From contig CAMWTJ010000009.1 of NCBI GenBank assembly GCA_947177185.1, positions 1 to 64,000 of the forward strand: a stretch of 64,000 bases of DNA. The letters run 5' to 3'. The notes under the pieces were generated by a model. It was not told the DNA's origin. It did no database searches and worked only from the letters and a program-made list of their open reading frames with translations. Shown here piece by piece: positions 1-64,000 of this stretch. The stretch is from an uncultured Porphyromonadaceae bacterium (GTDB lineage: Bacteria; Bacteroidota; Bacteroidia; Bacteroidales; Muribaculaceae). Numbering within the stretch: the stretch's first letter is position 1; every line of letters begins with the position of its first letter. The position numbers were made by a program, and so were the translations under genes.

Positions 1-731
1 GACTCGTAGAGGTCGGCGCCCATGCCGGCCACGTCGCCCACGTTGTCGCCCACGTTGTCGGCTATCGTAGCAGGGTTGCGGGGGTCGTCTTCGGGAATAC
101 CGGCCTCCACCTTTCCTACGAGGTCGGCGCCTACGTCGGCGGCTTTGGTGTATATGCCACCGCCAACACGCGCGAAGAGAGCCTGTGTCGAGGCACCCAT
201 GCCGAATGTAAGCATCGTGGTGGTGATCATGGCCAGTTTGGCGGTGCCGGCCACGTCCACGCACGCGTCAAGCAGCACATACCAGAACGATATGTCGAGC
301 AGGCCGAGGCCCACTACCACCAGCCCCATCACGGCGCCGGAGCGGAACGCCACACGCAGGCCGCCGTTGAGCGACGTGCGCGCCGCATTGGCGGTGCGCG
401 CCGAAGCGTACGTGGCCGTTTTCATGCCCAGGAAGCCGGACAGGCCCGAGAAGAATCCGCCGGTGAGAAACGCTACCGGCACCCAGGGGTTCTGAAGCTG
501 AAAACCATAGGCCATAACGGCGAACAGCACTACCAGGCACGCAAACACGCAGCCCACAATCTTGTATTGCTGCTTGAGATAGGACATCGCACCCTTGCGC
601 ACGTGCGACGCTATGCGCTTCATGGTGTCGGTGCCTTCACTCTCGCCCATCATCTGGCGGTAAAAATACCATGCGAGCGCGAGCGCCGCGACTGCGGCGG
701 CAGGCACAAGCCAAAACACAGGAGTAATCAT
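1..731 (-). CDS. hppA: Membrane-bound ion-translocating pyrophosphatase, N-terminal part
   Basis: Pumps H+ or Na+ across the inner membrane using pyrophosphate hydrolysis. Only the first 243 residues are present; the gene runs off the left edge with no stop. The protein starts with hydrophobic helices (residues 3-22, 59-77, 84-102, 132-158). It carries the family signatures GGIYTKAADVGADLVGKVE (about 190-209) and DDPRNPATIADNVGDNVGD (about 215-233), which bind Mg-pyrophosphate. The ATG at 731 follows a canonical promoter at 771-802. The residues that decide ion choice and K+ dependence lie outside the window, so these cannot be called. Family assignment is very secure. Confidence 0.95.
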   Translation of the reverse strand, partial: MITPVFWLVPAAAVAALALAWYFYRQMMGESEGTDTMKRIASHVRKGAMSYLKQQYKIVGCVFACLVVLFAVMAYGFQLQNPWVPVAFLTGGFFSGLSGFLGMKTATYASARTANAARTSLNGGLRVAFRSGAVMGLVVVGLGLLDISFWYVLLDACVDVAGTAKLAMITTTMLTFGMGASTQALFARVGGGIYTKAADVGADLVGKVEAGIPEDDPRNPATIADNVGDNVGDVAGMGADLYE

Positions 732-770
732 ATAAGTCTGACGATTTAAGGTTTTATTGATTTCACGCAT

Positions 771-802
771 CAAAGTTACTCAAAAACCGCCGAACCACCA
801 AA
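771..802 (-). promoter_or_regulatory. Bacteroidota promoter of hppA
   Basis: On the minus strand TTTG (799-802) is followed after 20 bases by TAACTTTG (771-778), an exact match to the Bacteroidota housekeeping promoter. It lies about 40 bases upstream of the hppA start and directly after the ureD terminator. Confidence 0.85.
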
Positions 803-807
803 CCCCC

Positions 808-837
808 GAAAAAGAATTAAGCCCCTCGACGGAGCTT
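808..837 (-). terminator. Terminator of the urease operon (after ureD)
   Basis: Reading the minus strand, a 7-bp stem AAGCTCC/GGGGCTT with loop GTCGA is followed by AATTCTTTTT. It lies about 20 bases beyond the ureD stop and ends the ureABCEFGD transcript just before the hppA promoter. Confidence 0.7.
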
Positions 838-857
838 GATTCTATAAGTTTCAGGTG

Positions 858-1805
858 TCAGCGCCAGGGAAACTCGGGCGGGAGCGGACGGTGCTTGACT
901 GCAAGCCGCACACGCGAACAGAATTCGCGCACCACGGCTTTCACCGGGCCCGGCTCCATGCCCAGCACCTTGAACAGCAGCCCGGCGCCCGAAGGCAGGC
1001 GTGTGATGCCCGCGGCCAGATGCCGCTCGCGGTCTATGAATGGCTCTGTGGCGTCGTACACGGCGGCAGCCTTGTCGGGCGGAGTCACCACTATCACATT
1101 GGCAAACACGTCGTAGCCGCCCATTATGCCGAGCCGGCGCACAGGCACACGCGCGGGGTCTATCACGAATTTCTCGCGGAACAGCGGCTCGCCGTCAGGA
1201 CGTTCGGCATGGCTGCACACCGAAAGCACGTCGTAGGCAAACAGTTCGCCGTCCTTGTAGTATTTTCTGCCGCCCATGTATATTTCGGAATAAAACAGCG
1301 TGGCCGATGGGTCGGCCACTATGCGCGTGTCGCATATGAAACGCGTGTGCCGGCAGGGTATCACCGGCTCCGGCAGATACTCCAGATAGCTGTCGGCCTC
1401 GAGAGTGAACTCCTGCGTCATGCCCGAGTAATTGCGGCGCATCTCGGCCAGCTTGGTGGCTGCACCCGTGCTTATAAACGCCATGGAGCCGCGGCGCATG
1501 GTGAAGCGCTGCACGTAGCGGTCGCCGTCCACGTTGGGGCCTCCGCTCGAGAGAATGTAGACGCACGGCATGTCGGGCATTTCTTCGTCGAAATACAATT
1601 CCTGCTGCACGATAAGCGGAGCGCGACGGTCAAGCTCGCGCAATATGCTGCGTCCCTCCTTGTTCAGCTCGAAACCGAGATTGAGATAGCCGTGCTTGCC
1701 CGGGCAGCCCACATACATGGCGTCGGGCTGCGCCAGATAAGGCTGCATTTCGGGAGCGGAGTCGAAATCGACCGCCGGCGCGTCAGAGTATTGTCGTTGA
1801 TTCAT
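858..1805 (-). CDS. ureD: Urease accessory protein UreD
   Basis: UreD (UreH) binds apo-urease and, with UreF and UreG, forms the complex that delivers nickel to the active site. The 315-residue protein is of normal to slightly long size for the family. It has the usual beta-rich core with a conserved stretch around TGAATKLAEM (about 113-122), YLEYLPEPVIPC (about 141-152) and LFYSEIYMGGRKY (about 169-181). It is the last gene of ureABCEFGD, 30 bases after ureG. The terminator at 808-837 follows. Placement at the operon's end is like Sporosarcina-type urease clusters. Confidence 0.93.
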   Translation of the reverse strand: MNQRQYSDAPAVDFDSAPEMQPYLAQPDAMYVGCPGKHGYLNLGFELNKEGRSILRELDRRAPLIVQQELYFDEEMPDMPCVYILSSGGPNVDGDRYVQRFTMRRGSMAFISTGAATKLAEMRRNYSGMTQEFTLEADSYLEYLPEPVIPCRHTRFICDTRIVADPSATLFYSEIYMGGRKYYKDGELFAYDVLSVCSHAERPDGEPLFREKFVIDPARVPVRRLGIMGGYDVFANVIVVTPPDKAAAVYDATEPFIDRERHLAAGITRLPSGAGLLFKVLGMEPGPVKAVVREFCSRVRLAVKHRPLPPEFPWR

Positions 1806-1835
1806 GCCGTGCGTATTATGGTTTTGGGGGTGGTG

Positions 1836-2456
1836 TTATTTTACTTTGTCGAACAGAGCCATCTTGAAGAGCAGGTCCACAAGCTCATCAATACCTTCTC
1901 CCGTCAGGCTGTTTGTAAACACAAACGGCTTGCCGGGGCGCATCAGCCTTGAGTCGTGGTCCATCACCTCAAGACTGGCGTGCACGTAGGGCGCGAGGTC
2001 GGTCTTGTTGATTACCAGGATATCGCTCTGCGAGATGCCGGGACCGTCCTTGCGGGGAATCTTGTCGCCTGCGGCCACGTCTATCACATAAATGAAGAAA
2101 TCCACAAGAGCCGGGCTGAAAGTGAGCGTAAGATTGTCGCCTCCGCTTTCTATGAGCACCACGTCGGCATCCGGGAACTTTGCTTCCATTTCCTCCACGG
2201 CCGCGATATTCATGGACGGGTCCTCGCGCACAGCCGTATGCGGGCACGCGCCGGTTTCCACTCCTATTATGCGGTCCTCCATCAGCACGCCTTTCAGGGT
2301 GCGGCGCACGTGTTTGGCGTCCTCGGTGGTCACGATGTCGTTGGTGATTATAAGCACACTCATGCCTTTGTCCATAAGTTTGGGGGTGATGGCTTCGATA
2401 AGTGCTGTCTTGCCGGAGCCCACGGGGCCGCCGACGCCTATTCTGCATGTAGACAT
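1836..2456 (-). CDS. ureG: Urease accessory GTPase UreG
   Basis: SIMIBI-class GTPase that uses GTP hydrolysis to hand nickel to urease. The P-loop GGPVGSGKT is at residues 9-17, the metal-binding C71-P-H73 motif follows, and ESGGDNL and the NKTD nucleotide-specificity motif are present. At 206 residues it has standard length and no added His-rich N-terminus, so nickel storage probably rests on UreE. It lies 85 bases after ureF. A small 5-bp hairpin (GGCCTCAGGGCC core, near 2480) lies in that gap. Confidence 0.97.
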
Positions 2457-2541
2457 AATGCGATAGTTATTGTTATTTCGGCCCTGAGGCCGGATGGTTG
2501 TTTATGTGTATTGTCTTAATTTAAACATAGCGGGATGCCGT

Positions 2542-3222
2542 TCAGTTCATGAACATGCGCATATTGCCTTTTTCGTGCAGCGACGCAAGTATATCCATTT
2601 CAGGCACAAAGGCGTTCATGCCGTCGAGGGTCATGTCGCGAGCCTGCTCGTACATAGCATCAGTTTCGCCTGCAAGACTGTAGAGTATGCCCTGCGTGTC
2701 GTAGTGCGACACACGCACACAGCGCAGCGCAGCGCTCACCACCATATTGGCCACGCCGTACTGGTGCGACGCATACAGCTCGCGCTCGCCGAGGCCTGCG
2801 GCGGCAAAAGCCAGCCCCTGCGCCACGGGATAACACCCAGGGGTGCGCTCAGCCTTTATGTCGGAGAGCCATCGGCCTATGAGTGTGTCGTCGCCCCACA
2901 GATGCACGCCGAGTTCGGCCAACTTCTTGCCCATGCGGCGGAGCATCAGCCGGGCCTCGTGGTTCATCTTGAAACGCATCAGAGCTTGGTCGGCCGCCAC
3001 CACGGCCGCGTAATCGCCGGCCAATGCCGCCCGGTGGGCGAGCAAAGCGGCCACGCCGTCGCTGAAAGCAGCCTGCAGCACAGCCGAGCGCGTGTACTGC
3101 GCAAGCGATTCGGCATCGTGCACAAGCCCGAGGCCGGCAGCCGTTTCAAGGCCGTTGGAAAAAGAGAAGGTACCTACCGGGAAGGTGGCGTCGGAAAACT
3201 GCAGCAGGGGCAATACGTTCAT
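2542..3222 (-). CDS. ureF: Urease accessory protein UreF
   Basis: UreF bridges UreD and UreG and acts in GTPase gating during urease activation. I chose the ATG at 3222 because the protein then begins MNVLPLLQFSDATFPVGTFS, the standard UreF N-terminus (SD..FPxGxFxxSxGLE). An upstream in-frame extension to 3336 would run into ureE and has no UreF similarity. The protein is 226 residues, all-helical by composition. It lies 55 bases after ureE in the operon. Confidence 0.93.
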   Translation of the reverse strand: MNVLPLLQFSDATFPVGTFSFSNGLETAAGLGLVHDAESLAQYTRSAVLQAAFSDGVAALLAHRAALAGDYAAVVAADQALMRFKMNHEARLMLRRMGKKLAELGVHLWGDDTLIGRWLSDIKAERTPGCYPVAQGLAFAAAGLGERELYASHQYGVANMVVSAALRCVRVSHYDTQGILYSLAGETDAMYEQARDMTLDGMNAFVPEMDILASLHEKGNMRMFMN

Positions 3223-3277
3223 GGCTGTATCTTTTCGGAGGATGGAACTGACTGAGTCGGAAGCTGAGCGTGCATAC

Positions 3278-3832
3278 TCAATGCACGTGGCTGTGGCTTT
3301 CGTGGCCGGCACCGCCGAACAGACGGCGCACCTCATGAGGCGCCATGTAAGGAATCACCTCGCTGCCTTCCACGAATTCGTACGTGATATCGTCGATATT
3401 GTGTGTGTCCATCACGCTCAGCATCACTTTGCGGTCTACTGTCATGGGCACATACACTTTGGTGCCCTTCACCACCGCCGGCCAGTGCTGATTGCCTATG
3501 GCGTGGCCCAGCTCGAGAGATATACGTATGATTTCCTCGGCCGGCAGACCTTTGAGCCTGGCGAGGTCCACCACCAGCACGGGGCTGAGCTTCAGGCGCA
3601 ACACGGCCGCCGAATTCTTATCGGCATCATAAGCTATGATATCGCCGTCGGCCACCTGACGCCGGCCCGACAGAGCCACCGGGTACTCGTGGCCGTGCTC
3701 GTCGACTGCAAGAAAGCGCGTCTTCTGAGCGGTCCACTGGTCAAGAAAAATATTGTGCACATGGGCGTCCTTGAGTTTTTCGGCCCACTCGGGGGTATTG
3801 GCATTGCCTATTATTGCGGTTATTACATCCAT
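3278..3832 (-). CDS. ureE: Urease accessory nickel metallochaperone UreE
   Basis: Binds Ni2+ and passes it to UreG. The 184-residue form starts at the ATG at 3832 (MDVITAIIGN). An extension to 3865 would begin inside the large hairpin between ureC and ureE and is unlikely. The core has the N-terminal peptide-binding domain and the metal-binding domain with ELGHAIGNQHWPA (the conserved GxxxGNxH interface histidine). The C-terminus ends in a short His-rich tail, HESHSHVH, likely extra nickel ligands. It is the first accessory gene after the structural genes ureABC. Confidence 0.94.
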   Translation of the reverse strand: MDVITAIIGNANTPEWAEKLKDAHVHNIFLDQWTAQKTRFLAVDEHGHEYPVALSGRRQVADGDIIAYDADKNSAAVLRLKLSPVLVVDLARLKGLPAEEIIRISLELGHAIGNQHWPAVVKGTKVYVPMTVDRKVMLSVMDTHNIDDITYEFVEGSEVIPYMAPHEVRRLFGGAGHESHSHVH

Positions 3833-3860
3833 AATGTGTTGAAATTTATTCGGATAGTGA

Positions 3861-3898
3861 AGCAAAAGCGGAAGCGCCGGGGCGCCCCCGCTTTTGCT
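3861..3898 (-). other. Strong intercistronic hairpin between ureC and ureE
   Basis: AGCAAAAGCGG (3861-3871) pairs with CCGCTTTTGCT (3888-3898), and inside it GCGCC pairs with GGCGC, giving about 16 bp in two stacked segments with a 2x2 internal loop. On the minus strand no T-run follows, so it looks like an RNA-processing, stabilising or attenuating element between the structural and accessory urease genes rather than a full terminator. Function is inferred. Confidence 0.7.
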
Positions 3899-3924
3899 TG
3901 TTTTATATTAGGGAGTATGCGTAA

Positions 3925-5643
3925 TCAGCTGAACCAGTAGAGCTGTCCGAGTGCCACCTGCTTGCAGGGGTCGACGTAGGCCAGCACGCCGTTCACATAC
4001 ACGTTGAACGTTTCGGGGTCCACCTCTATGCGCGGTGTGGCGCTGTTGCGCAGCATATCGGCCTTGCCGAGCTGTCTGGTGCCGTGCACGGCATAGATGA
4101 TGTTCTGCGTGCCATAGCCCGCAACGACACCGCTGTCCACCGAAGCGCGCGACACAAAGCGCACGCATGTGCGGGGCATCGCCTTGCCGAAAGCACCGTA
4201 CATGGGTCGGAATATCACCGGCTGCGGTGTTGGCAGCGAGGCGTTGGGGTCGCCCATTTCGGCCCAGTTTATCATGCCGCCTTTTATCACCATTTTGGGT
4301 TTCGCGCCGAAGAACGCCGGTTCCCAGAGCACGAGGTCGGCCATCTTGCCCACCTCTACCGAGCCGAGGATGTCGTTAATGCCGTAGGTTATGGCGGGGT
4401 TGAGTGTAATCTTTGCCAGATAGCGCAGCACGCGGAAATTGTCGTTCTGGTCGGAGTCTTCCGGGAGTTTGCCGCGCGCGTCCTTCATATATGAAGCCAT
4501 CTGGAAGGTGCGCATGAACGATTCGCCCACGCGTCCCATGGCCTGCGAGTCGGAGCTTACCATGGACAGCACGCCCATGTCGTGGAGTATGTTTTCGGCA
4601 CTCTGCGTTTCGGGGCGCACTCGGCTTTCAGCAAAGGCCACATCCGAAGGAATATTCGGGTTGAGGTTGTGGCACACCATAATCATATCGAACAGCTCGG
4701 CCTGCGAGTTGATGCCGAAAGGCAGTGTGGGGTTGGTGGACGATGGCAGCACATTGGCCATAGACGCCACTTTCAGAAGGTCGGGAGCGTGGCCGCCGCC
4801 GGCGCCTTCGGTGTGGTATGTATGGATGGTGCGACCGTCTATCGCAGCAATGGTATCCTCCACATATCCGGCTTCATTGAGGGTGTCGGTGTGTATGGCC
4901 ACCTGCACGTCGTTTCGGTCGGCATTGTCGAGGCAGGCGCGTATGGCCGCGGGCGTGGAACCCCAGTCCTCATGGACTTTGAATCCCATGCAGCCGGCCT
5001 CGATCTGCTCCTGAAGAGTATCGTCCACACTCGAGTTGCCCTTGCCGAGGAAACCCATGTTGATGGGCAGCCCTTCGGTGGACTCAATCATTTTGCGTAT
5101 GTTCCAGGGGCCGGGCGTGATGGTGGTGCCGTTGGTGCCGTCGGTCGGGCCCACGCCACCGCCTATCAGGGTGGTGATGCCGTTGCTGAGGCAGTCGTAG
5201 GCCTGCTGAGGGGCAATCATGTGCACGTGGCCGTCGATACCGGCGGCGGTAAGTATCAGGTGCTCGCCCGATATGGCATCAGTGGAAGGGCCCGTGCACA
5301 GCGTAGGTGTCACACCCTCCATCACGTTCGGGTTGCCGGCCTTGCCTATGCCCGCTATCTTGCCGTCCTTGATACCCACGTCGGCCTTAACGACTCCGAG
5401 CACGGGGTCGAGAATAGTGACATTGGTTATCACAAGGTCGAGCGAGCCGCCTTTGCTTGTGATAGTGTTGGCGGTGCCCATACCGTCGCGGAGAGTCTTG
5501 CCTCCGCCATACACCACCTCGTCGCCCATTACGCGCAAATCCTTTTCAATCTCCACGTAAAGGTTGGTATTGCCGAGGCGTATCTTATCGCCCTTGGTAG
5601 GACCGAAGAGCATATTGTTTTCCTGTCTGGATATTGTTGCCAT
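3925..5643 (-). CDS. ureC: Urease subunit alpha (catalytic)
   Basis: Hydrolyses urea to ammonia and carbamate in the cytoplasm at a dinickel centre. All catalytic residues are visible: nickel ligands H139 and H141 (GHVH), carbamylated lysine K222 in GFKVHEDWG, H251 and H277, flap motif MVCHN with C324 and H325, and D365 in SSDSQAMGR. The flap reads CHN rather than the commoner CHH; asparagine is tolerated at this position in the family signature. Length of 572 residues is normal. It starts 8 bases after ureB, so the two are likely translated together. Confidence 0.99.
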   Translation of the reverse strand: MATISRQENNMLFGPTKGDKIRLGNTNLYVEIEKDLRVMGDEVVYGGGKTLRDGMGTANTITSKGGSLDLVITNVTILDPVLGVVKADVGIKDGKIAGIGKAGNPNVMEGVTPTLCTGPSTDAISGEHLILTAAGIDGHVHMIAPQQAYDCLSNGITTLIGGGVGPTDGTNGTTITPGPWNIRKMIESTEGLPINMGFLGKGNSSVDDTLQEQIEAGCMGFKVHEDWGSTPAAIRACLDNADRNDVQVAIHTDTLNEAGYVEDTIAAIDGRTIHTYHTEGAGGGHAPDLLKVASMANVLPSSTNPTLPFGINSQAELFDMIMVCHNLNPNIPSDVAFAESRVRPETQSAENILHDMGVLSMVSSDSQAMGRVGESFMRTFQMASYMKDARGKLPEDSDQNDNFRVLRYLAKITLNPAITYGINDILGSVEVGKMADLVLWEPAFFGAKPKMVIKGGMINWAEMGDPNASLPTPQPVIFRPMYGAFGKAMPRTCVRFVSRASVDSGVVAGYGTQNIIYAVHGTRQLGKADMLRNSATPRIEVDPETFNVYVNGVLAYVDPCKQVALGQLYWFS

Positions 5644-5651
5644 GGTGATTG

Positions 5652-6206
5652 TTACTTTTTGTCGTTAGCAGTAGGTTTTGCGGATGCGGCCTTGGTTTTG
5701 GCAGCAGCCCTGGCGGCTGCCGGTTCGCCTTCGCCGGGCACCACATAATCGGCCTCGGCGGTGTCGCCGGGTGTGTCCATGAAGCCGCGGTTGAGCATAC
5801 GGCGGTATGCACGGTCGCGCACGGGGAAATACGACGGCGTGTCCTCCGGGCCTGCGTAGCCGTCGGTAAGACCGTTGAAGCCTATGATACGGCGCTTACC
5901 GCCGAAGGCCACTACTTCCACATCCTTCTGCTCGCCGGGCTCGAATCGGATGGCCGTGGTGGCAGGTATGTTCAGATGGCATCCGAAGGCCTGCTTGCGG
6001 TCGAATTCCAGATAGCGGTTTGCTTCGAAGAAATGCAGATGGCTGCCCACCTGTATAGGTCTGTCGCCGGTGTTGCGGACTGTGATTGTGAACACTTGCC
6101 GACCGGCATTGTACTCGAGATTTCCATCGGCGAGCACGACTCCGCCCACAGGCACATCGGCCGAAGGCTTGAAGCCGGGATTTATGTTTTTGCTGTTGGC
6201 GCTCAT
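5652..6206 (-). CDS. ureB: Urease subunit beta with long C-terminal tail
   Basis: Structural beta subunit of the bacterial three-chain urease. The start at 6206 gives MSANSKNINPGFKPSADVPV, close to where typical UreB proteins begin. The core (to about residue 117) holds the conserved QVGSHLHFFEAN and GFNGL segments. The protein then continues for about 67 residues with an aromatic/Arg-rich part (118-145) and an Ala/Lys-rich low-complexity end (about 160-184), making 184 residues against the usual 100-130. Role of the tail is unknown. It lies 25 bases after ureA. Confidence 0.96.
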   Translation of the reverse strand: MSANSKNINPGFKPSADVPVGGVVLADGNLEYNAGRQVFTITVRNTGDRPIQVGSHLHFFEANRYLEFDRKQAFGCHLNIPATTAIRFEPGEQKDVEVVAFGGKRRIIGFNGLTDGYAGPEDTPSYFPVRDRAYRRMLNRGFMDTPGDTAEADYVVPGEGEPAAARAAAKTKAASAKPTANDKK

Positions 6207-6231
6207 TGTTTCGGAGAGTAAAAGAATAAGA

Positions 6232-6534
6232 CTATTTGATAGGATGGTGGATGGATACCAGGCGTGTACCATCGGTGAAAACGGCTTCTACCTGCAGGAG
6301 GTCAATCATGTCGGCCACGCCTTCCATCACATCGTCTTTGGTCAGGACATTGGCGGCGTCGTGCATGACTTCTTCAACGGTTTTGCCTTCACGGGCGCCT
6401 TCGAGTGCGGTGCTGGTGATGTAGGCCACGGATTCGGGATAGTTGAGCTTGAGGCCTTTTTTAAGGCGGCGCTCAGCTATGAGCCCGAGCGACAGGAGTG
6501 TGAGCTTGTCTTGCTCTTTCGGGGTGAGATGCAT
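6232..6534 (-). CDS. ureA: Urease subunit gamma
   Basis: Smallest structural subunit of urease. The 100-residue product starts at 6534 ([20 protein letters not shown]), the classic UreA N-terminus, and contains [10 protein letters not shown] and the conserved [18 protein letters not shown] end. It is the first gene of ureABCEFGD. An upstream in-frame extension would include the promoter and was rejected. A separate ureA and ureB (not fused as in Helicobacter) is the common bacterial arrangement. Confidence 0.98.
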
Positions 6535-6546
6535 AATCGGAGAGAT

Positions 6547-6554
6547 TAAAGTTA
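6547..6554 (-). promoter_or_regulatory. Likely -7 box of the urease operon promoter
   Basis: Minus-strand TAACTTTA matches the Bacteroidota -7 consensus except for the last base and lies 12 bases upstream of the ureA start. No good TTTG is found 19-21 bases farther up, so the promoter looks weak or activator-dependent. No regulator gene adjoins it. Confidence 0.5.
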
Positions 6555-6619
6555 TCTGACTAATAAAACAAGCCGGAGGCACCGAAAGTTCGAAACGTGG
6601 CCCTCCCTACAGGATGCAA

Positions 6620-6654
6620 CGGGCCCGGACTCCGCAGAGCGGAACCCGGGCCCG
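6620..6654 (-). terminator. GC-rich hairpin after the lpxA-like gene
   Basis: CGGGCCCGG..TCCG (6620-6634) pairs with CGGA..CCGGGCCCG (6640-6654) around a 5-base loop, with one 2-base internal mismatch. It separates the efflux/lpxA-like operon from ureA. No T-run follows on the minus strand, so termination may be partial. Confidence 0.55.
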
Positions 6655-6685
6655 GATGGAGGCAGGCAATTGTGCCTGTTCGGAA

Positions 6686-7474
6686 TCAATATTCGTTGAA
6701 CGTATCGCCCACGATGCGCATATCGTTGGCGCGCACGAAGCGCAGGATGTCGTCGCGTACCTCGCCAGGCTCTATGTCGGCCTCGATGCGTTTAAGCGCG
6801 TTGTAGACCGACGTTCCGCACTGGTATATGTGGCGGTAGGCCTTGGCCGCGTCGTCCACCTGCGCTTCGCTGAAGCGGTTGTCCTGACGCATTATGTAGG
6901 CGTTCACGCCATAGTACGTGGCGGGGTTGTGGGCTATGATCACGTAAGGCGGCACATTGGAACCGATGCGCGTACCGCCCTTGACGAGGGCATAGCGTCC
7001 GATGCGGCTGCGCTCGTGCACAATCACGTTGCTCGACAGAATCACACACTCGTCGATTTCGGCGTCGCCGGCCACGGTGACACCGTTGCCGAGCACGCAG
7101 TGTCCCTTGATGTGCGAGTCGTGTCCGATATGGCTTTCGGCCATTATGAACGAGTCGTCGCCGATGCGCGTGCCGCCCTCGCTGCGTATGCCGCGGTTGA
7201 TTATCACCTGCTCGCGGATCACGTTGTTGTTGCCGATGTAGCAGAAAGTTTCCTCGCCTTTCCAGCGGAAATCCTGCGGGTCGGCACCAACTATAGCACC
7301 TTGATACACTTTGTTGTTGGCTCCCATGCGTGTGCCGCGTATCACGCTGGCGTAGGGCATGATTTCGCATCCGGGACCTATCTCGACGTTCTTGTCGATA
7401 TAGGCGAAAGCGTGGATTGTTACGTCGTCGGCTATTTTTGCCGAGGGGTCGACGTGGGCGAGTTTGCTTATCAT
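6686..7474 (-). CDS. LpxA-like acyl-ACP:UDP-GlcNAc O-acyltransferase
   Basis: Left-handed beta-helix acyltransferase of the LpxA family, which adds the first fatty acid to UDP-GlcNAc in lipid A synthesis. Hexapeptide repeats fill residues 5-190. The LpxA core motif DPQDFRWKGE (65-74) and the catalytic histidine pair H115/H118 in SHIGHDS match E. coli H122/H125. The helical C-terminal domain ends FNEY. The 262-residue length fits. It is not next to lpxC-fabZ or lpxD; instead it sits 22 bases after an efflux operon, so it may be a paralogue with a changed substrate. Symbol is withheld for that reason. Confidence 0.85.
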   Translation of the reverse strand: MISKLAHVDPSAKIADDVTIHAFAYIDKNVEIGPGCEIMPYASVIRGTRMGANNKVYQGAIVGADPQDFRWKGEETFCYIGNNNVIREQVIINRGIRSEGGTRIGDDSFIMAESHIGHDSHIKGHCVLGNGVTVAGDAEIDECVILSSNVIVHERSRIGRYALVKGGTRIGSNVPPYVIIAHNPATYYGVNAYIMRQDNRFSEAQVDDAAKAYRHIYQCGTSVYNALKRIEADIEPGEVRDDILRFVRANDMRIVGDTFNEY

Positions 7475-7496
7475 AGCGTATATTATAAAGGTGTTA

Positions 7497-8879
7497 TTAT
7501 CGTCCGCCTCCGAGAGCCTGATAAAGGTTCACCACAGCCTGTGCCTGTGCGAGGCGGCTGCTTATGGCGTTCATCTGCGTCTGCAGAAGGTTGCTCTGCG
7601 CGGTGAGCACATCGAGATAGGTGGTGCCGGGCTGATTGTAGCGCAGGAGGTCGAGAGAATACTCGGCAGCCTTGGACAGATTGTCGACCTGCTGCTCAAG
7701 ATACTGCTCCTTTTCGGCACTCTTGGCATACACCACCAGTGCGTCGCTCACCTCAGCGGCTGCATTCATCAAGCTGTACTCGAAATTGTTCATAGCCTGC
7801 TTCTGTTGAGCCTTGGCGGCCTGCAGACGCGCTATGTTCTGTCCGCGCGAGAAAATCGGAGCCACGAGCGAGCCCGCGAGCTGATAGAACCAGTCGCCGG
7901 GATTCTTGACAAAGCTGCCGAGCAGATTGGTGAAGCCGCCGGCCACATTGATTGTAAGCCCCGGATAGAAGGCCGCACGTGCGGAAGATGTGGCATAGTA
8001 TGCCACGGCGAGCTGATGCTCGGCAGCCTCCACGTCGGGACGCCACGCAAGCTGGTTCATGGGTATGCCGTCGATGGGATTGAAGCCCACACGGAGCTCG
8101 AGCGCGTCGGATGTGGCGAGCTCTGTACCCGGCATCTCGTTGAGCAGGAGTGCAAACGTGTTGTTAAGGTTGTCGACAGCCTGCTCAAGGTCGGTGATAG
8201 TGGCGAGTATGCCATAGTACTGAGCGCGGCTCTGCACCACGGCTGCCTCCGTCACATTGCCCACGAGTTTGAAATCCTCCATGGTGCTCACGGTCTGCTT
8301 CCACACCTCGGCGGTGCGGCGTGCCAGGGTGAGCTGTGCGCGTGTGGCCGTAAGTCCGTAGTAGGTGTTGGCCACAGCGGCTATGATCTGCGACCGTGCC
8401 GCGCGCGCATAGGCCTCGCTGAGATAGAAGCTCTCCTTAGCTCCGCGGTTGCTGTTGAGCAGCTTTCCGAAGATATCTATCTCCCAGCTGAGCTGCGCGG
8501 GCAGCTGATACGTCCAGTTGATATCGCTGCCGGCATAGCTCGCACCGGCACCGTTGGGAGCCAGCGAGAGCGACGGCAGGTAGCTCAGCCTTGCGCCCTT
8601 GAGCTGCGCGCGCGCTATATCCACGTTGAGCATAGCGTTGCGCAGGCTGGTGTTGTTGGTGAGCGCTCGGTTTATGTAGTCGGCCAGCAGCGGGTCCACA
8701 AACACGTCCTCCCACAGATAATTGCCCAGCGAGGTGCTGTCGGGAGTCTGCTTCCTGGCCTCGGCATACGCTGCCGTGAGCGGCGTATCGGTGGGCGTTT
8801 CGTATTTCTTGTAAATGCCGCAGCCGGAGGTGGCGACGAGCATCACCGCTATGGCTGCAAGCTTTGTTGTATTGTTCAT
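7497..8879 (-). CDS. Outer-membrane efflux lipoprotein (TolC/OprM family)
   Basis: Outer-membrane channel of a tripartite RND pump. Signal peptide with lipobox ending ATSGC puts the lipidated cysteine at residue 20. The remaining 440 residues show the two outer-membrane efflux protein repeats, including WEIDIFGKL (about 129-137), the mid-protein signature IPMNQLAWRPDVEAAEHQLA, and the second-repeat segment ending YLDVLTAQSNLL. It ends LYQALGGGR, the usual family C-terminus. It starts 6 bases after the permease gene. The 460-residue length is a useful standard for the fused copy at 53 kb. Confidence 0.93.
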   Translation of the reverse strand: MNNTTKLAAIAVMLVATSGCGIYKKYETPTDTPLTAAYAEARKQTPDSTSLGNYLWEDVFVDPLLADYINRALTNNTSLRNAMLNVDIARAQLKGARLSYLPSLSLAPNGAGASYAGSDINWTYQLPAQLSWEIDIFGKLLNSNRGAKESFYLSEAYARAARSQIIAAVANTYYGLTATRAQLTLARRTAEVWKQTVSTMEDFKLVGNVTEAAVVQSRAQYYGILATITDLEQAVDNLNNTFALLLNEMPGTELATSDALELRVGFNPIDGIPMNQLAWRPDVEAAEHQLAVAYYATSSARAAFYPGLTINVAGGFTNLLGSFVKNPGDWFYQLAGSLVAPIFSRGQNIARLQAAKAQQKQAMNNFEYSLMNAAAEVSDALVVYAKSAEKEQYLEQQVDNLSKAAEYSLDLLRYNQPGTTYLDVLTAQSNLLQTQMNAISSRLAQAQAVVNLYQALGGGR

Positions 8880-8885
8880 AATGGT

Positions 8886-11800
8886 CTATTTACGGGCGTA
8901 CTGTTCAATTTCGTTTTCAATATTGCCGCCGGGTTCTTCGTCGCGCCATTCTATGGGCTTGATTTTCTCCTGAATCTTCTGGAACACCACGAAGAGCGCG
9001 GGCACCACGAGCACCTGAAGCACCATGCCTATGAGCATACCGCCCACGGAGCCCGTGCCGAGCGCGCGGTTGCCGTTGGCGCCTACACCGCTGGCAAACA
9101 TCATGGGCAGCAGACCGATCACCATGGCGAGCGACGTCATGAGGATAGGACGCAGACGCGCTGCCGCGCCGGCTATGGCGGCATTGGTGATGCTCATGCC
9201 GGTCATGCGGCGTTCGAGAGCGAACTCCACGATGAGAATCGCGTTCTTGGCCAGAAGACCGATAAGCATGATAAGCGCAATCTGCAGATAGATATTGTTG
9301 GAGATTTCGAAAATGCCGGCGAAGATGAACGCACCCATCAGACCGAAGGGTATCGACAATATCACCGCGAAGGGCAGAGCGTAGCTTTCGTACTGTGCCG
9401 AAAGAAGCAGATACACAAACAGCAGACAGAGGCCGAAAATCATGGCTGTAGCGTTGCCGCTCGAAGAGCCGGCCTCTTCACGCGTCATGCCCGCATATTC
9501 GTAGCCGTAGCCCTGAGGCAGTGTTTCCGCTGCCACGCGCTCGATTGCCGCGATAGCGTCGCCCGACGAATAGCCGGCGGCAGGCTGACCTGTCACGCTG
9601 ATGCTGGTGAACATATTGAAACGGTTGAGCAAGTCGGGGCCGTAGATGCGCGTGAGCTTGACAAAGTTGGCCACAGGAGCCATTTCGGCACCGCTGCGCA
9701 CCTTGATGCTGTTGAGGGTTTCAAGATTCACACGCGCTTCGGGAGAAGCCTGCATCATTACGCGGTAGATTTTGCCGAAGCGGTTGAAGTTGCTGACGTA
9801 CATACCGCCATAGTAGCCCTGAAGCGTGCTGAGGATTGTAGACGGACTGATACCGGCCTGCTTGCACTTGGCAGCATCGATATCAATCATGTACTGCGGG
9901 AACGTGGGGTTGAACGTGGTGTATGCAGCCTGGATTTCGGGCTGAGCGTTGAGCTGCGCGAGAAATCCCTGCACTACTCCGAAGAACTGGTTGATATCGC
10001 CGCCAGTCTTGTCCTGCATCTTTATCTCAAAGCCGTTTGTGGCAGAGTAGCCGGAAATCATGGGCGGGGCGAAAATCATGACGCGTCCGTCCTTGATGGC
10101 CTGCCCGGTGAGTCCGTACAGCTGGCGTATGATGTTGTCGGAGCTTTCTTCTTTCGAACGTTCGCTCCAGTTGCGGAGCTTGACAATGAAGGTGCCGTAC
10201 GTGGCGCCCTGACCTGCCAGGAAGCTATAGCCGGCAATCATTTCGCGGTTTTCGATGGCGGGGATGCCGGCCATGAGGCCGTCCACCTGCTCAAGCACCT
10301 CAATGGTGCGTTCCTGCGAGGTGCCCGCGGGCATATCCACCATCACGAAGATGGTGCCGGTGTCCTCGTTGGGCACGAGGGCCGAAGGTGTGATGCTCAT
10401 GAGCCATACCAGCACGACTATGCTGACTATCACACTGCCGAAAGCCGTGATTTTGTGGGCGCAGAAGAATTTCACGAGCTTCTTGTACTGCGTGAGCAGC
10501 GAGTTGTAGCCCTTTTCAAAACCGGCATGGAAACGCGGAGAGAAAATACCCATCACGGCCACCACGGCACAGAAAATACCTATGGCAAGCATCAGCGGAC
10601 GCTCGGTGGTAAAGGCGCCGAAAATCATCAGCAGTATGGATGCCACCACGAACACCGATGTAATGAGAGGATGGATATTGAGAGTGAAACGGCGGCGGTA
10701 GTTGCCTCCTACGGTGGCGGCAGCCTCCTTGACGGCTTCGCCCACGCGCTCTTTAAGAGTGGTATTGCTGTTGTGCGGCTTGAGGAACACTGCGCACAGT
10801 GCGGGAGAAAGCGTGAGCGCGTTGACAGCCGAGAAACCGATGGCCACGGCCATCGTGATACCGAACTGCTGATAGAACACGCCGCTGGTGCCGGGCATGA
10901 ACGACACGGGGATAAACACAAGCATCATCACAAGCGTGATGGAGATAAGCGCGCCGGCTATCTCGTTCATGGCGTCGATGGAGGCGCGGCGCGCGCTGCG
11001 GTAGCCCTGGTCGAGCTTGGCATGCACGGCCTCCACCACCACTATGGCGTCGTCGACCACAATCGCAATCGCAAGCACAAGCGCCGACAGAGTGATAAGG
11101 TTGAGCGAGAAGCCTATGAGTTTAAGCACGAAGAACGTGCCCACAAGAGCCACGGGGATGGCGATGGCGGGAATAATGGTGCTTCGGAAATCCTGCAGGA
11201 AGATGTAGACCACGACAAACACCAGCACGAACGCCTCGATAAGCGTATGGAGCACGTTCTCGATGGATGCGTACAGGAAGTCGTTGTTGTTCATCGGCAC
11301 CTCCATGGTGAGGCCCTTGGGCAGGTCGGTCTTCATCTTGTCCACCACCTGCAGACAGTCTTCGATAATCTGCGTGGCATTTGAGCCGGGGCTCTGGAAC
11401 ACGATGGCCATGGTGGCCAGATGGCCGTTGGCAAGGTTGGCGAATCCGTAGGTCACACGGCCGAGTTCTATCTCGGCCACATCCTTGAGTCGGAGCACCT
11501 CGCCGTTGCTGCCGGCGCGCACCACGATGTCGCCGAACTCCTCAGGCGTCACTTTACGTCCGCGGTAGCGCATGGTGTACTGGAAGCTCTGGTCGCCCTG
11601 CTCGCCGAACGCACCGGGAGCAGCCTCGACGTTCTGTTCGGCCAAAGCGGCGGCCACATCGGAAGGCATGAGGTTGTACTGCGCCATCACATCAGGCTTG
11701 AGCCATATGCGCATGGAGTAGTCGGCGCCGAAGCTCATCACATCACCCACGCCGCTGACACGCTGCAGCTCGGGAATGATATTGATTTTCATATAGTTGT

Positions 11801-12266
11801 CCAGGAACTCAGCGTCGTAGGTGTCGGTCGTGTCCACGAGCGACACGCCCACGAGCATCGACGTCTGGCGTTTCTGAGTCAGCACACCCACCTGATTCAC
11901 TTCGGAGGGCAGCAGGTTGGCAGCCTTTGCCACGCGGTTCTGCACGTCGACGGCGGCCATGTCGGGATTGAATCCCTGACGGAAATACACATTGATGGTG
12001 GCGGAGCCGGTGTTGGTGGCTGTCGACTCCATGTATGTCATGCCTTCGGCACCGTTGATTGACTCCTCGAGGGGGGCAATTACGGAGTTGAGCACTGCCT
12101 GTGCGTTGGCACCAGTATAGGTGGTGGTCACGGAAATCGTAGGCGGCGCTATGTCAGGAAACTGCGTGATAGGCAGCGATGCCAGGCCGATGATACCGAG
12201 GAGGACGATGAATATCGAAATCACCGTCGACAGCACCGGGCGGTTAATAAACGTATCTAATTTCAT
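8886..12266 (-). CDS. RND multidrug efflux permease (AcrB/HAE1 type)
   Basis: Proton-driven inner-membrane exporter of drugs or other hydrophobic compounds. N-terminus MKLDTFINRPVLSTVISIFI is typical, proton-relay D405/D406 lie in IVVDDAIVVVE, and GLLAKNAILIVEF carries the partner lysine of AcrB K940. At 1126 residues it is about 80 longer than AcrB. The excess lies mainly between residues 500 and 583, where two additional hydrophobic stretches (533-551 and 558-575) are inserted before the second half. It sits between adaptor and outer-membrane genes, 39 bases after the adaptor. Confidence 0.96.
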   Translation of the reverse strand: MKLDTFINRPVLSTVISIFIVLLGIIGLASLPITQFPDIAPPTISVTTTYTGANAQAVLNSVIAPLEESINGAEGMTYMESTATNTGSATINVYFRQGFNPDMAAVDVQNRVAKAANLLPSEVNQVGVLTQKRQTSMLVGVSLVDTTDTYDAEFLDNYMKINIIPELQRVSGVGDVMSFGADYSMRIWLKPDVMAQYNLMPSDVAAALAEQNVEAAPGAFGEQGDQSFQYTMRYRGRKVTPEEFGDIVVRAGSNGEVLRLKDVAEIELGRVTYGFANLANGHLATMAIVFQSPGSNATQIIEDCLQVVDKMKTDLPKGLTMEVPMNNNDFLYASIENVLHTLIEAFVLVFVVVYIFLQDFRSTIIPAIAIPVALVGTFFVLKLIGFSLNLITLSALVLAIAIVVDDAIVVVEAVHAKLDQGYRSARRASIDAMNEIAGALISITLVMMLVFIPVSFMPGTSGVFYQQFGITMAVAIGFSAVNALTLSPALCAVFLKPHNSNTTLKERVGEAVKEAAATVGGNYRRRFTLNIHPLITSVFVVASILLMIFGAFTTERPLMLAIGIFCAVVAVMGIFSPRFHAGFEKGYNSLLTQYKKLVKFFCAHKITAFGSVIVSIVVLVWLMSITPSALVPNEDTGTIFVMVDMPAGTSQERTIEVLEQVDGLMAGIPAIENREMIAGYSFLAGQGATYGTFIVKLRNWSERSKEESSDNIIRQLYGLTGQAIKDGRVMIFAPPMISGYSATNGFEIKMQDKTGGDINQFFGVVQGFLAQLNAQPEIQAAYTTFNPTFPQYMIDIDAAKCKQAGISPSTILSTLQGYYGGMYVSNFNRFGKIYRVMMQASPEARVNLETLNSIKVRSGAEMAPVANFVKLTRIYGPDLLNRFNMFTSISVTGQPAAGYSSGDAIAAIERVAAETLPQGYGYEYAGMTREEAGSSSGNATAMIFGLCLLFVYLLLSAQYESYALPFAVILSIPFGLMGAFIFAGIFEISNNIYLQIALIMLIGLLAKNAILIVEFALERRMTGMSITNAAIAGAAARLRPILMTSLAMVIGLLPMMFASGVGANGNRALGTGSVGGMLIGMVLQVLVVPALFVVFQKIQEKIKPIEWRDEEPGGNIENEIEQYARK

Positions 12267-12305
12267 TGTAAGCGAAATCTGATGTTGACTTGATATGTAA
12301 GGATA

Positions 12306-13463
12306 TTACTGCTGGGGAGCAGCTGCGGCTTCGGCAGCCTTGGGCTGCACGGGTATGCCGTCGCGCACGATTGTGCCTACACCCTCGGTGACAATGCGCT
12401 CGCCGGGCTGCAGACCGCCGAGAACCACGAATTCCTTGCCGTTGTCGATGTCGAGCACCTGCACGGGGCGGGTCTGTGTGATGTTGCTGTCGTTAAGCAC
12501 ATACACATAGCGCAGGCCCTGGATTTCGAACGACGCTTTCTGAGGTATCACTATCACACTGTCGTTGTGCTGCGGTATCACCACATTGCCTGTGCCGCCG
12601 CTGCGAAGCATGCCGGACGGATTGGGGAAGAGAGCGCGCACGCTGGCCGCGCCGGTGGCGTTGTTGATCACGCCGCTCACGGTGCTCACCTTGCCCTCCA
12701 TGGGATAGATGGAACCGTCGGCAAGGCGCAGCTGCACTGCGGGCATCTCGTTTATGCGGGCGTCCACGCTGTATTTGCCGCCGTCGGTGAGGTCGAGGAG
12801 GTCTTTTTCGTTAAGGGAGAAATAGGCGTACACCTGCGAGTTGTCGCTGATTGTGGTCAGAGGCTGGGCCGAAGAGGGCGATGCGAGCGAGCCTTCGCGG
12901 TTGGGGATGGTGCCTACTACGCCGTCGCTGGGAGCCGTGACAACGGTGTACGACAGATTCTTGCGGGCATTGACGAGGCCCGACTGAGCCTGGGCGAGAG
13001 CAGCCTTGGCCTGAGCCAGGGAGTTGGCGGCAAGCTGCCATTCGGTTTCGCTTATGATGTTCTTGTCGTAGAGTTTGCGCTTGTTTGATTCGGTGAGGGC
13101 AGCGGTGTTGACTGCTGCCTGGGCGGAATTCACCGCAGCCTGGGCCTGCTCCACGGCTGCCTGATACTGCACCTGGTCTATCGTGAACAGGGTCTGGCCT
13201 TTGCGCACGCGCTGACCCTCGTCCACATGCACTTTAGTGATGAAACCTGTCACCTGCGGACGGATGTCGATATCTGTTTTACCTTTTATGATTGCAGGAT
13301 AGCTGCTATTGAGGTCGCTGGAGGTGGTTTCCACTGTCATAACTGCCACCTGAGGAGCCTGCTGGGCGGGGGCTTGCTGCTTGCCGCCGCACGAACCCAT
13401 TGCCAGGGCTGCGCCTACCGCGGCGATGCCAAGGCTAAGAGTCTTGAACGTTTGTACCTTCAT
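12306..13463 (-). CDS. RND efflux periplasmic adaptor lipoprotein
   Basis: Membrane-fusion protein that joins the permease to the outer-membrane channel. The ATG at 13463 gives a 385-residue lipoprotein: MKVQTFKTLS signal and lipobox LAMGSC with Cys25. A longer reading to 13556 has no signal peptide. Conserved parts are RPQVTGFITKVHVDEGQRV (lipoyl half), a coiled-coil hairpin rich in Ala/Gln (about 110-165), VTAPSDGVVG (second lipoyl half), and a beta-barrel domain. The C-terminus is Pro/Ala rich. It is first gene of the operon adaptor-permease-outer-membrane protein-lpxA-like. Confidence 0.94.
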   Translation of the reverse strand: MKVQTFKTLSLGIAAVGAALAMGSCGGKQQAPAQQAPQVAVMTVETTSSDLNSSYPAIIKGKTDIDIRPQVTGFITKVHVDEGQRVRKGQTLFTIDQVQYQAAVEQAQAAVNSAQAAVNTAALTESNKRKLYDKNIISETEWQLAANSLAQAKAALAQAQSGLVNARKNLSYTVVTAPSDGVVGTIPNREGSLASPSSAQPLTTISDNSQVYAYFSLNEKDLLDLTDGGKYSVDARINEMPAVQLRLADGSIYPMEGKVSTVSGVINNATGAASVRALFPNPSGMLRSGGTGNVVIPQHNDSVIVIPQKASFEIQGLRYVYVLNDSNITQTRPVQVLDIDNGKEFVVLGGLQPGERIVTEGVGTIVRDGIPVQPKAAEAAAAPQQ

Positions 13464-13569
13464 AAATAACTGTATTGTAGATTTTTTATTTGATTCGTAG
13501 TTGAATAACGTGATACTTTGAGGCAGTGCGCCACAATAATATATAACACGCGTCACGTAAAAACCGTTG

Positions 13570-13577
13570 CAAAATTA
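13570..13577 (-). promoter_or_regulatory. Possible -7 box of the first efflux operon
   Basis: Minus-strand TAATTTTG matches TAnnTTTG and lies about 107 bases upstream of the adaptor start; no clear -33 is seen. If used, the mRNA has an AT-rich leader of about 100 bases. No repressor gene is adjacent. Confidence 0.45.
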
Positions 13578-13674
13578 CTCAAAATTCTTCATTTTGATTC
13601 GTACGTTCAGAACAATAAATTGGCATTTTTGGCCTAAAAGTCGCCTTTTTCAACTTTTTTATATTAAAAATAGC

Positions 13675-13682
13675 TAACTTTG
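13675..13682 (+). promoter_or_regulatory. -7 box of the EamA transporter gene
   Basis: TAACTTTG lies 21 bases before the ATG at 13704. An alternative ATG at 13680 falls inside this box, which decides in favour of 13704. Confidence 0.65.
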
Positions 13683-13703
13683 CGAACCGTAAACGATTGT
13701 CAT

Positions 13704-14591
13704 ATGTGGATATTCCTTGCTGTGTGCTCGGCCATAGGGTTGGGCTTTTACGATGTGTTCAAAAAGCTGTCGGTGCGCGACAACAATGTGTTGATTGTGC
13801 TTATGCTCAACACCTTGTTCGGCACTCTGCTTATGTCGCCGGTGATTGTGGACTGCCTGGCCCATGGCAGCGTCGGACTCGGCGATTCCGTGGCCGGACA
13901 TGCGAGAATACTGCTGAAAGCCTTCATTGTGCTCGGCTCGTGGCTTTTGGGATATTTTGCCATAAAACACCTGCCGCTCACCATACAGGGACCGATAAAT
14001 GCCTCCCGGCCGGTGCTTGTGCTCGTAGGCGCGCTCGCGGTGTTCGGCGAACGGCTGAACACCCTGCAGTGGTGCGGCATAATGCTCGGTTTTGTATCGC
14101 TGTTTCTGATATCACGGATAGGAGCCGCCGAAGGTTTCTCGCTGCGTGGCTCCAGATGGTTGTGGATGGCCGTGGGAGCCACCATGCTGGGCGCCGTAAG
14201 CGCGCTGTACGACAAGTATCTGCTGCGCATGTACCGCCCGCTCGAGGTGCAGGCCTGGTATTCGCTGTATCAGTGCGTGATAATGTCGTCGGCCATACTG
14301 CTGATGCGGCGTGTGACGCCGAAAGCGGCAGGAGTGGGCTCTGCGTTTGTGTGGCGCTGGAGCATACCCTGCATATCGCTGTTTCTTACTGCAGCCGACA
14401 TAGCCTATTTCTACGCGCTGTCGCAGCCGGGAGCCATGATTTCCGTAGTGTCTATGATACGCCGCGGAAGCGTGCTCGTGAGCTTCATGTATGGAGTGGT
14501 CGTGCTGCGCGAAAGCCATGTACGGGCCAAAACAGCCGACCTCCTGATTCTCCTCGTATCGCTGGCGCTGCTGGTGGCCGGCAGCCGTTGA
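13704..14591 (+). CDS. EamA/DMT-family membrane transporter
   Basis: Inner-membrane permease of the drug/metabolite transporter superfamily. The 295-residue protein starts MWIFLAVCSAIGLGFYDVFK and has about ten hydrophobic helices in two EamA repeats; the first ends near IMLGFVSLFLISRI (about 131-144) and the second spans about 155-294. Substrate cannot be told from sequence; family members export metabolites or amino acids. The start is set by the -7 box at 13675-13682. An HD-hydrolase gene follows 30 bases later and may be cotranscribed. Confidence 0.85.
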   Translation: MWIFLAVCSAIGLGFYDVFKKLSVRDNNVLIVLMLNTLFGTLLMSPVIVDCLAHGSVGLGDSVAGHARILLKAFIVLGSWLLGYFAIKHLPLTIQGPINASRPVLVLVGALAVFGERLNTLQWCGIMLGFVSLFLISRIGAAEGFSLRGSRWLWMAVGATMLGAVSALYDKYLLRMYRPLEVQAWYSLYQCVIMSSAILLMRRVTPKAAGVGSAFVWRWSIPCISLFLTAADIAYFYALSQPGAMISVVSMIRRGSVLVSFMYGVVVLRESHVRAKTADLLILLVSLALLVAGSR

Positions 14592-14621
14592 TTCTCAAAT
14601 ACAAAACAACATATATTGTCC

Positions 14622-15266
14622 ATGACACAGAACAAATACCCGCAAGTAACGCCTGAAGTAGAAGAGTATGTGGAACGGGAGATTATCCCCCGCTACGAAG
14701 CGTTCGACAAAGCGCATCGCTGCGACCACGCACGCATGGTTATCGACCAAAGCATGCATCTGGCGGAAAGACTGCCGGAACTGAACGTCGACATGGTGTA
14801 CGTGGTGGCTGCTTTCCACGACCTCGGGCTTGCCTACGGACGCGAAAAGCATCACACGCACTCACGAGCCATACTCGAGGCCGACGCTTTTGTGCGCGGG
14901 CATTTCACGCCTGAACAAATAGAGCTGATGGGCAGTGCCGTGGAGGACCACCGCGCATCCAACGGACAAGCTCCGCGCAACAGCTACGGCCTGGTGGTGG
15001 CCGAAGCAGACCGTTTCATAGACGCTGAAACAATCATACGGCGCACCATACAGTACGGGCTGGCGCATTTCCCCGAACTGGACCGCGACGGACACTACCG
15101 GCGCACACTCGAGCACCTGAACGCAAAATACGGCCCTGATGGCTATCTGAAAGTATGGATACCCTGGAGCGACAACGCCGAAAGGCTGCAGAAGCTGCGC
15201 GACATCATAGCCGACGGCGCCGCCCTTGAAGCTATATTCACCGGGATATTCGCCGAAGAAGCATAG
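14622..15266 (+). CDS. HD-domain hydrolase
   Basis: Predicted metal-dependent phosphohydrolase of the HD superfamily, 214 residues. The metal-binding pattern is seen as H32 in RCDHARMVID, H66-D67 in AAFHDLGLAYG, and nearby KHHTHS, with VEDHRAS further on. No partner domain (GGDEF, RelA or PAS) is attached. Cytoplasmic; no signal or membrane helix. The ATG at 14622 is preferred over a TTG two codons upstream. Substrate unknown. It ends just before a bidirectional terminator shared with the convergent muramidase gene. Confidence 0.8.
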   Translation: MTQNKYPQVTPEVEEYVEREIIPRYEAFDKAHRCDHARMVIDQSMHLAERLPELNVDMVYVVAAFHDLGLAYGREKHHTHSRAILEADAFVRGHFTPEQIELMGSAVEDHRASNGQAPRNSYGLVVAEADRFIDAETIIRRTIQYGLAHFPELDRDGHYRRTLEHLNAKYGPDGYLKVWIPWSDNAERLQKLRDIIADGAALEAIFTGIFAEEA

Positions 15267-15283
15267 CCTATGCACGCCGGCGC

Positions 15284-15314
15284 AAAAAAAGCGGCTCCTA
15301 TCGGGCCGCTTTCT
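15284..15314. terminator. Bidirectional terminator between convergent genes
   Basis: Stem AGCGGC (15290-15295)/GCCGCT (15305-15310) with a 9-base loop, A-run on the left (15284-15290) and T-rich right flank. It serves the HD gene on the plus strand and the muramidase gene on the minus strand; the stop codon of the latter (15298-15300) lies in its loop. Confidence 0.75.
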
Positions 15315-16080
15315 TATGCTTGGCGTAGCTTGAAGCCAGGCGCGTGTGGTAGCCTCGCGCCGCATAGCCCGGGCCGTTGTAGCCACGGGCAAACGTGCGC
15401 CAGTCTTTTTTCTGCAAGGCCGGGAGCAGTCCGGCATTGCGTATGAACGCCGCAAACAGCTCGAGCTGGTCGCGTTCCGAGCGGCTCATCAGCTTCAGAA
15501 ACTCGGCATGGCTCGATGTGCCGCAGCGGGCATAATTGAAACCGCCTATCTGAAACATGCCCCAGAATGTGCCCTCGATAGCTGAAATGCTGTCGATGGC
15601 CATCGCCGCATCCAGGCGGGCCTGCTGCGCTGCCTGCTGCGAGCCGTAGCGGGCAGTGTTCGGACGGTTGAAAATCACGGCGTGCGAACGCGCGTACTTA
15701 TTAAGATTGATACCGCGGCGCGCTGCGCGGGAGCGATACACACCAAGGTCGAAATTAATCAGCGGACGCCCTTCGGCCCAAAAGCCTTCGTGTGTTCGTC
15801 CGGCTTCGATTTCAGTCACAGCCTTGATTGATGCCACTTCCACGCCCAGCTCGGCTGCGACATCTTCGAAATCGCGCTCGCTGAGGCGCCCTGAGCGGAG
15901 GCTTTCGGGCGAAGGCAGAAAACTGACTGCCACGGTGTCGCCGTCCACCACCACATAGTTGTGGCCTATCGGGTCAGGCTGCAGCATATGCGGCTCGGCC
16001 GCACGCGCCGAACCGCAGGCCTGCACGAGCAGGCCCGCGGTGGCGGAAACAGCGATGCTGCGGAGTGTGGAGAGAGTCAC
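15298..16080 (-). CDS. N-acetylmuramidase-domain lipoprotein (DUF3380 type)
   Basis: Predicted peptidoglycan hydrolase exported to the envelope. Signal peptide with AGLLVQAC suggests lipidation at Cys22. Residues about 62-255 match the N-acetylmuramidase domain otherwise known from phage endolysins: LGVEVASIKAVTEIEAG with the likely catalytic Glu90, GRPLINFDLGVY in place of the usual xxxFERHxF, GTFWGMFQIGGFNY, and FARGYNGPGY near the end. It lies 6 bases after pepD and is probably cotranscribed with it. The stop lies inside a terminator loop. A secreted, host-encoded role in wall remodelling is inferred. Confidence 0.82.
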   Translation of the reverse strand: MTLSTLRSIAVSATAGLLVQACGSARAAEPHMLQPDPIGHNYVVVDGDTVAVSFLPSPESLRSGRLSERDFEDVAAELGVEVASIKAVTEIEAGRTHEGFWAEGRPLINFDLGVYRSRAARRGINLNKYARSHAVIFNRPNTARYGSQQAAQQARLDAAMAIDSISAIEGTFWGMFQIGGFNYARCGTSSHAEFLKLMSRSERDQLELFAAFIRNAGLLPALQKKDWRTFARGYNGPGYAARGYHTRLASSYAKHKKAAR

Positions 16081-16086
16081 GCGGTG

Positions 16087-17550
16087 TCAGGCTTTAAGGT
16101 CGGCCACCTTCTCGATGGTACGCGTAAGCTGACCCCAGAAACGCTCTACAGCCGGGATATACATGCGCTCCGACGGCGAGTGCACGCCCTGCAGAGTCGG
16201 ACCGAACGACACCATGTCGAGCTGCGGCATCTTTTCGAGGAAAAGACCGCACTCCAGACCGGCATGGATGGCCTTGATGGCCGGGCGCACGCCGTACAGT
16301 TCCTCGTATGCGTCGGCAGCTATCTTCATTATAGTAGAGTTCATGTTGGGTGCCCATCCGGGATATCCGTCGCCGTGGGTCACGGTAGCTCCGGCCATCT
16401 TGAACAGAGCCTCCACACGGTGGGCGATATCCCACTTGCGCGATTCAACACTCGAACGCTGCGAGGTGGTCACGAGAACCGTCGAATCGGGCTGCATTTT
16501 CACTGCGGCGAGATTCGTGGAGGTTTCCACAAGTCCTTCGAGGTCGCGGCTCATGCTGATTACGCCGTGAGGGGCGGAATACAGAGCTTCGACAAGGCGG
16601 GTGGTGGTGTCGCTGTCGATGCAGTATTCGGGACGGTCGACGCTTGCCAGTTCAAGAGCAAGCGTGGGCTCGAGGCCTGCGTATTCGTTTTCCACCTCGG
16701 CCACAAACTCGTTGAACGCCACGCGCACCTGTTCCTTAGTGCCTGCGTGCACGCCCACCACTGCGTGTGCGGCGCGCGGGATGGCATTGCGCAGGTTGCC
16801 GCCGTCAATCTCGGCCAGTGCTATTTCGTGGCCGCCGGCTATGAGGGCATACAGGAAGCGGGCCAGGAGCTGGTTGGCATTGGCGCGTCCGAGATGGATA
16901 TCGCCGCCGCTGTGGCCGCCGAGGCCCTTGCTGATATCAACCTTGAAATAATGGAAATCCGTGGGAGCCATCATGCGCTCGTAGCGGAAGCTGCACGTGG
17001 TGTCGACGCCGCCTGCGCAGCCCACGAATATCTCTGCATCGTCCTCGCTGTCGAGGTTGAGGAGAATCTTGCCGGTGATCATGCCTTCGCCGAGGTTGTT
17101 GGCGCCGGTGAGGCCTGTTTCCTCGTCCACGGTGAAGAGAGCCTCCAGCGGTCCGTGCACGAGTTCTTTGTCGGTCAGTGCCGCCAGCGCGGCAGCCATG
17201 CCGATACCGTTGTCGGCGCCGAGAGTGGTGCCGTCGGCACGCAGCCAGTCGCCGTCGACCACTGTCGTGATGGGAGAGTTGTCAAAATCGAAATTCTTGT
17301 CGTTGCTTTCGCACACCATATCCATATGCGCCTGCATGATCAGCGCAGGAGCCTGCTCGTGGCCGGGAGTGGCGGGCACGCTCATGGCCACATTGCCTAT
17401 GGCGTCCGTCTTGACTGCGATGCCGTGGGCGGCTGCGAAGTCGAGAAGATACTGACGGATTTTTCCTTCTTTCTTGGAAGGACGGGGCACGCGCGTGATT
17501 TCGTCGAAAATGGCGAACACGGCTGCGGGTTTCAGATCCTTGATTGTCAT
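16087..17550 (-). CDS. pepD: Aminoacyl-histidine dipeptidase (cytosolic non-specific dipeptidase)
   Basis: Zinc dipeptidase of family M20C that splits many unblocked dipeptides in the cytoplasm. Metal and catalytic residues are visible in MQAHMDMVCE (His and Asp), LGADNGIGMA (bridging Asp) and VDEETGLTGA (catalytic Glu and metal Glu). The GGHSGGDIHLGRANAN segment of the lid domain is present. The 487-residue length is standard. It is first gene of a two-gene unit with the muramidase lipoprotein. A near-consensus -7 (TAAATATG on the minus strand, about 30 bases upstream) is possible but imperfect. Confidence 0.95.
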   Translation of the reverse strand: MTIKDLKPAAVFAIFDEITRVPRPSKKEGKIRQYLLDFAAAHGIAVKTDAIGNVAMSVPATPGHEQAPALIMQAHMDMVCESNDKNFDFDNSPITTVVDGDWLRADGTTLGADNGIGMAAALAALTDKELVHGPLEALFTVDEETGLTGANNLGEGMITGKILLNLDSEDDAEIFVGCAGGVDTTCSFRYERMMAPTDFHYFKVDISKGLGGHSGGDIHLGRANANQLLARFLYALIAGGHEIALAEIDGGNLRNAIPRAAHAVVGVHAGTKEQVRVAFNEFVAEVENEYAGLEPTLALELASVDRPEYCIDSDTTTRLVEALYSAPHGVISMSRDLEGLVETSTNLAAVKMQPDSTVLVTTSQRSSVESRKWDIAHRVEALFKMAGATVTHGDGYPGWAPNMNSTIMKIAADAYEELYGVRPAIKAIHAGLECGLFLEKMPQLDMVSFGPTLQGVHSPSERMYIPAVERFWGQLTRTIEKVADLKA

Positions 17551-17698
17551 ATTCAGTTTGGATTTTGAAGTGACATATTTAGTAAAAACGCTTTCGTAAA
17601 GGGGCCCGTCCGACGGGCGAATGTTAAAAATCCCTTTTTTCAGAGGCCTAAATTACAAAATTAATTTGAGATATAACGATTATTTCGCCGCCGTTTGC

Positions 17699-17706
17699 TA
17701 TATTTG
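17699..17706 (+). promoter_or_regulatory. -7 box for the small membrane protein / Skp-like operon
   Basis: TATATTTG, an exact TAnnTTTG match, lies 25 bases before the ATG at 17732. No TTTG at the right distance is seen; the closest (17665-17668) is 30 bases away. Confidence 0.6.
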
Positions 17707-17731
17707 CACATCAAAAGCGCGAAAAAGCCGA

Positions 17732-17935
17732 ATGAAACTGATTGTATTCAGCATAATCATCCTTGGCGTGTGCGTGGTTTTACTCGGAATAAAGGTGCTC
17801 TTCGTCAAGGGCGCACGGTTTCCGTCGGGCCATGTTCATTCCTCTCCGGCTCTCCGCCGCCGCGGCGTCACCTGCGCCTCCGGCAGTCACGACACAATGG
17901 AAAAGAAACAAAAAACAAATAATCACGCTAAATGA
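17732..17935 (+). CDS. Small single-pass membrane protein conserved in Bacteroidales
   Basis: A 67-residue protein with one N-terminal membrane helix (residues 4-22) followed by a basic cytoplasmic or periplasmic tail. The segment FVKGARFPSGHVHSSPALRR followed by RGVTCASGSHD resembles small Bacteroidales proteins of unknown function with the pattern FPxxHxxxxxALRxxGxxCAxxxD. The ATG at 17732 fits the promoter at 17699-17706; an upstream frame extension is not credible. Its TGA overlaps the ATG of the Skp-like gene by four bases (ATGA), so the two are translationally coupled. Function unknown. Confidence 0.72.
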   Translation: MKLIVFSIIILGVCVVLLGIKVLFVKGARFPSGHVHSSPALRRRGVTCASGSHDTMEKKQKTNNHAK

Positions 17936-18540
17936 AAAAATTAGCTATTGCAGTACGCATCTTCGCTGTAGCTCTCGCCATCGGCGCGACAGCCTGCTCC
18001 AACAATGCCAACGACGCAAACAAAGGCGTCACTGAGGCAGCACCTGCCGAAAACGGCGAAAAAACCGCAACCGGCGGCATCCGCTACATCAATCTCGACA
18101 CTGTATTTGCCAACTACACCCTGGCCCAGGAAATAAGCAAGGAAGGCCAAAAACTCATGCTCGACTATCAGAACCTCGAGCGTCAGAAGCAAAACGAAAT
18201 ACAGAACCTCGGAAACAAAATCGAGCAGAAGCGCAACTCCAACGGCTACCTGAGCCAGGAATCGTTTGACGCCGACGTCAACAATTTCAACAAGAAACAA
18301 AACGAAGCCGCCAACCTGCTCGCCGCCCGCCAGAACAGCATCTCCACACAGATGGCCGAGCGTCAGAAAGTACTGCAGGACAGCCTCGAAAGCTACATGC
18401 GCGACCTCAACGCCACACGCCACTACGACGCCGTGCTGCTCCGCGAAAGCGGTGTTTATTTCAACCCTGCGCTCGACATCACACAGGAAGTGATCGCAGG
18501 CCTCAACTCCCGCTACACCCCTGCTGCCAAGGCTGAATAA
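17932..18540 (+). CDS. OmpH/Skp-like lipoprotein
   Basis: Periplasmic chaperone-like protein of the OmpH family. Signal peptide with lipobox GATAC gives lipidated Cys22, and an acidic Ala/Glu linker follows. GIRYINLDTVFANY (about 49-62) is the conserved start of the Skp fold, then a long Gln/Glu/Lys-rich coiled coil (about 66-155), then the closing strand around DAVLLRESGVYFNPALDIT. Skp carries unfolded outer-membrane proteins to the BAM machine; this 202-residue lipoprotein version would be membrane-tethered. Start is fixed by the ATGA overlap. Confidence 0.85.
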   Translation: MKKLAIAVRIFAVALAIGATACSNNANDANKGVTEAAPAENGEKTATGGIRYINLDTVFANYTLAQEISKEGQKLMLDYQNLERQKQNEIQNLGNKIEQKRNSNGYLSQESFDADVNNFNKKQNEAANLLAARQNSISTQMAERQKVLQDSLESYMRDLNATRHYDAVLLRESGVYFNPALDITQEVIAGLNSRYTPAAKAE

Positions 18541-18575
18541 AGTGCCTGCCGCACACATTATTATATTATAATACG

Positions 18576-18611
18576 CGCGACCCGGTTTTCTATCACGAAA
18601 ACCGGGTCGCG
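18576..18611. terminator. Long perfect hairpin between convergent genes
   Basis: CGCGACCCGGTTTTC (18576-18590) pairs perfectly over 15 bp with 18597-18611 around a 6-base loop. There is no T-run on either side. It lies between the Skp-like gene and the convergent AlbA_2 gene, so it probably ends or protects both transcripts. Confidence 0.65.
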
Positions 18612-18634
18612 TCGCGTCTTGGGGGAACGGGGTC

Positions 18635-19309
18635 TTACTCGGCCAAATCGGCCGACACAAGCCGGAAGCCGCCGGGAGCATATACAAAATCCAGCATGCC
18701 TATGGCAGCCAGCCGTGCTATAATGCCTGCGGCGCGCGCCCTGCTTATAGCCAGCGCCGGCGCCACTGCGTCAGGGGCGGCGCCTTCGGCTCCGCACGAC
18801 GCCACCCATGCCAGCAGACGGCTTTCGTCGCCGCCGGCGCGAAGCACCACCCCGCCACCGCCTTCGGCACGCAGCCTCCATGCGGCCACCATGAGCGGAT
18901 GCGCATGTATATTCTCGTCGGCCACGCGGTAGTAGGCCGTCCAGCCTCCGGCCGCGTCGCGCGCCTGCACGGGGCGCTCGGCAGCCCGCGCCACTGAGGC
19001 CTGTATCACCACCGCCGACGCATCCACCCTGAAAGCCGCAAACTCCACGCGCTGCGCAGGCCGGCAGTACATCTCAGCGGCCTGCTCCACCACATATACA
19101 TCTTCCTCATTGCGCACGCCGGCCACAGTGCCATTGTCTTTGACACCTATCAGCAGGCGACCACCGCTATGGTTGGCAAACGCCGAGATGCTGCGCGCTA
19201 TTTTGCACGCATCAGAAATGCTGTGTTTGAAATCCTGGCGCACGTGCTCACCCTCGGCTATACAGTCCAGGATATAGCGGCGCCCGCGCGTAGCGCGCAA
19301 ATCTTTCAT
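18635..19309 (-). CDS. AlbA_2 (Schlafen-type) domain protein
   Basis: A 224-residue protein with an N-terminal AlbA_2 domain (about 12-115): GEHVRQDFKHSISDACKIAR, ISAFANHSGGRLLIGVKDNG and a following GVRNEED segment are the domain's hallmarks. The domain occurs in nucleic-acid-binding and helicase proteins, but no helicase or ATPase part follows. The remainder is Ala/Gly-rich with a likely winged-helix end (about 170-224: DAVAPALAISRARAAGIIAR). It could be a transcription regulator. It stands alone, 70 bases after mtnN on the same strand. Confidence 0.72.
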   Translation of the reverse strand: MKDLRATRGRRYILDCIAEGEHVRQDFKHSISDACKIARSISAFANHSGGRLLIGVKDNGTVAGVRNEEDVYVVEQAAEMYCRPAQRVEFAAFRVDASAVVIQASVARAAERPVQARDAAGGWTAYYRVADENIHAHPLMVAAWRLRAEGGGGVVLRAGGDESRLLAWVASCGAEGAAPDAVAPALAISRARAAGIIARLAAIGMLDFVYAPGGFRLVSADLAE

Positions 19310-19379
19310 ATCGATTCGAAGCGCAGTGTTTTTTTCTAAAAACTGTCAAGAAAGCGGCCCGAGGCCGGAGGCGGGCTCG

Positions 19380-20051
19380 TCAGAGCTTGCCGAGCAGCGC
19401 GTTCACGGCGTCGAACGTGCATCCGGGCGCAGCGTCCCAGAAATTCACATACTGCGCTATATTGTCGTCGGAAGCTCCGGGGGTGTCGCTTATGACGCGC
19501 AGCACCACACACGGCACATCCTTGAGATAGCACACATGTGCCACCGCCGCGCTCTCCATATCCACGGCCACCGCGTCGGGGTAGATGCCGCGTATGCGGT
19601 CCACCGTGGCAGCGTCGCTGACGAAGATATCGCCGCTTGCCACCAGACCGCGCTTCACGTCTATGCCGTGGAAAGCGTCGTCGTCCAGCGGACAGTCAAA
19701 ACGCGCCGGGCAGTCGGCCGCCTGTCCCCACTCCGTGTCGGGACCGCACCACACATCGTGGTATGCCACAGCAGTGGCGGCCACCACATCCATCACGCGG
19801 GCGCCCACGCCCGTGCCGCCGGCCACGCCGGTGTTTATAATTAGCTGCGGGTGAAAATTCTCAATCAGGGTGAGCGTGCCCACGGCTGCGTTCACTTTGC
19901 CTATGCCGCATTGCGCGAGCACAACCTCGTGGCGGCCTATGCGGCCGATATAAAAATTGCGGTTGTTGACGGTCACACGCGACTCGTCCTCAATATTATG
20001 CAGGAGCAATGCCAGCTCCTTGCTCATGGCTACGATGATTCCTATTTTCAT
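19380..20051 (-). CDS. mtnN: 5'-Methylthioadenosine/S-adenosylhomocysteine nucleosidase
   Basis: Cleaves methylthioadenosine and S-adenosylhomocysteine, clearing SAM by-products and feeding methionine salvage. Catalytic residues E12 (AMSKE), the ribose-binding Met165-Glu166 in VDMESAAVAHV, and catalytic D189 in RVISDTPG are all present, and NTGVAGGTG is the phosphate/base loop. The 223-residue length is standard. It has its own canonical promoter at 20084-20115. The AlbA_2 gene lies downstream on the same strand. Confidence 0.96.
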   Translation of the reverse strand: MKIGIIVAMSKELALLLHNIEDESRVTVNNRNFYIGRIGRHEVVLAQCGIGKVNAAVGTLTLIENFHPQLIINTGVAGGTGVGARVMDVVAATAVAYHDVWCGPDTEWGQAADCPARFDCPLDDDAFHGIDVKRGLVASGDIFVSDAATVDRIRGIYPDAVAVDMESAAVAHVCYLKDVPCVVLRVISDTPGASDDNIAQYVNFWDAAPGCTFDAVNALLGKL

Positions 20052-20083
20052 GGATTGCTTTCAGAGTGAGATATTTCTTGCCG

Positions 20084-20115
20084 CAAAGATACTATTTTTT
20101 TTTCACCCGCCCAAA
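20084..20115 (-). promoter_or_regulatory. Canonical promoter of mtnN
   Basis: Minus-strand TTTG (20112-20115), exactly 20 bases including a nine-A run, then TATCTTTG (20084-20091), about 32 bases before the mtnN ATG. The A-run between the two boxes would bend the DNA. Confidence 0.85.
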
Positions 20116-20174
20116 CTGCGGCTGCCGGCTTGTAGAATCGGCGACGGCGCACTCGCTGTATTGTTAAAAATATG

Positions 20175-20182
20175 TAACTTTG
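20175..20182 (+). promoter_or_regulatory. -7 box of tcdA
   Basis: TAACTTTG lies 22 bases before the tcdA ATG at 20205. The -33 position has no TTTG. It is back to back with the mtnN promoter. Confidence 0.6.
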
Positions 20183-20204
20183 CAGAATCAAAACCGTACA
20201 TCCG

Positions 20205-20993
20205 ATGGACAATACCAATCTGAATTCGCGTTTCGGCCGCATGAGGCTGCTCGCCGGCGACACGATGATGCAGCGCATGTCGGCCCTGCGCGTGGCGCTG
20301 TTCGGGCTCGGCGGCGTAGGCTCGTGGTGCGCCGAGGCACTGGTGCGCGCAGGCGTGGGCCACATCACCATCGTCGACAGCGACACCGTGGCGCTCAGCA
20401 ACTGCAACCGCCAGCTCCCCGCGCTCGACAGCACAGTAGGCCTTCCGAAAGCCGAGGTGCTGCGCGCACGTCTGCTCGACATAAATCCCGACTGCGAGGT
20501 CGAAGCGCGCGCAGAAGCGTTCACTCCCGAAAACGCAGCCACTTTCGACCTCGGCTCGTACGACTATGTGGTCGACGCCATCGACTCGCTCAGCTGCAAG
20601 GCGCAACTGCTGCTCGATGCCACGGCCGCGGGAGCGCACACAGTGTCAAGCATGGGCGCCGCGCTGAAGGTACACTCGGGCATGATAGCCACTGCCGAAT
20701 TCGGACGCGTGCAGGGATGCCCGCTCGCACGCGCACTGCGCACGCTGCTGCGCCGCAGCGGCCGATGGCCCTCCGCGCCCGTGCAGTGCGTGTACAGCCC
20801 CGAACGGCTGCACAACCGCATCGAATCGCTCCCGCCATCAGAGCTAAACCCCGACGAGCTCGACATGTGGACAAGGCGCAAGGCCGCGATAAACGGCACG
20901 CTGAGCCACACCACCGCCATTTTCGGCATGCGGCTGGCCGGCCTCATACTCGAACACATCTACGACGAAACCGAGATGCAGGACAAGCATTAG
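20205..20993 (+). CDS. tcdA: tRNA threonylcarbamoyladenosine dehydratase
   Basis: ThiF/E1-like enzyme that uses ATP to cyclise t6A37 of tRNAs to ct6A. The nucleotide-binding Rossmann motif FGLGGVGSWCAEALVRAGVG lies at about 33-52, IVDSDTVALSNCNRQL at about 56-71 carries the Asp and the N-x-x-R-Q catalytic segment, and VVDAIDSLSCKAQLL is the conserved mid-motif. The 262-residue length matches TcdA rather than MoeB or ThiF, which also carry Cys-x-x-Cys zinc pairs that are missing here. It is a single-gene unit. Confidence 0.92.
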   Translation: MDNTNLNSRFGRMRLLAGDTMMQRMSALRVALFGLGGVGSWCAEALVRAGVGHITIVDSDTVALSNCNRQLPALDSTVGLPKAEVLRARLLDINPDCEVEARAEAFTPENAATFDLGSYDYVVDAIDSLSCKAQLLLDATAAGAHTVSSMGAALKVHSGMIATAEFGRVQGCPLARALRTLLRRSGRWPSAPVQCVYSPERLHNRIESLPPSELNPDELDMWTRRKAAINGTLSHTTAIFGMRLAGLILEHIYDETEMQDKH

Positions 20994-21077
20994 TTAATAA
21001 TGGTTAATTTTTGATAATCATTTAAACTTTTTTTCACAAACTTTGTCTACCTTATACAACAGCTCGCAAATTATTCT

Positions 21078-21085
21078 TAAATTTG
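21078..21085 (+). promoter_or_regulatory. -7 box of the three-helix membrane protein gene
   Basis: TAAATTTG matches TAnnTTTG. A TTG codon at 21083 that could act as a start lies inside this box, so translation must begin later; GTG at 21107 is the first good choice. Confidence 0.6.
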
Positions 21086-21106
21086 CATCTGAAAAACGAC
21101 AGAAAA

Positions 21107-21445
21107 GTGACTGAACACGACCATACAACCACACAAGAGGCTCAGCAGCCCGCTCCTGAAGCAGCCATCGAACCCGCGCAGCCGGCCCCGCAGGCCACAT
21201 GGCACACGTGGATGGCAGCCATCGGAGCATTGCTGGCACTGGCAGCATGGATTGCACTGAGCTTTAACGGCTACGCAGCCCTTACGGCCGGAGTGGCGGC
21301 ATTTGCAGCCGCATGCCTCGGCCTGCGCGCGCATACGCGGCCGTGGCGCAATCTCGCCATCACCGCACTCATTGCCTCGGCCGTGATAATGGTAGTGCTC
21401 ACAGCTTTTCTTATTGTAATTTTCTGGGGACTCAACTCCATATGA
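21107..21445 (+). CDS. Small three-helix membrane protein, unknown function
   Basis: A 112-residue protein read from GTG at 21107. The first 37 residues are polar and rich in Gln, Pro, Ala and Glu (cytoplasmic by the positive-inside rule only weakly). Three hydrophobic segments follow at about residues 37-53, 57-74 and 82-107. This size and layout resemble small Bacteroidales membrane proteins annotated as DUF4190-like, but I cannot confirm that family. The start is uncertain. It stands alone between tcdA and the nucleotidyltransferase gene. Confidence 0.6.
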   Translation: MTEHDHTTTQEAQQPAPEAAIEPAQPAPQATWHTWMAAIGALLALAAWIALSFNGYAALTAGVAAFAAACLGLRAHTRPWRNLAITALIASAVIMVVLTAFLIVIFWGLNSI

Positions 21446-21513
21446 CCACCGGCGGCGCTGCGCCCCGGCAGTACATCCCTCTTAAAATCTAAATTCCAAA
21501 TTTACAAATTCCT

Positions 21514-22419
21514 ATGAAACCCACTCTTTTCGTTCTTGCCGCAGGCATGGGCAGCCGCTATGGCGGCCTGAAGCAGCTTGATGGCGTAGGTCCGCAGGGC
21601 CAGACTATCATGGACTACTCCATCTACGACGCCATACGCGCAGGCTTCGGCAAGGTCGTTTTCGTAATACGAAAAGATTTCGAACCCGACTTCCGCGAAA
21701 AAATTCTTTCCAAATACGAAGGCCACGTGCCCGTGGAGGTAGTGTTCCAGAGCCTCGACAAACTGCCCGAAGGCTACACCGCACCCGAAGGACGCGTAAA
21801 ACCCTGGGGCACCAACCACGCCGTGCTCATGGGCAGCGAAGTCATCGCCGAGCCTTTCGCGGTAATCAACGCCGACGACTTTTACGGCCGCGACGCATTT
21901 GAGGTAATAGCACGCGAGCTGACACGGCCGCACGACTGCAAAGGCGACTACTGCATGGTAGGATTCCGCGTTGGCAACACCATGACCGAAAACGGCACCG
22001 TGGCCCGCGGAGTGTGCTCCACCGACGCCCACAGCATGCTCACCAAAGTAGTGGAACGCACCGACATAGGCTACGACGCCGACCACCGCATCACCTACAC
22101 CGACGAGCACGGCACCACATGCACACTCGAGGCCTCGACTCCCGTCAGCATGAACCTGTGGGGCTTCACACCCGACTATTTCGCCTACAGCGAACGCGAG
22201 TTCCGCCACTTCCTCGACGCCCACGGCAAAGAGGAGAAAAGCGAGTTCTACATACCCTCGTGCATCGACGCACTGATACACAACGGCGAAGCATCCGTAA
22301 AGGTGCTTGACACCGACAGCCGCTGGTTCGGCGTCACATACGCCGCCGACCGCCAGGGCGTGGTCGACCGCCTCGCCGCACTGCACGCCGCCGGCGAGTA
22401 TCCCGAAAAAATGTTCTGA
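21514..22419 (+). CDS. Sugar nucleotidyltransferase family protein
   Basis: Nucleotidyltransferase fold with the N-terminal signature LAAGMGSRYGGLKQL (8-22), which binds NTP and Mg2+ and is typical of enzymes that make NDP-sugars or NDP-choline. INADDFYGRDAF (about 119-130) holds the metal-binding Asp pair, and VSMNLWGFTPD is a product-binding segment. The 301-residue length fits stand-alone members. No sugar-pathway or kinase gene adjoins it, so the substrate is open. In related bacteria such genes often pair with a choline kinase-like gene; none is seen here. Confidence 0.78.
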   Translation: MKPTLFVLAAGMGSRYGGLKQLDGVGPQGQTIMDYSIYDAIRAGFGKVVFVIRKDFEPDFREKILSKYEGHVPVEVVFQSLDKLPEGYTAPEGRVKPWGTNHAVLMGSEVIAEPFAVINADDFYGRDAFEVIARELTRPHDCKGDYCMVGFRVGNTMTENGTVARGVCSTDAHSMLTKVVERTDIGYDADHRITYTDEHGTTCTLEASTPVSMNLWGFTPDYFAYSEREFRHFLDAHGKEEKSEFYIPSCIDALIHNGEASVKVLDTDSRWFGVTYAADRQGVVDRLAALHAAGEYPEKMF

Positions 22420-22441
22420 TACACAACGCCACTACACGCGT

Positions 22442-22475
22442 CGGGCGCAGACTCCCCGCCGGAGTTCTGCGCCCG
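22442..22475 (+). terminator. Terminator of the nucleotidyltransferase gene
   Basis: CGGGCGCAG-A-CTCC (22442-22455) pairs with GGAG-T-TCTGCGCCCG (22461-22475), 14 bp with one bulged T and a 5-base loop. No T-run follows, as for several hairpins in this genome. Confidence 0.65.
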
Positions 22476-22505
22476 GCGTGCCTGCGTTGGCCGCTACGCG
22501 CGCAT

Positions 22506-22559
22506 TTAGCACTTTTTAAGGCAATTTCTTGCAGAATTGCCGCCAAAGTGCTAACTTTG
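22506..22559 (+). promoter_or_regulatory. Palindromic promoter of the yceD-rpmF-fabH operon
   Basis: The promoter TTG (22529-22531), 20 bases, TAACTTTG (22552-22559) lies in a nested palindrome. The outer arms are TTAGCACTTT (22506-22515) and AAAGTGCTAA (22545-22554); the inner arms are GGCAATT (22520-22526) and AATTGCC (22535-22541). The -33 box sits in the central loop and the right outer arm runs into the -7 box, so a symmetric binding protein could block it. A regulator is inferred only. Confidence 0.7.
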
Positions 22560-22583
22560 CAAAGTTTTTCAAAACACTCCGTC

Positions 22584-23156
22584 ATGGGAAAGTTCACAGC
22601 ATACAAGTTGCCGCTCAAGAGCCTGACCAAAGGCAGCCACACTTTCGACTATCACCTCGACAAGCAGTTCTTCACCGACATGGAGAACACTGACGTGCGT
22701 GATGCCGCTGTCGATGTGCGCCTCACCGTCGACTACAACGGCGACGTGTACGCCCTGTCCTTCAACGTAAGCGGCACAGTCACGCTGCTCTGCGACCGCT
22801 GCCTCGACGACCTCGTGCTGCCCATCGACACCCGCTACGACATCACCGTGCGCTACGGCGACTGCTACAACGACGACAGCGACACGCTGCTGGAGATTCC
22901 CGACAGCGACAATTTCCTGAACGTCGCATACATGATTTACGACACCGTGGTGCTCGCAATACCCATAAAGCATGCGCACCCCCTCGGAAAGTGCAACCGC
23001 CAGATGTCGGCGCTGCTCAAAAAGCACCGCGCCGGAGCCGATGGCTACGCCGACGAGATGCTGGACGGCCTCGACGACGACACCGACGACGGAGGCACCA
23101 CTGCGCCCGCCGACCCGCGATGGGACGCGCTGCGAAACCTCTCCACCGACGAATAA
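22584..23156 (+). CDS. yceD: YceD-family protein (DUF177)
   Basis: DUF177 proteins are conserved upstream of rpmF and are linked to 23S rRNA or ribosome metabolism; the biochemical role is not settled. The ATG at 22584 (MGKFTAYKLPLKSLTKGSHT) follows the promoter at 22529-22559; a longer frame from 22548 would begin before the -7 box. The core GTVTLLCDRCLDDLVLPI holds the family's CxRCL motif, and a highly acidic Asp-rich C-terminal stretch (around DGLDDDTDDGG) follows. 190 residues. The rpmF gene follows after 126 bases. Confidence 0.88.
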   Translation: MGKFTAYKLPLKSLTKGSHTFDYHLDKQFFTDMENTDVRDAAVDVRLTVDYNGDVYALSFNVSGTVTLLCDRCLDDLVLPIDTRYDITVRYGDCYNDDSDTLLEIPDSDNFLNVAYMIYDTVVLAIPIKHAHPLGKCNRQMSALLKKHRAGADGYADEMLDGLDDDTDDGGTTAPADPRWDALRNLSTDE

Positions 23157-23282
23157 CCGAACCGCACTGCCACAAGCGGACGCCGGAACGGATGCACAAC
23201 TCGCCAGTGCGCTCCACCAGCCAAACCGCCCGCGGCAGACACACATACAAACAACAAAACAAACAAAAACAGACATACACCA

Positions 23283-23468
23283 ATGGCACATCCTAAACGC
23301 AAACAGTCGAAGACCCGCACCGCCAAACGTCGCACACACGACAAGGCCGTAGCCCCCACCATCGCTCTCTGCCCCAACTGCGGCGCATGGCACATCTACC
23401 ACACCGTATGCGGTGAATGTGGCTACTACCGCGGCAAGCAGGCCATCGTCAAAGACGAAGCTATCTAA
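23283..23468 (+). CDS. rpmF: 50S ribosomal protein L32
   Basis: Small basic protein of the large ribosomal subunit, 61 residues. The N-terminus MAHPKRKQSKTRTAKRRTHD is the classic L32 start, and the zinc ribbon CPNC (30-33) with CGEC (43-46) is complete, so this is the zinc-binding form. Its leader is A-rich (AACAAACAAAAACAGACA region at about 23250-23275) with no Shine-Dalgarno sequence, as is usual for highly translated Bacteroidota genes. It sits between yceD and fabH, a widely conserved order. Confidence 0.99.
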   Translation: MAHPKRKQSKTRTAKRRTHDKAVAPTIALCPNCGAWHIYHTVCGECGYYRGKQAIVKDEAI

Positions 23469-23490
23469 AAGCCCCCACGACCGGAACCAA

Positions 23491-23541
23491 GCACCCCTGC
23501 CCGTACACGGAACACCACCGGCTGCGCAGGGGGCGCTTTTT
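23491..23541 (+). terminator. Possible terminator after rpmF
   Basis: CCCCTGC (23494-23500) pairs with GCAGGGG (23526-23532), extended by GC/GC pairs, and is followed by CGCTTTTT. The loop is long, about 25 bases, so it may be only partial read-through control before fabH. Confidence 0.5.
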
Positions 23542-23578
23542 CGTTTGCTTACCCTCCCCCACCTAAACACAGCAACGC

Positions 23579-24568
23579 ATGCTTAACGCCAAAATCACAG
23601 GCATCGCTTCATACGTGCCCGACGACCTGCTCACCAACGACGACCTCTCGCGTATGGTCGACACCAACGACGAATGGATTACCTCTCGCGTGGGCATTAA
23701 AGAGCGCCACATACTGCGCAAAGAAGGCGCAGGCTCGTCCTACATGGGCATCAAAGCCATAGAGCGCCTCCTGGAGTCGACCGGCACAGCGCCTGAAGAC
23801 ATCGACCTTCTGATCTGCGCCACCACCAACCCCGACTACCGATTCCCCTCCACGGCAAGCATCATAGCCCACGGCTGCGGACTCAAGAACTGCTACGGCT
23901 ACGACGTGCAGGCCGCGTGCGCGGGTTTCATTGTGACGCTTCAGGACGCCACGGCCTACATCCGCAGCGGGATGTACAAGAAAATCATAGTCGTGGCAGC
24001 CGAGAAAATGTCGTCGATGACCAACTACAAGGACCGCTCCACCTGCCCCCTCTTCGGCGACGGCGCAGCTGCCGTGCTCGTAGAGCCCACGCAGGAAGAA
24101 GGCGTCGGCGTGATTGACGCAGTGCTGCACGTCGACGGCATCGGCACCGAACACCTTATCATGCCTGCCGGCGGCTCCGCCAAGCCCGCGTCGCACGCCA
24201 CTGTCGACGCCGACGAGCACTACATCTTCCAGGACGGACGCTTCGTCTACAAGCACGCCGTGACCGACATGCTCACCTCCACCCAGGACGTGATGCGTCG
24301 CAACGGACTCACCGTCGACGACGTCGACTACCTGATTCCCCACCAGGCCAACCTCCGCATCATCGAGGCCGTGGCCGACCGCGCCGGATTCCCCATGGAC
24401 AAAGTGCTCGTGAACATACAGCACACCGGCAACACCTCGGGTGCGAGCATACCCCTCTGCCTTGACGAATACAAAGGCCGCCTGCACAAAGGCTCCAAGC
24501 TCCTGCTCACCGCGTTCGGAGCCGGATTCACCTGGGGCGCCATGTACCTTGTCTGGGACATCGACTGA
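23579..24568 (+). CDS. fabH: 3-Oxoacyl-ACP synthase III (KAS III)
   Basis: Starts fatty-acid synthesis by condensing an acyl-CoA with malonyl-ACP. The catalytic triad is Cys114 (VQAACAGF), His255 (IPHQANLR) and Asn285 (QHTGNTSGAS). The 329-residue length is standard, and the protein is cytosolic. It follows yceD-rpmF, the order found in many bacteria, tying lipid initiation to ribosome genes. The gene ends at a strong UUCG-type terminator. A branched-chain primer preference would be normal in Bacteroidota but cannot be read from the sequence. Confidence 0.97.
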   Translation: MLNAKITGIASYVPDDLLTNDDLSRMVDTNDEWITSRVGIKERHILRKEGAGSSYMGIKAIERLLESTGTAPEDIDLLICATTNPDYRFPSTASIIAHGCGLKNCYGYDVQAACAGFIVTLQDATAYIRSGMYKKIIVVAAEKMSSMTNYKDRSTCPLFGDGAAAVLVEPTQEEGVGVIDAVLHVDGIGTEHLIMPAGGSAKPASHATVDADEHYIFQDGRFVYKHAVTDMLTSTQDVMRRNGLTVDDVDYLIPHQANLRIIEAVADRAGFPMDKVLVNIQHTGNTSGASIPLCLDEYKGRLHKGSKLLLTAFGAGFTWGAMYLVWDID

Positions 24569-24601
24569 GCGACACTCACTCCCAAACGAACTTTTTTACG
24601 G

Positions 24602-24632
24602 AAATAGCATCCTTCGGGGTGCTATTTTTGTT
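24602..24632 (+). terminator. Strong terminator of fabH with TTCG loop
   Basis: AAATAGCATCC (24602-24612) pairs over 11 bp with GGGTGCTATTT (24617-24627) around a TTCG tetraloop, followed by TTTG and TT. It is a textbook intrinsic terminator and runs straight into the era -7 box. Confidence 0.92.
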
Positions 24633-24639
24633 ATATTTG
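24632..24639 (+). promoter_or_regulatory. -7 box of era
   Basis: TATATTTG starts at the last T of the fabH terminator and lies 20 bases before the era ATG. Any -33 contact must lie within the terminator hairpin. Confidence 0.65.
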
Positions 24640-24659
24640 CAGTACCAAAACCCAAGTAT

Positions 24660-25550
24660 ATGACTACAAACCATAAATCAGGATTCGTCAACATAGTCGG
24701 CAACCCCAACGTGGGCAAATCCACGCTCATGAACGACCTCGTGGGCGAGCGCGTAAGCATCATCACCAGCAAAGCGCAGACCACCCGCCACCGCATCATG
24801 GGCATCGTCAACACGCCCGAATACCAGATAGTGTTCAGCGACACTCCCGGCGTGCTCAAGCCCAAATACAAGCTCCAGGAGAGCATGCTCGACTACAGCG
24901 AGGGTGCGCTCACCGACGCCGACGTGCTCCTCTACGTCACCGACGTGGTCGAGGACCCTTCCAAAAACGCCGATTTCCTGGCCAAGGTGGCCAAAGAAAA
25001 AGTGCCCGTGCTGCTCGTAATCAACAAAATCGACCTCATAAAAGGCAACGACGAGCTTGAGCGCATCGTGGCCCGTTGGCGCGAGATGCTGCCCGACGCC
25101 GAGATTTTCCCCACCTCGGCCAAAGAGCATTTCAACGTGACGAACCTCATGGCCCGCATTGTCGAACTGCTGCCCGAAGGTGAGCCGTATTTCGGCAAAG
25201 ACGCCCTCACCGACAAGCCCGCACGCTTCTTCGTCACAGAAATCATACGCGAAAAAATCCTGCTCAACTACGACAAGGAAGTGCCCTACAGCACCGAAGT
25301 GATAGTAGAGAAATTCGAGGAAAAGGAAAAAAGCATCCACATCATGGCCGTAATATACGTGGAGCGCGACAGCCAGAAAGGCATACTCATAGGCAAAGGC
25401 GGAGCCATGCTCAAGCACGTAGGCACCGAAGCGCGCAAAGACATAGCCGCGTTCTTCGACAAAAGCGTCTACCTGGAGCTCTTCGTGAAGGTGGAACCCA
25501 ACTGGCGCAACCGCGACAACACGCTCCGGCGTTTCGGCTACATAGAGTGA
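24660..25550 (+). CDS. era: GTPase Era
   Basis: Essential GTPase that binds 16S rRNA near its 3' end and helps 30S subunit maturation. The ATG at 24660 (MTTNHKSGFVNIVGNPNVGK) follows the -7 box at 24632-24639; a longer frame that reads back into fabH is not used. G1 is GNPNVGKST (14-22), G3 DTPG, G4 NKID, and the C-terminal KH domain contains GILIGKGGAMLK. 296 residues, normal for the family. The der gene follows, 101 bases downstream with its own promoter. Confidence 0.98.
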   Translation: MTTNHKSGFVNIVGNPNVGKSTLMNDLVGERVSIITSKAQTTRHRIMGIVNTPEYQIVFSDTPGVLKPKYKLQESMLDYSEGALTDADVLLYVTDVVEDPSKNADFLAKVAKEKVPVLLVINKIDLIKGNDELERIVARWREMLPDAEIFPTSAKEHFNVTNLMARIVELLPEGEPYFGKDALTDKPARFFVTEIIREKILLNYDKEVPYSTEVIVEKFEEKEKSIHIMAVIYVERDSQKGILIGKGGAMLKHVGTEARKDIAAFFDKSVYLELFVKVEPNWRNRDNTLRRFGYIE

Positions 25551-25596
25551 TCGCCCGCGCGCTCAGGCGCATTTTACGCCGCACACGCGGCGCCGA

Positions 25597-25628
25597 TTTG
25601 CCCATGCCGAAATATTTGCGTACTTTTG
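25597..25628 (+). promoter_or_regulatory. Canonical promoter of der
   Basis: TTTG (25597-25600), exactly 20 bases, TACTTTTG (25621-25628), 23 bases before the ATG at 25652. Confidence 0.85.
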
Positions 25629-25651
25629 CAGAAGAATAACATCAGACACCA

Positions 25652-26971
25652 ATGAGCCAACTCGTAGCCATAGTAGGACGCCCCAACGTGGGCAAAAGCA
25701 CCCTCTTCAACCGACTCACACAAAGCCGCACGGCTATTGTCGACGACACCGCCGGCACCACACGCGACCGCCAGTACGGCAAAGTCGACTGGACCGGACG
25801 CGAATTCTCCATCGTAGACACCGGCGGCTGGGTGGTCAACAGCGACGACATTTTCGAGAGCGAAATCAACAAGCAGGTGGAGCTCGCCATCGAGCAAGCC
25901 GACGTGATACTCTTCGTGGTCGACGCCATGAACGGCGTCACCGACCTCGACGACCACGTGGCCGAAATCCTGCGCAAAAGCCGCAAGCCGGTGCTGCTCG
26001 TGGCCAACAAAGTCGACAGCAACGAATGGCTCTACAACGTGCCCGAATTCTATGCGCTCGGCCTGGGCGACCCCTACCCCGTGTCGGCCGTCAACGGCTA
26101 CGGCACCGGCGACCTGCTCGACGAAGTGGTAAAAGACCTGCCCGAACCCGACGACGACAACGACACGCTCGACGACATACCCCGCTTCGCCATAGTCGGA
26201 CGCCCCAACGCCGGCAAGAGCTCGCTTATCAACTCCTTCATAGGCGAAGACCGCCACATCGTCACCGACATAGCAGGCACCACGCGCGACAGCATCTACA
26301 CGCGCTACAACAAGTTCGGATTCGATTTCTACCTCGTCGACACCGCCGGCATACGCAAGAAAAACAAGGTGCACGAAGACATCGAGTATTACTCCGTGAT
26401 ACGCTCAATACGCGCCATCGAGGCCAGCGACGTGTGCATACTCATGATCGACGCCACACGCGGCATCGAGTCGCAGGACGTGAGCATCTTCTCGCTCATA
26501 CAGAAAAACAAAAAAGGCCTCGTGGTGGTGGTCAACAAGTGGGACATAGCCGAGGACAAGAGCACCTCGGCCATCAAGCACTACGAAAACACCATACGCG
26601 AACGCTTCGCGCCGTTTTCCGATTTCCCCATAGTCTTCTCGTCCGCACTCACCAAGCAGCGCATCTTCAAGGTGCTTGAAACCGCCGTCGACGTGTACCA
26701 CAACCGCCGCCGCCAGGTGCCCACCTCCGAACTCAACCGCGTGATGCTCGAGGACATCGCGGCCTACCCGCCGCCAAGCAACAAGGGCAAGTTCGTGAAA
26801 ATCAAATACGTCACCATGCTCAAAGGCGCCCCCGTGCCCACATTCATCTTCTTCTGCAACCTGCCGCAATGGGTCAAGGAGCCCTACCGCCGCTACCTCG
26901 AGAACAAGATACGCGAGCACTGGGACTTTTCAGGAACCCCGATACAGATATTCATGCGCGACAAGTCCTGA
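25652..26971 (+). CDS. der: Ribosome-assembly GTPase Der (EngA)
   Basis: GTPase with two tandem G domains needed for 50S subunit assembly. First P-loop GRPNVGKST (9-17) with DTGG and NKVD; second GRPNAGKSS (about 183-191) with [10 protein letters not shown] and NKWD; then the KH-like C-terminal domain with [14 protein letters not shown] and FIFFCNLP. 439 residues, full length. Own promoter at 25597-25628 and a strong terminator at 26989-27029 make it a single-gene unit beside era. Confidence 0.98.
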
Positions 26972-26988
26972 CGCGCGTACTGCACACG

Positions 26989-27029
26989 AAAGGGCAAAAG
27001 AAACACCGCACACGTTTCTTTTGCCCTTT
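26989..27029 (+). terminator. Terminator of der
   Basis: AAAGGGCAAAAGAAAC (26989-27004) pairs perfectly over 16 bp with 27014-27029 around a 9-base loop. The arm itself ends in CCCTTT; no further T-run follows. Confidence 0.8.
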
Positions 27030-27058
27030 GTGCTGACGCCCGAACGGGATTTTTTCAC

Positions 27059-27066
27059 TAAATTTG
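27059..27066 (+). promoter_or_regulatory. -7 box of rlmN, giving a near-leaderless mRNA
   Basis: TAAATTTG ends only 4 bases before the ATG at 27071. With the usual start of transcription some 5-8 bases after the box, the mRNA would begin at or in the start codon. Confidence 0.6.
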
Positions 27067-27070
27067 CCAT

Positions 27071-28111
27071 ATGAAAGCAGAAACCAAGACCCCGCTGCTC
27101 GGCATGAACCTCACGCAACTGCGCGAGGTGGCCGCCGACTGCGGCCTGCCGGGATTCGCTGCCGGACAGATAGCGAGATGGATCTACGGACGCCATGCCT
27201 CCGACATCGCGGCAATGACCGACCTCAGCAAACGCGGACGCGCGCTCCTGGCCGCACGCTACACAGTGGGACGCACCGCTCCCAAGGCCGAAAGCCGCAG
27301 CGCCGACGGTACCGTCAAGTACCTCTTCGACGGCGCCGGCGGACGCGACGTAGAAGCCGTCTACATCCCCGACCGCGACCGCGCCACACTGTGCGTGAGC
27401 TCGCAGGCAGGATGCAAAATGGGGTGCACCTTCTGCATGACCGGCCGCCAGGGATTCCACGGACAGCTGACGGCCGCACAGATTGTGAACCAGATACTCT
27501 CCATTCCCGAAAGCGACTCCCTGACCAACATCGTGTTCATGGGCATGGGCGAGCCGCTCGACAACGCCGACGCCGTGCTCGCCGCCATAGCCGTGCTCAC
27601 AGAGCCGTGGGGCCTCGCATGGAGCCCCAAGCGCATCACCGTCAGCACCGTGGGCCACCTGCCCGCGCTGCACCGGCTGCTCGGGCAGACCAAGGTGCAC
27701 GTGGCGCTGAGCGTGCACACACCGTTTGCCGACGAGCGCGCAGGGCTGATGCCCGTGGAGAGAGCCTGGCCCGTGGCACGCGTCGTCGAAGAGCTGCGCA
27801 AGCACGATTTCGCCCACCAGCGACGCCTTTCGGTGGAATACACCATGTGGGCCGGAGTCAATGACGACATGCGCCACGCCGACGCCCTCGCACGCCTGCT
27901 GCGCGGCACATCGGCCCGCGCCAACCTCATACGCTTCCACGCCATACCCGACAGCACCCTGCGCCCGGCATCGCAGGCCGCCATGGAAGCCTTCCGCGAC
28001 CGCCTCAACGAGCGCGGCGTCACGGCCACCATACGGGCATCGCGAGGCGAGGATATCGAAGCCGCGTGCGGCATGCTCGCAGGCAAAAACAAGTCAGAAA
28101 AACGCCCGTAG
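27071..28111 (+). CDS. rlmN: Dual-specificity 23S rRNA/tRNA A2 methyltransferase
   Basis: Radical-SAM enzyme that methylates C2 of A2503 in 23S rRNA and A37 in some tRNAs. The iron-sulfur motif is C115-x3-C119-x2-C122 in AGCKMGCTFCMTG. The methyl-carrying second cysteine is Cys333 (EAACGMLAG) near the end, and GMGEPLDN is the SAM-binding segment. The 346-residue length is standard. The ATG at 27071 sits immediately after a -7 box; Met12 (27104) is a possible alternative start. pdxA follows 35 bases downstream, likely cotranscribed. Confidence 0.96.
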   Translation: MKAETKTPLLGMNLTQLREVAADCGLPGFAAGQIARWIYGRHASDIAAMTDLSKRGRALLAARYTVGRTAPKAESRSADGTVKYLFDGAGGRDVEAVYIPDRDRATLCVSSQAGCKMGCTFCMTGRQGFHGQLTAAQIVNQILSIPESDSLTNIVFMGMGEPLDNADAVLAAIAVLTEPWGLAWSPKRITVSTVGHLPALHRLLGQTKVHVALSVHTPFADERAGLMPVERAWPVARVVEELRKHDFAHQRRLSVEYTMWAGVNDDMRHADALARLLRGTSARANLIRFHAIPDSTLRPASQAAMEAFRDRLNERGVTATIRASRGEDIEAACGMLAGKNKSEKRP

Positions 28112-28146
28112 CAGCACCGCTGCGACACCATAAAAACGCAACTACT

Positions 28147-29235
28147 ATGAACAACCGACCCATACGCGTGGGAATCACCCACGGCGACATCAACGGCATC
28201 GGCTACGAAGTGATACTCAAAGCCCTCGACGACCCCCGCATGGCCGAGCTGTGCACACCCGTCATCTACGGCTCTGCCAAGATAGCCGCCTTCTACCGCA
28301 AGGCACTCGACATGCCCGCCGCGCAGCTCACACAGACCGCCTCCGCGGCCGAACTCCGCGCCGGCACCGTCAACATAGTCAATGTCGTAGGCGAAGACAT
28401 AAAAGTAGAGCCCGGCCACGCCACTGAAGCCGCCGGCCGCGCGGCCTTCGCCGCGCTCGAGCAGGCCGTGGCCGACCTCCGCCAGGGCCACATCGACGTG
28501 CTCGTCACGGCGCCCATCAACAAGCACACCATACAGTGCGAAGAATTCCGCTTTCCCGGCCACACCGAATATCTTGAGGCATCACTCGCCGACGAAGGCA
28601 GCGACCGCGCTCTCATGGTGATGTGCGCCGACGACATGCGCGTGGCCCTCGTCACCACCCACACTCCGCTGGCCAAGGTGCCCGCGGCCGTCACACGCGA
28701 GGCCATAGTCGAAAAGCTGCGCGTGTTCGCTGCGTCGCTGACCGCCGATTTCGGCATACACGCACCCCGCATCGCAGTGCTGTCACTCAACCCCCATGCC
28801 GGCGAGGACGGCCTTCTCGGCTCCGAAGAGCGCGACATCATAGCGCCCGCCATCGACGATGCGCGCGGCAAAAAGATACTCGCTTTCGGCCCCTACGCCG
28901 CCGACGGCTTATTCGGCAGCGGCCTGTACCACCGCTTCGACGGCGTGCTCGCCATGTACCACGACCAGGGACTCGCCCCGTTCAAGGCCCTGGCCATGGA
29001 CACCGGCGTCAACTACACAGCCGGACTGCCCTACGTGCGCACCTCGCCCGACCACGGCACCGGCTACGACATAGCCGGCCAGGGCCAGGCCTCCGAGCAG
29101 TCGATGCGCAGCGCCATCTACACCGCCATCGACATCTATCGCAACCGCATACGCCAGGCCGAAGCCACAGCCAACCCGCTGCGCCGGCAATACTACAGCA
29201 AGGGCAACGACAACGTGGTGCTCGACCTCTCCTGA
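28147..29235 (+). CDS. pdxA: 4-Hydroxythreonine-4-phosphate dehydrogenase
   Basis: NAD-dependent enzyme of the DXP-dependent vitamin B6 route; it oxidises 4-phosphohydroxy-threonine. The start at 28147 gives MNNRPIRVGITHGDINGIGY, the family N-terminus; an upstream frame extension overlaps rlmN. Metal-site histidines lie in TAPINKHTI, in MYHDQGLAPFKAL and in TSPDHGTGYDIAG. 362 residues, normal. Probably in one unit with rlmN, ending at the GC-rich hairpin at 29263-29301. Confidence 0.96.
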   Translation: MNNRPIRVGITHGDINGIGYEVILKALDDPRMAELCTPVIYGSAKIAAFYRKALDMPAAQLTQTASAAELRAGTVNIVNVVGEDIKVEPGHATEAAGRAAFAALEQAVADLRQGHIDVLVTAPINKHTIQCEEFRFPGHTEYLEASLADEGSDRALMVMCADDMRVALVTTHTPLAKVPAAVTREAIVEKLRVFAASLTADFGIHAPRIAVLSLNPHAGEDGLLGSEERDIIAPAIDDARGKKILAFGPYAADGLFGSGLYHRFDGVLAMYHDQGLAPFKALAMDTGVNYTAGLPYVRTSPDHGTGYDIAGQGQASEQSMRSAIYTAIDIYRNRIRQAEATANPLRRQYYSKGNDNVVLDLS

Positions 29236-29262
29236 GGCCGGACGCATACACGCACATCTCAC

Positions 29263-29301
29263 GCCGCCCGCCCGCAGGTCACATGCCTGCAGGCGGGCGG
29301 C
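29263..29301 (+). terminator. GC-rich terminator hairpin after pdxA
   Basis: GCCGCCCGCCCGCAGG (29263-29278) pairs with 29286-29301 over 16 bp with a single mismatch and a 7-base loop. No T-run follows. Confidence 0.7.
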
Positions 29302-29593
29302 GCCGCGTGTTGCGCAGCCCCCGAAAGCTACCCCTGCGCATAGCCCGGTTTGTTGCCTCGAGGGGTATATTTCGTTATACGGCGCCCGCGCGGCAAAAAC
29401 CGCCCAAAAACGCTAAACTCCTGACTACAAGAGTGCATGAAACATATCAACCAATATCTGTTAACATTTTGCCACTGTTAATGAATGTGAAAAATAGGGG
29501 GGGTCAAAGCTATAATATTGTAATTTTGGACAGCGTTTACAGACGCTAAACTTGAGAACACCTTTATAATCTTTACCAAAACCAAACTTTACC
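29302..29593 (+). other. Long intergenic region before the secreted Ig-like protein
   Basis: No convincing gene. It becomes AT-rich toward the right and holds a 7-bp inverted repeat TGCGCAG/CTGCGCA near 29311-29341, a perfect TTAACA-N9-TGTTAA repeat (29461-29481), a G7 run near 29500, and a TAATTTTG -7 box (29521-29528) about 65 bases before the start codon. A 5-bp hairpin AGCGT/ACGCT follows in the leader. The TTAACA repeat is a possible operator; this is unproven. Confidence 0.55.
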
Positions 29594-32071
29594 ATGAAGA
29601 AATTCATACTTTCTTTAGTGGCTCTCGTAGCGGCATTCGCTGCCAATGCGACAGACACCGTGCTGTGGTCAGGCACACAGACCATCGGCTGGAGCGAAAG
29701 CTGCCGAGTGGCAGCATCAGCATGCGCCAACATGCAGGCCGACCAGCAAATCATCGTGGAATACACCACCCTCGCCACTGCCGACTACTACTCGCTCGGC
29801 CTCATCCGTGGCAACTGGGGCGACTGGCCCGACAAATCGTGGTCGACAGGCGGTGTGGCCAAAGGCACCACCTCGATGCCTTTCGACATCTCCGAAGCCA
29901 ACCTCGCCATCCTTAAAAAAGAAGGCTTCTTCCTGATGGGCAACGGCCTTGAGGTGACACGCATCATCTGGCGCGACGAAGCACGCGACAAATCCATTCT
30001 GCTCTCCGACCCGATCACCGTGAGCGGCGACTCCGAAGGCATCACCTTCACCTACGACCAGCTTCTGGCCGCAGGCGCCGTGGAAGGCGGCGGCGTGCAG
30101 GTGGAATACACCGCTGCCGACGGCGGCTACGTGGACTACATGCACCAGGGCGACGCCGACAACGAATACACATGGTGCACGTTCAGCGACATCCAAGTGT
30201 CCGAAGCCGACGGCAAGTCCATCCTTATCCTCAACAAGAACACTCTTGACGAAATCAACAGCTACAGCAAGACTCTCGTAATTCAGGTGGGCCACGTCAC
30301 CGTGAACCGCATCAAAATCATACAGCCTCTCGAGGTGCCCGGCACATCCATCGTAATCTCGCAGACCGAGGCTACCGTGATGGCAGGCCGCACCCTCCAG
30401 CTCACCGCCACCACCAACCCCGAAGGCCAGAAAGTGACCTGGACCAGCTCCGACGAAAGCATCGCCACCGTCGACTACAACGGCCTCGTGACCGCTGTTG
30501 CCGAAGGCACCGCCGAAATCAAGGCGGCAGCAGGCGCAGGCAGCGCAGTGTGCCAGCTCACCGTCACCCCCAAAGCATCCATCAAGCTGCAGTGGGCCGA
30601 CAGACACAAAGAATTCGTATATGGCGACGCAACAGACATCACCGAATGGGCCGGCGCCAATTTCGCACCCTACCTGATTGTGACTACCGTGCCCGAAGAC
30701 GCGCGCATCAGCTTCGACATCACATCCGACCCTGCAAGCTCGTTCTACTGGTACAAATACGAAAACAAACACAACGCACAGGTCAGCATCGACGGCCCCG
30801 GCGTGACCACCATCACCGTCAAGCTCAGGGACTATGAAGGCGTGGAAGCCACTGCCACCCTCACCGCCAAAGAGATGACCGAGCCCATGATATTCTTCGA
30901 TTTCTACGACAGCCGCACCGACCTCTCCAAATGGCTCGTGGGCAACACCATCTCCATCTACGCCGAGCTCTATCCCTTCGACGGCTCTACCGACGCATAT
31001 TATGAAAATGATTTCGTATGGACCAGCTCCGACCCCGAAGTAGTGAGCATCGACGAAACCAGCAGCTACAACAACTATGTGTGCAAATTCACCGGCCACA
31101 AAGCCGGCACCGCCACCATCACTGCAAGCATCAGCGCCGACGGACTCCCCACTATCGTAGGCACCAAAGAAGTGACTGTCACAGCTTCGGGCGAGTTCAA
31201 ATACACCTTCGACTGGAACGTGCCCAACCGCGGCAGCAACTACAACTGGCGCACTGAATACGGCTTCCCCACCGACCAGAACGACATCGTAGATTTCAAC
31301 TTCAAAGGCCGCTGCGTCGACCTCTTCGTGACCAAAGGCACCGCCAATCCGATGGTATTCTCCGAAGGCGGCGAGTTCACCTTCAGTGTCACCGACCCCT
31401 ATGTGCGCATGACCAGCATCAACGCCCTCCCGAGCTCCAGCGCCACCGCACAGGTGACGTTCGACACCAAAGTAACCTGCTCCACCGGCGCTGTGGTTGG
31501 CTCGTACTGGACTCCTGATGAAGCCGACAAGAGCACCGGCGTGGAAGAGGTGGCCTTCGCAGCCACAGCCGACGTGAGCGGCTTCCTTTACTGGCACGTG
31601 AACATGTGGCGCTACGCAGTGCCCGAATCGCTCACCCTCGACCTGACCGAGCTTGAAGGCACCGAGAAGGAAGAAGCGCAGCTCGCAGCCACTGTGGCTC
31701 CCGCCGACGCCCTCCCCTGCACAGTGGAATGGACTACCAGCGACGCTGCCGTGGCCACAGTCGACGAAACCGGCCATGTGACCTACGTAGCACCCGGTGA
31801 GGCCGTAATCACCGCCACCGTGACCGCACCCGCACCCCTCGCCGCTGAGGAAGCGCAGGCCGAAGAAGCCGACGAGCTCACACTCACCGCCACCTGTGCC
31901 GTCAAGGTCAACCCCGACACCAGCGGCATCGAAAACGTGATTGTAGACCTCAACGACGCCGACGTGGAAGTGTACACCCTGCAGGGCATCCGCGTGGCTG
32001 CCGAAGGCCTCACCCCCGGCATATATGTGGTGCGCCGCGCAGGCACCGCCACCAAAGTACTGGTAAAATAA
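29594..32071 (+). CDS. Secreted Ig-like (BIG_2) protein with type IX sorting tail
   Basis: Exported surface or released protein of 825 residues. A Sec signal peptide (MKKFILSLVALVAAFAANA) is followed by two beta-rich N-terminal regions without a recognised family (about 20-135 and 140-250). BIG_2-type Ig-like domains follow at about 252-327 (QKVTWTSSDESIATVD, GTAEIKA), 435-535 (VWTSSDPEVVSID) and 680-765 (VEWTTSDAAVATVDETGHVT). The C-terminal 40 residues (VEVYTLQGIRVAAEGLTPG, then IYVVRRAG and KVLVK) match the Prevotella/Bacteroidales type IX sorting signal. Ligand unknown. Single-gene unit with its own terminator. Confidence 0.85.
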   Translation: MKKFILSLVALVAAFAANATDTVLWSGTQTIGWSESCRVAASACANMQADQQIIVEYTTLATADYYSLGLIRGNWGDWPDKSWSTGGVAKGTTSMPFDISEANLAILKKEGFFLMGNGLEVTRIIWRDEARDKSILLSDPITVSGDSEGITFTYDQLLAAGAVEGGGVQVEYTAADGGYVDYMHQGDADNEYTWCTFSDIQVSEADGKSILILNKNTLDEINSYSKTLVIQVGHVTVNRIKIIQPLEVPGTSIVISQTEATVMAGRTLQLTATTNPEGQKVTWTSSDESIATVDYNGLVTAVAEGTAEIKAAAGAGSAVCQLTVTPKASIKLQWADRHKEFVYGDATDITEWAGANFAPYLIVTTVPEDARISFDITSDPASSFYWYKYENKHNAQVSIDGPGVTTITVKLRDYEGVEATATLTAKEMTEPMIFFDFYDSRTDLSKWLVGNTISIYAELYPFDGSTDAYYENDFVWTSSDPEVVSIDETSSYNNYVCKFTGHKAGTATITASISADGLPTIVGTKEVTVTASGEFKYTFDWNVPNRGSNYNWRTEYGFPTDQNDIVDFNFKGRCVDLFVTKGTANPMVFSEGGEFTFSVTDPYVRMTSINALPSSSATAQVTFDTKVTCSTGAVVGSYWTPDEADKSTGVEEVAFAATADVSGFLYWHVNMWRYAVPESLTLDLTELEGTEKEEAQLAATVAPADALPCTVEWTTSDAAVATVDETGHVTYVAPGEAVITATVTAPAPLAAEEAQAEEADELTLTATCAVKVNPDTSGIENVIVDLNDADVEVYTLQGIRVAAEGLTPGIYVVRRAGTATKVLVK

Positions 32072-32105
32072 GATTGAATATATAATAGGGTAATTCCAAT
32101 CGCAG

Positions 32106-32139
32106 AACCGGGAAGGCCGACGGCCTTCCCGGTTTTTTT
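32106..32139 (+). terminator. Terminator of the BIG_2 protein gene
   Basis: AACCGGGAAGGCC (32106-32118) pairs perfectly with GGCCTTCCCGGTT (32122-32134) around GAC, followed by a T-run to 32139. Classic intrinsic terminator. Confidence 0.92.
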
Positions 32140-32236
32140 GTCGTGACGCCGCATAAGTCGTGGCGCACGCCGCCGACGTGGCGGCCGTGCGCATGGAAAC
32201 CGGCCGCAGCGTTAACAACTATTGGGCAACGGGGTC

Positions 32237-32273
32237 TAAAAAAAGTTCCCGGACGCGCGGGCGTCCGGGAACT
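32237..32273 (-). terminator. Terminator of pnp
   Basis: On the minus strand a perfect 13-bp stem AGTTCCCGGACGC (32244-32256 and 32261-32273) with a 4-base loop is followed by seven T. It lies about 30 bases after the pnp stop. Confidence 0.9.
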
Positions 32274-32299
32274 ACCTATAGGGCTAAGAATTGTCGGAA

Positions 32300-34516
32300 T
32301 CAGTTGCGGCGGGGTCCGCGGCCTTCGCGACGGGGACGGTCGCCACGGCCTTCGCCGGCTTCGCGGCGGGGTCCGCGCTCGCGGCGCTGGGGCTCAACGT
32401 AGCCTTCGGGCTTGGGCTGAAGCGCACGCATCGACAGACGGTACTTGCCGGTCTTCTTGTCGATTTCGATGAGTTTCACCTCTACGGTGTCGCCTTCTTT
32501 CAGGCCGCTGGCTTCCATGCTTTCGAGGCGCTCCCAGGATATTTCGCTGATGTGGAGCAGGCCGTCGCGGTGGGGCATGAATTCGACGAAAGCGCCGAAG
32601 TCCATGATGTTGCGCACGGTGCCGGTGTAGGTCTTGCCTTCTTCGGGCAGTTCGACGATGGCGTTGATGAGCTCGAGCGCCTTGTCGATGCTGTCGCGGT
32701 TGGGGGCAGCCACTTCAATGAAACCGCCTTCGTCGATTTCGTCGATGCTGACGGTGGCACCGCTGGCTTCCTGGATGCCCTGAATGATTTTTCCGCCCGG
32801 GCCGATAACTGCACCGATAAGCTCCTTGGGTATGAGCATGGTGACGATGCGGGGCACGTGGGGCTTGTAGTCCTCGCGGGGAGCAGCGATGGTTTCGTTG
32901 ATCTTGCCGAGGATGTGGAGGCGTCCTTCGCGGGCCTGCATGAGAGCTTTTTCAAGAATCTCGTAGCTGAGGCCGTCGCACTTGATGTCCATCTGGGTGG
33001 CGGTGATGCCGTCGGCAGTACCTGTCACCTTGAAGTCCATGTCGCCGAGGTGGTCCTCATCGCCGAGGATGTCGCTGAGCACGGCGTACTTGACGCAGCC
33101 TTCGTCGCTGATAAGTCCCATAGCGATACCTGCCACGGGCTTTTTCATCTGCACGCCGGCGTCGAGCAGGGCGAGCGTACCGGCGCACACAGTGGCCATG
33201 GACGAGGAGCCGTTGCTCTCGAGGATATCGCTGACGATGCGGCACACGTAGGGGAACTTGTCCGGGAACATGCGCTTGAGGGCGCGGTGTGCGAGGTTGC
33301 CGTGGCCTATCTCGCGGCGGCCTACGCCACGCTGGGGCTTGGCCTCGCCGGTGGAGAAGGGCGGGAAGTTGTAATGGAGCAGGAAGCGCTCGCGGCCCTG
33401 CTGGAGCACTTCGTCGACGATTTTTTCGTCGAGTTTGGTGCCGAGGGTCACGGTGGCGAGAGCCTGCGTTTCGCCACGGGTGAACACGGCGGAGCCGTGG
33501 GGACCGGGCAGATAGCTTGTTTCGCACCAGATGGGGCGTATTTCGGTGGTCTTGCGGCCGTCGAGGCGTATGCCTTCGTCGAGCACGCAGCGGCGCATGG
33601 CTTCTTTTTCCACATCGTGGTAGTAGCGGCGCACGAGTGCCTCCTTGGCTTCGCGCTCCTCTTCGGGCATGGCGTCGAGGTATTCCTGACACACGGCGGC
33701 GAAGCTGTCGATGCGCCAGTGCTTGTCGGCGCATCCGGCCTTGGCTATGGCGTACACCTTGTCGTAGCACTTGTCGTGCACGTCGGCGCGCAGTTCTTCG
33801 TCGTTCACTTCGTGGCAGTACTCGCGCTTCACGGTGCCCACCTCGCGGGCCAGTTCTTCCTGCACGCGGCACATGTCCTTGATGGCTTCGTGTGCGGTCT
33901 TGAGAGCGGCGAGGAGGTCGGCTTCGCTCACTTCGTCCATCTCGCCTTCCACCATCATGATGTTTTCGGCGGTGGCGCCCACCATCAGTTCCATGTCGGC
34001 ACGCTCGAGCTGTTCGAAAGTGGGGTCAATGACGAATTTGCCGTCGACACGGGCCACACGCACTTCGGCTATGGGACCGTTGAAGGGGATATCGCTGACT
34101 GTGAGCGCTGCGCTGGCGGCAAGGCCTGCGAGAGCGTCGGGGCAGTCTACGCCGTCGGCGCTGTAGAGCGTCACGTTGACGAAAGTGTCGGCATGATAGT
34201 TGTCCGGGAAAAGCGGACGGAGCACGCGGTCGACAAGGCGTGCGGTAAGGATTTCATAGTCGCCGGCACGGCCCTCACGCTTGAGGAAACCGCCGGGGAA
34301 ACGGCCTGCTGCGGAGAATTTCTCTTTGTACTCCACTGTCAGGGGCATGAAGTCGACGCCTTCGCCTGCTTCCTTGGCGGAAACGATGGTGGCGAGAATC
34401 ATCGTGTTGCCCATGCGGAGCTCCACAGCTCCATCAGCCTGCTTGGCAAGTTTGCCGGTTTCGAGCGTAATCTCGCGACCGTCGGCAAGCGTGATGGTCT
34501 TCTTGATTGGATTCAT
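32300..34516 (-). CDS. pnp: Polyribonucleotide nucleotidyltransferase (PNPase)
   Basis: Phosphorolytic 3'-to-5' exoribonuclease of RNA turnover. Two RNase PH cores (about 12-225 and 310-545; [16 protein letters not shown] and [20 protein letters not shown]), an all-helical linker between them, a KH domain with [18 protein letters not shown] (about 561-578), and an S1 domain (about 615-690) are in order. The C-terminal 40 residues are Arg/Gly-rich (repeats of RRE and RGP), likely an RNA- or protein-binding tail. 738 residues. Own canonical promoter and terminator. Confidence 0.98.
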
Positions 34517-34553
34517 AAATGCTTTTTGATTTTATAACTACTGTATTTGACCA

Positions 34554-34584
34554 CAAAGTTACTATTTTTGCGCGATATGGCAAA
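34554..34584 (-). promoter_or_regulatory. Canonical promoter of pnp
   Basis: Minus-strand TTTG (34581-34584), 19 bases, TAACTTTG (34554-34561), about 38 bases before the pnp ATG at 34516. No RNase III-type leader hairpin is seen. Confidence 0.85.
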
Positions 34585-34630
34585 AACTTTTTTCAGCGGC
34601 CGCACGCGCTCGACGATTAATGCCCGGTTT

Positions 34631-34662
34631 TTTGGCCGTGTGGGGCGAATGTCGTACTTTTG
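34631..34662 (+). promoter_or_regulatory. Canonical promoter of the patB-aroA-recQ operon
   Basis: TTTG (34631-34634), exactly 20 bases, TACTTTTG (34655-34662), 26 bases before the ATG at 34689. Divergent from the pnp promoter. Confidence 0.85.
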
Positions 34663-34688
34663 CGGTATCAAAAAACCGAATCTTGCCG

Positions 34689-35882
34689 ATGAACAAATAC
34701 GATTTCGACAGCGTGATAGACCGCCGCGACACATGCGCGGTGAAATTCGAAGGCCTGGATGCCATGTTCGGCCGCCACGATGTGACGCCGCTATGGATAG
34801 CCGACCTTGATTTTGCCGTGTGCCCCGACATCATAGACGCGCTGATGCACCGTCTGAAACACCCGGTGCTGGGATACTCGGCCGCGTCCGACAGCTACTG
34901 GCAGAGCATCATTGACTGGCAGCGCCGGCGCCACGGCTTCGAGGTGCGCCGCGAGGAGCTGGCGTTCATACCCGGTGTGGTCAAGGGCATAGCCCTGTGC
35001 GTGAATTATTTCACCGGCCGCGGCGACGCCGTGGTGATACAGCCGCCCGTCTACCATCCGTTCCGCATGGTGATCGAGGGCAACGGCCGGCGAGTGCTCG
35101 AAAATCCGCTGATATTCGACGGCGAAAGCTACCATATGGACCTCGACGGCCTGGCCGACCTGCTGCGCCGCGAAAGGCCGCGCATGATGATACTCTGCAA
35201 CCCCCACAATCCCATAGGTCTGCAGTGGAGCGCCGAAACGCTGGCGCGGGTGGCGGCTCTGTGTCGCGAAACGGGCACAGTGGTGGTGAGCGACGAGATA
35301 CACGGCGACCTCATGCTCGGCGGCAAGCGCCACATACCGTTTCTCGCTGTTGGCGAGGATGCCGAGGCTGTGGGCGTGATGCTCGGAGCGCCGAGCAAGA
35401 CTTTCAACATCCCCGGACTCGTAAGCTCGTGGATGGTGGTCAAAAGCGAGGGGCTGCGGCGCGATTTCTACAAGTGGATGGAGGTCAACGAGTTTTCCTC
35501 GCCGGTGATGATAAGCACCATCGGCGCCGAGGCCGCCTACACCACAGGCGAGCCCTGGCTTGAGGAGATGATGAGCTACGTGGCCGACAATATAGATTTC
35601 GCCGACCGCTACGTGCGCGAGAACATCCCCGGAGTGCGCGTGATACGCCCCGAGGCGTCGTTTCTGCTATGGCTCGATTTCAACGCCCTCGGGCTCGAGC
35701 AGAAAGAGCTGATGCGCATGCTCGTGGACGGCGCGCGCCTGGCGGTGAACGACGGCACCATGTTCGGCTCGCAGGGCAAAGGATTCACGCGTCTGAACGT
35801 GGGCACGCCGCGCTGTGTGCTCCGCGAGGCCCTGGACCACATACGCGACGCCGTGGCTAATCTGCAAACCGAATCGAAATGA
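34689..35882 (+). CDS. PatB/MalY-type PLP aminotransferase (C-S lyase)
   Basis: Fold-type I PLP enzyme of the MalY/PatB group, typically cystathionine beta-lyase or C-S lyase acting on sulfur amino acids. The start at 34689 (MNKYDFDSVIDRRDTCAVKF) follows a canonical promoter; reading back to 34620 would pass through it. Family motifs include LWIADLDFAVCP (35-46), NPHNPIG (171-177), SDEIHGDLML (201-210) and the PLP lysine K237 in APSKTFNIPGL. 397 residues. Its stop overlaps the aroA start by 4 bases, so the two are coupled. Confidence 0.9.
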   Translation: MNKYDFDSVIDRRDTCAVKFEGLDAMFGRHDVTPLWIADLDFAVCPDIIDALMHRLKHPVLGYSAASDSYWQSIIDWQRRRHGFEVRREELAFIPGVVKGIALCVNYFTGRGDAVVIQPPVYHPFRMVIEGNGRRVLENPLIFDGESYHMDLDGLADLLRRERPRMMILCNPHNPIGLQWSAETLARVAALCRETGTVVVSDEIHGDLMLGGKRHIPFLAVGEDAEAVGVMLGAPSKTFNIPGLVSSWMVVKSEGLRRDFYKWMEVNEFSSPVMISTIGAEAAYTTGEPWLEEMMSYVADNIDFADRYVRENIPGVRVIRPEASFLLWLDFNALGLEQKELMRMLVDGARLAVNDGTMFGSQGKGFTRLNVGTPRCVLREALDHIRDAVANLQTESK

Positions 35883-37117
35883 AAATAAGGATATTCCCGC
35901 CCGAGGAAATGCTCGACGCCCGGGTGACGCTGCCTCTGAGCAAAAGCATGAGCGTGCGCGCAGCCGCCATGGCCGCGCATGGCGCACGCTACGACGCGCC
36001 GCTGGCCGACTGCGCCGACACGGAAGCCATGAAGCGTGTGGCCGCTGCCGCGCAAGGCACGGCCGACGCGGGCGATAGCGGCGCCGCGCTGCGCTTCGGG
36101 GCCGCGCTCGCCGCCGCCACGGAAGGCACCGACGTAACCATCACGGGCTCGCCGCGCCTTCTGAGCCGGCCGGCCGATGCGCTGCTCGATGCACTCGGCG
36201 CCCTGGGTGCCGACATAAGCCGCACGCCGGAGGGAGCCATACGCGTGCGCGGCCGACGGCTCGACGGAGGCGCGGCCACTGTAGATGCGTCGGAGAGCTC
36301 GCAGTTTGTGTCGGCGCTGCTCATGGCCGCACCGCTCATGCGCGACGGCCTCACACTCACCATAGACTGGAACCAGCCCTCGCTGCCCTACATAGACATG
36401 ACACTGGCCATGATGCGCGCACGAGGCATAGACGCCGCGCGCGACGGCATAGAGATACGCGTGCGGCCGGGTGCGTACCGCGCGCCGGAGAGCCCCGATG
36501 TGGAGCGCGACTGGAGCGCGGCCGCCTTCTGGTATGAAACAGCGGCGCTCACCGCCGGATTCGTGTCGCTGCCCGGCCTGCGGGCCGACAGCGTGCAGGG
36601 CGACCGGGCCGCGGCCGAGATATTCTCGCGCCTCGGTGTGGCCACGGCCTTCGGCTCCGACGACTGCCCGGACGGCGCGGCGCTGTGTGCCGACCCGGAG
36701 ATGCACGCGCGCATCGACCTCGACTGCTCGCCGGTGCCTGACCTCGTGCCTGCCATAGCGGTCACGGCCGCCATGCTCGGTGTGCCGTTTGAGCTGAGCG
36801 GCGTGCAGGCCTTGCGCCTGAAAGAGTGCGACCGCGTGGAAGCCATTATCGCCGAACTGGCGAAAGCAGGCATCATAGCCGAATACGACCGCGGCACACT
36901 TTCCTGGGACGGCCGGCGGGTGCCGGTGGTCGAGATGCCGGAGTTCGACGCGCACGGCGACCACCGCATGGCCATGGCGCTTGCCCCTGTGGCGGTGTGC
37001 GCACCGGGCATCACCATCAGCGGCGCCGAGTGCGCCGGCAAGTCGTATCCGGCGTTTTGGGACGACCTCGCCGCCGCAGGGTTCGCGATAGAAAACGCCG
37101 ACGAAGAGGAGTCCTGA
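35879..37117 (+). CDS. aroA: 3-Phosphoshikimate 1-carboxyvinyltransferase (EPSP synthase)
   Basis: Joins shikimate-3-phosphate and phosphoenolpyruvate in the pathway to chorismate. Substrate motifs are present but some are divergent: LPLSKSMSVRAAAM (where most enzymes have SKSxSNR), DSGAALRF instead of GNSGTxxR, SSQFVSALLMAAPL, LKECDRVEAI and HGDHRMAMAL. These fit the Bacteroidales branch. 412 residues. The ATG overlaps the aminotransferase stop (ATGA). The GNSGT-like change to D-S-G-A affects a phosphoenolpyruvate-binding strand and would bear on inhibitor response. The overall assignment is firm. Confidence 0.92.
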   Translation: MKIRIFPPEEMLDARVTLPLSKSMSVRAAAMAAHGARYDAPLADCADTEAMKRVAAAAQGTADAGDSGAALRFGAALAAATEGTDVTITGSPRLLSRPADALLDALGALGADISRTPEGAIRVRGRRLDGGAATVDASESSQFVSALLMAAPLMRDGLTLTIDWNQPSLPYIDMTLAMMRARGIDAARDGIEIRVRPGAYRAPESPDVERDWSAAAFWYETAALTAGFVSLPGLRADSVQGDRAAAEIFSRLGVATAFGSDDCPDGAALCADPEMHARIDLDCSPVPDLVPAIAVTAAMLGVPFELSGVQALRLKECDRVEAIIAELAKAGIIAEYDRGTLSWDGRRVPVVEMPEFDAHGDHRMAMALAPVAVCAPGITISGAECAGKSYPAFWDDLAAAGFAIENADEEES

Positions 37118-37118
37118 C

Positions 37119-37544
37119 ATGACGGCCGCGCTGATAATACTCGCCGCCATAGTGGTCGTGGGCGCCCTGTGCCTGCTGTATGAGCTGTATGCGCGCCGAC
37201 ACGGAGCCGACGCGCCGGAGGAACCTGCCGAGCAGGCGGAGGCGCCCGAGGAGTGCTGCGGGCAACACGCCGTGTGCGAGCGCGACTCGCTGCTGGCAGC
37301 CCTCGAGCAGGAGGCCGTGTATTTCGACGACGAAGAACTTGACCGATATGCCGGCCGCAGCGCCGACACCTATACAGCGGAAGAAGCCGACGAGTTCCGC
37401 GACGTGCTGCTCACGCTGCTGCCCGACGACGTGGCGCCGTGGGCGCGCAGTATTCAGATGCGAGGCATAGAGTTGCCGCCGGCCGTGCGCGACGAACTGC
37501 TGATGATAGTCGGCGAGAACCGCATAAACAGAGAACATGAGTGA
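37119..37544 (+). CDS. Membrane-anchored Cys-motif protein of unknown function
   Basis: A 141-residue protein with one N-terminal membrane helix (3-22), an acidic Pro/Glu/Ala linker (32-43), a cysteine motif ECCGQHAVCERDSLL (44-58) and a soluble Asp/Glu-rich helical domain with EAVYFDDEELDRYAGR (about 65-80). The arrangement CCGxHxVCE looks like a metal or redox site. Bacteroidales homologues next to a metal ABC permease are, to my memory, annotated as hypothetical. It begins one base after aroA's stop and overlaps the permease start by 8 bases, so a link with metal transport is plausible but unproven. Confidence 0.75.
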   Translation: MTAALIILAAIVVVGALCLLYELYARRHGADAPEEPAEQAEAPEECCGQHAVCERDSLLAALEQEAVYFDDEELDRYAGRSADTYTAEEADEFRDVLLTLLPDDVAPWARSIQMRGIELPPAVRDELLMIVGENRINREHE

Positions 37545-38358
37545 TTTTTTAGACTATGCGTTTTTCCGCTACGCCCTGGCCGGCGTAGCCCTGATAAGCC
37601 TGTCGGCCGCACTGGTCGGCAGCTATATAATATCGCGCCGCCTGGTGGCCATAGCCGGCGGCATCACGCACGCCTGCTTCGGAGGCCTGGGCCTGGGCTA
37701 CTTTCTCGGGATAAACCCTGCGGCCATGGCCGCGGTGTTTGCCATAGCCTCGAGCGCGGGAGTGGAGTGGATGTCGTCGCACATGCGCCTGCGCGAAGAT
37801 TCCGCCATAGCTGTGGTGTGGTCGCTGGGCATGGCGGCGGGAGTGCTGTTTGTGTTTCTCACGCCCGGCTACGTGCCTGAGCTCAACAGTTTTCTGTTCG
37901 GCAACATCCTCACCATAAGTTCGGCCGACCTGTGGGTGTTCGCCGGCTTCACCGCCCTGCTGTGCGCTTTCTTCGCCTGGCGCTTCCGCCAGATTGTGGC
38001 CGTGGCCTTCGACCCCGATTTCGCGCGCGTTCAGAAGCTGCCGGTGCGCTTCATAAGCTACACGATGACCGCTTTTGTGGCCGTGTGCATAGTGCTCACC
38101 ATACGCCTGGTGGGCGTGATGCTTCTGATGTCGATGATGTCGCTGCCCATGATGACAGCCGAGGTGTTCTGCCGCCGCTTCTCGTCCATGATGCTCGTAT
38201 CGGCTGCCGTGGCCGTTACGGCAGGTGTGGCCGGCCTCTTCATAGGCGCAGCGGCCGATGTGCCCTGTTCGGCAGTGATTGTGCTGCTGCTTGCCGCTGC
38301 CTTCATAACCGCCAAAGGCGCCGACAGCCTGTGCCGGCGCATATCCTGCCGCCGATGA
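37537..38358 (+). CDS. Metal (zinc/manganese type) ABC transporter permease
   Basis: Inner-membrane subunit of the ABC-3 family (ZnuB/MntB type). 273 residues with about eight hydrophobic helices; ISRRLVAIAGGITHACFGGL (about 32-51) is the family's conserved segment around the second helix, and IRLVGVMLLMSMMSLPMMTA (about 187-206) is the region facing the ATPase. No ATP-binding or substrate-binding gene lies in the window, so its partners are encoded elsewhere. It overlaps the preceding Cys-motif gene by 8 bases and recQ by 4 bases. Confidence 0.88.
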   Translation: MSDFLDYAFFRYALAGVALISLSAALVGSYIISRRLVAIAGGITHACFGGLGLGYFLGINPAAMAAVFAIASSAGVEWMSSHMRLREDSAIAVVWSLGMAAGVLFVFLTPGYVPELNSFLFGNILTISSADLWVFAGFTALLCAFFAWRFRQIVAVAFDPDFARVQKLPVRFISYTMTAFVAVCIVLTIRLVGVMLLMSMMSLPMMTAEVFCRRFSSMMLVSAAVAVTAGVAGLFIGAAADVPCSAVIVLLLAAAFITAKGADSLCRRISCRR

Positions 38359-40190
38359 ACAGCACCATACGCACACAGGCTCTCGCGCTGCTGAAGCGGT
38401 TTTACGGCTACAGCAGCTTCCGTCCGGGACAGGCCGAAATCATTGAAGCCGTGGCCTCCGGCCGCGACGCCCTGGCGCTCATGCCCACCGGCGGCGGCAA
38501 ATCGCTGTGCTACCAGCTGCCCGCGCTGCTGTGCGAAAGCGGCGTGTGCGTGGTGATATCGCCGCTCATAGCCCTCATGGACGACCAGGTGTCGGCGCTT
38601 ATCGCCAACGGCATACCGGCCGCCGCCGTGCACTCCAACCGCCCTGACGAGGAGGTGCGCGAGGCCCTGGAGCAGACGAGGCTCGGACGCGTCAAGTTGC
38701 TGTACACGTCGCCCGAACGTTTCGTGGCCGACCTGCCGGCGTGGAGCCGTTCGCTGCCGATAAGGCTCGTGGCCATAGACGAGGCTCACTGCATATCGCA
38801 GTGGGGCCACGACTTCCGGCCCGTGTACACGGAGCTGGCCCACATAAAAGCACAGCTTCCGGGCGTGCCGGTGGTGGCGCTCACCGCCACGGCCGACCGC
38901 CTTACGCGCGACGACATCGTGAAGCAGCTCGCGCTGCGCGACCCCTTCCTGTGGACCGGCAGTTTCGACCGCCCGAACATCAGCATAGAGGTGTCGCCCG
39001 ATCCCGGAAAGGCACGCCGCATAAGCCGCGTATGCGAGCTCGTGCGCAAATATCCCGACGATTCAGGCATAGTCTATTGCCTGAGCCGCGCCAAGGCCGA
39101 GGCCATGACCGCGGCGCTTCGCCTGCAGGGTGTGAACGCGGCGTGCTATCACGCAGGGATGCCCGCGGCGGCACGCGAGGAGTCGCAGCGCGCGTTTGTC
39201 AACGGCGATGTGAGCGTGGTATGCGCCACGGTGGCGTTCGGCATGGGCATAGACAAGAGCAACATCCGCTGGGTGGTGCACAACAACATGCCGGCCAACA
39301 TAGAAAGCTACTATCAGGAGATAGGGCGCGCCGGACGCGACGGGCTGCCGGCCGAGGCAGTGATGTTTCACAGCGTGGGCGACATAATCACACTGCGCCG
39401 ATTCATTGACGACAGCGACAGCTCGCGCCGCGGCATCAACACCGAGAAGCTGGCCAGGATGCAGGCGTTCGTCGACTCGGCCGTGTGCCGGCGCCGCATG
39501 CTGCTGAGCTATTTCAACGAAGAGAAAGTGCGCGACTGCGGCAATTGCGACGTGTGCCGTTCGGCTCCGCTACGCTTCGACGGCACGGTGGCCGTGCAGA
39601 AGGCGCTGAGCGCCGTGGTGCGCACGGAGTGCCGTACCGGCGCCTTCATGCTGCGCGACATACTGCGCGGCGCCGACCGCCACGACATACGCGCACGCGG
39701 CTTCGACCGCATACGCACATTCGGTGCCGGCGCCGACATGAGCGCCGCCGAGTGGAACTACTACATATCGCAGATGATACAGCTGGGGCTGCTGGATGTG
39801 GCCTACGACGACAACAACCGCCTGCGCCCCACCCCGTACGGCATGCGCGTGCTGCGCGGCGACGAACGGGTGATGCTCGCAAAATACGTCGAGCGGCAGT
39901 CCGAACCGCGACGTGCGCGCAACTCCGGCGCCACTGCGGACGAACGCCACGGCACGGCATCGTTGCTGTCGAGGCTGAAAGCCGTCAGACGCGCCGAGGC
40001 CGCGCGCCTGAAGATGCCGCCGTATCTTATATTCTCCGACGCGTCGCTCGAGGACATGGCGCGCCGCAGGCCTCATACGCCTGAAGAATTTCTCGAGGTG
40101 TCAGGTGCGGGCGAGGCGAAGACCGCACGCTTCGGCCGCATATTCATGGATGCCATACGCGCCTTCGAGGGCGCCGGGTTCAATCTGTGA
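38355..40190 (+). CDS. recQ: ATP-dependent DNA helicase RecQ
   Basis: 3'-to-5' helicase of recombination and fork repair. The start at 38355 overlaps the permease stop (ATGA) and gives MNSTIRTQALALLKRFYGYS. Walker A MPTGGGKS (43-50), DEAH box in IDEAHCISQWGHDFRP, motif VI EIGRAGRDG, and zinc-site cysteines in CRRRMLLSYF and CGNCDVC are present. RQC winged helix and a C-terminal HRDC domain (about 535-611, ending VSGAGEAKTARFGRIFMDAI) follow. 611 residues, full RecQ layout. It converges with and overlaps the CvfB-like gene by 11 bases. Confidence 0.96.
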   Translation: MNSTIRTQALALLKRFYGYSSFRPGQAEIIEAVASGRDALALMPTGGGKSLCYQLPALLCESGVCVVISPLIALMDDQVSALIANGIPAAAVHSNRPDEEVREALEQTRLGRVKLLYTSPERFVADLPAWSRSLPIRLVAIDEAHCISQWGHDFRPVYTELAHIKAQLPGVPVVALTATADRLTRDDIVKQLALRDPFLWTGSFDRPNISIEVSPDPGKARRISRVCELVRKYPDDSGIVYCLSRAKAEAMTAALRLQGVNAACYHAGMPAAAREESQRAFVNGDVSVVCATVAFGMGIDKSNIRWVVHNNMPANIESYYQEIGRAGRDGLPAEAVMFHSVGDIITLRRFIDDSDSSRRGINTEKLARMQAFVDSAVCRRRMLLSYFNEEKVRDCGNCDVCRSAPLRFDGTVAVQKALSAVVRTECRTGAFMLRDILRGADRHDIRARGFDRIRTFGAGADMSAAEWNYYISQMIQLGLLDVAYDDNNRLRPTPYGMRVLRGDERVMLAKYVERQSEPRRARNSGATADERHGTASLLSRLKAVRRAEAARLKMPPYLIFSDASLEDMARRRPHTPEEFLEVSGAGEAKTARFGRIFMDAIRAFEGAGFNL

Positions 40191-41037
40191 CCGGGCCGGA
40201 TGCCCCGGCCAGCGATATGACGCCGGGCTCCAGCGTGATGAGGCGCGACTTGTAGAGCGCGCCCACCGCCTTCTTGAAGTCCTTTTTGCTGCAGCGGAAA
40301 TGCGCGCGGATTTCGTCGGGCGACGATTTGTCGCCTATGGCCATAGAGCCGCCGTTGGCCTTGATGGTGGCAAGGATGCTGTCGGCAAGGCCGTCCACGC
40401 GCTCGCGCACATCTCCGCCCACACGCAGGTCGATTTTGCCGTCGGGACGGACGCGGTGCACATGCGCGCGCAGCGTTTCCTGCTCCTCTATCGGGCGGAA
40501 CACCTCGTTGTCGTAGATCATGCCGCGGTGCTGATTGTCAACGATGGCCGTATAGCCTATCGGCGTTCGGCCCGTGACAAGGCACTCCACTTCCGCTCCG
40601 GGACGATAGTCCGGCAGAGTGTTGCCGAGGTATTTGTCCACCTTGGCCGACGCCACAATACGCCCCGACGCATCGTCGAGATACACGTACACCAGGTATA
40701 CGCCGCCGGGGTGCATCTTCGATTTCTGCTGCGAGAAGGGCACCAGAAGGTCCTTGCCGGAGATGCCCCAGTCGAGAAACGCACCCGTGGCGTTGACCTG
40801 GCTCACGCGCAGAAAAGCGAATTCGCCCACCTGCACATACGGAATATCGGTGGTGGCGATGAGGCGGTCCTCGGAATCGCGGTACAGGAACACGTCCACC
40901 TCCGAGCCAACGCCGGCGCCCGCCGGAACGTAGCGCGCTGGCAACAATATCTCAAGACCGTCGCCGCCGTCGAGGTAGACGCCAAACTCCACGGTTTTAA
41001 CAACGCACAATGTGTTGAATTTTCCAATTTTAACCAT
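40180..41037 (-). CDS. CvfB-like S1 RNA-binding protein
   Basis: RNA-binding protein of the CvfB/YitL family: tandem S1-type beta-barrel domains (about 1-60, 70-130, 140-210) and a C-terminal winged helix (about 225-275, with SPDEIRAHFRCSKKDFKKAV). The ATG at 41037 (MVKIGKFNTLCVVKTVEFGV) is the family start; the longer frame to 41085 includes its promoter. 285 residues. In Staphylococcus CvfB affects virulence gene expression; here only a general RNA-related role can be inferred. Its last 11 bases overlap recQ on the other strand. Confidence 0.88.
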   Translation of the reverse strand: MVKIGKFNTLCVVKTVEFGVYLDGGDGLEILLPARYVPAGAGVGSEVDVFLYRDSEDRLIATTDIPYVQVGEFAFLRVSQVNATGAFLDWGISGKDLLVPFSQQKSKMHPGGVYLVYVYLDDASGRIVASAKVDKYLGNTLPDYRPGAEVECLVTGRTPIGYTAIVDNQHRGMIYDNEVFRPIEEQETLRAHVHRVRPDGKIDLRVGGDVRERVDGLADSILATIKANGGSMAIGDKSSPDEIRAHFRCSKKDFKKAVGALYKSRLITLEPGVISLAGASGPVTD

Positions 41038-41044
41038 AATAGCA

Positions 41045-41052
41045 CAAAGATA
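41045..41052 (-). promoter_or_regulatory. -7 box of the CvfB-like gene
   Basis: Minus-strand TATCTTTG lies 7 bases upstream of the ATG at 41037, so the leader is extremely short. No TTTG at 19-21 bases is found. Confidence 0.55.
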
Positions 41053-41097
41053 CGCCATTTTTTTGCGAAACCGGCGCGTTTTCACCGATTAATTTTC

Positions 41098-41105
41098 TAA
41101 ATTTG
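41098..41105 (+). promoter_or_regulatory. -7 box of rsmG
   Basis: TAAATTTG, 17 bases before the ATG at 41123. It is divergent from the CvfB-like promoter, with the two boxes about 45 bases apart. Confidence 0.6.
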
Positions 41106-41122
41106 CTCTTAAAACAGAAAAT

Positions 41123-41761
41123 ATGGCAGACCACGACATCATATTCAGATATTTCCCCGACATGGACAGCCGTCAGCGCGGGCAGATAGAGGCTCTCGAC
41201 GCGCTCTACCGCGAATGGAACGCACGCATCAACGTGGTTTCGCGGCGCGACATCGACAACCTGTACAGCGCGCACATACTGCACAGCCTCGCCATAGCGG
41301 CCTTTCTCGGAAAGCTCGACGACGACACGACCATACTCGACATGGGCACCGGCGGCGGCCTGCCCGGCATACCGCTGGCCATAGCCTACCCGCAATGCCG
41401 ATTCCATCTCATAGACCGCATAGGCAAGAAAATACGTGTGGCCACGGAGATTGCCGGCGCGCTCGGGCTTACGAACGTGACCTTCCAGCATGGCGACATC
41501 GGAGAGTGCCGCGAGAGATACGACTATGTGGTGAGCCGTGCCGTGATGGCCCTCGACGCACTGGTGCCGCTCATATCGAAGAATGTGGCCCGCGCACAGC
41601 GGAAAACGAACCGTTATGCCCCCGGACTTGTTTGTCTGAAAGGAGGCGACCTCGATGCCGAAATTGCCGGCACGAAGCGCCCGGTCATAGAGTACGACCT
41701 GCGGGAATTTATCCCGGAGTCCTGCTTCGAAACAAAGAAACTGGTTTACGTTCCGTTTTAG
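41123..41761 (+). CDS. rsmG: 16S rRNA (guanine-527 N7)-methyltransferase
   Basis: SAM-dependent enzyme (GidB) that methylates G527 of 16S rRNA; loss often gives low-level streptomycin resistance. SAM-binding motif ILDMGTGGGLPGIPLAI (about 71-87), HLIDRIGKKI, and VSRAV (about 137-141) are the family hallmarks; WNARINVVSRRDIDNLYSAH is the N-terminal signature. 212 residues. The MBL hydrolase gene follows 9 bases later and is likely in the same transcript. Confidence 0.97.
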   Translation: MADHDIIFRYFPDMDSRQRGQIEALDALYREWNARINVVSRRDIDNLYSAHILHSLAIAAFLGKLDDDTTILDMGTGGGLPGIPLAIAYPQCRFHLIDRIGKKIRVATEIAGALGLTNVTFQHGDIGECRERYDYVVSRAVMALDALVPLISKNVARAQRKTNRYAPGLVCLKGGDLDAEIAGTKRPVIEYDLREFIPESCFETKKLVYVPF

Positions 41762-41770
41762 CCACACGCC

Positions 41771-42415
41771 ATGCTGAAAATACGACAATTTGTATTCAAT
41801 CCGTTCGACGAAAACACCTATATCGCCTACGACTCCGACACCTGCGAGGCCATAGTGATAGACCCCGGCATGAGTACGCCGGCAGAGTGCTCAAAATTTG
41901 AGAAATATATCGGCGAGCAGGGGCTTAAGATAAAAGAAATAGTGCTGACGCACATGCACCTCGACCACTGCTTCGGAGCCAACGGGCTCCACAAGCGCTA
42001 CGGCGCTCCGATAGCGGCATCGGAAGCCGACGCCATACTCGGGGTGAGCATAGCCGGACAAGCCGCGCGCTTCGGCATCTACCTGCCCGAGAGCGAAGCC
42101 GTGCGTGCGAGCATCAGCCTCAGCGACGGCGACACGGTGAGCTTCGGCAATGAATCGCTGCGCGTGATAGCCGTGCCCGGCCACAGCCTCGGCGGGCTGG
42201 CCCTGTACAGTGAGTCAGGGCAGGTGGTGTTCACCGGCGACACCCTGTTCCGGCGCTCCATCGGGCGCACCGATCTTCCGGGCGGCAACCACGCACAGCT
42301 GCTGAAAAGCGTGCGCGACAGACTGTTTGCACTGCCCGACGACACCCGTGTGCTTCCCGGCCACGGTCCGGCCACGACCATAGGCGAAGAGCGGCTCGGA
42401 AATCCGTTCGTATAG
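41771..42415 (+). CDS. MBL-fold hydrolase (glyoxalase II-like)
   Basis: Metallo-beta-lactamase-fold hydrolase of 214 residues. Dimetal ligands are H61, H63, D65 and H66 in LTHMHLDHCFG, plus the His in VPGHSLGGL, the Asp in TGDTLF and the His in VLPGHGPAT. This short form without the glutathione-binding C-terminal domain is the common bacterial YcbL-like type; the substrate may be a thioester but glutathione use is doubtful in Bacteroidales. It follows rsmG closely. Its stop is 2 bases from that of the convergent ogt gene. Confidence 0.88.
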   Translation: MLKIRQFVFNPFDENTYIAYDSDTCEAIVIDPGMSTPAECSKFEKYIGEQGLKIKEIVLTHMHLDHCFGANGLHKRYGAPIAASEADAILGVSIAGQAARFGIYLPESEAVRASISLSDGDTVSFGNESLRVIAVPGHSLGGLALYSESGQVVFTGDTLFRRSIGRTDLPGGNHAQLLKSVRDRLFALPDDTRVLPGHGPATTIGEERLGNPFV

Positions 42416-42417
42416 CG

Positions 42418-42927
42418 TCACCGCGCTTCCAGCGCGAGCAGAAAACGCTTCGCCGGCAGCCCTCCGCCATAGCCGGTCAGCGAGCCGTCGCTGCCTATGA
42501 TTCTATGGCACGATATAAACAACGATATGGCATTGGCGCCGTTGGCTGCGGCCACAGCGCGCACTGCGGCCGGACGGCCGATGCGCCGCGCAAGCGAACC
42601 GTACGATTCAGTGGCGCCGCGGGGCACCGACAGCAGCGCATCCCACACCGCCTGCTGAAACGGAGTGCCCACAGGCAGCAGCGGCACGTCGAAACAATCG
42701 CGCCCGCCCTCGAAATATTCGTCGAGCCGACGTATCGCCAGCTCAAGAGTGTGCGACATGCCCGGCTCCATCGGGGCGCGCAGCATCCTGCACACGCGCG
42801 CCGCCACGGATGCATGATGCCGCTCGGGCCCGGTCCAGTCGCAAAGACACAGGTGCGGGCCGAATGAGCCAAGCTCGAGCTCGCCGCAAGGCGTCGCGTA
42901 GCGGGTTGTAACAATAGTGTTTTTCAT
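42418..42927 (-). CDS. ogt: Methylated-DNA-protein cysteine methyltransferase
   Basis: Suicide repair enzyme that takes methyl groups from O6-methylguanine. The 169-residue form starts at 42927 (MKNTIVTTRYATPCGELELG); an upstream extension enters the clpB terminator. The active site is SCHRIIGSDGSLTGYGGG with acceptor Cys140; the residue before it is serine where almost all family members have proline (PCHR). Other features (GTPFQQAVWDAL, arginine-finger segment RPAAVRAVAAANGAN) are normal. The window shows no Ada-type regulator. Confidence 0.88.
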   Translation of the reverse strand: MKNTIVTTRYATPCGELELGSFGPHLCLCDWTGPERHHASVAARVCRMLRAPMEPGMSHTLELAIRRLDEYFEGGRDCFDVPLLPVGTPFQQAVWDALLSVPRGATESYGSLARRIGRPAAVRAVAAANGANAISLFISCHRIIGSDGSLTGYGGGLPAKRFLLALEAR

Positions 42928-42941
42928 AATCGGACGACACG

Positions 42942-42985
42942 ACAGCGAGGCTGCGCTACGGAGTACCATGGCGCAGCCTCGCTGT
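42942..42985 (-). terminator. Hairpin after clpB
   Basis: ACAGCGAGGCTGCGC (42942-42956) pairs perfectly over 15 bp with 42971-42985 around a 14-base loop. It lies between clpB and ogt on the minus strand. No T-run follows, so some read-through into ogt is possible. Confidence 0.7.
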
Positions 42986-42993
42986 AAGGTATG

Positions 42994-45591
42994 TCAGTTT
43001 TTAAATACTATATCGGAGCCATCGGCGTTTACGTCGATAATGATGGGATGCGAGCGGTCCACTTTCTGAGCCAGGATGTCCTTCGACAGCGCGTTAAGCA
43101 CCTTGCGGTGTATCACACGCTTGACAGGACGGGCGCCGAATTCTGGGTCGAAGCCTTCCTCGGCCAGGAAGGAGAGCGCGGCAGGAGTCACCTCCAGCCT
43201 GATACCGCTGCTGCGTTCGAGCATGCGCTGCACGCCCTTGATCTGCAGGCCCACGATTTCTTCTATCTCCACGCGGTTGAGCGGCGTGAACATTATGATT
43301 TCGTCTATGCGGTTGAGGAATTCGGGGCGTATGGTCTGCTTCAGCATTTCGAGCACCTGCTCCTTGGTTTTCTCCACCACCTCGTCGTGGTTCTCGTCTG
43401 TCATCTTCGCGAAATTGTCGCGAATCTGCGCCGAGCCCATGTTGGAGGTCATTATTATTATGGTGTTTTTGAAGTTGACGTTGCGTCCTTTGTTGTCGGT
43501 GAGATGTCCGTCGTCGAGCACCTGCAGCAATATGTTGAACACATCGGGATGCGCCTTCTCAATCTCGTCGAAAAGCACCACGCTGTAGGGCTTGCGGCGC
43601 ACGGCCTCGGTCAGCTGTCCGCCCTCGTCGTAGCCCACATATCCCGGAGGCGCTCCCACGAGTCTGCTCACCGCGTGCTTTTCCTGATATTCGCTCATGT
43701 CGATACGCGTCATCATGTTCTCGTCGTCGAACAGATACTCCGCGAGTGCTTTGGCGAGTTCGGTCTTGCCGACACCCGTCGTGCCGAGGAATATGAACGA
43801 GCCTATGGGGCGCTTGGGGTCGTTGAGGCCGGCGCGCGAGCGTCGCACCGCATCGGCTATGGCCCTTATGGCCTCGTCCTGCCCCACGACCCTGCTGTGG
43901 AGTTCGGCTTCGAGATGCAGCAGCTTGTCTTTCTCGCTCTGCACCATCTTGTTGACAGGGATACCCGTCCAGCGGCTCACCACATCGGCTATATCCTCGG
44001 CGTCGACTTCTTCCTTAATCAGCGCCTTCTCGCCCTGCATGGCACGCAGCTGTTCCTGGATTCTGACGTTTTCCTCCTCTTTGGCCTTGAGGGTAGAGTA
44101 GCGTATTTCGGCCACGCGTGCGTAATCTCCCTCGCGTTCGGCCTTTGCGGCTTCGAAATTAAGCTGTTCGATATCCACTTTGTTGCGCTGGATACGGTCT
44201 ATGAGGTCTTTTTCCGTGCGCCACTTGGCTGCGTACTCCTTTTCCTCCTCACGCATCTGCGCGAGCTCCTTTTCAATCTCGGCCACGTGGGCTTTGTCGC
44301 CCTCGCGTTTGATGGCCTCGCGCTCTATCTCCTTCTGCGCTATGCGCCGGGTGATATCGTCGAGCGCCTGCGGCACGGAGTCGATCTCAAGTTTGAGTTT
44401 GGCAGCCGCCTCGTCCACGAGGTCGATGGCCTTGTCAGGCAGAAAGCGGTCGGTGATATAACGCTCGCTCAGCTGCACGGCGGCAATGATGGCCTCGTCG
44501 CGGATGCGCACATGATGGTGGTTTTCGTAGCGCTCCTTCAGTCCGCGCAGAATGGCTATGGCGCTGGCCTCGTCGGGCTCGTTGACCATCACCTTCTGGA
44601 AACGACGCTCCAGCGCCTTGTCTTTCTCAAAATATTTCTGATACTCGTCGAGCGTGGTGGCGCCTATGCTGCGGAGCTCGCCTCGGGCAAGCGCCGGCTT
44701 CAGGATATTGGCGGCGTCCATGGCGCCCTCGCCCTTGCCGGCTCCGACAAGGGTGTGTATCTCGTCTATGAATAGTATGATTTCGCCGTCGGCCGACTGC
44801 ACTTCGTTGACAATGGCTTTAAGACGCTCTTCGAACTCGCCCTTGTATTTGGCGCCGGCCACGAGCGCGCCCATGTCGAGCGAATAAATCTGCTTGGAGC
44901 GCAGGTTTTCGGGCACATCGCCGCGCACTATGCGGTGGGCGAGGCCCTCGGCTATCGCCGTCTTGCCCGTGCCGGGCTCGCCGATGAGCATGGGATTGTT
45001 TTTAGTGCGCCGGCTCAGAATCTGGAGCACACGGCGTATTTCCTCGTCGCGCCCTATCACAGGGTCGAGCTTTCCCTGGCGCGCGCGTTCGTTGAGGTTA
45101 ATGGCATATTTTGAGAGCGCGTTGTATGTGTCCTCGGCACTTTGGTCGGTGGCCTTGCGTCCCTTGCGCAGCTCCTCTATGGCGGCGGCGAGCTCTTTGG
45201 AACTCAGCCCGGCATCCTTAAGAAGGGCCGACGCCGGCGACTGCACCTCGAATATGGCCGTGAGCATGGCCTCGAGCGTGACATACTGGTCGCCCATCTT
45301 CTTGGCCACATCAAGCGCTTTCTGCATCACGTCGTTTGACGCACGGCTCAGATACGGCTCGCCGCCGCTCACCTTGGGCAATGCGGCTATCTCACGCTCA
45401 ATACCGGCTGCGAGCGCTGCCGGATTGGCTCCTATTTTCTGAAAAATGAACTTCACGAGCGAGTCGCCTTCTTCGACCACTCCCTTCAGCAGATGCACAG
45501 GCTCGATGGCCTGCGTGCCGCCGGCGCGCGTGAGTTCCACTGCCTTCTGGATAGCTTCCTGCGCCTTGATTGTGAAATTGTTGAAATTCAT
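42994..45591 (-). CDS. clpB: Disaggregase ClpB
   Basis: Hsp100 AAA+ unfoldase that works with DnaK/DnaJ/GrpE to rescue aggregated proteins. Two N-terminal Clp repeats (about 1-145), first AAA+ with [13 protein letters not shown] (about 204-216), a long coiled-coil middle domain (about 400-525), second AAA+ with [13 protein letters not shown] (about 604-616), and the small C-terminal domain. 865 residues, full length. Its co-chaperone genes grpE-dnaJ lie just across the divergent ispE gene. No clear -7 box was found upstream, so a stress-type promoter may be used. Confidence 0.98.
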
Positions 45592-45654
45592 ATATTAATG
45601 TATAAAACAGGTGTGTTGAAACTTTGTCGCGGTATCAATAATCACTATTACAAC

Positions 45655-45692
45655 AACCGTGCCACCTCATTGGTTGGCACGGTTTTTATTTT
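45655..45692 (+). terminator. Orphan intrinsic terminator between divergent clpB and ispE
   Basis: AACCGTGCCA (45655-45664) pairs with TGGCACGGTT (45675-45684) and is followed by TTTTTATTTT. It points along the plus strand, but the gene to its left (clpB) is transcribed away from it, so it ends no known gene. Confidence 0.8.
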
Positions 45693-45722
45693 AAAGCGCG
45701 TTCCCTATTGGGCGATAATTTG

Positions 45723-45730
45723 TATTTTTG
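45723..45730 (+). promoter_or_regulatory. -7 box of ispE
   Basis: TATTTTTG matches TAnnTTTG, about 50 bases before the ispE ATG. No TTTG at the right spacing. Confidence 0.55.
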
Positions 45731-45780
45731 CAGTCTGAAACCATTTAGTCCACCTACCCCACCCACACCACCCGCCACCA

Positions 45781-46626
45781 ATGATACTGTTTCCGAACGC
45801 CAAAATCAACCTCGGCCTCCGCATCCTGCGCCGCCGTCCCGACGGCTACCACGACATCGACAGTGTGCTCGTGCCCATAGGCTGGTCCGACATACTCGAG
45901 ATAGTGCCGGCGCCCGCCGGCGAAAGCACCTCGCTCACATGCACCGGGCGCCCCGTGGCCTGCCCGCCCGAGAAAAACCTGGTGATGAAAGCATGGCGCG
46001 CCATGGCCGAACGCTTTCCCGAAATGCCGCAGGCAAGGATTTTTCTGCGCAAAATAGTGCCGGACGGCGCCGGGCTGGGCGGCGGATCAAGCGACGCCGC
46101 CTTCACACTCCTGGGACTGAACGAACTGTTCGGCTGCGGACTCGACACCGACGGCCTCGCCGCCATAGCTGCCACGATAGGCGCCGACTGTCCGTTCTTC
46201 ATATACAACCGCCCCATGCTGGTGTCGGGCACCGGCACCACTCTCGCCCCCGCCGACACCGACCTCGACGGCCTGCACATAGCCATCGCCAAACCCGAAG
46301 GACGCAGTGTGAGTACCGCCGAAGCATATGCGGGCGTCACGCCGCACGACCCGGGCACTACGGTGGCCGACGCGCTCGCCATGCCCCGCAACCGCTGGCA
46401 AAGGGAGCTCGTCAACGACTTCGAACCCTCCGTGGGCGCACGCCTGTCCGAAATAGACCTTCTGAAAGCAAGGATGCTGGCCGCAGGAGCCGTCTACACG
46501 GCCATGAGCGGCTCGGGCTCGGCGGTGTTCGGACTGTTTGAGTCTGCCAATTTGGCAGAAAGGGCCGTCAGCGCGCTCGACGACTGCGCCTGCTGGACCG
46601 GCCTGATGAAGCCGCAGGGGGTGTGA
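45781..46626 (+). CDS. ispE: 4-Diphosphocytidyl-2-C-methyl-D-erythritol kinase
   Basis: GHMP-family kinase of the MEP isoprenoid pathway. N-terminal NAKINLGLRILRRRPDGYHD (5-24) holds the substrate lysine and the G-Y-H motif, the ATP loop is PDGAGLGGGSSDAAF (about 93-107), and the closing motif MSGSGSAVFGLF is near residue 240. 281 residues, cytosolic. It is consistent with the non-mevalonate route, as is pdxA nearby, which draws on the same deoxyxylulose phosphate. The grpE gene starts 94 bases downstream. Confidence 0.97.
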   Translation: MILFPNAKINLGLRILRRRPDGYHDIDSVLVPIGWSDILEIVPAPAGESTSLTCTGRPVACPPEKNLVMKAWRAMAERFPEMPQARIFLRKIVPDGAGLGGGSSDAAFTLLGLNELFGCGLDTDGLAAIAATIGADCPFFIYNRPMLVSGTGTTLAPADTDLDGLHIAIAKPEGRSVSTAEAYAGVTPHDPGTTVADALAMPRNRWQRELVNDFEPSVGARLSEIDLLKARMLAAGAVYTAMSGSGSAVFGLFESANLAERAVSALDDCACWTGLMKPQGV

Positions 46627-46720
46627 ACGATATTTGTTCCGTTTTTGTTTAGAAGATACGCCCACAAAGGTTTTTTGGCAAACTTTTTGCATTAGCGGAA
46701 TCTATAACAGCATTACGAAC

Positions 46721-47323
46721 ATGAGCAAAGACAAACATATCCACAACGAACCACAACCCGAGAGCGCAGAAAAGCTCTCAGCCGAAACTGACGAAATAAT
46801 AGACGCCGCCGAAGACGCAGCTGCCGAAGACAATTGCGCCGACGAGGAAATGCACCGCATCGAAACCCTGCAGCAGCAGCTCGCCGACGCACAGGCCGCT
46901 GTGGAAAAAGAAAAGAAAGAATATCTTTTCCTGATGGCCGATTTCGACAATTTCAGAAAACGCGTGGTCAAAGAGAAAGCCGAAATACTGCGCAACGGCG
47001 CGGAGAAAGTGCTCGCCGGACTGCTGCCGATCGTAGACGATTTCGAACGCGGGCTGCAGGCCACTGCCGGCACCGACAACGCCGAAGGCGTGCGCGAAGG
47101 CATGGAGCTGATATACAACAAGCTGGTGAAATACCTTGCCGACAATGGCGTCAAGCCCATAGAAAGCACGGGGGCCGTTTTCGACGCAGACCTGCACGAC
47201 GCCATCGCCACGATACCCGCACCCGACCCCGACATGAAGGGCAAGGTCCTCGACACCGTGCAGAAAGGATATATGATCAACGACAAAGTGCTGCGCCACG
47301 CCAAAGTGGCTGTAGGCGAATAA
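46721..47323 (+). CDS. grpE: Nucleotide exchange factor GrpE
   Basis: Releases ADP from DnaK. The ATG at 46721 ([20 protein letters not shown]) gives 200 residues; reading back to 46634 would add non-conserved sequence. An acidic disordered N-terminus (1-45), a long dimer coiled coil (about 45-105 with [17 protein letters not shown]), then the beta-wing domain ending [16 protein letters not shown], the family signature. No clear TAnnTTTG precedes it. dnaJ follows after 19 bases. dnaK is not in the window. Confidence 0.96.
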
Positions 47324-47342
47324 TTTTTCCCGACGCACAGCC

Positions 47343-48509
47343 ATGGACAAGAAACGCGACTACTATGAAGTGCTCGGCGTAGACAAGAACGCCGACGCCG
47401 ATACCATCAAGAAGGCCTATCGAAAGCTGGCCATCAAATACCACCCGGACAAGAATCCGGGCGACAAGGCCGCCGAGGAGAAATTCAAAGAGGCGGCCGA
47501 GGCATACGACGTGCTCAGCAACCCCGAAAAGCGACAGAAATACGACCAGTTCGGCCACTCCATGGGTCCGCAGGGATTCGGCGGAGGCGGACAGGGGTAT
47601 TATTCGGCCGAAGGCATGTCGATGGACGATATATTCTCCATGTTCGGCGACATATTCGGCGGACGCCGTGCCGGAGGTCCGTTCGGCGGCGCCACAGGCG
47701 GCTCGCCGCGTCGTCGCCAGCGCCGTGGCTCCGATTTGCGCATACGCATAAAGCTCACACTCGAAGAGATAGCAAAGGGTGTGGACAAGACCCTCAAGGT
47801 GCCCACATACGTCAAGTGCGCGCACTGCGACGGCACGGGAGCCAAAGACGGCACCGCGTTCGCCACGTGCAACACCTGCCACGGCACCGGCGTGGTGACC
47901 TCGGTGGAGCAAAGTTTCTTCGGTCCGCAGCAGGTGCAGAGCGTGTGCCCCGCGTGCGAAGGCTCCGGCAAGGTCATCACCGAACGCTGCACCTACTGTA
48001 AAGGCGAAGGCGTGGAGCGCCGCGACGAGCAGGTATCGTTCAGAGTGCCTGCCGGTGTGGCCGACGGCCAGACTCTCACCGTCAAAGGACGCGGCAACGC
48101 GCCACGCGGCGGCGGAGTCAACGGCGACCTGCTCGTGGTAATCGAGGAAGTAAAGCATCCGCAGCTCATACGCGACGGCAACGACGTGATATACAACCTG
48201 ATGCTCGACATCCCCACCGCCACACTCGGCGGCAGCGTGGAGGTGCCCACCATAGGCGGCCGCGCCCGCCTGAACATCGCTCCGGGCACACAGCCCGGCA
48301 AGGTGCTGAGGATGCGCGGCAAGGGCCTGCCCTCGACCGACGGCACTCCCACGGGCGACGAGCTCATCAACGTGATGGTATATGTGCCCGAAAAACTGTC
48401 GGACGCCGAGCGCTCCGCCATAGAAAGCCTGCGCAACTCCCCCAACGTGCAGCCTACGGAAACGGAGAAGAACCGTATCTTCAGCAAGCTGCGCCATATC
48501 TTCGAATAA
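47343..48509 (+). CDS. dnaJ: Chaperone DnaJ (Hsp40)
   Basis: J-protein that stimulates DnaK ATPase and hands over substrates. J domain at 4-69 with the HPD triad in [10 protein letters not shown], a Gly/Phe region with [13 protein letters not shown], a Gly/Arg segment, then four zinc repeats [24 protein letters not shown] and CTYCKGEG, and two C-terminal beta-sandwich domains. 388 residues. Translated right after grpE; a strong terminator follows at 48539-48569. Confidence 0.98.
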
Positions 48510-48538
48510 CGCAGCCTCCGGGCTGACGATAACGCGCA

Positions 48539-48583
48539 CACGAGCTTCGGAAAGAGTCCGAAGCTCGTGCGTTTATTTGCATT
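48539..48583 (+). terminator. Terminator of grpE-dnaJ
   Basis: CACGAGCTTCGGA (48539-48551) pairs perfectly with 48557-48569 around AAGAG, followed by CGTTTATTTGCATTTT. Good intrinsic terminator. Confidence 0.85.
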
Positions 48584-48606
48584 TTAACGCTTTTCATTTA
48601 CATATG

Positions 48607-48637
48607 TTGGAATCGTCGGAGCTTTTGGCTATTTTTG
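48607..48637 (+). promoter_or_regulatory. Promoter of the second RND efflux operon
   Basis: TTG (48607-48609), 20 bases, TATTTTTG (48630-48637), 67 bases before the adaptor ATG at 48705. Confidence 0.78.
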
Positions 48638-48704
48638 CCGGACTCAACCAATAGGCATATAAGATTGTTATAAAAGCAATTCATCACTAAAGTCAGCAAT
48701 AATC

Positions 48705-49874
48705 ATGTCACAATTCACAGCTATCTTTCGCAAAATAAGCGTTATGGGCTGGATAGCCATAGCCGTTTTGATCGCCGCCGCAGTGTGGTTGTGCGTATCA
48801 CTGTACCGCCCCAAGACCAAACCGGCCGAGCTGCCCGTGGTGGCCGTAGAGCCCGTCACGCGGCAGGACGTCAACATCTACGGCGAATTCGCCGGACGCA
48901 TACGCGCCCAGCAGTTCGTGGAGGTACACGCGCGCGTGGAAGGCTATCTGCAGAGCATGAAATTCAAAGAAGGAAGCTATGTGGACAAAGGCGACCTGCT
49001 CTTCACAATCGACCCCACCGTGTACAGCGCCAATGCCGAAAAAGCACGCGCCACACTCGAGAAAGCACGCGCCGTGGCCCTGAAAGCCGAGCGCGACCTT
49101 AGCCGCATACGCCCGCTGTTCGCTCAAAACGCCGCTTCGCAGCTCGACCTCGACAACGCCGTCGCAGCCTACGAGAGCGCCAAAGCCGAAGTGAGCGTGG
49201 CGGAAGCCGACCTCAAGCAGGCCACACAGACCCTCAGCTACACACGCGTCACAGCCCCCACATCAGGCTACATATCCGAAACGGGAGCCGACATAGGCAC
49301 ACTCGTGGGCCCGGGCGCCAAATCGCTGCTCGCCACCATAGTGAAGAGCGACACCGTGCGCATCGACTTCTCCATGACCGCTCTCGACTATCTGCGCAGC
49401 AAGGAGCGCAACGTGAGCCTCGGCCACGACGACGAACACCGCGGATGGAACCCCTACGTGACGGTGACACTGGCCGACGGCACCGTGTATCCGCATCGCG
49501 GACTGCTCGATTTCGCGTCGCCGCAGGTCGACTCGAAGACCGGCACTTTCAGCGTGCGCGCCGAAATGCCCAACCCCGAACGCGCACTGCTGCCGGGCGA
49601 GTTCACAAAAGTGAAGCTGCTCATGGACGTGCGCGCCGACGCCATAGAGATTCCTGCGAAATCCGTGGTGGTGGAAAAAGGCGCGGCGTTCGTCTACGTG
49701 GTGCTGCCCGACAGCTTCGTCGAGAAACGCTTTATCGAAACCGGCCCCGAAGTAGGCAACAACATGATAGTGGAACGCGGCCTCAACTCCGGCGAGAACA
49801 TCGTGACTGAAGGCTACCACAAGCTGCGCCACGGCATGAAAGTGCGCCCCGTATTGTCCGACTCCATCAGATAA
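48705..49874 (+). CDS. RND efflux periplasmic adaptor, membrane-anchored
   Basis: Membrane-fusion protein of the second RND pump, 389 residues. Unlike the adaptor at 12.3 kb it has no lipobox: an N-terminal helix (about 15-34, GWIAIAVLIAAAVWLCVSLY) anchors it in the inner membrane. VEVHARVEGYLQSMKFKEGS (lipoyl half), an Ala/Glu-rich hairpin (about 100-165), VTAPTSGYISETGADIGTLV (second lipoyl half) and a beta-barrel follow. It starts an operon with the fused permease/outer-membrane gene 12 bases downstream. Substrate unknown. Confidence 0.93.
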   Translation: MSQFTAIFRKISVMGWIAIAVLIAAAVWLCVSLYRPKTKPAELPVVAVEPVTRQDVNIYGEFAGRIRAQQFVEVHARVEGYLQSMKFKEGSYVDKGDLLFTIDPTVYSANAEKARATLEKARAVALKAERDLSRIRPLFAQNAASQLDLDNAVAAYESAKAEVSVAEADLKQATQTLSYTRVTAPTSGYISETGADIGTLVGPGAKSLLATIVKSDTVRIDFSMTALDYLRSKERNVSLGHDDEHRGWNPYVTVTLADGTVYPHRGLLDFASPQVDSKTGTFSVRAEMPNPERALLPGEFTKVKLLMDVRADAIEIPAKSVVVEKGAAFVYVVLPDSFVEKRFIETGPEVGNNMIVERGLNSGENIVTEGYHKLRHGMKVRPVLSDSIR

Positions 49875-49886
49875 ATCCACGCGGCT

Positions 49887-52800
49887 ATGAAACGCAATTT
49901 CTTCCTCGACCACCCGGTGTTCTCTATCGTGATGTCGATAGTGATTGTCCTGCTGGGCTGCATAGGCCTGGTGATGCTGCCGGTGGACCAGTACCCCAAT
50001 ATAGTGCCGCCGGTGGTGCGTGTTTCGGCATCCTACCCCGGCGCCGACGCCATGACCGTGACACAGGCCGTGGCCACCCCCATAGAGCAGGAGCTCAACG
50101 GCACTCCCGGCATGCTCTACATGGACAGCAAGAGCAGCAACAGCGGAGGCTTCACGGCCTACGTGACGTTTGACATCGATGTAGACCCCGAACTCGCCGC
50201 CGTCGACGTGCAAAACCGCATCAAGAAAGCTGAGGCAAGGCTTCCGGCCGAAGTGGTGCAGAACGGTATAGCTGTGGAAAAAGAAACAGCCAACCGCCTT
50301 ATGACCATAACCGTGCTGTCGCTCGACACAAAGTTCGACGAAGTTTATCTGAGCAACTACGTCACACTCAACGTGCTCGACCTGCTGCGCCGCGTGCCGG
50401 GCGTAGGCTCCATCAGCAATGTGGGCGGACGCTACTACTCCATGCAGATACACGTGATGCCCGACAAGCTCGCCGACCTCGGCATCACGGTGGCCGACCT
50501 CCGGCGCGCCCTTCTGGACCAGAACCGCGAATCGGCCGCCGGCGTGCTCGGCCAGGCTCCCATGACCGATATCGACATCACCATGCCCATCATAGCGCGC
50601 GGACGCCTGTCGTCGCCGGAGGAATTCGGCCAGATAGTGCTCCGTGCCAATGCCGACGGCTCCGTGATCCGACTGCGCGACGTGGCCCGCATCAGCCTTG
50701 ACGCGCAGAGCTACGCCACCGAAAGCGGAATCAACCGCGGCAACGCCGCCGTGCTCAACATCAACATGCTTCCGGGAGCCAACGCCCTCGAAGTGGCCGA
50801 AAACGTCAAAAAGGCCATGAAAGAAATCAGCCGCAGCTTCCCCGACGGCATGTCGTACGTGATACCGTTCGACATGACGGAGTACATCTCCGACTCCATA
50901 CACCACGTGTACCGCACGTTCTTCGAAGCGCTGCTTATAGTGATACTCGTGGTGTTCCTGTCGCTGCAGAACTGGCGCGCCACGCTCATACCCATCATAG
51001 CCGTGCCCATATCGCTCATAGGCACGTTCGGAGTGATGCTCGTGTTCGGCTTCTCGCTCAACATGCTCACCCTGCTGGGCCTTATCCTCGCCATAGGCAT
51101 CGTCGTGGACGACGCCATCGTGGTGGTGGAAAACGTGGACCGCATCATGGAAAGCGAGCACGTGGAGCCGCAGGAAGCCACCAGGCGGGCCATGAGCGGC
51201 CTCGGCTCGGCGCTGATAGCCATGAGCCTTGTGCTGTGTGCGGTGTTTGTGCCCGTAAGTTTCCTCCCGGGCATCACCGGGCAGCTGTACCGCCAGTTCA
51301 CAATCACCATCGCAGTGTCGGTAATCATATCCACGGTGGTGGCCCTCACGCTCTCGCCCGTGATGTGCGCCGCGCTGCTGCGTCCGGCCACGCGCCGCAA
51401 AAAAGCACGCGTGTTCCGCCTCATAAACTACTGGCTCGCACGCGGCAACAATTTCTACTGCCGCATGATTCGCCGCGCGCTGGGCGTGCCGCGACGCATG
51501 CTTGCGGCCTTCGGCATAGTGCTCGCCCTCATATGGGTGCTCAACCGCTTTGTGCCCACGAGCTTCATGAGCGCCGAGGACCAGGGCTACTTCACCGTGG
51601 AGCTGGAACTCCCGGAAGGCTCCACCATAGAGCGCACGCGTGCGGTGACCGACCGCGCCATGCAATTTCTCATGGCCGACCGCGACGTGGAGTATGTGCT
51701 CAACGTCACCGGCTCCTCGCCGCGCACCGGCACCAACCAGGCGCACGCCACACTCACCGTGATACTGAAGCCGTCGGGCGAGCGCGGTTCCAACTCGCTG
51801 GCCGAGGTGCGCGAGCGCGCGCTTGCCGAGTTCGCCACCTACCCCGAGAGCAAGGCCTATGTGTTCACGCCTGCCATCATCCCCGGCCTGGGCACCTCAG
51901 GCGGTTTCGAAATGGTGCTCGAAGCCCGCGGCGACGCCACGTACGACGACCTCGCACGCGCCGTGGACACGCTGCGCCACTACGCCGCCGACTACCCCGC
52001 GCTGTCGGCGCTGTCCACATCCATGCAGGAGGATATCCCGCAGTTGTTTTTCGATGTCGACCGCGACCGCGCTCAGCAGCTCGGCATACCCGTAAGCGAC
52101 GTGTTCTCGACCATGAAGGCCTTCACCGGCTCGGTCTACGTCAACGATTTCAATATGTTCAACCGCATATACCGCGTGTATGTGCAGGCCGACGCGCAAT
52201 ACCGCGCCCACCGCGACAACCTCAACCTGTTTTACCTGCGCAGCGGCTCGGGAGTGATGGTGCCCGTCACCTCGCTGGGCAAGACGCACTACACCACCGG
52301 CCCGGGCACCATCGGGCGCTTCAACATGTTCAACTCCGCCACCATCTCGGGCGAGGCGTCGCCCGGCTACAGCACCGGCGAGGCCATGGCCGCGCTCGAC
52401 GAAATAGTGGAAAAGCATCTGCCCGACAACATAGGCGTGGAATGGAGCGGACTCAGCTATCAGCAGCGCCACGAAACGGCCAACACGGGACTCGTGCTCG
52501 GACTTGCGTTCCTGTTTGTGTTCCTGGTGCTCGCGGCGCAGTACGAAAGCTGGACCATCCCCATGGCCGTGATACTCTCGCTGCCCATCGCCGGCCTCGG
52601 AGCATATCTCGGCATATGGGTGTGCGGCCTTGAAAACAACGTATATTTCCAGATCGGACTCGTGATGCTCGTGGGACTCGTGGCCAAGAACGCCATCCTC
52701 ATTGTGGAATTCGCGTCGGAAGAAACCGCCAAAGGCGTCGACGCCGCCCACGCCGCCCTGACAGCCGCGCGCCTGCGTTTCAGACCTATCGTGATGACCT

Positions 52801-54371
52801 CGCTGGCGTTCACTCTCGGCCTGCTGCCGCTGGTGTTTGCCTCCGGCCCCGGCTCGGCAGCCCGCCGCGACATAGGCACAGGCGTGTTCTTCGGCATGCT
52901 CGTGGCCATCACTGTGGGCATAGTCTACGTGCCGTTCTTCTTCGTAATGATCAACAAAGCCATGGCACGCATCCGCCGCCGCAAGGCATCGCACATAGCC
53001 GCCGTGGTCGCTATAGCCGTAGCCGCATCTGGCATGAGCTCATGCTCGGGTGTGCGCGGGCTGCAACAGCCCGAGCTCGAGCTGCCGGCCGCAGTGGTGC
53101 CGGGCACCGACATACCGTCGGACTCCTTGACCATGGCCGACCTTGAGTGGTGGCGCGTGTACACCGACGTGGACCTCACCGCCATAATCACCGAAACCCT
53201 CGACCACAACCGCGACCTGGCCGCAGCCATGGCGCGAGTGCGCGAGGCACGGCACATCTACGGTGTGGCCGCACGCAACCTCACACCCACCGTGAGCGGG
53301 CTCGTGGGCGGCAACTACGAAACCAACGACTATAGCGACAAAGCAAAGCTGCGCGACCCGGAGTACGACATCAAAGCCACCGTGGCCTGGGAGATAGACC
53401 TGCTCGGCGGCCAGAAATGGGAGCGCCGCGGCGCACTCGCGGCCTACGAGGCGTCGGTGATGGACGAGCGCGCCGCACGCATGACCCTCATAGCCGAAGC
53501 CGTCACGCTATACTACCGGCTGGTAGCCCTCGACAACGAGCTCGAAATCGTGCGGCGCACCCTCGGCACGCGTGAGGAAAGCGTGCGCATGGCCAAACTG
53601 CGCTTCGAAGGCGGACTCACTCACGAAACGCCCTACCGCCAGGCGCAGGTGGAACTTGCCACCACAGCCGCTCTGGTGCCGGGCCTCGAAAGCCGCATAC
53701 GCGCCACGCAGAACGCCCTCACGCTGCTCATGGGCCGCTTCCCGGCAGAGTACATCGAGCGCGGCAAGCTGCAGCTCAAGGCGCTCGACGAGGCAAGCAT
53801 GCCCATGGGACTGCCATCAACTCTCCTCGAGCGGCGCCCCGACGTGATGGCAGCCGAACAGCGCCTGAAAAGCGCGCTCGCCAACGTGGGCGTGAGCTAC
53901 GCCAACTGCTTCCCGAGGCTGCGCATCGGTGTCACCGTAGGATGGGAAAACGACGACATCGCCGGGCTCCTGCGCTCGCCGTTCACCTACACCGTGGGCA
54001 ATATCGTGGGCACCATACTCGATTTCGGACGCAACAAACGCCGCTACAAGGCTTCCATCGCCGCCTACGACCGCGCACGCGCCACCTACGAGCAGGCCGT
54101 GCTCTCGGCGTTCCGCGACGTGAGCGACGCCGCCACCGCGCTCCACAAGGCCGCCCAGACCGTCGACCTGCGGCGCGACCTGCGCGACGCCGCACTCAAA
54201 TACGTCGAGCTGGCACATATACAGTACCGCGCCGGCACACTCAACTACATCGACGTGCTCGACGCCCAACGGCGCTATTTCGACTCGCAGATAGGCCTGA
54301 GCAACGCCGTGCGCGACCAATATCTCGCCCTGGCCGCACTCTACAAATCGCTCGGCGGCGGATGGCAGTGA
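49887..54371 (+). CDS. RND permease fused in frame to an outer-membrane efflux lipoprotein
   Basis: A single uninterrupted 1494-residue frame. Residues 1 to about 1035 are an AcrB/HAE1 permease: proton-relay D408/D409 in IVVDDAIVVVENV and GLVAKNAILIVEF. The chain then reads MARIRRRKASHIAAVVAIAV and ASGMSSC, a complete type II signal peptide (Met1026, basic start, hydrophobic core, Cys1053). Residues 1053-1494 are a TolC/OprM-type channel: WEIDLLGGQKWERRG, LLERRPDVMAAEQRLKSALA, LNYIDVLDAQRRYF, and end LGGGW. Either the polyprotein is cut by signal peptidase II, or the channel is made from the internal ATG at 52962 (469 residues, like the 460-residue copy at 7.5 kb). No stop separates the parts. 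Confidence 0.93.
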   Translation: MKRNFFLDHPVFSIVMSIVIVLLGCIGLVMLPVDQYPNIVPPVVRVSASYPGADAMTVTQAVATPIEQELNGTPGMLYMDSKSSNSGGFTAYVTFDIDVDPELAAVDVQNRIKKAEARLPAEVVQNGIAVEKETANRLMTITVLSLDTKFDEVYLSNYVTLNVLDLLRRVPGVGSISNVGGRYYSMQIHVMPDKLADLGITVADLRRALLDQNRESAAGVLGQAPMTDIDITMPIIARGRLSSPEEFGQIVLRANADGSVIRLRDVARISLDAQSYATESGINRGNAAVLNINMLPGANALEVAENVKKAMKEISRSFPDGMSYVIPFDMTEYISDSIHHVYRTFFEALLIVILVVFLSLQNWRATLIPIIAVPISLIGTFGVMLVFGFSLNMLTLLGLILAIGIVVDDAIVVVENVDRIMESEHVEPQEATRRAMSGLGSALIAMSLVLCAVFVPVSFLPGITGQLYRQFTITIAVSVIISTVVALTLSPVMCAALLRPATRRKKARVFRLINYWLARGNNFYCRMIRRALGVPRRMLAAFGIVLALIWVLNRFVPTSFMSAEDQGYFTVELELPEGSTIERTRAVTDRAMQFLMADRDVEYVLNVTGSSPRTGTNQAHATLTVILKPSGERGSNSLAEVRERALAEFATYPESKAYVFTPAIIPGLGTSGGFEMVLEARGDATYDDLARAVDTLRHYAADYPALSALSTSMQEDIPQLFFDVDRDRAQQLGIPVSDVFSTMKAFTGSVYVNDFNMFNRIYRVYVQADAQYRAHRDNLNLFYLRSGSGVMVPVTSLGKTHYTTGPGTIGRFNMFNSATISGEASPGYSTGEAMAALDEIVEKHLPDNIGVEWSGLSYQQRHETANTGLVLGLAFLFVFLVLAAQYESWTIPMAVILSLPIAGLGAYLGIWVCGLENNVYFQIGLVMLVGLVAKNAILIVEFASEETAKGVDAAHAALTAARLRFRPIVMTSLAFTLGLLPLVFASGPGSAARRDIGTGVFFGMLVAITVGIVYVPFFFVMINKAMARIRRRKASHIAAVVAIAVAASGMSSCSGVRGLQQPELELPAAVVPGTDIPSDSLTMADLEWWRVYTDVDLTAIITETLDHNRDLAAAMARVREARHIYGVAARNLTPTVSGLVGGNYETNDYSDKAKLRDPEYDIKATVAWEIDLLGGQKWERRGALAAYEASVMDERAARMTLIAEAVTLYYRLVALDNELEIVRRTLGTREESVRMAKLRFEGGLTHETPYRQAQVELATTAALVPGLESRIRATQNALTLLMGRFPAEYIERGKLQLKALDEASMPMGLPSTLLERRPDVMAAEQRLKSALANVGVSYANCFPRLRIGVTVGWENDDIAGLLRSPFTYTVGNIVGTILDFGRNKRRYKASIAAYDRARATYEQAVLSAFRDVSDAATALHKAAQTVDLRRDLRDAALKYVELAHIQYRAGTLNYIDVLDAQRRYFDSQIGLSNAVRDQYLALAALYKSLGGGWQ

Positions 54372-54378
54372 CGCATGA

Positions 54379-54427
54379 GGTTGGTTATCTTCGCCAAAAT
54401 GACTATCTTTGCCGAAGATAACCAACC
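54379..54427 (+). promoter_or_regulatory. DUF418 gene promoter inside a perfect 15-bp inverted repeat
   Basis: GGTTGGTTATCTTCG (54379-54393) and its exact reverse complement (54413-54427) flank a 19-base core holding TATCTTTG (54404-54411). The -33 TTG (54381-54383) lies in the left arm, 20 bases before the -7 box, and the predicted transcription start lies in the right arm. The layout suits an operator for a dimeric regulator, or a hairpin at the 5' end of the mRNA. No regulator gene is near. Confidence 0.8.
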
Positions 54428-54437
54428 CCGTTCGCAC

Positions 54438-55601
54438 ATGACCGAATCTATCCGAAAGCATCCGCGCGTCGACGTGGCCGACGCACTACGCGGCTTTGCC
54501 GTCCTTGCCATTGTGCTGCTGCACAGCATCGAGCATTTCAATTTCTACTCTTTCCCTGACGCTGCCACCCGCGGCCCGTTGCTGCATTTCGCCGACAAAG
54601 CTATCTGGCAGGGGCTGTTTTTCGCTTTCGGCAACAAGGCTTACGCCATATTCGCCACTCTGTTCGGCTTCAGTTTCTTTGTTCAGCACGACAACCAGCG
54701 CCTGCGCGGATGCGATTTCCGTCTGCGGTTTTGTCGCAGGCTCCTTATCCTCTTTGCCATAGGATGTTTCGACGCCATGTTCTTCACCGGCGAGATACTG
54801 GTGATGTACGCGCTCCTGGGCTTCGTGCTTGTGCTCACATGCCGCCTGTCCGAGCGCGCGCTCCTTTGGCTGTCGGGCATATGCCTGATGCAGCCGGCGT
54901 GCGTCTACTACATAGTCCGCGGCCTCATTTCTCCCGACTACGTGGTGCCTGTAGCCGACACCGGCGAGCTGTGGAGGGCCACGTTCGCCGTGCAGTCCGG
55001 CGGCACCTTCCTTGAAACCGTAAAAGTCAACCTGCTTCAGGGGCAGCTCGTGTCGCTGGCGTGGGCCTGGGACAACGGCCGCATATTCCAGACCGCCGGC
55101 CTGTTCATGCTGGGCATGCTGATAGGTCGCCGCGGCCTGTTCCTGCGCGAGCATCTGCACTTGTGGGGACGCGTGCTGGCCGCAGCCCTCATCGTGTGGT
55201 TTCCGCTCTCAGGAATCGACAACATGCTTGCCGGCGCACTCTCCGGCCGCAACATAGCCATGCCGGTGCACACGCTGCTTGGCTCGCTGGCCAATTTCGC
55301 GTTCATGCTCATACTCGTGTGCGGCGTGCTCTTCGGATTCTACTGCACGTCGGGCGTGCGCAAGGTCCTGCAGCTCCTTATCCCTTACGGCCGCCTGAGC
55401 ATGACAAACTACGTGACACAAGGCATCATCGGCGCCGCGCTGTTCTATCACTGGGGTCTGTATCTGCGCACAGGCATCACCGAGAGCCTCGCCATAGGCG
55501 TGTGCATCTTCCTGGTGCAATATGCGTTCTGCCGTTTCTGGACCGGCCGCCACAACCACGGACCGCTCGAATACGTCTGGAAACGCCTCACCTGGCTATA
55601 A
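54438..55601 (+). CDS. DUF418-family multi-pass membrane protein
   Basis: Inner-membrane protein of 387 residues. The start at 54438 (MTESIRKHPRVDVADALRGF) follows the promoter; an ATG at 54375 lies before it. R-x-D-V-A-D-A-L-R-G-F at about 10-20 is the typical first motif of DUF418 proteins, and PYGRLSMTNYVTQGIIGAAL (about 321-340) is the hallmark of the C-terminal DUF418 domain. About ten hydrophobic helices. These proteins resemble acyltransferase-3-like membrane proteins and their function is not known. Close to the efflux operon but with its own promoter. Confidence 0.87.
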   Translation: MTESIRKHPRVDVADALRGFAVLAIVLLHSIEHFNFYSFPDAATRGPLLHFADKAIWQGLFFAFGNKAYAIFATLFGFSFFVQHDNQRLRGCDFRLRFCRRLLILFAIGCFDAMFFTGEILVMYALLGFVLVLTCRLSERALLWLSGICLMQPACVYYIVRGLISPDYVVPVADTGELWRATFAVQSGGTFLETVKVNLLQGQLVSLAWAWDNGRIFQTAGLFMLGMLIGRRGLFLREHLHLWGRVLAAALIVWFPLSGIDNMLAGALSGRNIAMPVHTLLGSLANFAFMLILVCGVLFGFYCTSGVRKVLQLLIPYGRLSMTNYVTQGIIGAALFYHWGLYLRTGITESLAIGVCIFLVQYAFCRFWTGRHNHGPLEYVWKRLTWL

Positions 55602-55620
55602 CAAAAAATACTTAAAAGCG

Positions 55621-55651
55621 TTTGCCGCGTTGGTGAAAATGCTTATTTTTG
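55621..55651 (+). promoter_or_regulatory. Canonical promoter of lolD, near-leaderless
   Basis: TTTG (55621-55624), 19 bases, TATTTTTG (55644-55651). The lolD ATG (55659) is only 7 bases after the box, so transcription should start at or next to the start codon. Confidence 0.82.
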
Positions 55652-55658
55652 CATCTTA

Positions 55659-56351
55659 ATGATAGAAGCGACCGACATACACAAACGATTCGGCAATGTG
55701 GAAGTGCTGAAAGGCGTCGACCTCACCGTGGCCGACAGCGAGATAGTGGCCATAGTCGGAGCCAGCGGCGCCGGCAAGACCACTCTCCTGCAGGTGCTGG
55801 GCACCCTGTCGAGGCCCGACGCCGGCACGGTGCGCTACGACGGCCGCGACCTCTCCGGCCTTTCCGACCGCGAGCTGTCGCATTTCCGCAACCGCAGCAT
55901 CGGATTCGTGTTTCAGCTGCACAGACTGCTGCCCGAATTCACGCTTGAGGAGAATGTGGCCATGCCGGCCCTGATAGCCGGCACGTCGCGCCAAGAAGCC
56001 ATGGCCCGCGCCCGCGAGCTTCTGCGCTACCTCGGTCTTGCCGACCGCGCCACCCACCGTCCCGCACAGCTCTCTGGCGGCGAAGCCCAGCGCGGCGCCG
56101 TGGCCCGCGCGCTGGTCAACAATCCCAAAGCTGTGTTGGCCGACGAACCCTCAGGCAGCCTCGACACCCGAAACCGCGCCGAACTCCACAAACTGTTTTT
56201 CGACATACGCCGCGACATGGGCACCACCTTCTGCATCGTCACACACGACGAAAGCCTCGCCGCCGACTGCGACCGCACCGTGCGCATGTCCGACGGACGC
56301 GTGGAGGCAATAAGCAACACCATTTCCAATATTTGTACAATAACTGAATGA
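55659..56351 (+). CDS. lolD: LolD-like ABC transporter ATP-binding protein
   Basis: ATPase of the MacB/LolD group; LolCDE extracts lipoproteins from the inner membrane for transfer to the outer membrane. Walker A GASGAGKT (34-41), Q-loop VFQLHRLLPEFTLEENVAMP (about 84-103), signature LSGGEAQRGAVARAL (about 132-146), Walker B AVLADEPSGSLD (about 153-164), and switch His in VTHDESLA. 230 residues. The permeases are not adjacent. The stop overlaps the following lipoprotein gene (ATGA), so a lipoprotein is translated directly with it. LolD is likely but MacB-type ATPases look similar. Confidence 0.8.
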   Translation: MIEATDIHKRFGNVEVLKGVDLTVADSEIVAIVGASGAGKTTLLQVLGTLSRPDAGTVRYDGRDLSGLSDRELSHFRNRSIGFVFQLHRLLPEFTLEENVAMPALIAGTSRQEAMARARELLRYLGLADRATHRPAQLSGGEAQRGAVARALVNNPKAVLADEPSGSLDTRNRAELHKLFFDIRRDMGTTFCIVTHDESLAADCDRTVRMSDGRVEAISNTISNICTITE

Positions 56352-57052
56352 ACATCTACAAAACATCTCTCTATCTGCTGGCGGCAGGCGTGATGCTGGC
56401 TGCCTGCTCCACCGACGACAACTCGGGCGGCGGCACCAACCCCATACCCGAAAACTCGTTCTACAATTTCGCCACCTACAACGGCTCGTCGGACAAAGGC
56501 TCCAGCTTTTCCGTGCAGCCCGAAGGCGACGGAAGCTCCGCCACCATAACCTTCAGCAACACCTTCACCGACAAGCAGCTGACCGTGGGCAACCGCGTGT
56601 TTATGGCCTACACCACCATGAGCGGGCAGCAATACACCAGCGGCCCGGGCACACTGTACTCCATAAGCAATGCCAACGGCGGAAAACCCGTGGCGGCCGA
56701 CGCAAGCAACCGCGTAAAAGTGTCCACCCCCATCAAGCTCACGGAAATGAAGCGCACCGGCCGCTATCTCAACGTCGTGTTCCAGGTGCCCGCACGCAAC
56801 GCGCTGAACACTCTGCAGCTCACAGAAAAGCCCAACGAAAAAGAACCGGCCTACCCCATGTTGGGCCTTTTCGTGCGCACAGACAGCGAACAGGACAACT
56901 ACAAGTACGTGCGCGTCAGCTTCGATGTCGAATCCGTGCTTGAGCCGGCCGACGTCAAGGGCTTCAAAGTGGAATATTTCGGCGACGGCGGCGTAGACAC
57001 ACTGACCTTCGCCAAGGGCTCCGGCACCGGCACCATAGTGCCGCGCCCCTGA
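56348..57052 (+). CDS. NigD-like lipoprotein
   Basis: Predicted outer-membrane or surface lipoprotein of 234 residues. Signal peptide with lipobox MLAAC gives Cys20, and SSTDDNSGGG-like polar residues follow the Cys (STDDNSGGG), resembling a Bacteroidota lipoprotein export signal. The order GNRVFMAYTTMSGQ, RYLNVVFQVP, PMLGLFVRTDSEQDNYKYVR, and VSFDVESV is that of NigD-like proteins with an OB-like first half and a beta-sandwich second half. NigD was named from a bacteriocin-linked operon; general function is unknown. It is translationally coupled to lolD. Confidence 0.78.
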   Translation: MNIYKTSLYLLAAGVMLAACSTDDNSGGGTNPIPENSFYNFATYNGSSDKGSSFSVQPEGDGSSATITFSNTFTDKQLTVGNRVFMAYTTMSGQQYTSGPGTLYSISNANGGKPVAADASNRVKVSTPIKLTEMKRTGRYLNVVFQVPARNALNTLQLTEKPNEKEPAYPMLGLFVRTDSEQDNYKYVRVSFDVESVLEPADVKGFKVEYFGDGGVDTLTFAKGSGTGTIVPRP

Positions 57053-57116
57053 CGCCGCAGAAAGCTTCAACCAACAGAACAATTCACATACAACGAATCA
57101 TAATCACTCCGACAAT

Positions 57117-57428
57117 ATGGACAACAAGAAAGAACTCAAAATCGAAATCTCTCCCGAAGTGGCCGCAGGCCATTACAGCAACCTCGCAGTAATCAGCCAC
57201 TCTCCCAACGAGGTGTTCGTTGATTTCATAAACATGGCTCCCAACATGCCCCAGGCCAAAGTGCAGAGCCGCATCATCATGACTCCCGAAAACGCCAAGA
57301 ACCTCCTCGCCGCTCTTTCCGACAACATCCGCAAGTACGAGGCAACGTTCGGCGAAATCGTGCGCAAACAGCCCAAAGGCGGTGCCGCCGGCGGCAAAGG
57401 CGATCTGCCCAACCCCTTTATGGCATAA
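57117..57428 (+). CDS. DUF3467 protein
   Basis: A 103-residue cytoplasmic protein of the DUF3467 family, common in Bacteroidota and of unknown function. The core KIEISPEVAAGHYSNLAVIS and HSPNEVFVDFINMAPNMPQA, then VQSRIIMTPENAKNLLAALS, are typical of the domain. The C-terminus has a short Gly/Lys-rich linker (GGAAGGKG) ending NPFMA. cysS begins 3 bases after its stop, so the two are surely cotranscribed. Confidence 0.87.
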   Translation: MDNKKELKIEISPEVAAGHYSNLAVISHSPNEVFVDFINMAPNMPQAKVQSRIIMTPENAKNLLAALSDNIRKYEATFGEIVRKQPKGGAAGGKGDLPNPFMA

Positions 57429-57431
57429 GCC

Positions 57432-58916
57432 ATGAAACCCCACCAGCTTACAATCTACAACTCTCTGTCGCGCATGAAGCAGCCCTTCAGGCCGCTGACG
57501 GAGGGTCGTGTGGGCATGTACGTGTGCGGCCCCACCGTCTACGGCGACGGCCACCTGGGACACGCCCGGCCGGCCATCACGTTCGACGTCGTGGCGCGCT
57601 ACCTGCGCCACCTCGGCTATAAGGTGCGCTACGTGCGGAATATCACCGACGTGGGGCACCTCGAGCACGACGCCGACGAGGGCGAAGACAAAATCGCCAA
57701 AAAAGCGCGCCTCGAGCAGCTTGAGCCTATGGAGGTGGTGCAGCACTACCTGACACGCTACCACCGCGCCATGGACGCGCTGAACGTGCTCCCGCCCGAT
57801 ATCGAACCGCATGCGTCCGGCCATATCATAGAGCAGATTGAGTACATCCGCAAGATAATGGACGCCGGCTATGCCTACGAAAGCGAAGGCTCCGTGTATT
57901 TCGACGTGCCCAAGTTCAACCGCGAGCACGGCTACGGACGCCTTTCGGGACGCAATGTCGACGAACTGCTGTCGGCCACCCGCGAGCTCGACGGCCAGAG
58001 CGAGAAGCACCATCCGGCCGATTTCGCGCTATGGAAAAAAGCCGCGCCCGAGCACATCATGCACTGGCCGTCGCCATGGAGCGAAGGTTTCCCCGGATGG
58101 CACCTCGAATGTTCCACCATGAGCGAGAAATACCTCGGCAGCGTGTTCGACATACACGGAGGCGGCATGGACCTGAAATTCCCGCACCACGAGTGCGAGA
58201 TAGCGCAAAGCGTGGCCCACAACGGCGCCGACGCCGTGCGCTACTGGATGCACAACAACATGATCACCATCAACGGTCAGAAGATGGGTAAGTCGCTGGG
58301 CAATTTCATCACACTCGACGAGTTCTTCACAGGCTCGCACGAACTGCTGCAGCAGGCCTACTCGCCCATGACCATCCGCTTCTTCATCCTTCAGGCCCAC
58401 TACCGCGGCACCGTGGATTTCAGCAACGAGGCCCTGCAGGCCGCCGAAAAGGCCCTCGCACGCCTCAACGACGGCTACCGCCGCCTGCTGGCTCTGAAGC
58501 CGGCGTCCGACACCGACACTCTCGACACCGCCGCCATAGAGGCCGGACTGCAAGAGGCCATGGACGACGATTTCAACACCCCGGTGGTGATAGCGCGCCT
58601 GTTCGACATATGCTCGACCGTCAACAAGGCCAACGATGGCGCCATAGCCCTGAGCGAAGCCGACATCGACGGCCTGCGCCGCATAGTCGACACATACATG
58701 ACCGAAATACTCGGAATCGTTCCTGAAAACGCGGCCGGAGCAGCCGGCGGCATGGAGCCTTTCGAAAAGGCCGTGGACTTCATCCTCGAGATGCGTTCGC
58801 AAGCCAAGAAAAACAAAGACTGGGCCACGAGCGACCTCATCCGCGACCGCCTTGCCGACATTGGCTTCGACGTCAAGGACACGAAGGACGGCTGGGAATG
58901 GTCTGTCAAGAAATAA
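57432..58916 (+). CDS. cysS: Cysteinyl-tRNA synthetase
   Basis: Class I synthetase charging tRNA-Cys. Zinc ligand Cys32 and the HIGH-like HLGH (41-44) lie in [19 protein letters not shown]; further zinc ligands are in WHLECSTMS and [10 protein letters not shown]; the KMSKS motif is KMGKSLGN, as in many CysS. DALR anticodon-side domain follows (about 380-440). 494 residues, full length. It shares a transcript with the DUF3467 gene and ends in an 11-bp hairpin at 58929-58954. Confidence 0.98.
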
Positions 58917-58928
58917 TGTTCCAATCAA

Positions 58929-58954
58929 GTGCTGCGGGCCAAAGCCCGCGGCAC
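58929..58954 (+). terminator. Terminator of cysS merging with the helicase promoter
   Basis: GTGCTGCGGGC (58929-58939) pairs with GCCCGCGGCAC (58944-58954) around CAAA, with one T-G pair. TTATATTTA follows, giving both a T-rich end and a -7-like TATATTTA for the next gene. Confidence 0.75.
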
Positions 58955-58977
58955 TTATATTTACCCGCAGCCCCGTC

Positions 58978-60399
58978 TTGACCTCGGAAGAATTCGCAAG
59001 CGAAATCATACTCAACCTTCCCTATGAGCCCAATGCCCAGCAGCGGGCCGTGATAGGTGCGTTGTCGCGCTTTTGCGCGCCGACAGCGCCGGAAACGTCG
59101 GTGTTCGTACTCAACGGCTACGCCGGCACCGGGAAGACCTCGCTCACGGGCGCGCTCGTGCGCTCGCTGCCTACCGTGGGACTCGGGTGCGTGCTCATGG
59201 CGCCCACCGGCAGGGCTGCAAAGGTGTTTGGCGCGTTTGCCGGCCGGCCGGCGTACACCATACATCGCAAAATCTACCGCCACACTCCGGCCTCGGGCGG
59301 CTACTCAGGCCCTTCAATGCTGCAGGACAACCGCCTGCGCAACACCATTTTCATAGTCGACGAAGCGTCTATGATAGCCGGCGACACGGGCCGCGAGCGC
59401 GACAATCTGCTTGAAGACCTTGTGCAATACGTCTACAGCGGCGACAACTGCCGGCTGATTCTGATAGGCGACACGGCGCAGCTGCCCCCGGTGGGAGCCG
59501 CCGAATCGCCGGCCATGGAGCCGGACTGCCTGCGCGCGCTCGGCCTGCGGCCGTCCAGGGCCACAATCACAGCCACGGTGCGCCAGGGCGCCCGCTCCGG
59601 CATACTGTTCAACGCCACGGCGCTGCGCCGCGCCATGGCCGCAGGCGCGGCCGAGATTCCGCAACTGCGCGCCGAGGGCTTCCCGGATGTGCACATAGTG
59701 AGCGGAGAGGACCTCCCGGAAATGCTTGATTCGGCCTACAGCCGCGACGGCCTCGAGGAGTGTCTGCTGATATCGCGCAGCAACCGCCGCGCCACCGACT
59801 ACAACCGCGCCATTCGCTCCGAGGTGCTTTACCGCGAAGAGATGCTCACACGCGGGGAAATGCTCATTGTGGCGAAAAACAACTATCACTGGGCACGCGC
59901 CGTGAAAGGCCTTGATTTCGTGGCCAACGGCGACATCGTGCGCGTGGTGCGCGTGTTCGGCACAGAAGCTCGCTACGGATTCCGTTTCGCCGACGTGCGG
60001 CTCGCCATCGCCGGCAGCGGAGGCGAAGCCGAGTTCGACGCGAAGCTCATGCTCGAAACTCTCGACAGCGAGATGGCGGCACTCTCGTATGAGCGCATGC
60101 AGCAGCTCTACGAGGCGCTCATGCGCGACGACACGCTGTTTGAGCCGTCCATGCCGTTCGACCTGCGCGCGCAGGCCTTGCGCACCAATCCCTACTGGAA
60201 CGCGCTGCAGGTGAAATACGCGTACGCCATGACGTGCCACAAGGCGCAGGGCGGCCAGTGGAAAAACGTGTTCGTTGACCTCAGTTATATCCCCGACGAA
60301 GCTCTCGGCATGGAACTGTACCGATGGCTCTACACAGCGGTGAGCCGTGCGCGCGCACATCTGTATCTCATAGCGCCTCCGGCAGCCTTGCTGGGCTGA
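58978..60399 (+). CDS. RecD-like ATP-dependent DNA helicase
   Basis: Superfamily 1 helicase of the RecD2/TraA group, stand-alone. The frame has no ATG in a sensible place; TTG at 58978 (M-TSEEFASEI..) lies about 15 bases after the TATATTTA box, giving 473 residues. An in-frame ATG at 58852 lies inside cysS and is unlikely. Walker A NGYAGTGKTSL, Walker B FIVDEASMI, motif III IGDTAQLPPVG, motif IV/V LISRSNRRATDYN and MTCHKAQGGQW, and motif VI YTAVSRARAHLYL are all present. A similar lone helicase is common in Bacteroidales; its exact role is not settled. It ends 5 bases from the convergent GT2 gene. Confidence 0.9.
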   Translation: MTSEEFASEIILNLPYEPNAQQRAVIGALSRFCAPTAPETSVFVLNGYAGTGKTSLTGALVRSLPTVGLGCVLMAPTGRAAKVFGAFAGRPAYTIHRKIYRHTPASGGYSGPSMLQDNRLRNTIFIVDEASMIAGDTGRERDNLLEDLVQYVYSGDNCRLILIGDTAQLPPVGAAESPAMEPDCLRALGLRPSRATITATVRQGARSGILFNATALRRAMAAGAAEIPQLRAEGFPDVHIVSGEDLPEMLDSAYSRDGLEECLLISRSNRRATDYNRAIRSEVLYREEMLTRGEMLIVAKNNYHWARAVKGLDFVANGDIVRVVRVFGTEARYGFRFADVRLAIAGSGGEAEFDAKLMLETLDSEMAALSYERMQQLYEALMRDDTLFEPSMPFDLRAQALRTNPYWNALQVKYAYAMTCHKAQGGQWKNVFVDLSYIPDEALGMELYRWLYTAVSRARAHLYLIAPPAALLG

Positions 60400-60404
60400 G
60401 CGTG

Positions 60405-61172
60405 TCAGCTAAATCTTGATTCTATGGTGTTAAGCACCTTTGGCAGAAGCCTGCGCACGCTGTAAAGCCACGGCGCCGTGTCGCCGTATTTGCAGAACGA
60501 ACGGCGTATGTTGCGGTGCGCCACAAAAATGTTGCGCAGACTGGCATTGCTCGTGCCGCCGGCTAGCATGCGCACGAGAGTGCGCGGTATGTAGCGGTTA
60601 GATATGCGGCATTTCTCCAGCATACGGTACATAATGTCGAAATCGGCGGATATTTCAAGCGCCTCGTCGAAGCCGCCATGCCGCTCGAAGCACTCCCTGC
60701 GCACGAAAAACGTAGGATGCGCCGGCTGCCACCCGCGCCTGAATATGCCGGGCACGAACTGCGAGCCGCGCCACGAACGGCACACCCTGCCGGGGTTACT
60801 CTCTCGGACGAACACGAGGTCGCCGTACACGGCGTCCACATCCGCCTCCTCGAGCGTTTCGGCTATCACGCGCAGCGAGCGGCTGTCGAAGAAAGTGTCG
60901 CCGGCGCCGAGAAAGCCCACAGCCTGCCCTGTGGCCATGGCGATTCCCTTGTTCATAGCGTTGTAGATGCCGGAGTCGGGCTCGCTTATCCAGCGCAGGC
61001 GGCCGCCCGAAAGCCGGGCATGCGCCTCGAGCCACGCCACGGTGCCGTCGGTCGACGCACCGTCGACCACCACAAACTCCACATCGCCGTGTGTCTGCTC
61101 CATCACGCTGGCGAACGTGGCCGCCAGCGCTTCCGCACGGTTCTTGACTACGGTGACAACGCTTACACGCAT
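60405..61172 (-). CDS. Family 2 glycosyltransferase
   Basis: GT-A-fold glycosyltransferase, 255 residues, likely building a surface polysaccharide. Nucleotide-binding N-terminus SVVTVVKNRAEALAATFASV and VVDGASTDGTVAWL with the donor-site Asp, then GIYNAMNKGIAMATGQAVGF. The metal-binding motif after it reads LGAGDTFF where most relatives have NSDD or NADD, keeping only the last Asp. No membrane helix. It is the last gene of the polysaccharide cluster, 13 bases after the UDP-glucose dehydrogenase gene. Confidence 0.88.
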   Translation of the reverse strand: MRVSVVTVVKNRAEALAATFASVMEQTHGDVEFVVVDGASTDGTVAWLEAHARLSGGRLRWISEPDSGIYNAMNKGIAMATGQAVGFLGAGDTFFDSRSLRVIAETLEEADVDAVYGDLVFVRESNPGRVCRSWRGSQFVPGIFRRGWQPAHPTFFVRRECFERHGGFDEALEISADFDIMYRMLEKCRISNRYIPRTLVRMLAGGTSNASLRNIFVAHRNIRRSFCKYGDTAPWLYSVRRLLPKVLNTIESRFS

Positions 61173-61185
61173 CCTGGCCTATCCG

Positions 61186-62502
61186 CTATTTGCCTATGCA
61201 GGTGTATTCAAATCCGTGCTCGTCCAGGTACTCGCCGTCGTAGATATTCCGCCCGTCTATTATGAGCGGACGCGCCATGGTCCTCTTCAGCACCGCCAGC
61301 GACGGCATCCTGAACTGGTTCCACTCGGTGACGAGCATGAGCGCGTCGGCATCCACGGCCGCCTCGTACATGTCGTGGCAATACACCACCGCGTCGGGCC
61401 CGAGGCGACGGCGGCACTCGTCCATGGCCACCGGGTCGTAGACCTTTACGGTGGCACCGGCCCCGAGCAGTTTGTCGATAAGCACGAGGGCCGGGGCCTC
61501 GCGCATATCGTCTGTTTCGGGCTTGAAGGCAAGCCCCCACATGGCTATAGTGCGGCCGGAGATGTCGCCGCCGAAACAGCGCAAAAGTTTGTCGAACAGG
61601 ATGCCTTTCTGGCGTTCGTTTACCTCCTCCACGGCCTTGAGCACACGCATCGGATAGCCGTTTTTCTCGGCCGTCTTTATAAGTGCTTTCACATCCTTGG
61701 GGAAGCACGAGCCGCCGTAGCCGCAGCCGGGGTAAAGAAATTTCTTGCCGATGCGCGTGTCCGAGCCTATGCCCTTGCGCACCATGTTCACATCGGCACC
61801 CACCAGCTCGCACAGGTTGGCAATGTCGTTCATGAACGATATGCGGGTGGCGAGCATGGAGTTTGCGGCATATTTTATCATCTCCGCCGAGGGTATGTCG
61901 GTGAATATCATGCGCTCGCCGCTCAGCATGAACGGCTTGTACAGGCGGCTCATCACCTTGCGGGCCTTGGCGCTCTCCGTGCCCACGACCACGCGGTCGG
62001 GAAACATGAAATCCTTTATGGCGGCGCCTTCCTTGAGGAACTCGGGGTTGGAAGCCACATCGAAGGGCACGTTGACCCCGCGGCGCTCAAGCTCGGCTTT
62101 CACCACCTCCTTGACACGGCGCGCCGTGCCCACAGGCACGGTGGACTTTGTGACAAGTATGGTGTACTTGCTGATGTTTTCTCCGAAGGTCTTCGCCACG
62201 GCGAGCACATACTTGAGGTCGGCGGAGCCGTCCTCGTCGGGCGGTGTACCCACGGCCGAAAACACCACCTCCACGCGGTCGAGCACCGAAGCCAGGTCGG
62301 TGACGAAATGCAGGCGTCCTGCATCCACGTTGCGGCGCACCATCTCGTCGAGCCCGGGCTCGTAGATGGGCACTATGCCCTGCTTCAGTCGTTCGATTTT
62401 GGAAGCATCGATATCGACACACGTCACATTTATGCCCATTTCGGCGAAACAAGTGCCGGAAACAAGCCCTACATAACCCGTACCTACTATAGCGATATTC
62501 AT
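61186..62502 (-). CDS. ugd: UDP-glucose 6-dehydrogenase
   Basis: Oxidises UDP-glucose to UDP-glucuronate with two NAD+. The start at 62502 (MNIAIVGTGYVGLVSGTCFA) gives 438 residues; a longer frame lacks family similarity. NAD motif GTGYVG (7-12), catalytic Cys in YPGCGYGGSCFPKDV (about 250-264), substrate segment SNPEFLKEGAAIKDF and C-terminal MWGLAFKPETDDMR. It is followed by GT2 and preceded, 4 bases away, by the epimerase gene that would use its product. Confidence 0.96.
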   Translation of the reverse strand: MNIAIVGTGYVGLVSGTCFAEMGINVTCVDIDASKIERLKQGIVPIYEPGLDEMVRRNVDAGRLHFVTDLASVLDRVEVVFSAVGTPPDEDGSADLKYVLAVAKTFGENISKYTILVTKSTVPVGTARRVKEVVKAELERRGVNVPFDVASNPEFLKEGAAIKDFMFPDRVVVGTESAKARKVMSRLYKPFMLSGERMIFTDIPSAEMIKYAANSMLATRISFMNDIANLCELVGADVNMVRKGIGSDTRIGKKFLYPGCGYGGSCFPKDVKALIKTAEKNGYPMRVLKAVEEVNERQKGILFDKLLRCFGGDISGRTIAMWGLAFKPETDDMREAPALVLIDKLLGAGATVKVYDPVAMDECRRRLGPDAVVYCHDMYEAAVDADALMLVTEWNQFRMPSLAVLKRTMARPLIIDGRNIYDGEYLDEHGFEYTCIGK

Positions 62503-62506
62503 GATT

Positions 62507-63568
62507 TCAGAGATTGTAGTATTGTTTGAACCACTCCACCGTGCGTTCGATGCCCTGCCGGAGCGGCGTGCACGGACGGAAACCTGTGGCCTCGGCCAGT
62601 GCCGACGAGTCGGCATAGGTCTGCTCCACATCGCCGGGCTGCATGGGCAGGAACTCTTTCTGCGCCTCGCGGCCGGCCGCGTGTTCTATGCAGGCTATAT
62701 AATCCATCAGCTCCACGGGCTGCGAGTTACCTATGTTATAGACACGGAACGGGGCTGCCGACGTCGCCGGGTCGGCACTCGCGGCGTCCCAGGCCGGATT
62801 GGCTTTCGGGACCACGCGGCACACACGCGCCACGCTTTCCACAATGTCGTCGATATATGTGAAGTCGCGCCGCATCCGGCCGCCGTTGAACACCCGTATA
62901 GGACGCCCGTGCAAAATCGCGTCCATGAACAGAAACGGCGACATATCGGGCCTCCCCCACGGTCCGTAGACGGTGAAGAAGCGAAGCCCCGTGACCGGCA
63001 GCCCGTAAAGGTGCGCGTACACGTGCGCCATCAGTTCGTTGCTTTTTTTCGTGGCCGCATAAAGGCTCACGGGATGGTCCACGGCGTCGTGCTCGGAAAA
63101 GGGCACCTTGCCGTTGAGGCCGTAGACACTCGACGACGACGCATACACCAGATGTCCCACGCCCGTGCGCCTGCAGCTTTCAAGCACGTTCAGAAAGCCG
63201 TCGACGTTGCTGGCCAGATAGGCCCGTGGATTGTCGATGGAGTATCTCACACCGGCCTGCGCCGCCAGGTTGATCACGACGTCGAAATGCTCCTGCGCGA
63301 ACAGTGCGTCCACACCGGCGGCATCCCGGAGGTCCATGCGCACGAAGCGGAAGCGAGCGCCATACGTGTCGGACACGCACATGCAGCCGTGAGCGGAGGC
63401 TGCGTCGGAGCCCACGCCGAGTGTGGCCAGACGGGCGAACTTCAGAGCCGGATCGTAATAGTCGTTGATATTGTCGAGCCCGACCACACTGCAGCCCGCA
63501 TCGTCAAGAAGCCGACGGCATAGCGCGGCGCCTATAAAGCCGGCGGCGCCGGTGACAAGCATCTTCAT
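62507..63568 (-). CDS. UDP-glucuronate 4-epimerase family protein
   Basis: Extended short-chain dehydrogenase of 353 residues. NAD motif GAAGFIG (7-13), LDNINDYYDPALKFARL typical of UDP-glucuronate 4-epimerases, catalytic SSSSVYG and YAATKK, and substrate segment RFFTVYGPWGRPDMSPF. It would convert UDP-GlcA made by the adjacent dehydrogenase into UDP-GalA. UDP-glucose 4-epimerase is less likely because of the DYYDPALK and GPWGRPDM motifs. Operon order WecC-epimerase-ugd-GT2 with 4-13 base gaps supports a polysaccharide role. Confidence 0.9.
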   Translation of the reverse strand: MKMLVTGAAGFIGAALCRRLLDDAGCSVVGLDNINDYYDPALKFARLATLGVGSDAASAHGCMCVSDTYGARFRFVRMDLRDAAGVDALFAQEHFDVVINLAAQAGVRYSIDNPRAYLASNVDGFLNVLESCRRTGVGHLVYASSSSVYGLNGKVPFSEHDAVDHPVSLYAATKKSNELMAHVYAHLYGLPVTGLRFFTVYGPWGRPDMSPFLFMDAILHGRPIRVFNGGRMRRDFTYIDDIVESVARVCRVVPKANPAWDAASADPATSAAPFRVYNIGNSQPVELMDYIACIEHAAGREAQKEFLPMQPGDVEQTYADSSALAEATGFRPCTPLRQGIERTVEWFKQYYNL

Positions 63569-63577
63569 CGCCGCGTG

Positions 63578-64000
63578 TCAGTTTTTCTTTTTGATGCCGC
63601 AGAAATCGAGCACAACCTTGCCGTCGTCGGCCGGGAGCGTGCGGAACACGTCGTGGGCCGTCAGGAACACCACGATGTCGGCGCGGCCGTACGCGTCGCG
63701 ATAGTCGGTGAGCTTGAACACTTTGTGCTCCGACACGTTCGGCTCCACCACCAGTATGTCGGCGTTGTTGCTGCTCTGCAACACGGTCGACACTATCAGC
63801 TTGGCCGGCGATTCGCGCATGTCGTCGATATTCGGTTTGAAAGCGAGTCCCATCATGGCCACTACGGGACGGCGCCCGTGCCTGATCTCAAATTCGAGCA
63901 TGGCATTCTTCACCTTCTCGGCACACCACAGCGCCTTGCCGTTGTTGATTTCCCGCGCGGTGGCAATGATGCGCGCCTCGTCGGGATAGTCGGCCGTGAT
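63578..64000 (-). CDS. wecC: UDP-N-acetyl-D-mannosamine dehydrogenase, C-terminal part
   Basis: Only the last 140 residues are in the window; the gene enters from the right edge. VVAMMGLAFKPNIDDMRESP is the hallmark of the third domain of nucleotide-sugar dehydrogenases, and the N-D-D-M-R-E-S-P form with LPADDGKVVLDF near the end fits WecC rather than Ugd. It would make UDP-ManNAcA for a surface polysaccharide. It lies 9 bases upstream of the epimerase. UDP-GlcNAc dehydrogenase (WbpA type) is an alternative that the missing N-terminus would settle. Confidence 0.82.
   Translation of the reverse strand: MTADYPDEARIIATAREINNGKALWCAEKVKNAMLEFEIRHGRRPVVAMMGLAFKPNIDDMRESPAKLIVSTVLQSSNNADILVVEPNVSEHKVFKLTDYRDAYGRADIVVFLTAHDVFRTLPADDGKVVLDFCGIKKKN

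Follow-up and report, generated by a model that had tools for sequence, protein, structure and literature searches.

The window analysed here, a stretch of 64,000 nucleotides from an uncultured gut bacterium of the Porphyromonadaceae, contains an open reading frame (positions 49887–54371; all features lie on the plus strand unless stated otherwise) in which an RND permease is followed directly by an outer-membrane channel. This raises the question of how a single frame could supply two components of an efflux pump that belong to two different membranes.

One reading frame for permease and channel

A sequence-only reading of the window had described the frame as open and as joining a complete permease to a complete channel, and this is upheld by the ORF call and by the Pfam and NCBIfam matches. 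The frame runs through 1494 codons without a stop and encodes a protein of 1494 residues in which a lipoprotein-like signal (Cys1053) separates a complete HAE1 RND permease from a channel of the NodT/OprM type, likewise complete. The AcrB-type (HAE1) permease domain (residues 4–1022, positions 49896–52952) matches Pfam ACR_tran over nearly the full profile (1049 bits, cut-off 28) and, at residues 4–1034, NCBIfam TIGR00915 (1119 bits, cut-off 940); the narrower model NF000282 is narrowly missed (1229.8 against a cut-off of 1250), and an assignment to the CusA/CzcA heavy-metal family fails (TIGR00914, 321 bits against a cut-off of 701). The residues D408, K934, R964 and T971 are invariant in 21 of 21 fused proteins and D409 is found in 19, with N in the other two; we take these residues, mapped to AcrB by motif, to have the role of the proton relay. 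Among the matches listed, the closest solved permease structure is CmeB, followed by others that include MexB and AcrB, and the 60 solved matches listed, out of 102, are all chains of 1031–1069 residues covering the permease part only.

The channel domain (residues 1053–1494, positions 53043–54368) matches TIGR01845 (outer_NodT) at residues 1045–1492 with 296.9 bits (cut-off 210; profile positions 2–460 of 460) and Pfam OEP in two stretches, the best of which comprises residues 1311–1490. Its predicted fold (mean pLDDT 75), with strands and long helices present, matches those of OprN, SilC and OprM, the best PDB match being OprN 5iuy (TM-score 0.77 by target length).

Twelve bases 5' of the fused ORF ends the gene for a periplasmic adaptor (membrane fusion protein) of 389 residues (positions 48705–49874; Pfam HlyD_D23, 59.1 bits, cut-off 30), so that the adaptor, permease and channel of a tripartite RND pump are encoded together in one operon. 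Components and order are those of HAE1 pumps of the MexAB-OprM and CmeABC type, but in the system of the window permease and channel form one reading frame. The sequence-only reading had also pointed to a pump at 7.5–13.5 kb with separate genes, which is correct: on the minus strand, a permease ORF (8886–12266) and a channel ORF (7497–8879) are separated by six bases between the TAG stop of the former and the ATG of the latter, though the two ORFs share a frame.

Bacteroidota also possess permeases of the CzcA/CusA type that carry a TolC domain at the C-terminus. Like the ORF of the window they join an RND permease to an outer-membrane channel domain, but they belong to the heavy-metal family, whereas the ORF is of the HAE1 type. 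In one other RND family, for which 119 genomes were searched, no frame of fusion length was found among the 38 matches listed. In the literature searched, PMC8277102 and PMC13186574 included, no title or abstract dealt with a natural HAE1-channel fusion.

Distribution and origin of the fusion

The search for further HAE1-channel fusions that the sequence-only reading had proposed was successful. Two other genomes contain full-length single-frame matches with 87% and 83% identity, and the same single-frame fusion is present in many Bacteroidales genomes, including those of strains of Parabacteroides, Paraprevotella (for instance Paraprevotella xylaniphila) and Muribaculum (for instance Muribaculum sp. 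An289). In a set of 204 orthologous permeases, no two of them identical, 56 belong to fusions, 146 to separate genes and 2 were left unscored. This set was obtained from 277 rows by dropping 48 with less than 60% permease identity (among them the three distant fusions L079, L092 and L110), 2 that were too short and 23 duplicates; in another orthologue set, which holds part of the matches found, 20 of 147 are fused. Since full-length single-frame matches exist in two genomes and 56 non-identical orthologues are fused, chance or artefact is ruled out, and the fusion, as far as these genomes tell, is recurrent and no single oddity. The length of an open frame in the genome search was rejected as a flag for fusion, as such a frame is carried across stops if permease and channel both match: read at the DNA level, many of the apparent frames of 1530–1600 residues from the phylum search contained a stop separating the two genes.

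The separate-gene orthologues of other Bacteroidales (Muribaculaceae, Bacteroides, Phocaeicola) resemble the fusion in operon order and in the kind of lipobox, with a permease identity of 62–82%, but differ from it by a stop and a start between permease and channel. In 98 of the 146 separate-gene orthologues the two genes overlap by ATGA.

On a FastTree permease tree of 204 rows the fusion state changes 10 times, 9 of the changes being forced by branches with a support of at least 95, and an IQ-TREE of 88 rows, hand-chosen so that every fused clade is represented along with its neighbours, gives 9 changes, all forced by branches of that support. The channel tree (197 rows, with long-branch warnings and six long rows) has 9 changes, of which 8 are forced; with a support of 87 it groups the clade of the window with L013/L039, whereas the two are apart on the permease tree. 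A single ancestral fusion without repeats was rejected (p-AU 1.46e-93 for a tree with all fusions in one clade). To judge from these trees, the fusion evolved several separate times in relatives of the window organism, and some of the 9–10 changes on the permease trees may be losses.

The sequence-only reading had named beforehand an observation that would refute the fusion, namely the same flanks around separate genes in close relatives. No such case turned up among 80 named loci, which are the best-ranked matches and biased toward fusions: the grpE-dnaJ flank that precedes the operon accompanies the fused sisters L206 and L260 and no other locus of this set. The set includes 37 loci without fusion, and for 25 of them the start of the adaptor is over 5.5 kb from the beginning of the locus, which leaves room for the flank to be seen. 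Such relatives would show the direction of change; they would not refute the fusion.

Start sites and the lipobox at the junction

Between the two domains lies a linker with an internal signal segment (residues 1023–1052, positions 52953–53042), in which a basic stretch, MARIRRRK, is followed by a hydrophobic core; the lipobox cysteine (Cys1053, positions 53043–53045) comes directly after this segment, as the last letter of S-S-C. A classical lipobox, [LVI][ASTVI][GAS]C, follows a basic n-region and a hydrophobic core, and Met at position −3 is non-classical. The residues −3 to −1 before Cys1053 are M-S-S, so that the earlier description of a perfect type II signal was right about the ATG at 52962 and about Cys1053 and overstated in the word perfect; a Met in this place is shared by 8 of 59 fused proteins and 10 of 148 separate relatives. 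The signal is internal (residues 1026–1052 of 1494), not N-terminal as in the usual bacterial lipoprotein, and may work like an N-terminal lipoprotein signal.

We consider it likely that the ORF encodes a tripartite-pump polyprotein whose internal signal is lipidated and then cut by signal peptidase II, which frees the channel. Translation would begin at 49887, and the twelve permease helices would insert with the C-terminus in the cytoplasm, where, after twelve helices, the C-terminus of AcrB is established to be. The basic stretch and the hydrophobic core would then insert like an ordinary signal peptide (N-in/C-out), by which the channel would reach the periplasm. Cys1053 would be lipidated by Lgt, signal peptidase II (LspA) would cleave the chain just ahead of this residue, the freed channel would go to the outer membrane as a normal lipoprotein, and the permease would retain the signal peptide as a thirteenth helix. 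If cleavage occurs, a fixed 1:1 synthesis of permease and channel follows.

Alternatively, ribosomes could also start in frame at the ATG of codon 1026 (positions 52962–52964), yielding a separate lipoprotein channel, with the long fusion as a by-product. This start is not conserved: it is present in the sister L010 but missing in L011, a fused sister with 83% identity, and its context is weak (A-excess 0.15, MFE −6.5). An ATG 15–23 codons before the Cys is found in 142 of 148 separate but in only 13 of 59 fused rows. In the stretch from helix 12 to a point 12 codons ahead of the Cys, 23 of the 59 fused rows lack an in-frame ATG, and 9 of the 59, spread over at least five fused clades, have neither ATG nor GTG nor TTG. 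Some in-frame linker ATG is present in the other 36, and L012, the fused sister of the separate-gene L025, keeps one 16 codons before the Cys in a strongly A-rich context. The median best A-excess at a candidate start is 0.21 in fused versus 0.30 in separate rows (Mann-Whitney p = 4.5e-6, related rows treated as independent); an A-excess of at least 0.2 is reached by 30 of 59 fused and 138 of 148 separate rows, and an A-excess of at least 0.15 together with weak local folding by 28 of 59 and 136 of 148, respectively. The old start site has thus mostly been lost in the fusions, yet about half of them keep a plausible start, and in these internal initiation may contribute. As the explanation of the arrangement, internal initiation, which the sequence-only reading had offered as its second option, is weakened by these counts and appears unlikely to us.

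The comparison of fused proteins bears on what happens after translation. In 36 aligned fused rows the column of Cys1053 has zero entropy, all other columns from 1025 to 1061 vary (1.2–3.1 bits), and the residue before the Cys is Ser in 35; the Cys is also invariant in 21 of 21 rows of the other alignment, and it was found in all 59 scored fused rows, the scoring having covered every row with a channel (L035 and L052 have none). Part of this conservation is history, since the Cys was already there in the separate lipoprotein channels from which the fused ones derive. Across the fusions the linker is 28–62 codons long. For 30 linker codons in 11 close fused pairs, hand-picked and in part sharing members, 42, 28 and 126 differences were counted at codon positions 1, 2 and 3, with 97 synonymous and 56 non-synonymous codons; by this measure the linker evolves as coding sequence in such pairs.

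A translated linker would also suit a covalently linked pump, in which the channel is not cut off and stays tethered to the permease via the thirteenth helix, and the low-confidence stretch of the predicted model between helix 12 and the channel could be the tether. In OprM-type channels, however, the acylated N-terminus sits at the outer membrane, and the OprM structure 4y1k is titled palmitoylated; the lipobox Cys, moreover, is invariant despite the varying length and sequence of the linker. We regard the tethered pump as improbable. Still less probable is a cut made by some other enzyme, either signal peptidase I or an envelope protease, in which case the Cys would have been conserved for a different reason. 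The scheme needs only some processing step, and the classical residue at −3 is missing in the window, but a hydrophobic core that closes with a small residue and a single invariant Cys next to it is what type II signals look like. An assembly error or a decaying gene is very improbable. The genome assembly that includes the window is a draft in 82 contigs, but the fusion recurs in independent assemblies and in named strains, which refutes assembly error as a general explanation; both domains are complete, the permease motif residues are invariant and the linker evolves as coding sequence.

A probable polyprotein cut by signal peptidase II

The release of the channel by signal peptidase II after a thirteenth segment, as first proposed in the sequence-only reading, gains support from the contrast between the invariant Cys and the variable linker, so that this reading as a whole is partly supported. 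A related case is FbcH, the cytochrome b/c1 precursor of Bradyrhizobium, a polytopic inner-membrane protein whose internal signal peptide is cut to give two subunits. As in the proposed scheme, a signal peptidase cuts an internal signal after a polytopic inner-membrane protein; FbcH differs in that signal peptidase I and a cytochrome are involved, versus signal peptidase II and an outer-membrane lipoprotein here. Among the papers listed in the literature searches, none offered a precedent for LspA cutting a signal so deep in a polytopic protein.

Because the C-terminus of the permease and the N-terminus of the signal are both cytoplasmic, joining them is topologically silent, which would explain the repeated origin from tightly packed genes. 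On the adaptor side joining would need a change of topology. In 78 of the 80 named loci an adaptor gene precedes that of the permease (the remaining two begin at the permease), and an adaptor-permease fusion was seen in none of 125 rows with at least 100 codons of upstream DNA; that this side stays unfused we count in favour of the polyprotein. That pairs of tightly packed pump genes have become, more than once within the Bacteroidales, a single polyprotein dependent on signal peptidase II, with proteolysis replacing translation initiation for the channel and fixing its supply at 1:1, is in our judgement somewhat on the probable side.

If true, this would be a bacterial efflux-pump polyprotein, a natural case in which signal peptidase II has to act on an internal signal that follows a polytopic membrane protein. 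The 9–10 changes of state on the permease trees are a repeated natural experiment on when packed genes fuse, and they suggest a simple rule, by which fusion costs nothing if the end of the first protein and the start of the second are both cytoplasmic. For annotation it means that such genes bear one name and probably yield two proteins in two membranes; the single-gene arrangement, read in this comparative light, probably stands for one chain that is made and then cut in two.

The fused gene and its operon

The reading frame at 49887-54371 on the forward strand is open through 1494 codons, as the sequence-only reading had it; profile searches, with scores above the curated cut-offs for both parts, find an AcrB/HAE1 permease in full at residues 4-1022 and, at residues 1045-1492, a NodT-type outer-membrane channel that is likewise complete. 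The junction segment on the same strand runs from MARIRRRK (ATG at 52962) through a hydrophobic core to Cys1053 at 53043, and both positions were confirmed in the sequence. The best solved match of the permease is CmeB; membership in the CzcA/CusA family was ruled out by profile search. Because the adaptor gene ends 12 bases upstream, the locus encodes a full tripartite pump, which is, component by component, an ordinary member of the HAE1 group. One defining feature of lipoproteins, an N-terminal signal, is not found in the channel of the fusion, whose signal is internal, but other sequence-readable features are kept, except for Met at −3.

The second pump in the window (7497-12266) has its permease and channel in separate ORFs, as had also been noted, with six bases from the TAG stop to the next ATG and both ORFs in the same frame.

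An assembly artefact is rejected, since single-frame fusions recur in other genomes. Among 61 genomes including the window's own, full-length single-frame matches elsewhere have identities of 87%, 83%, 71% (two), 63% and 58% (two), and a further match (64%) is broken off at a contig end. According to the junction DNA, some genomes have true fusions, whereas relatives in the window's genus with 74-81% permease identity have separate genes. Separate genes between the same flanks in close relatives, named beforehand as evidence against the fusion, were not found: among 80 named loci (best-ranked matches in named genomes, many on short contigs), only L260 and L206, the fused sisters nearest to the window, have clpB-ispE-grpE-dnaJ upstream of the operon (L206 from ispE onward, where its contig begins); the adaptor gene is preceded by over 5.5 kb in 25 of the 37 unfused named loci. 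In two loci from Parabacteroides (L242, L244), GrpE and DnaJ are encoded on the downstream side of the fusion. The adaptor gene precedes the permease in 78 of the 80; the remaining two start at the permease.

Distribution and repeated origin

In the scan of named genomes, which is biased toward full-length matches, the relatives were placed in Bacteroidales and 43 of the best 80 ranked loci are fused; in a less selected set it is 20 of 147 orthologues. Fused genes occur in strains titled Parabacteroides gordonii, P. goldsteinii, P. faecis, P. faecalis, P. acidifaciens, Paraprevotella xylaniphila and Muribaculum sp. An289; Bacteroides fragilis Q1F2 and Phocaeicola faecium have a stop between the two genes. 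The literature searched yielded no report of natural HAE1-channel fusions, though they may be described in papers beyond that scope, and the architecture may already be entered in domain databases without comment. One record titled Staphylococcus sp. (L277, a metagenome bin with a 2.6 Mb contig) carries the same operon with 78% permease identity; it is identical, over the compared part, to L146 of the window's family and looks mislabelled.

After removal of duplicates, 204 orthologues with at least 60% permease identity comprised 56 fused rows (one frame), 146 separate rows (stop and start between the genes) and 2 unscored. On the permease tree the fused label requires 10 changes, 9 of them forced by branches with support of at least 95; on the channel tree (197 rows, with long-branch warnings) it requires 9, of which 8 are forced; and with IQ-TREE on 88 hand-chosen rows 9 are needed, all forced. 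A single fused clade was rejected (p-AU 1.46e-93). With the trees rooted at their midpoints, the permease tree has 10 clades made up of fused rows alone; the channel tree has 9 and unites the window's clade with the loci L013/L039. That the two states are a short step apart is seen in L012 and L025, sisters of which the first is fused and the second separate. We infer that the changes were mostly gains of fusion, because a loss would require a new stop as well as a new start; separate rows are mostly tightly packed, the channel ATG overlapping the permease TGA in 98 of 146.

For three genomes of the window's family (L044, L045 and L047 in G123, G104 and G084), the permease tree and the channel tree alike place the fused proteins together with the fused rows of Parabacteroides, which suggests that the fused gene moved by horizontal transfer. 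Three more distant fusions elsewhere in the phylum (L079, L092, L110; permease identity 37-42%), each with a lipobox-like Cys, are probably further origins.

Linker, cysteine and internal starts

Cys1053 is invariant in all 36 aligned fused proteins, and in 35 of them the residue before it is Ser; the remaining columns of the stretch 1025-1061 all vary, by 1.2-3.1 bits. With the three distant fusions added to the 56, all 59 fused rows have a lipobox-like Cys, 28 to 62 codons after helix 12. Ser stands at −1 in 57 of the 59; among the 148 separate rows it does so in 83, with Gly in 35 and Ala in 28, counts that still contain clade effects. The linker looks translated and constrained, because, across 11 pairs of closely related fused rows chosen by hand, differences at codon positions 1/2/3 number 42/28/126 and synonymous codons exceed non-synonymous ones (97 versus 56).

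Fused rows have mostly lost the start site used by the separate genes: of 148 separate rows, 142 have an ATG 15-23 codons ahead of the Cys, compared with 13 of 59 fused ones. Internal initiation, proposed earlier for 52962 as the alternative to processing, could add to processing where candidate starts are kept. Some in-frame ATG persists in 36 of the 59, and a candidate start with an A-excess of at least 0.2 is present in 30 (138 of 148 separate rows), and one that combines weak folding with an A-excess of at least 0.15 in 28 (136 of 148); however, in the stretch from helix 12 to the point 12 codons ahead of the Cys, 23 of 59 have no in-frame ATG and 9 no ATG, GTG or TTG. Several fused rows of the L014 clade (e.g., L208-L211, L248) share an A-rich in-frame ATG just past helix 12, 27-37 codons before the Cys, which may either serve this clade as a genuine internal start or simply reflect lysine codons.

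Topology and proposed processing

The cytoplasm is where HAE1-type permeases end, past helix 12, and where signal peptides start, so joining the two leaves the topology unchanged. Adaptor-permease fusions were absent from the 125 of 204 rows whose upstream DNA covers 100 codons or more, as this rule predicts, since joining there would break the topology. In the structure predicted for residues 855-1494 (mean pLDDT 75), the permease half is followed by a short helix of low confidence at the signal, then by disorder, and then by the channel, with a fold that matches those of OprN, SilC and OprM; this model does not bear on cleavage. A cleaved internal signal peptide has a precedent in FbcH, the b/c1 precursor. 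The most likely course for the fusion protein is that the signal segment would enter the membrane as helix 13 and the channel would be exported; Cys1053 would then be lipidated and signal peptidase II would cut the chain at this residue.
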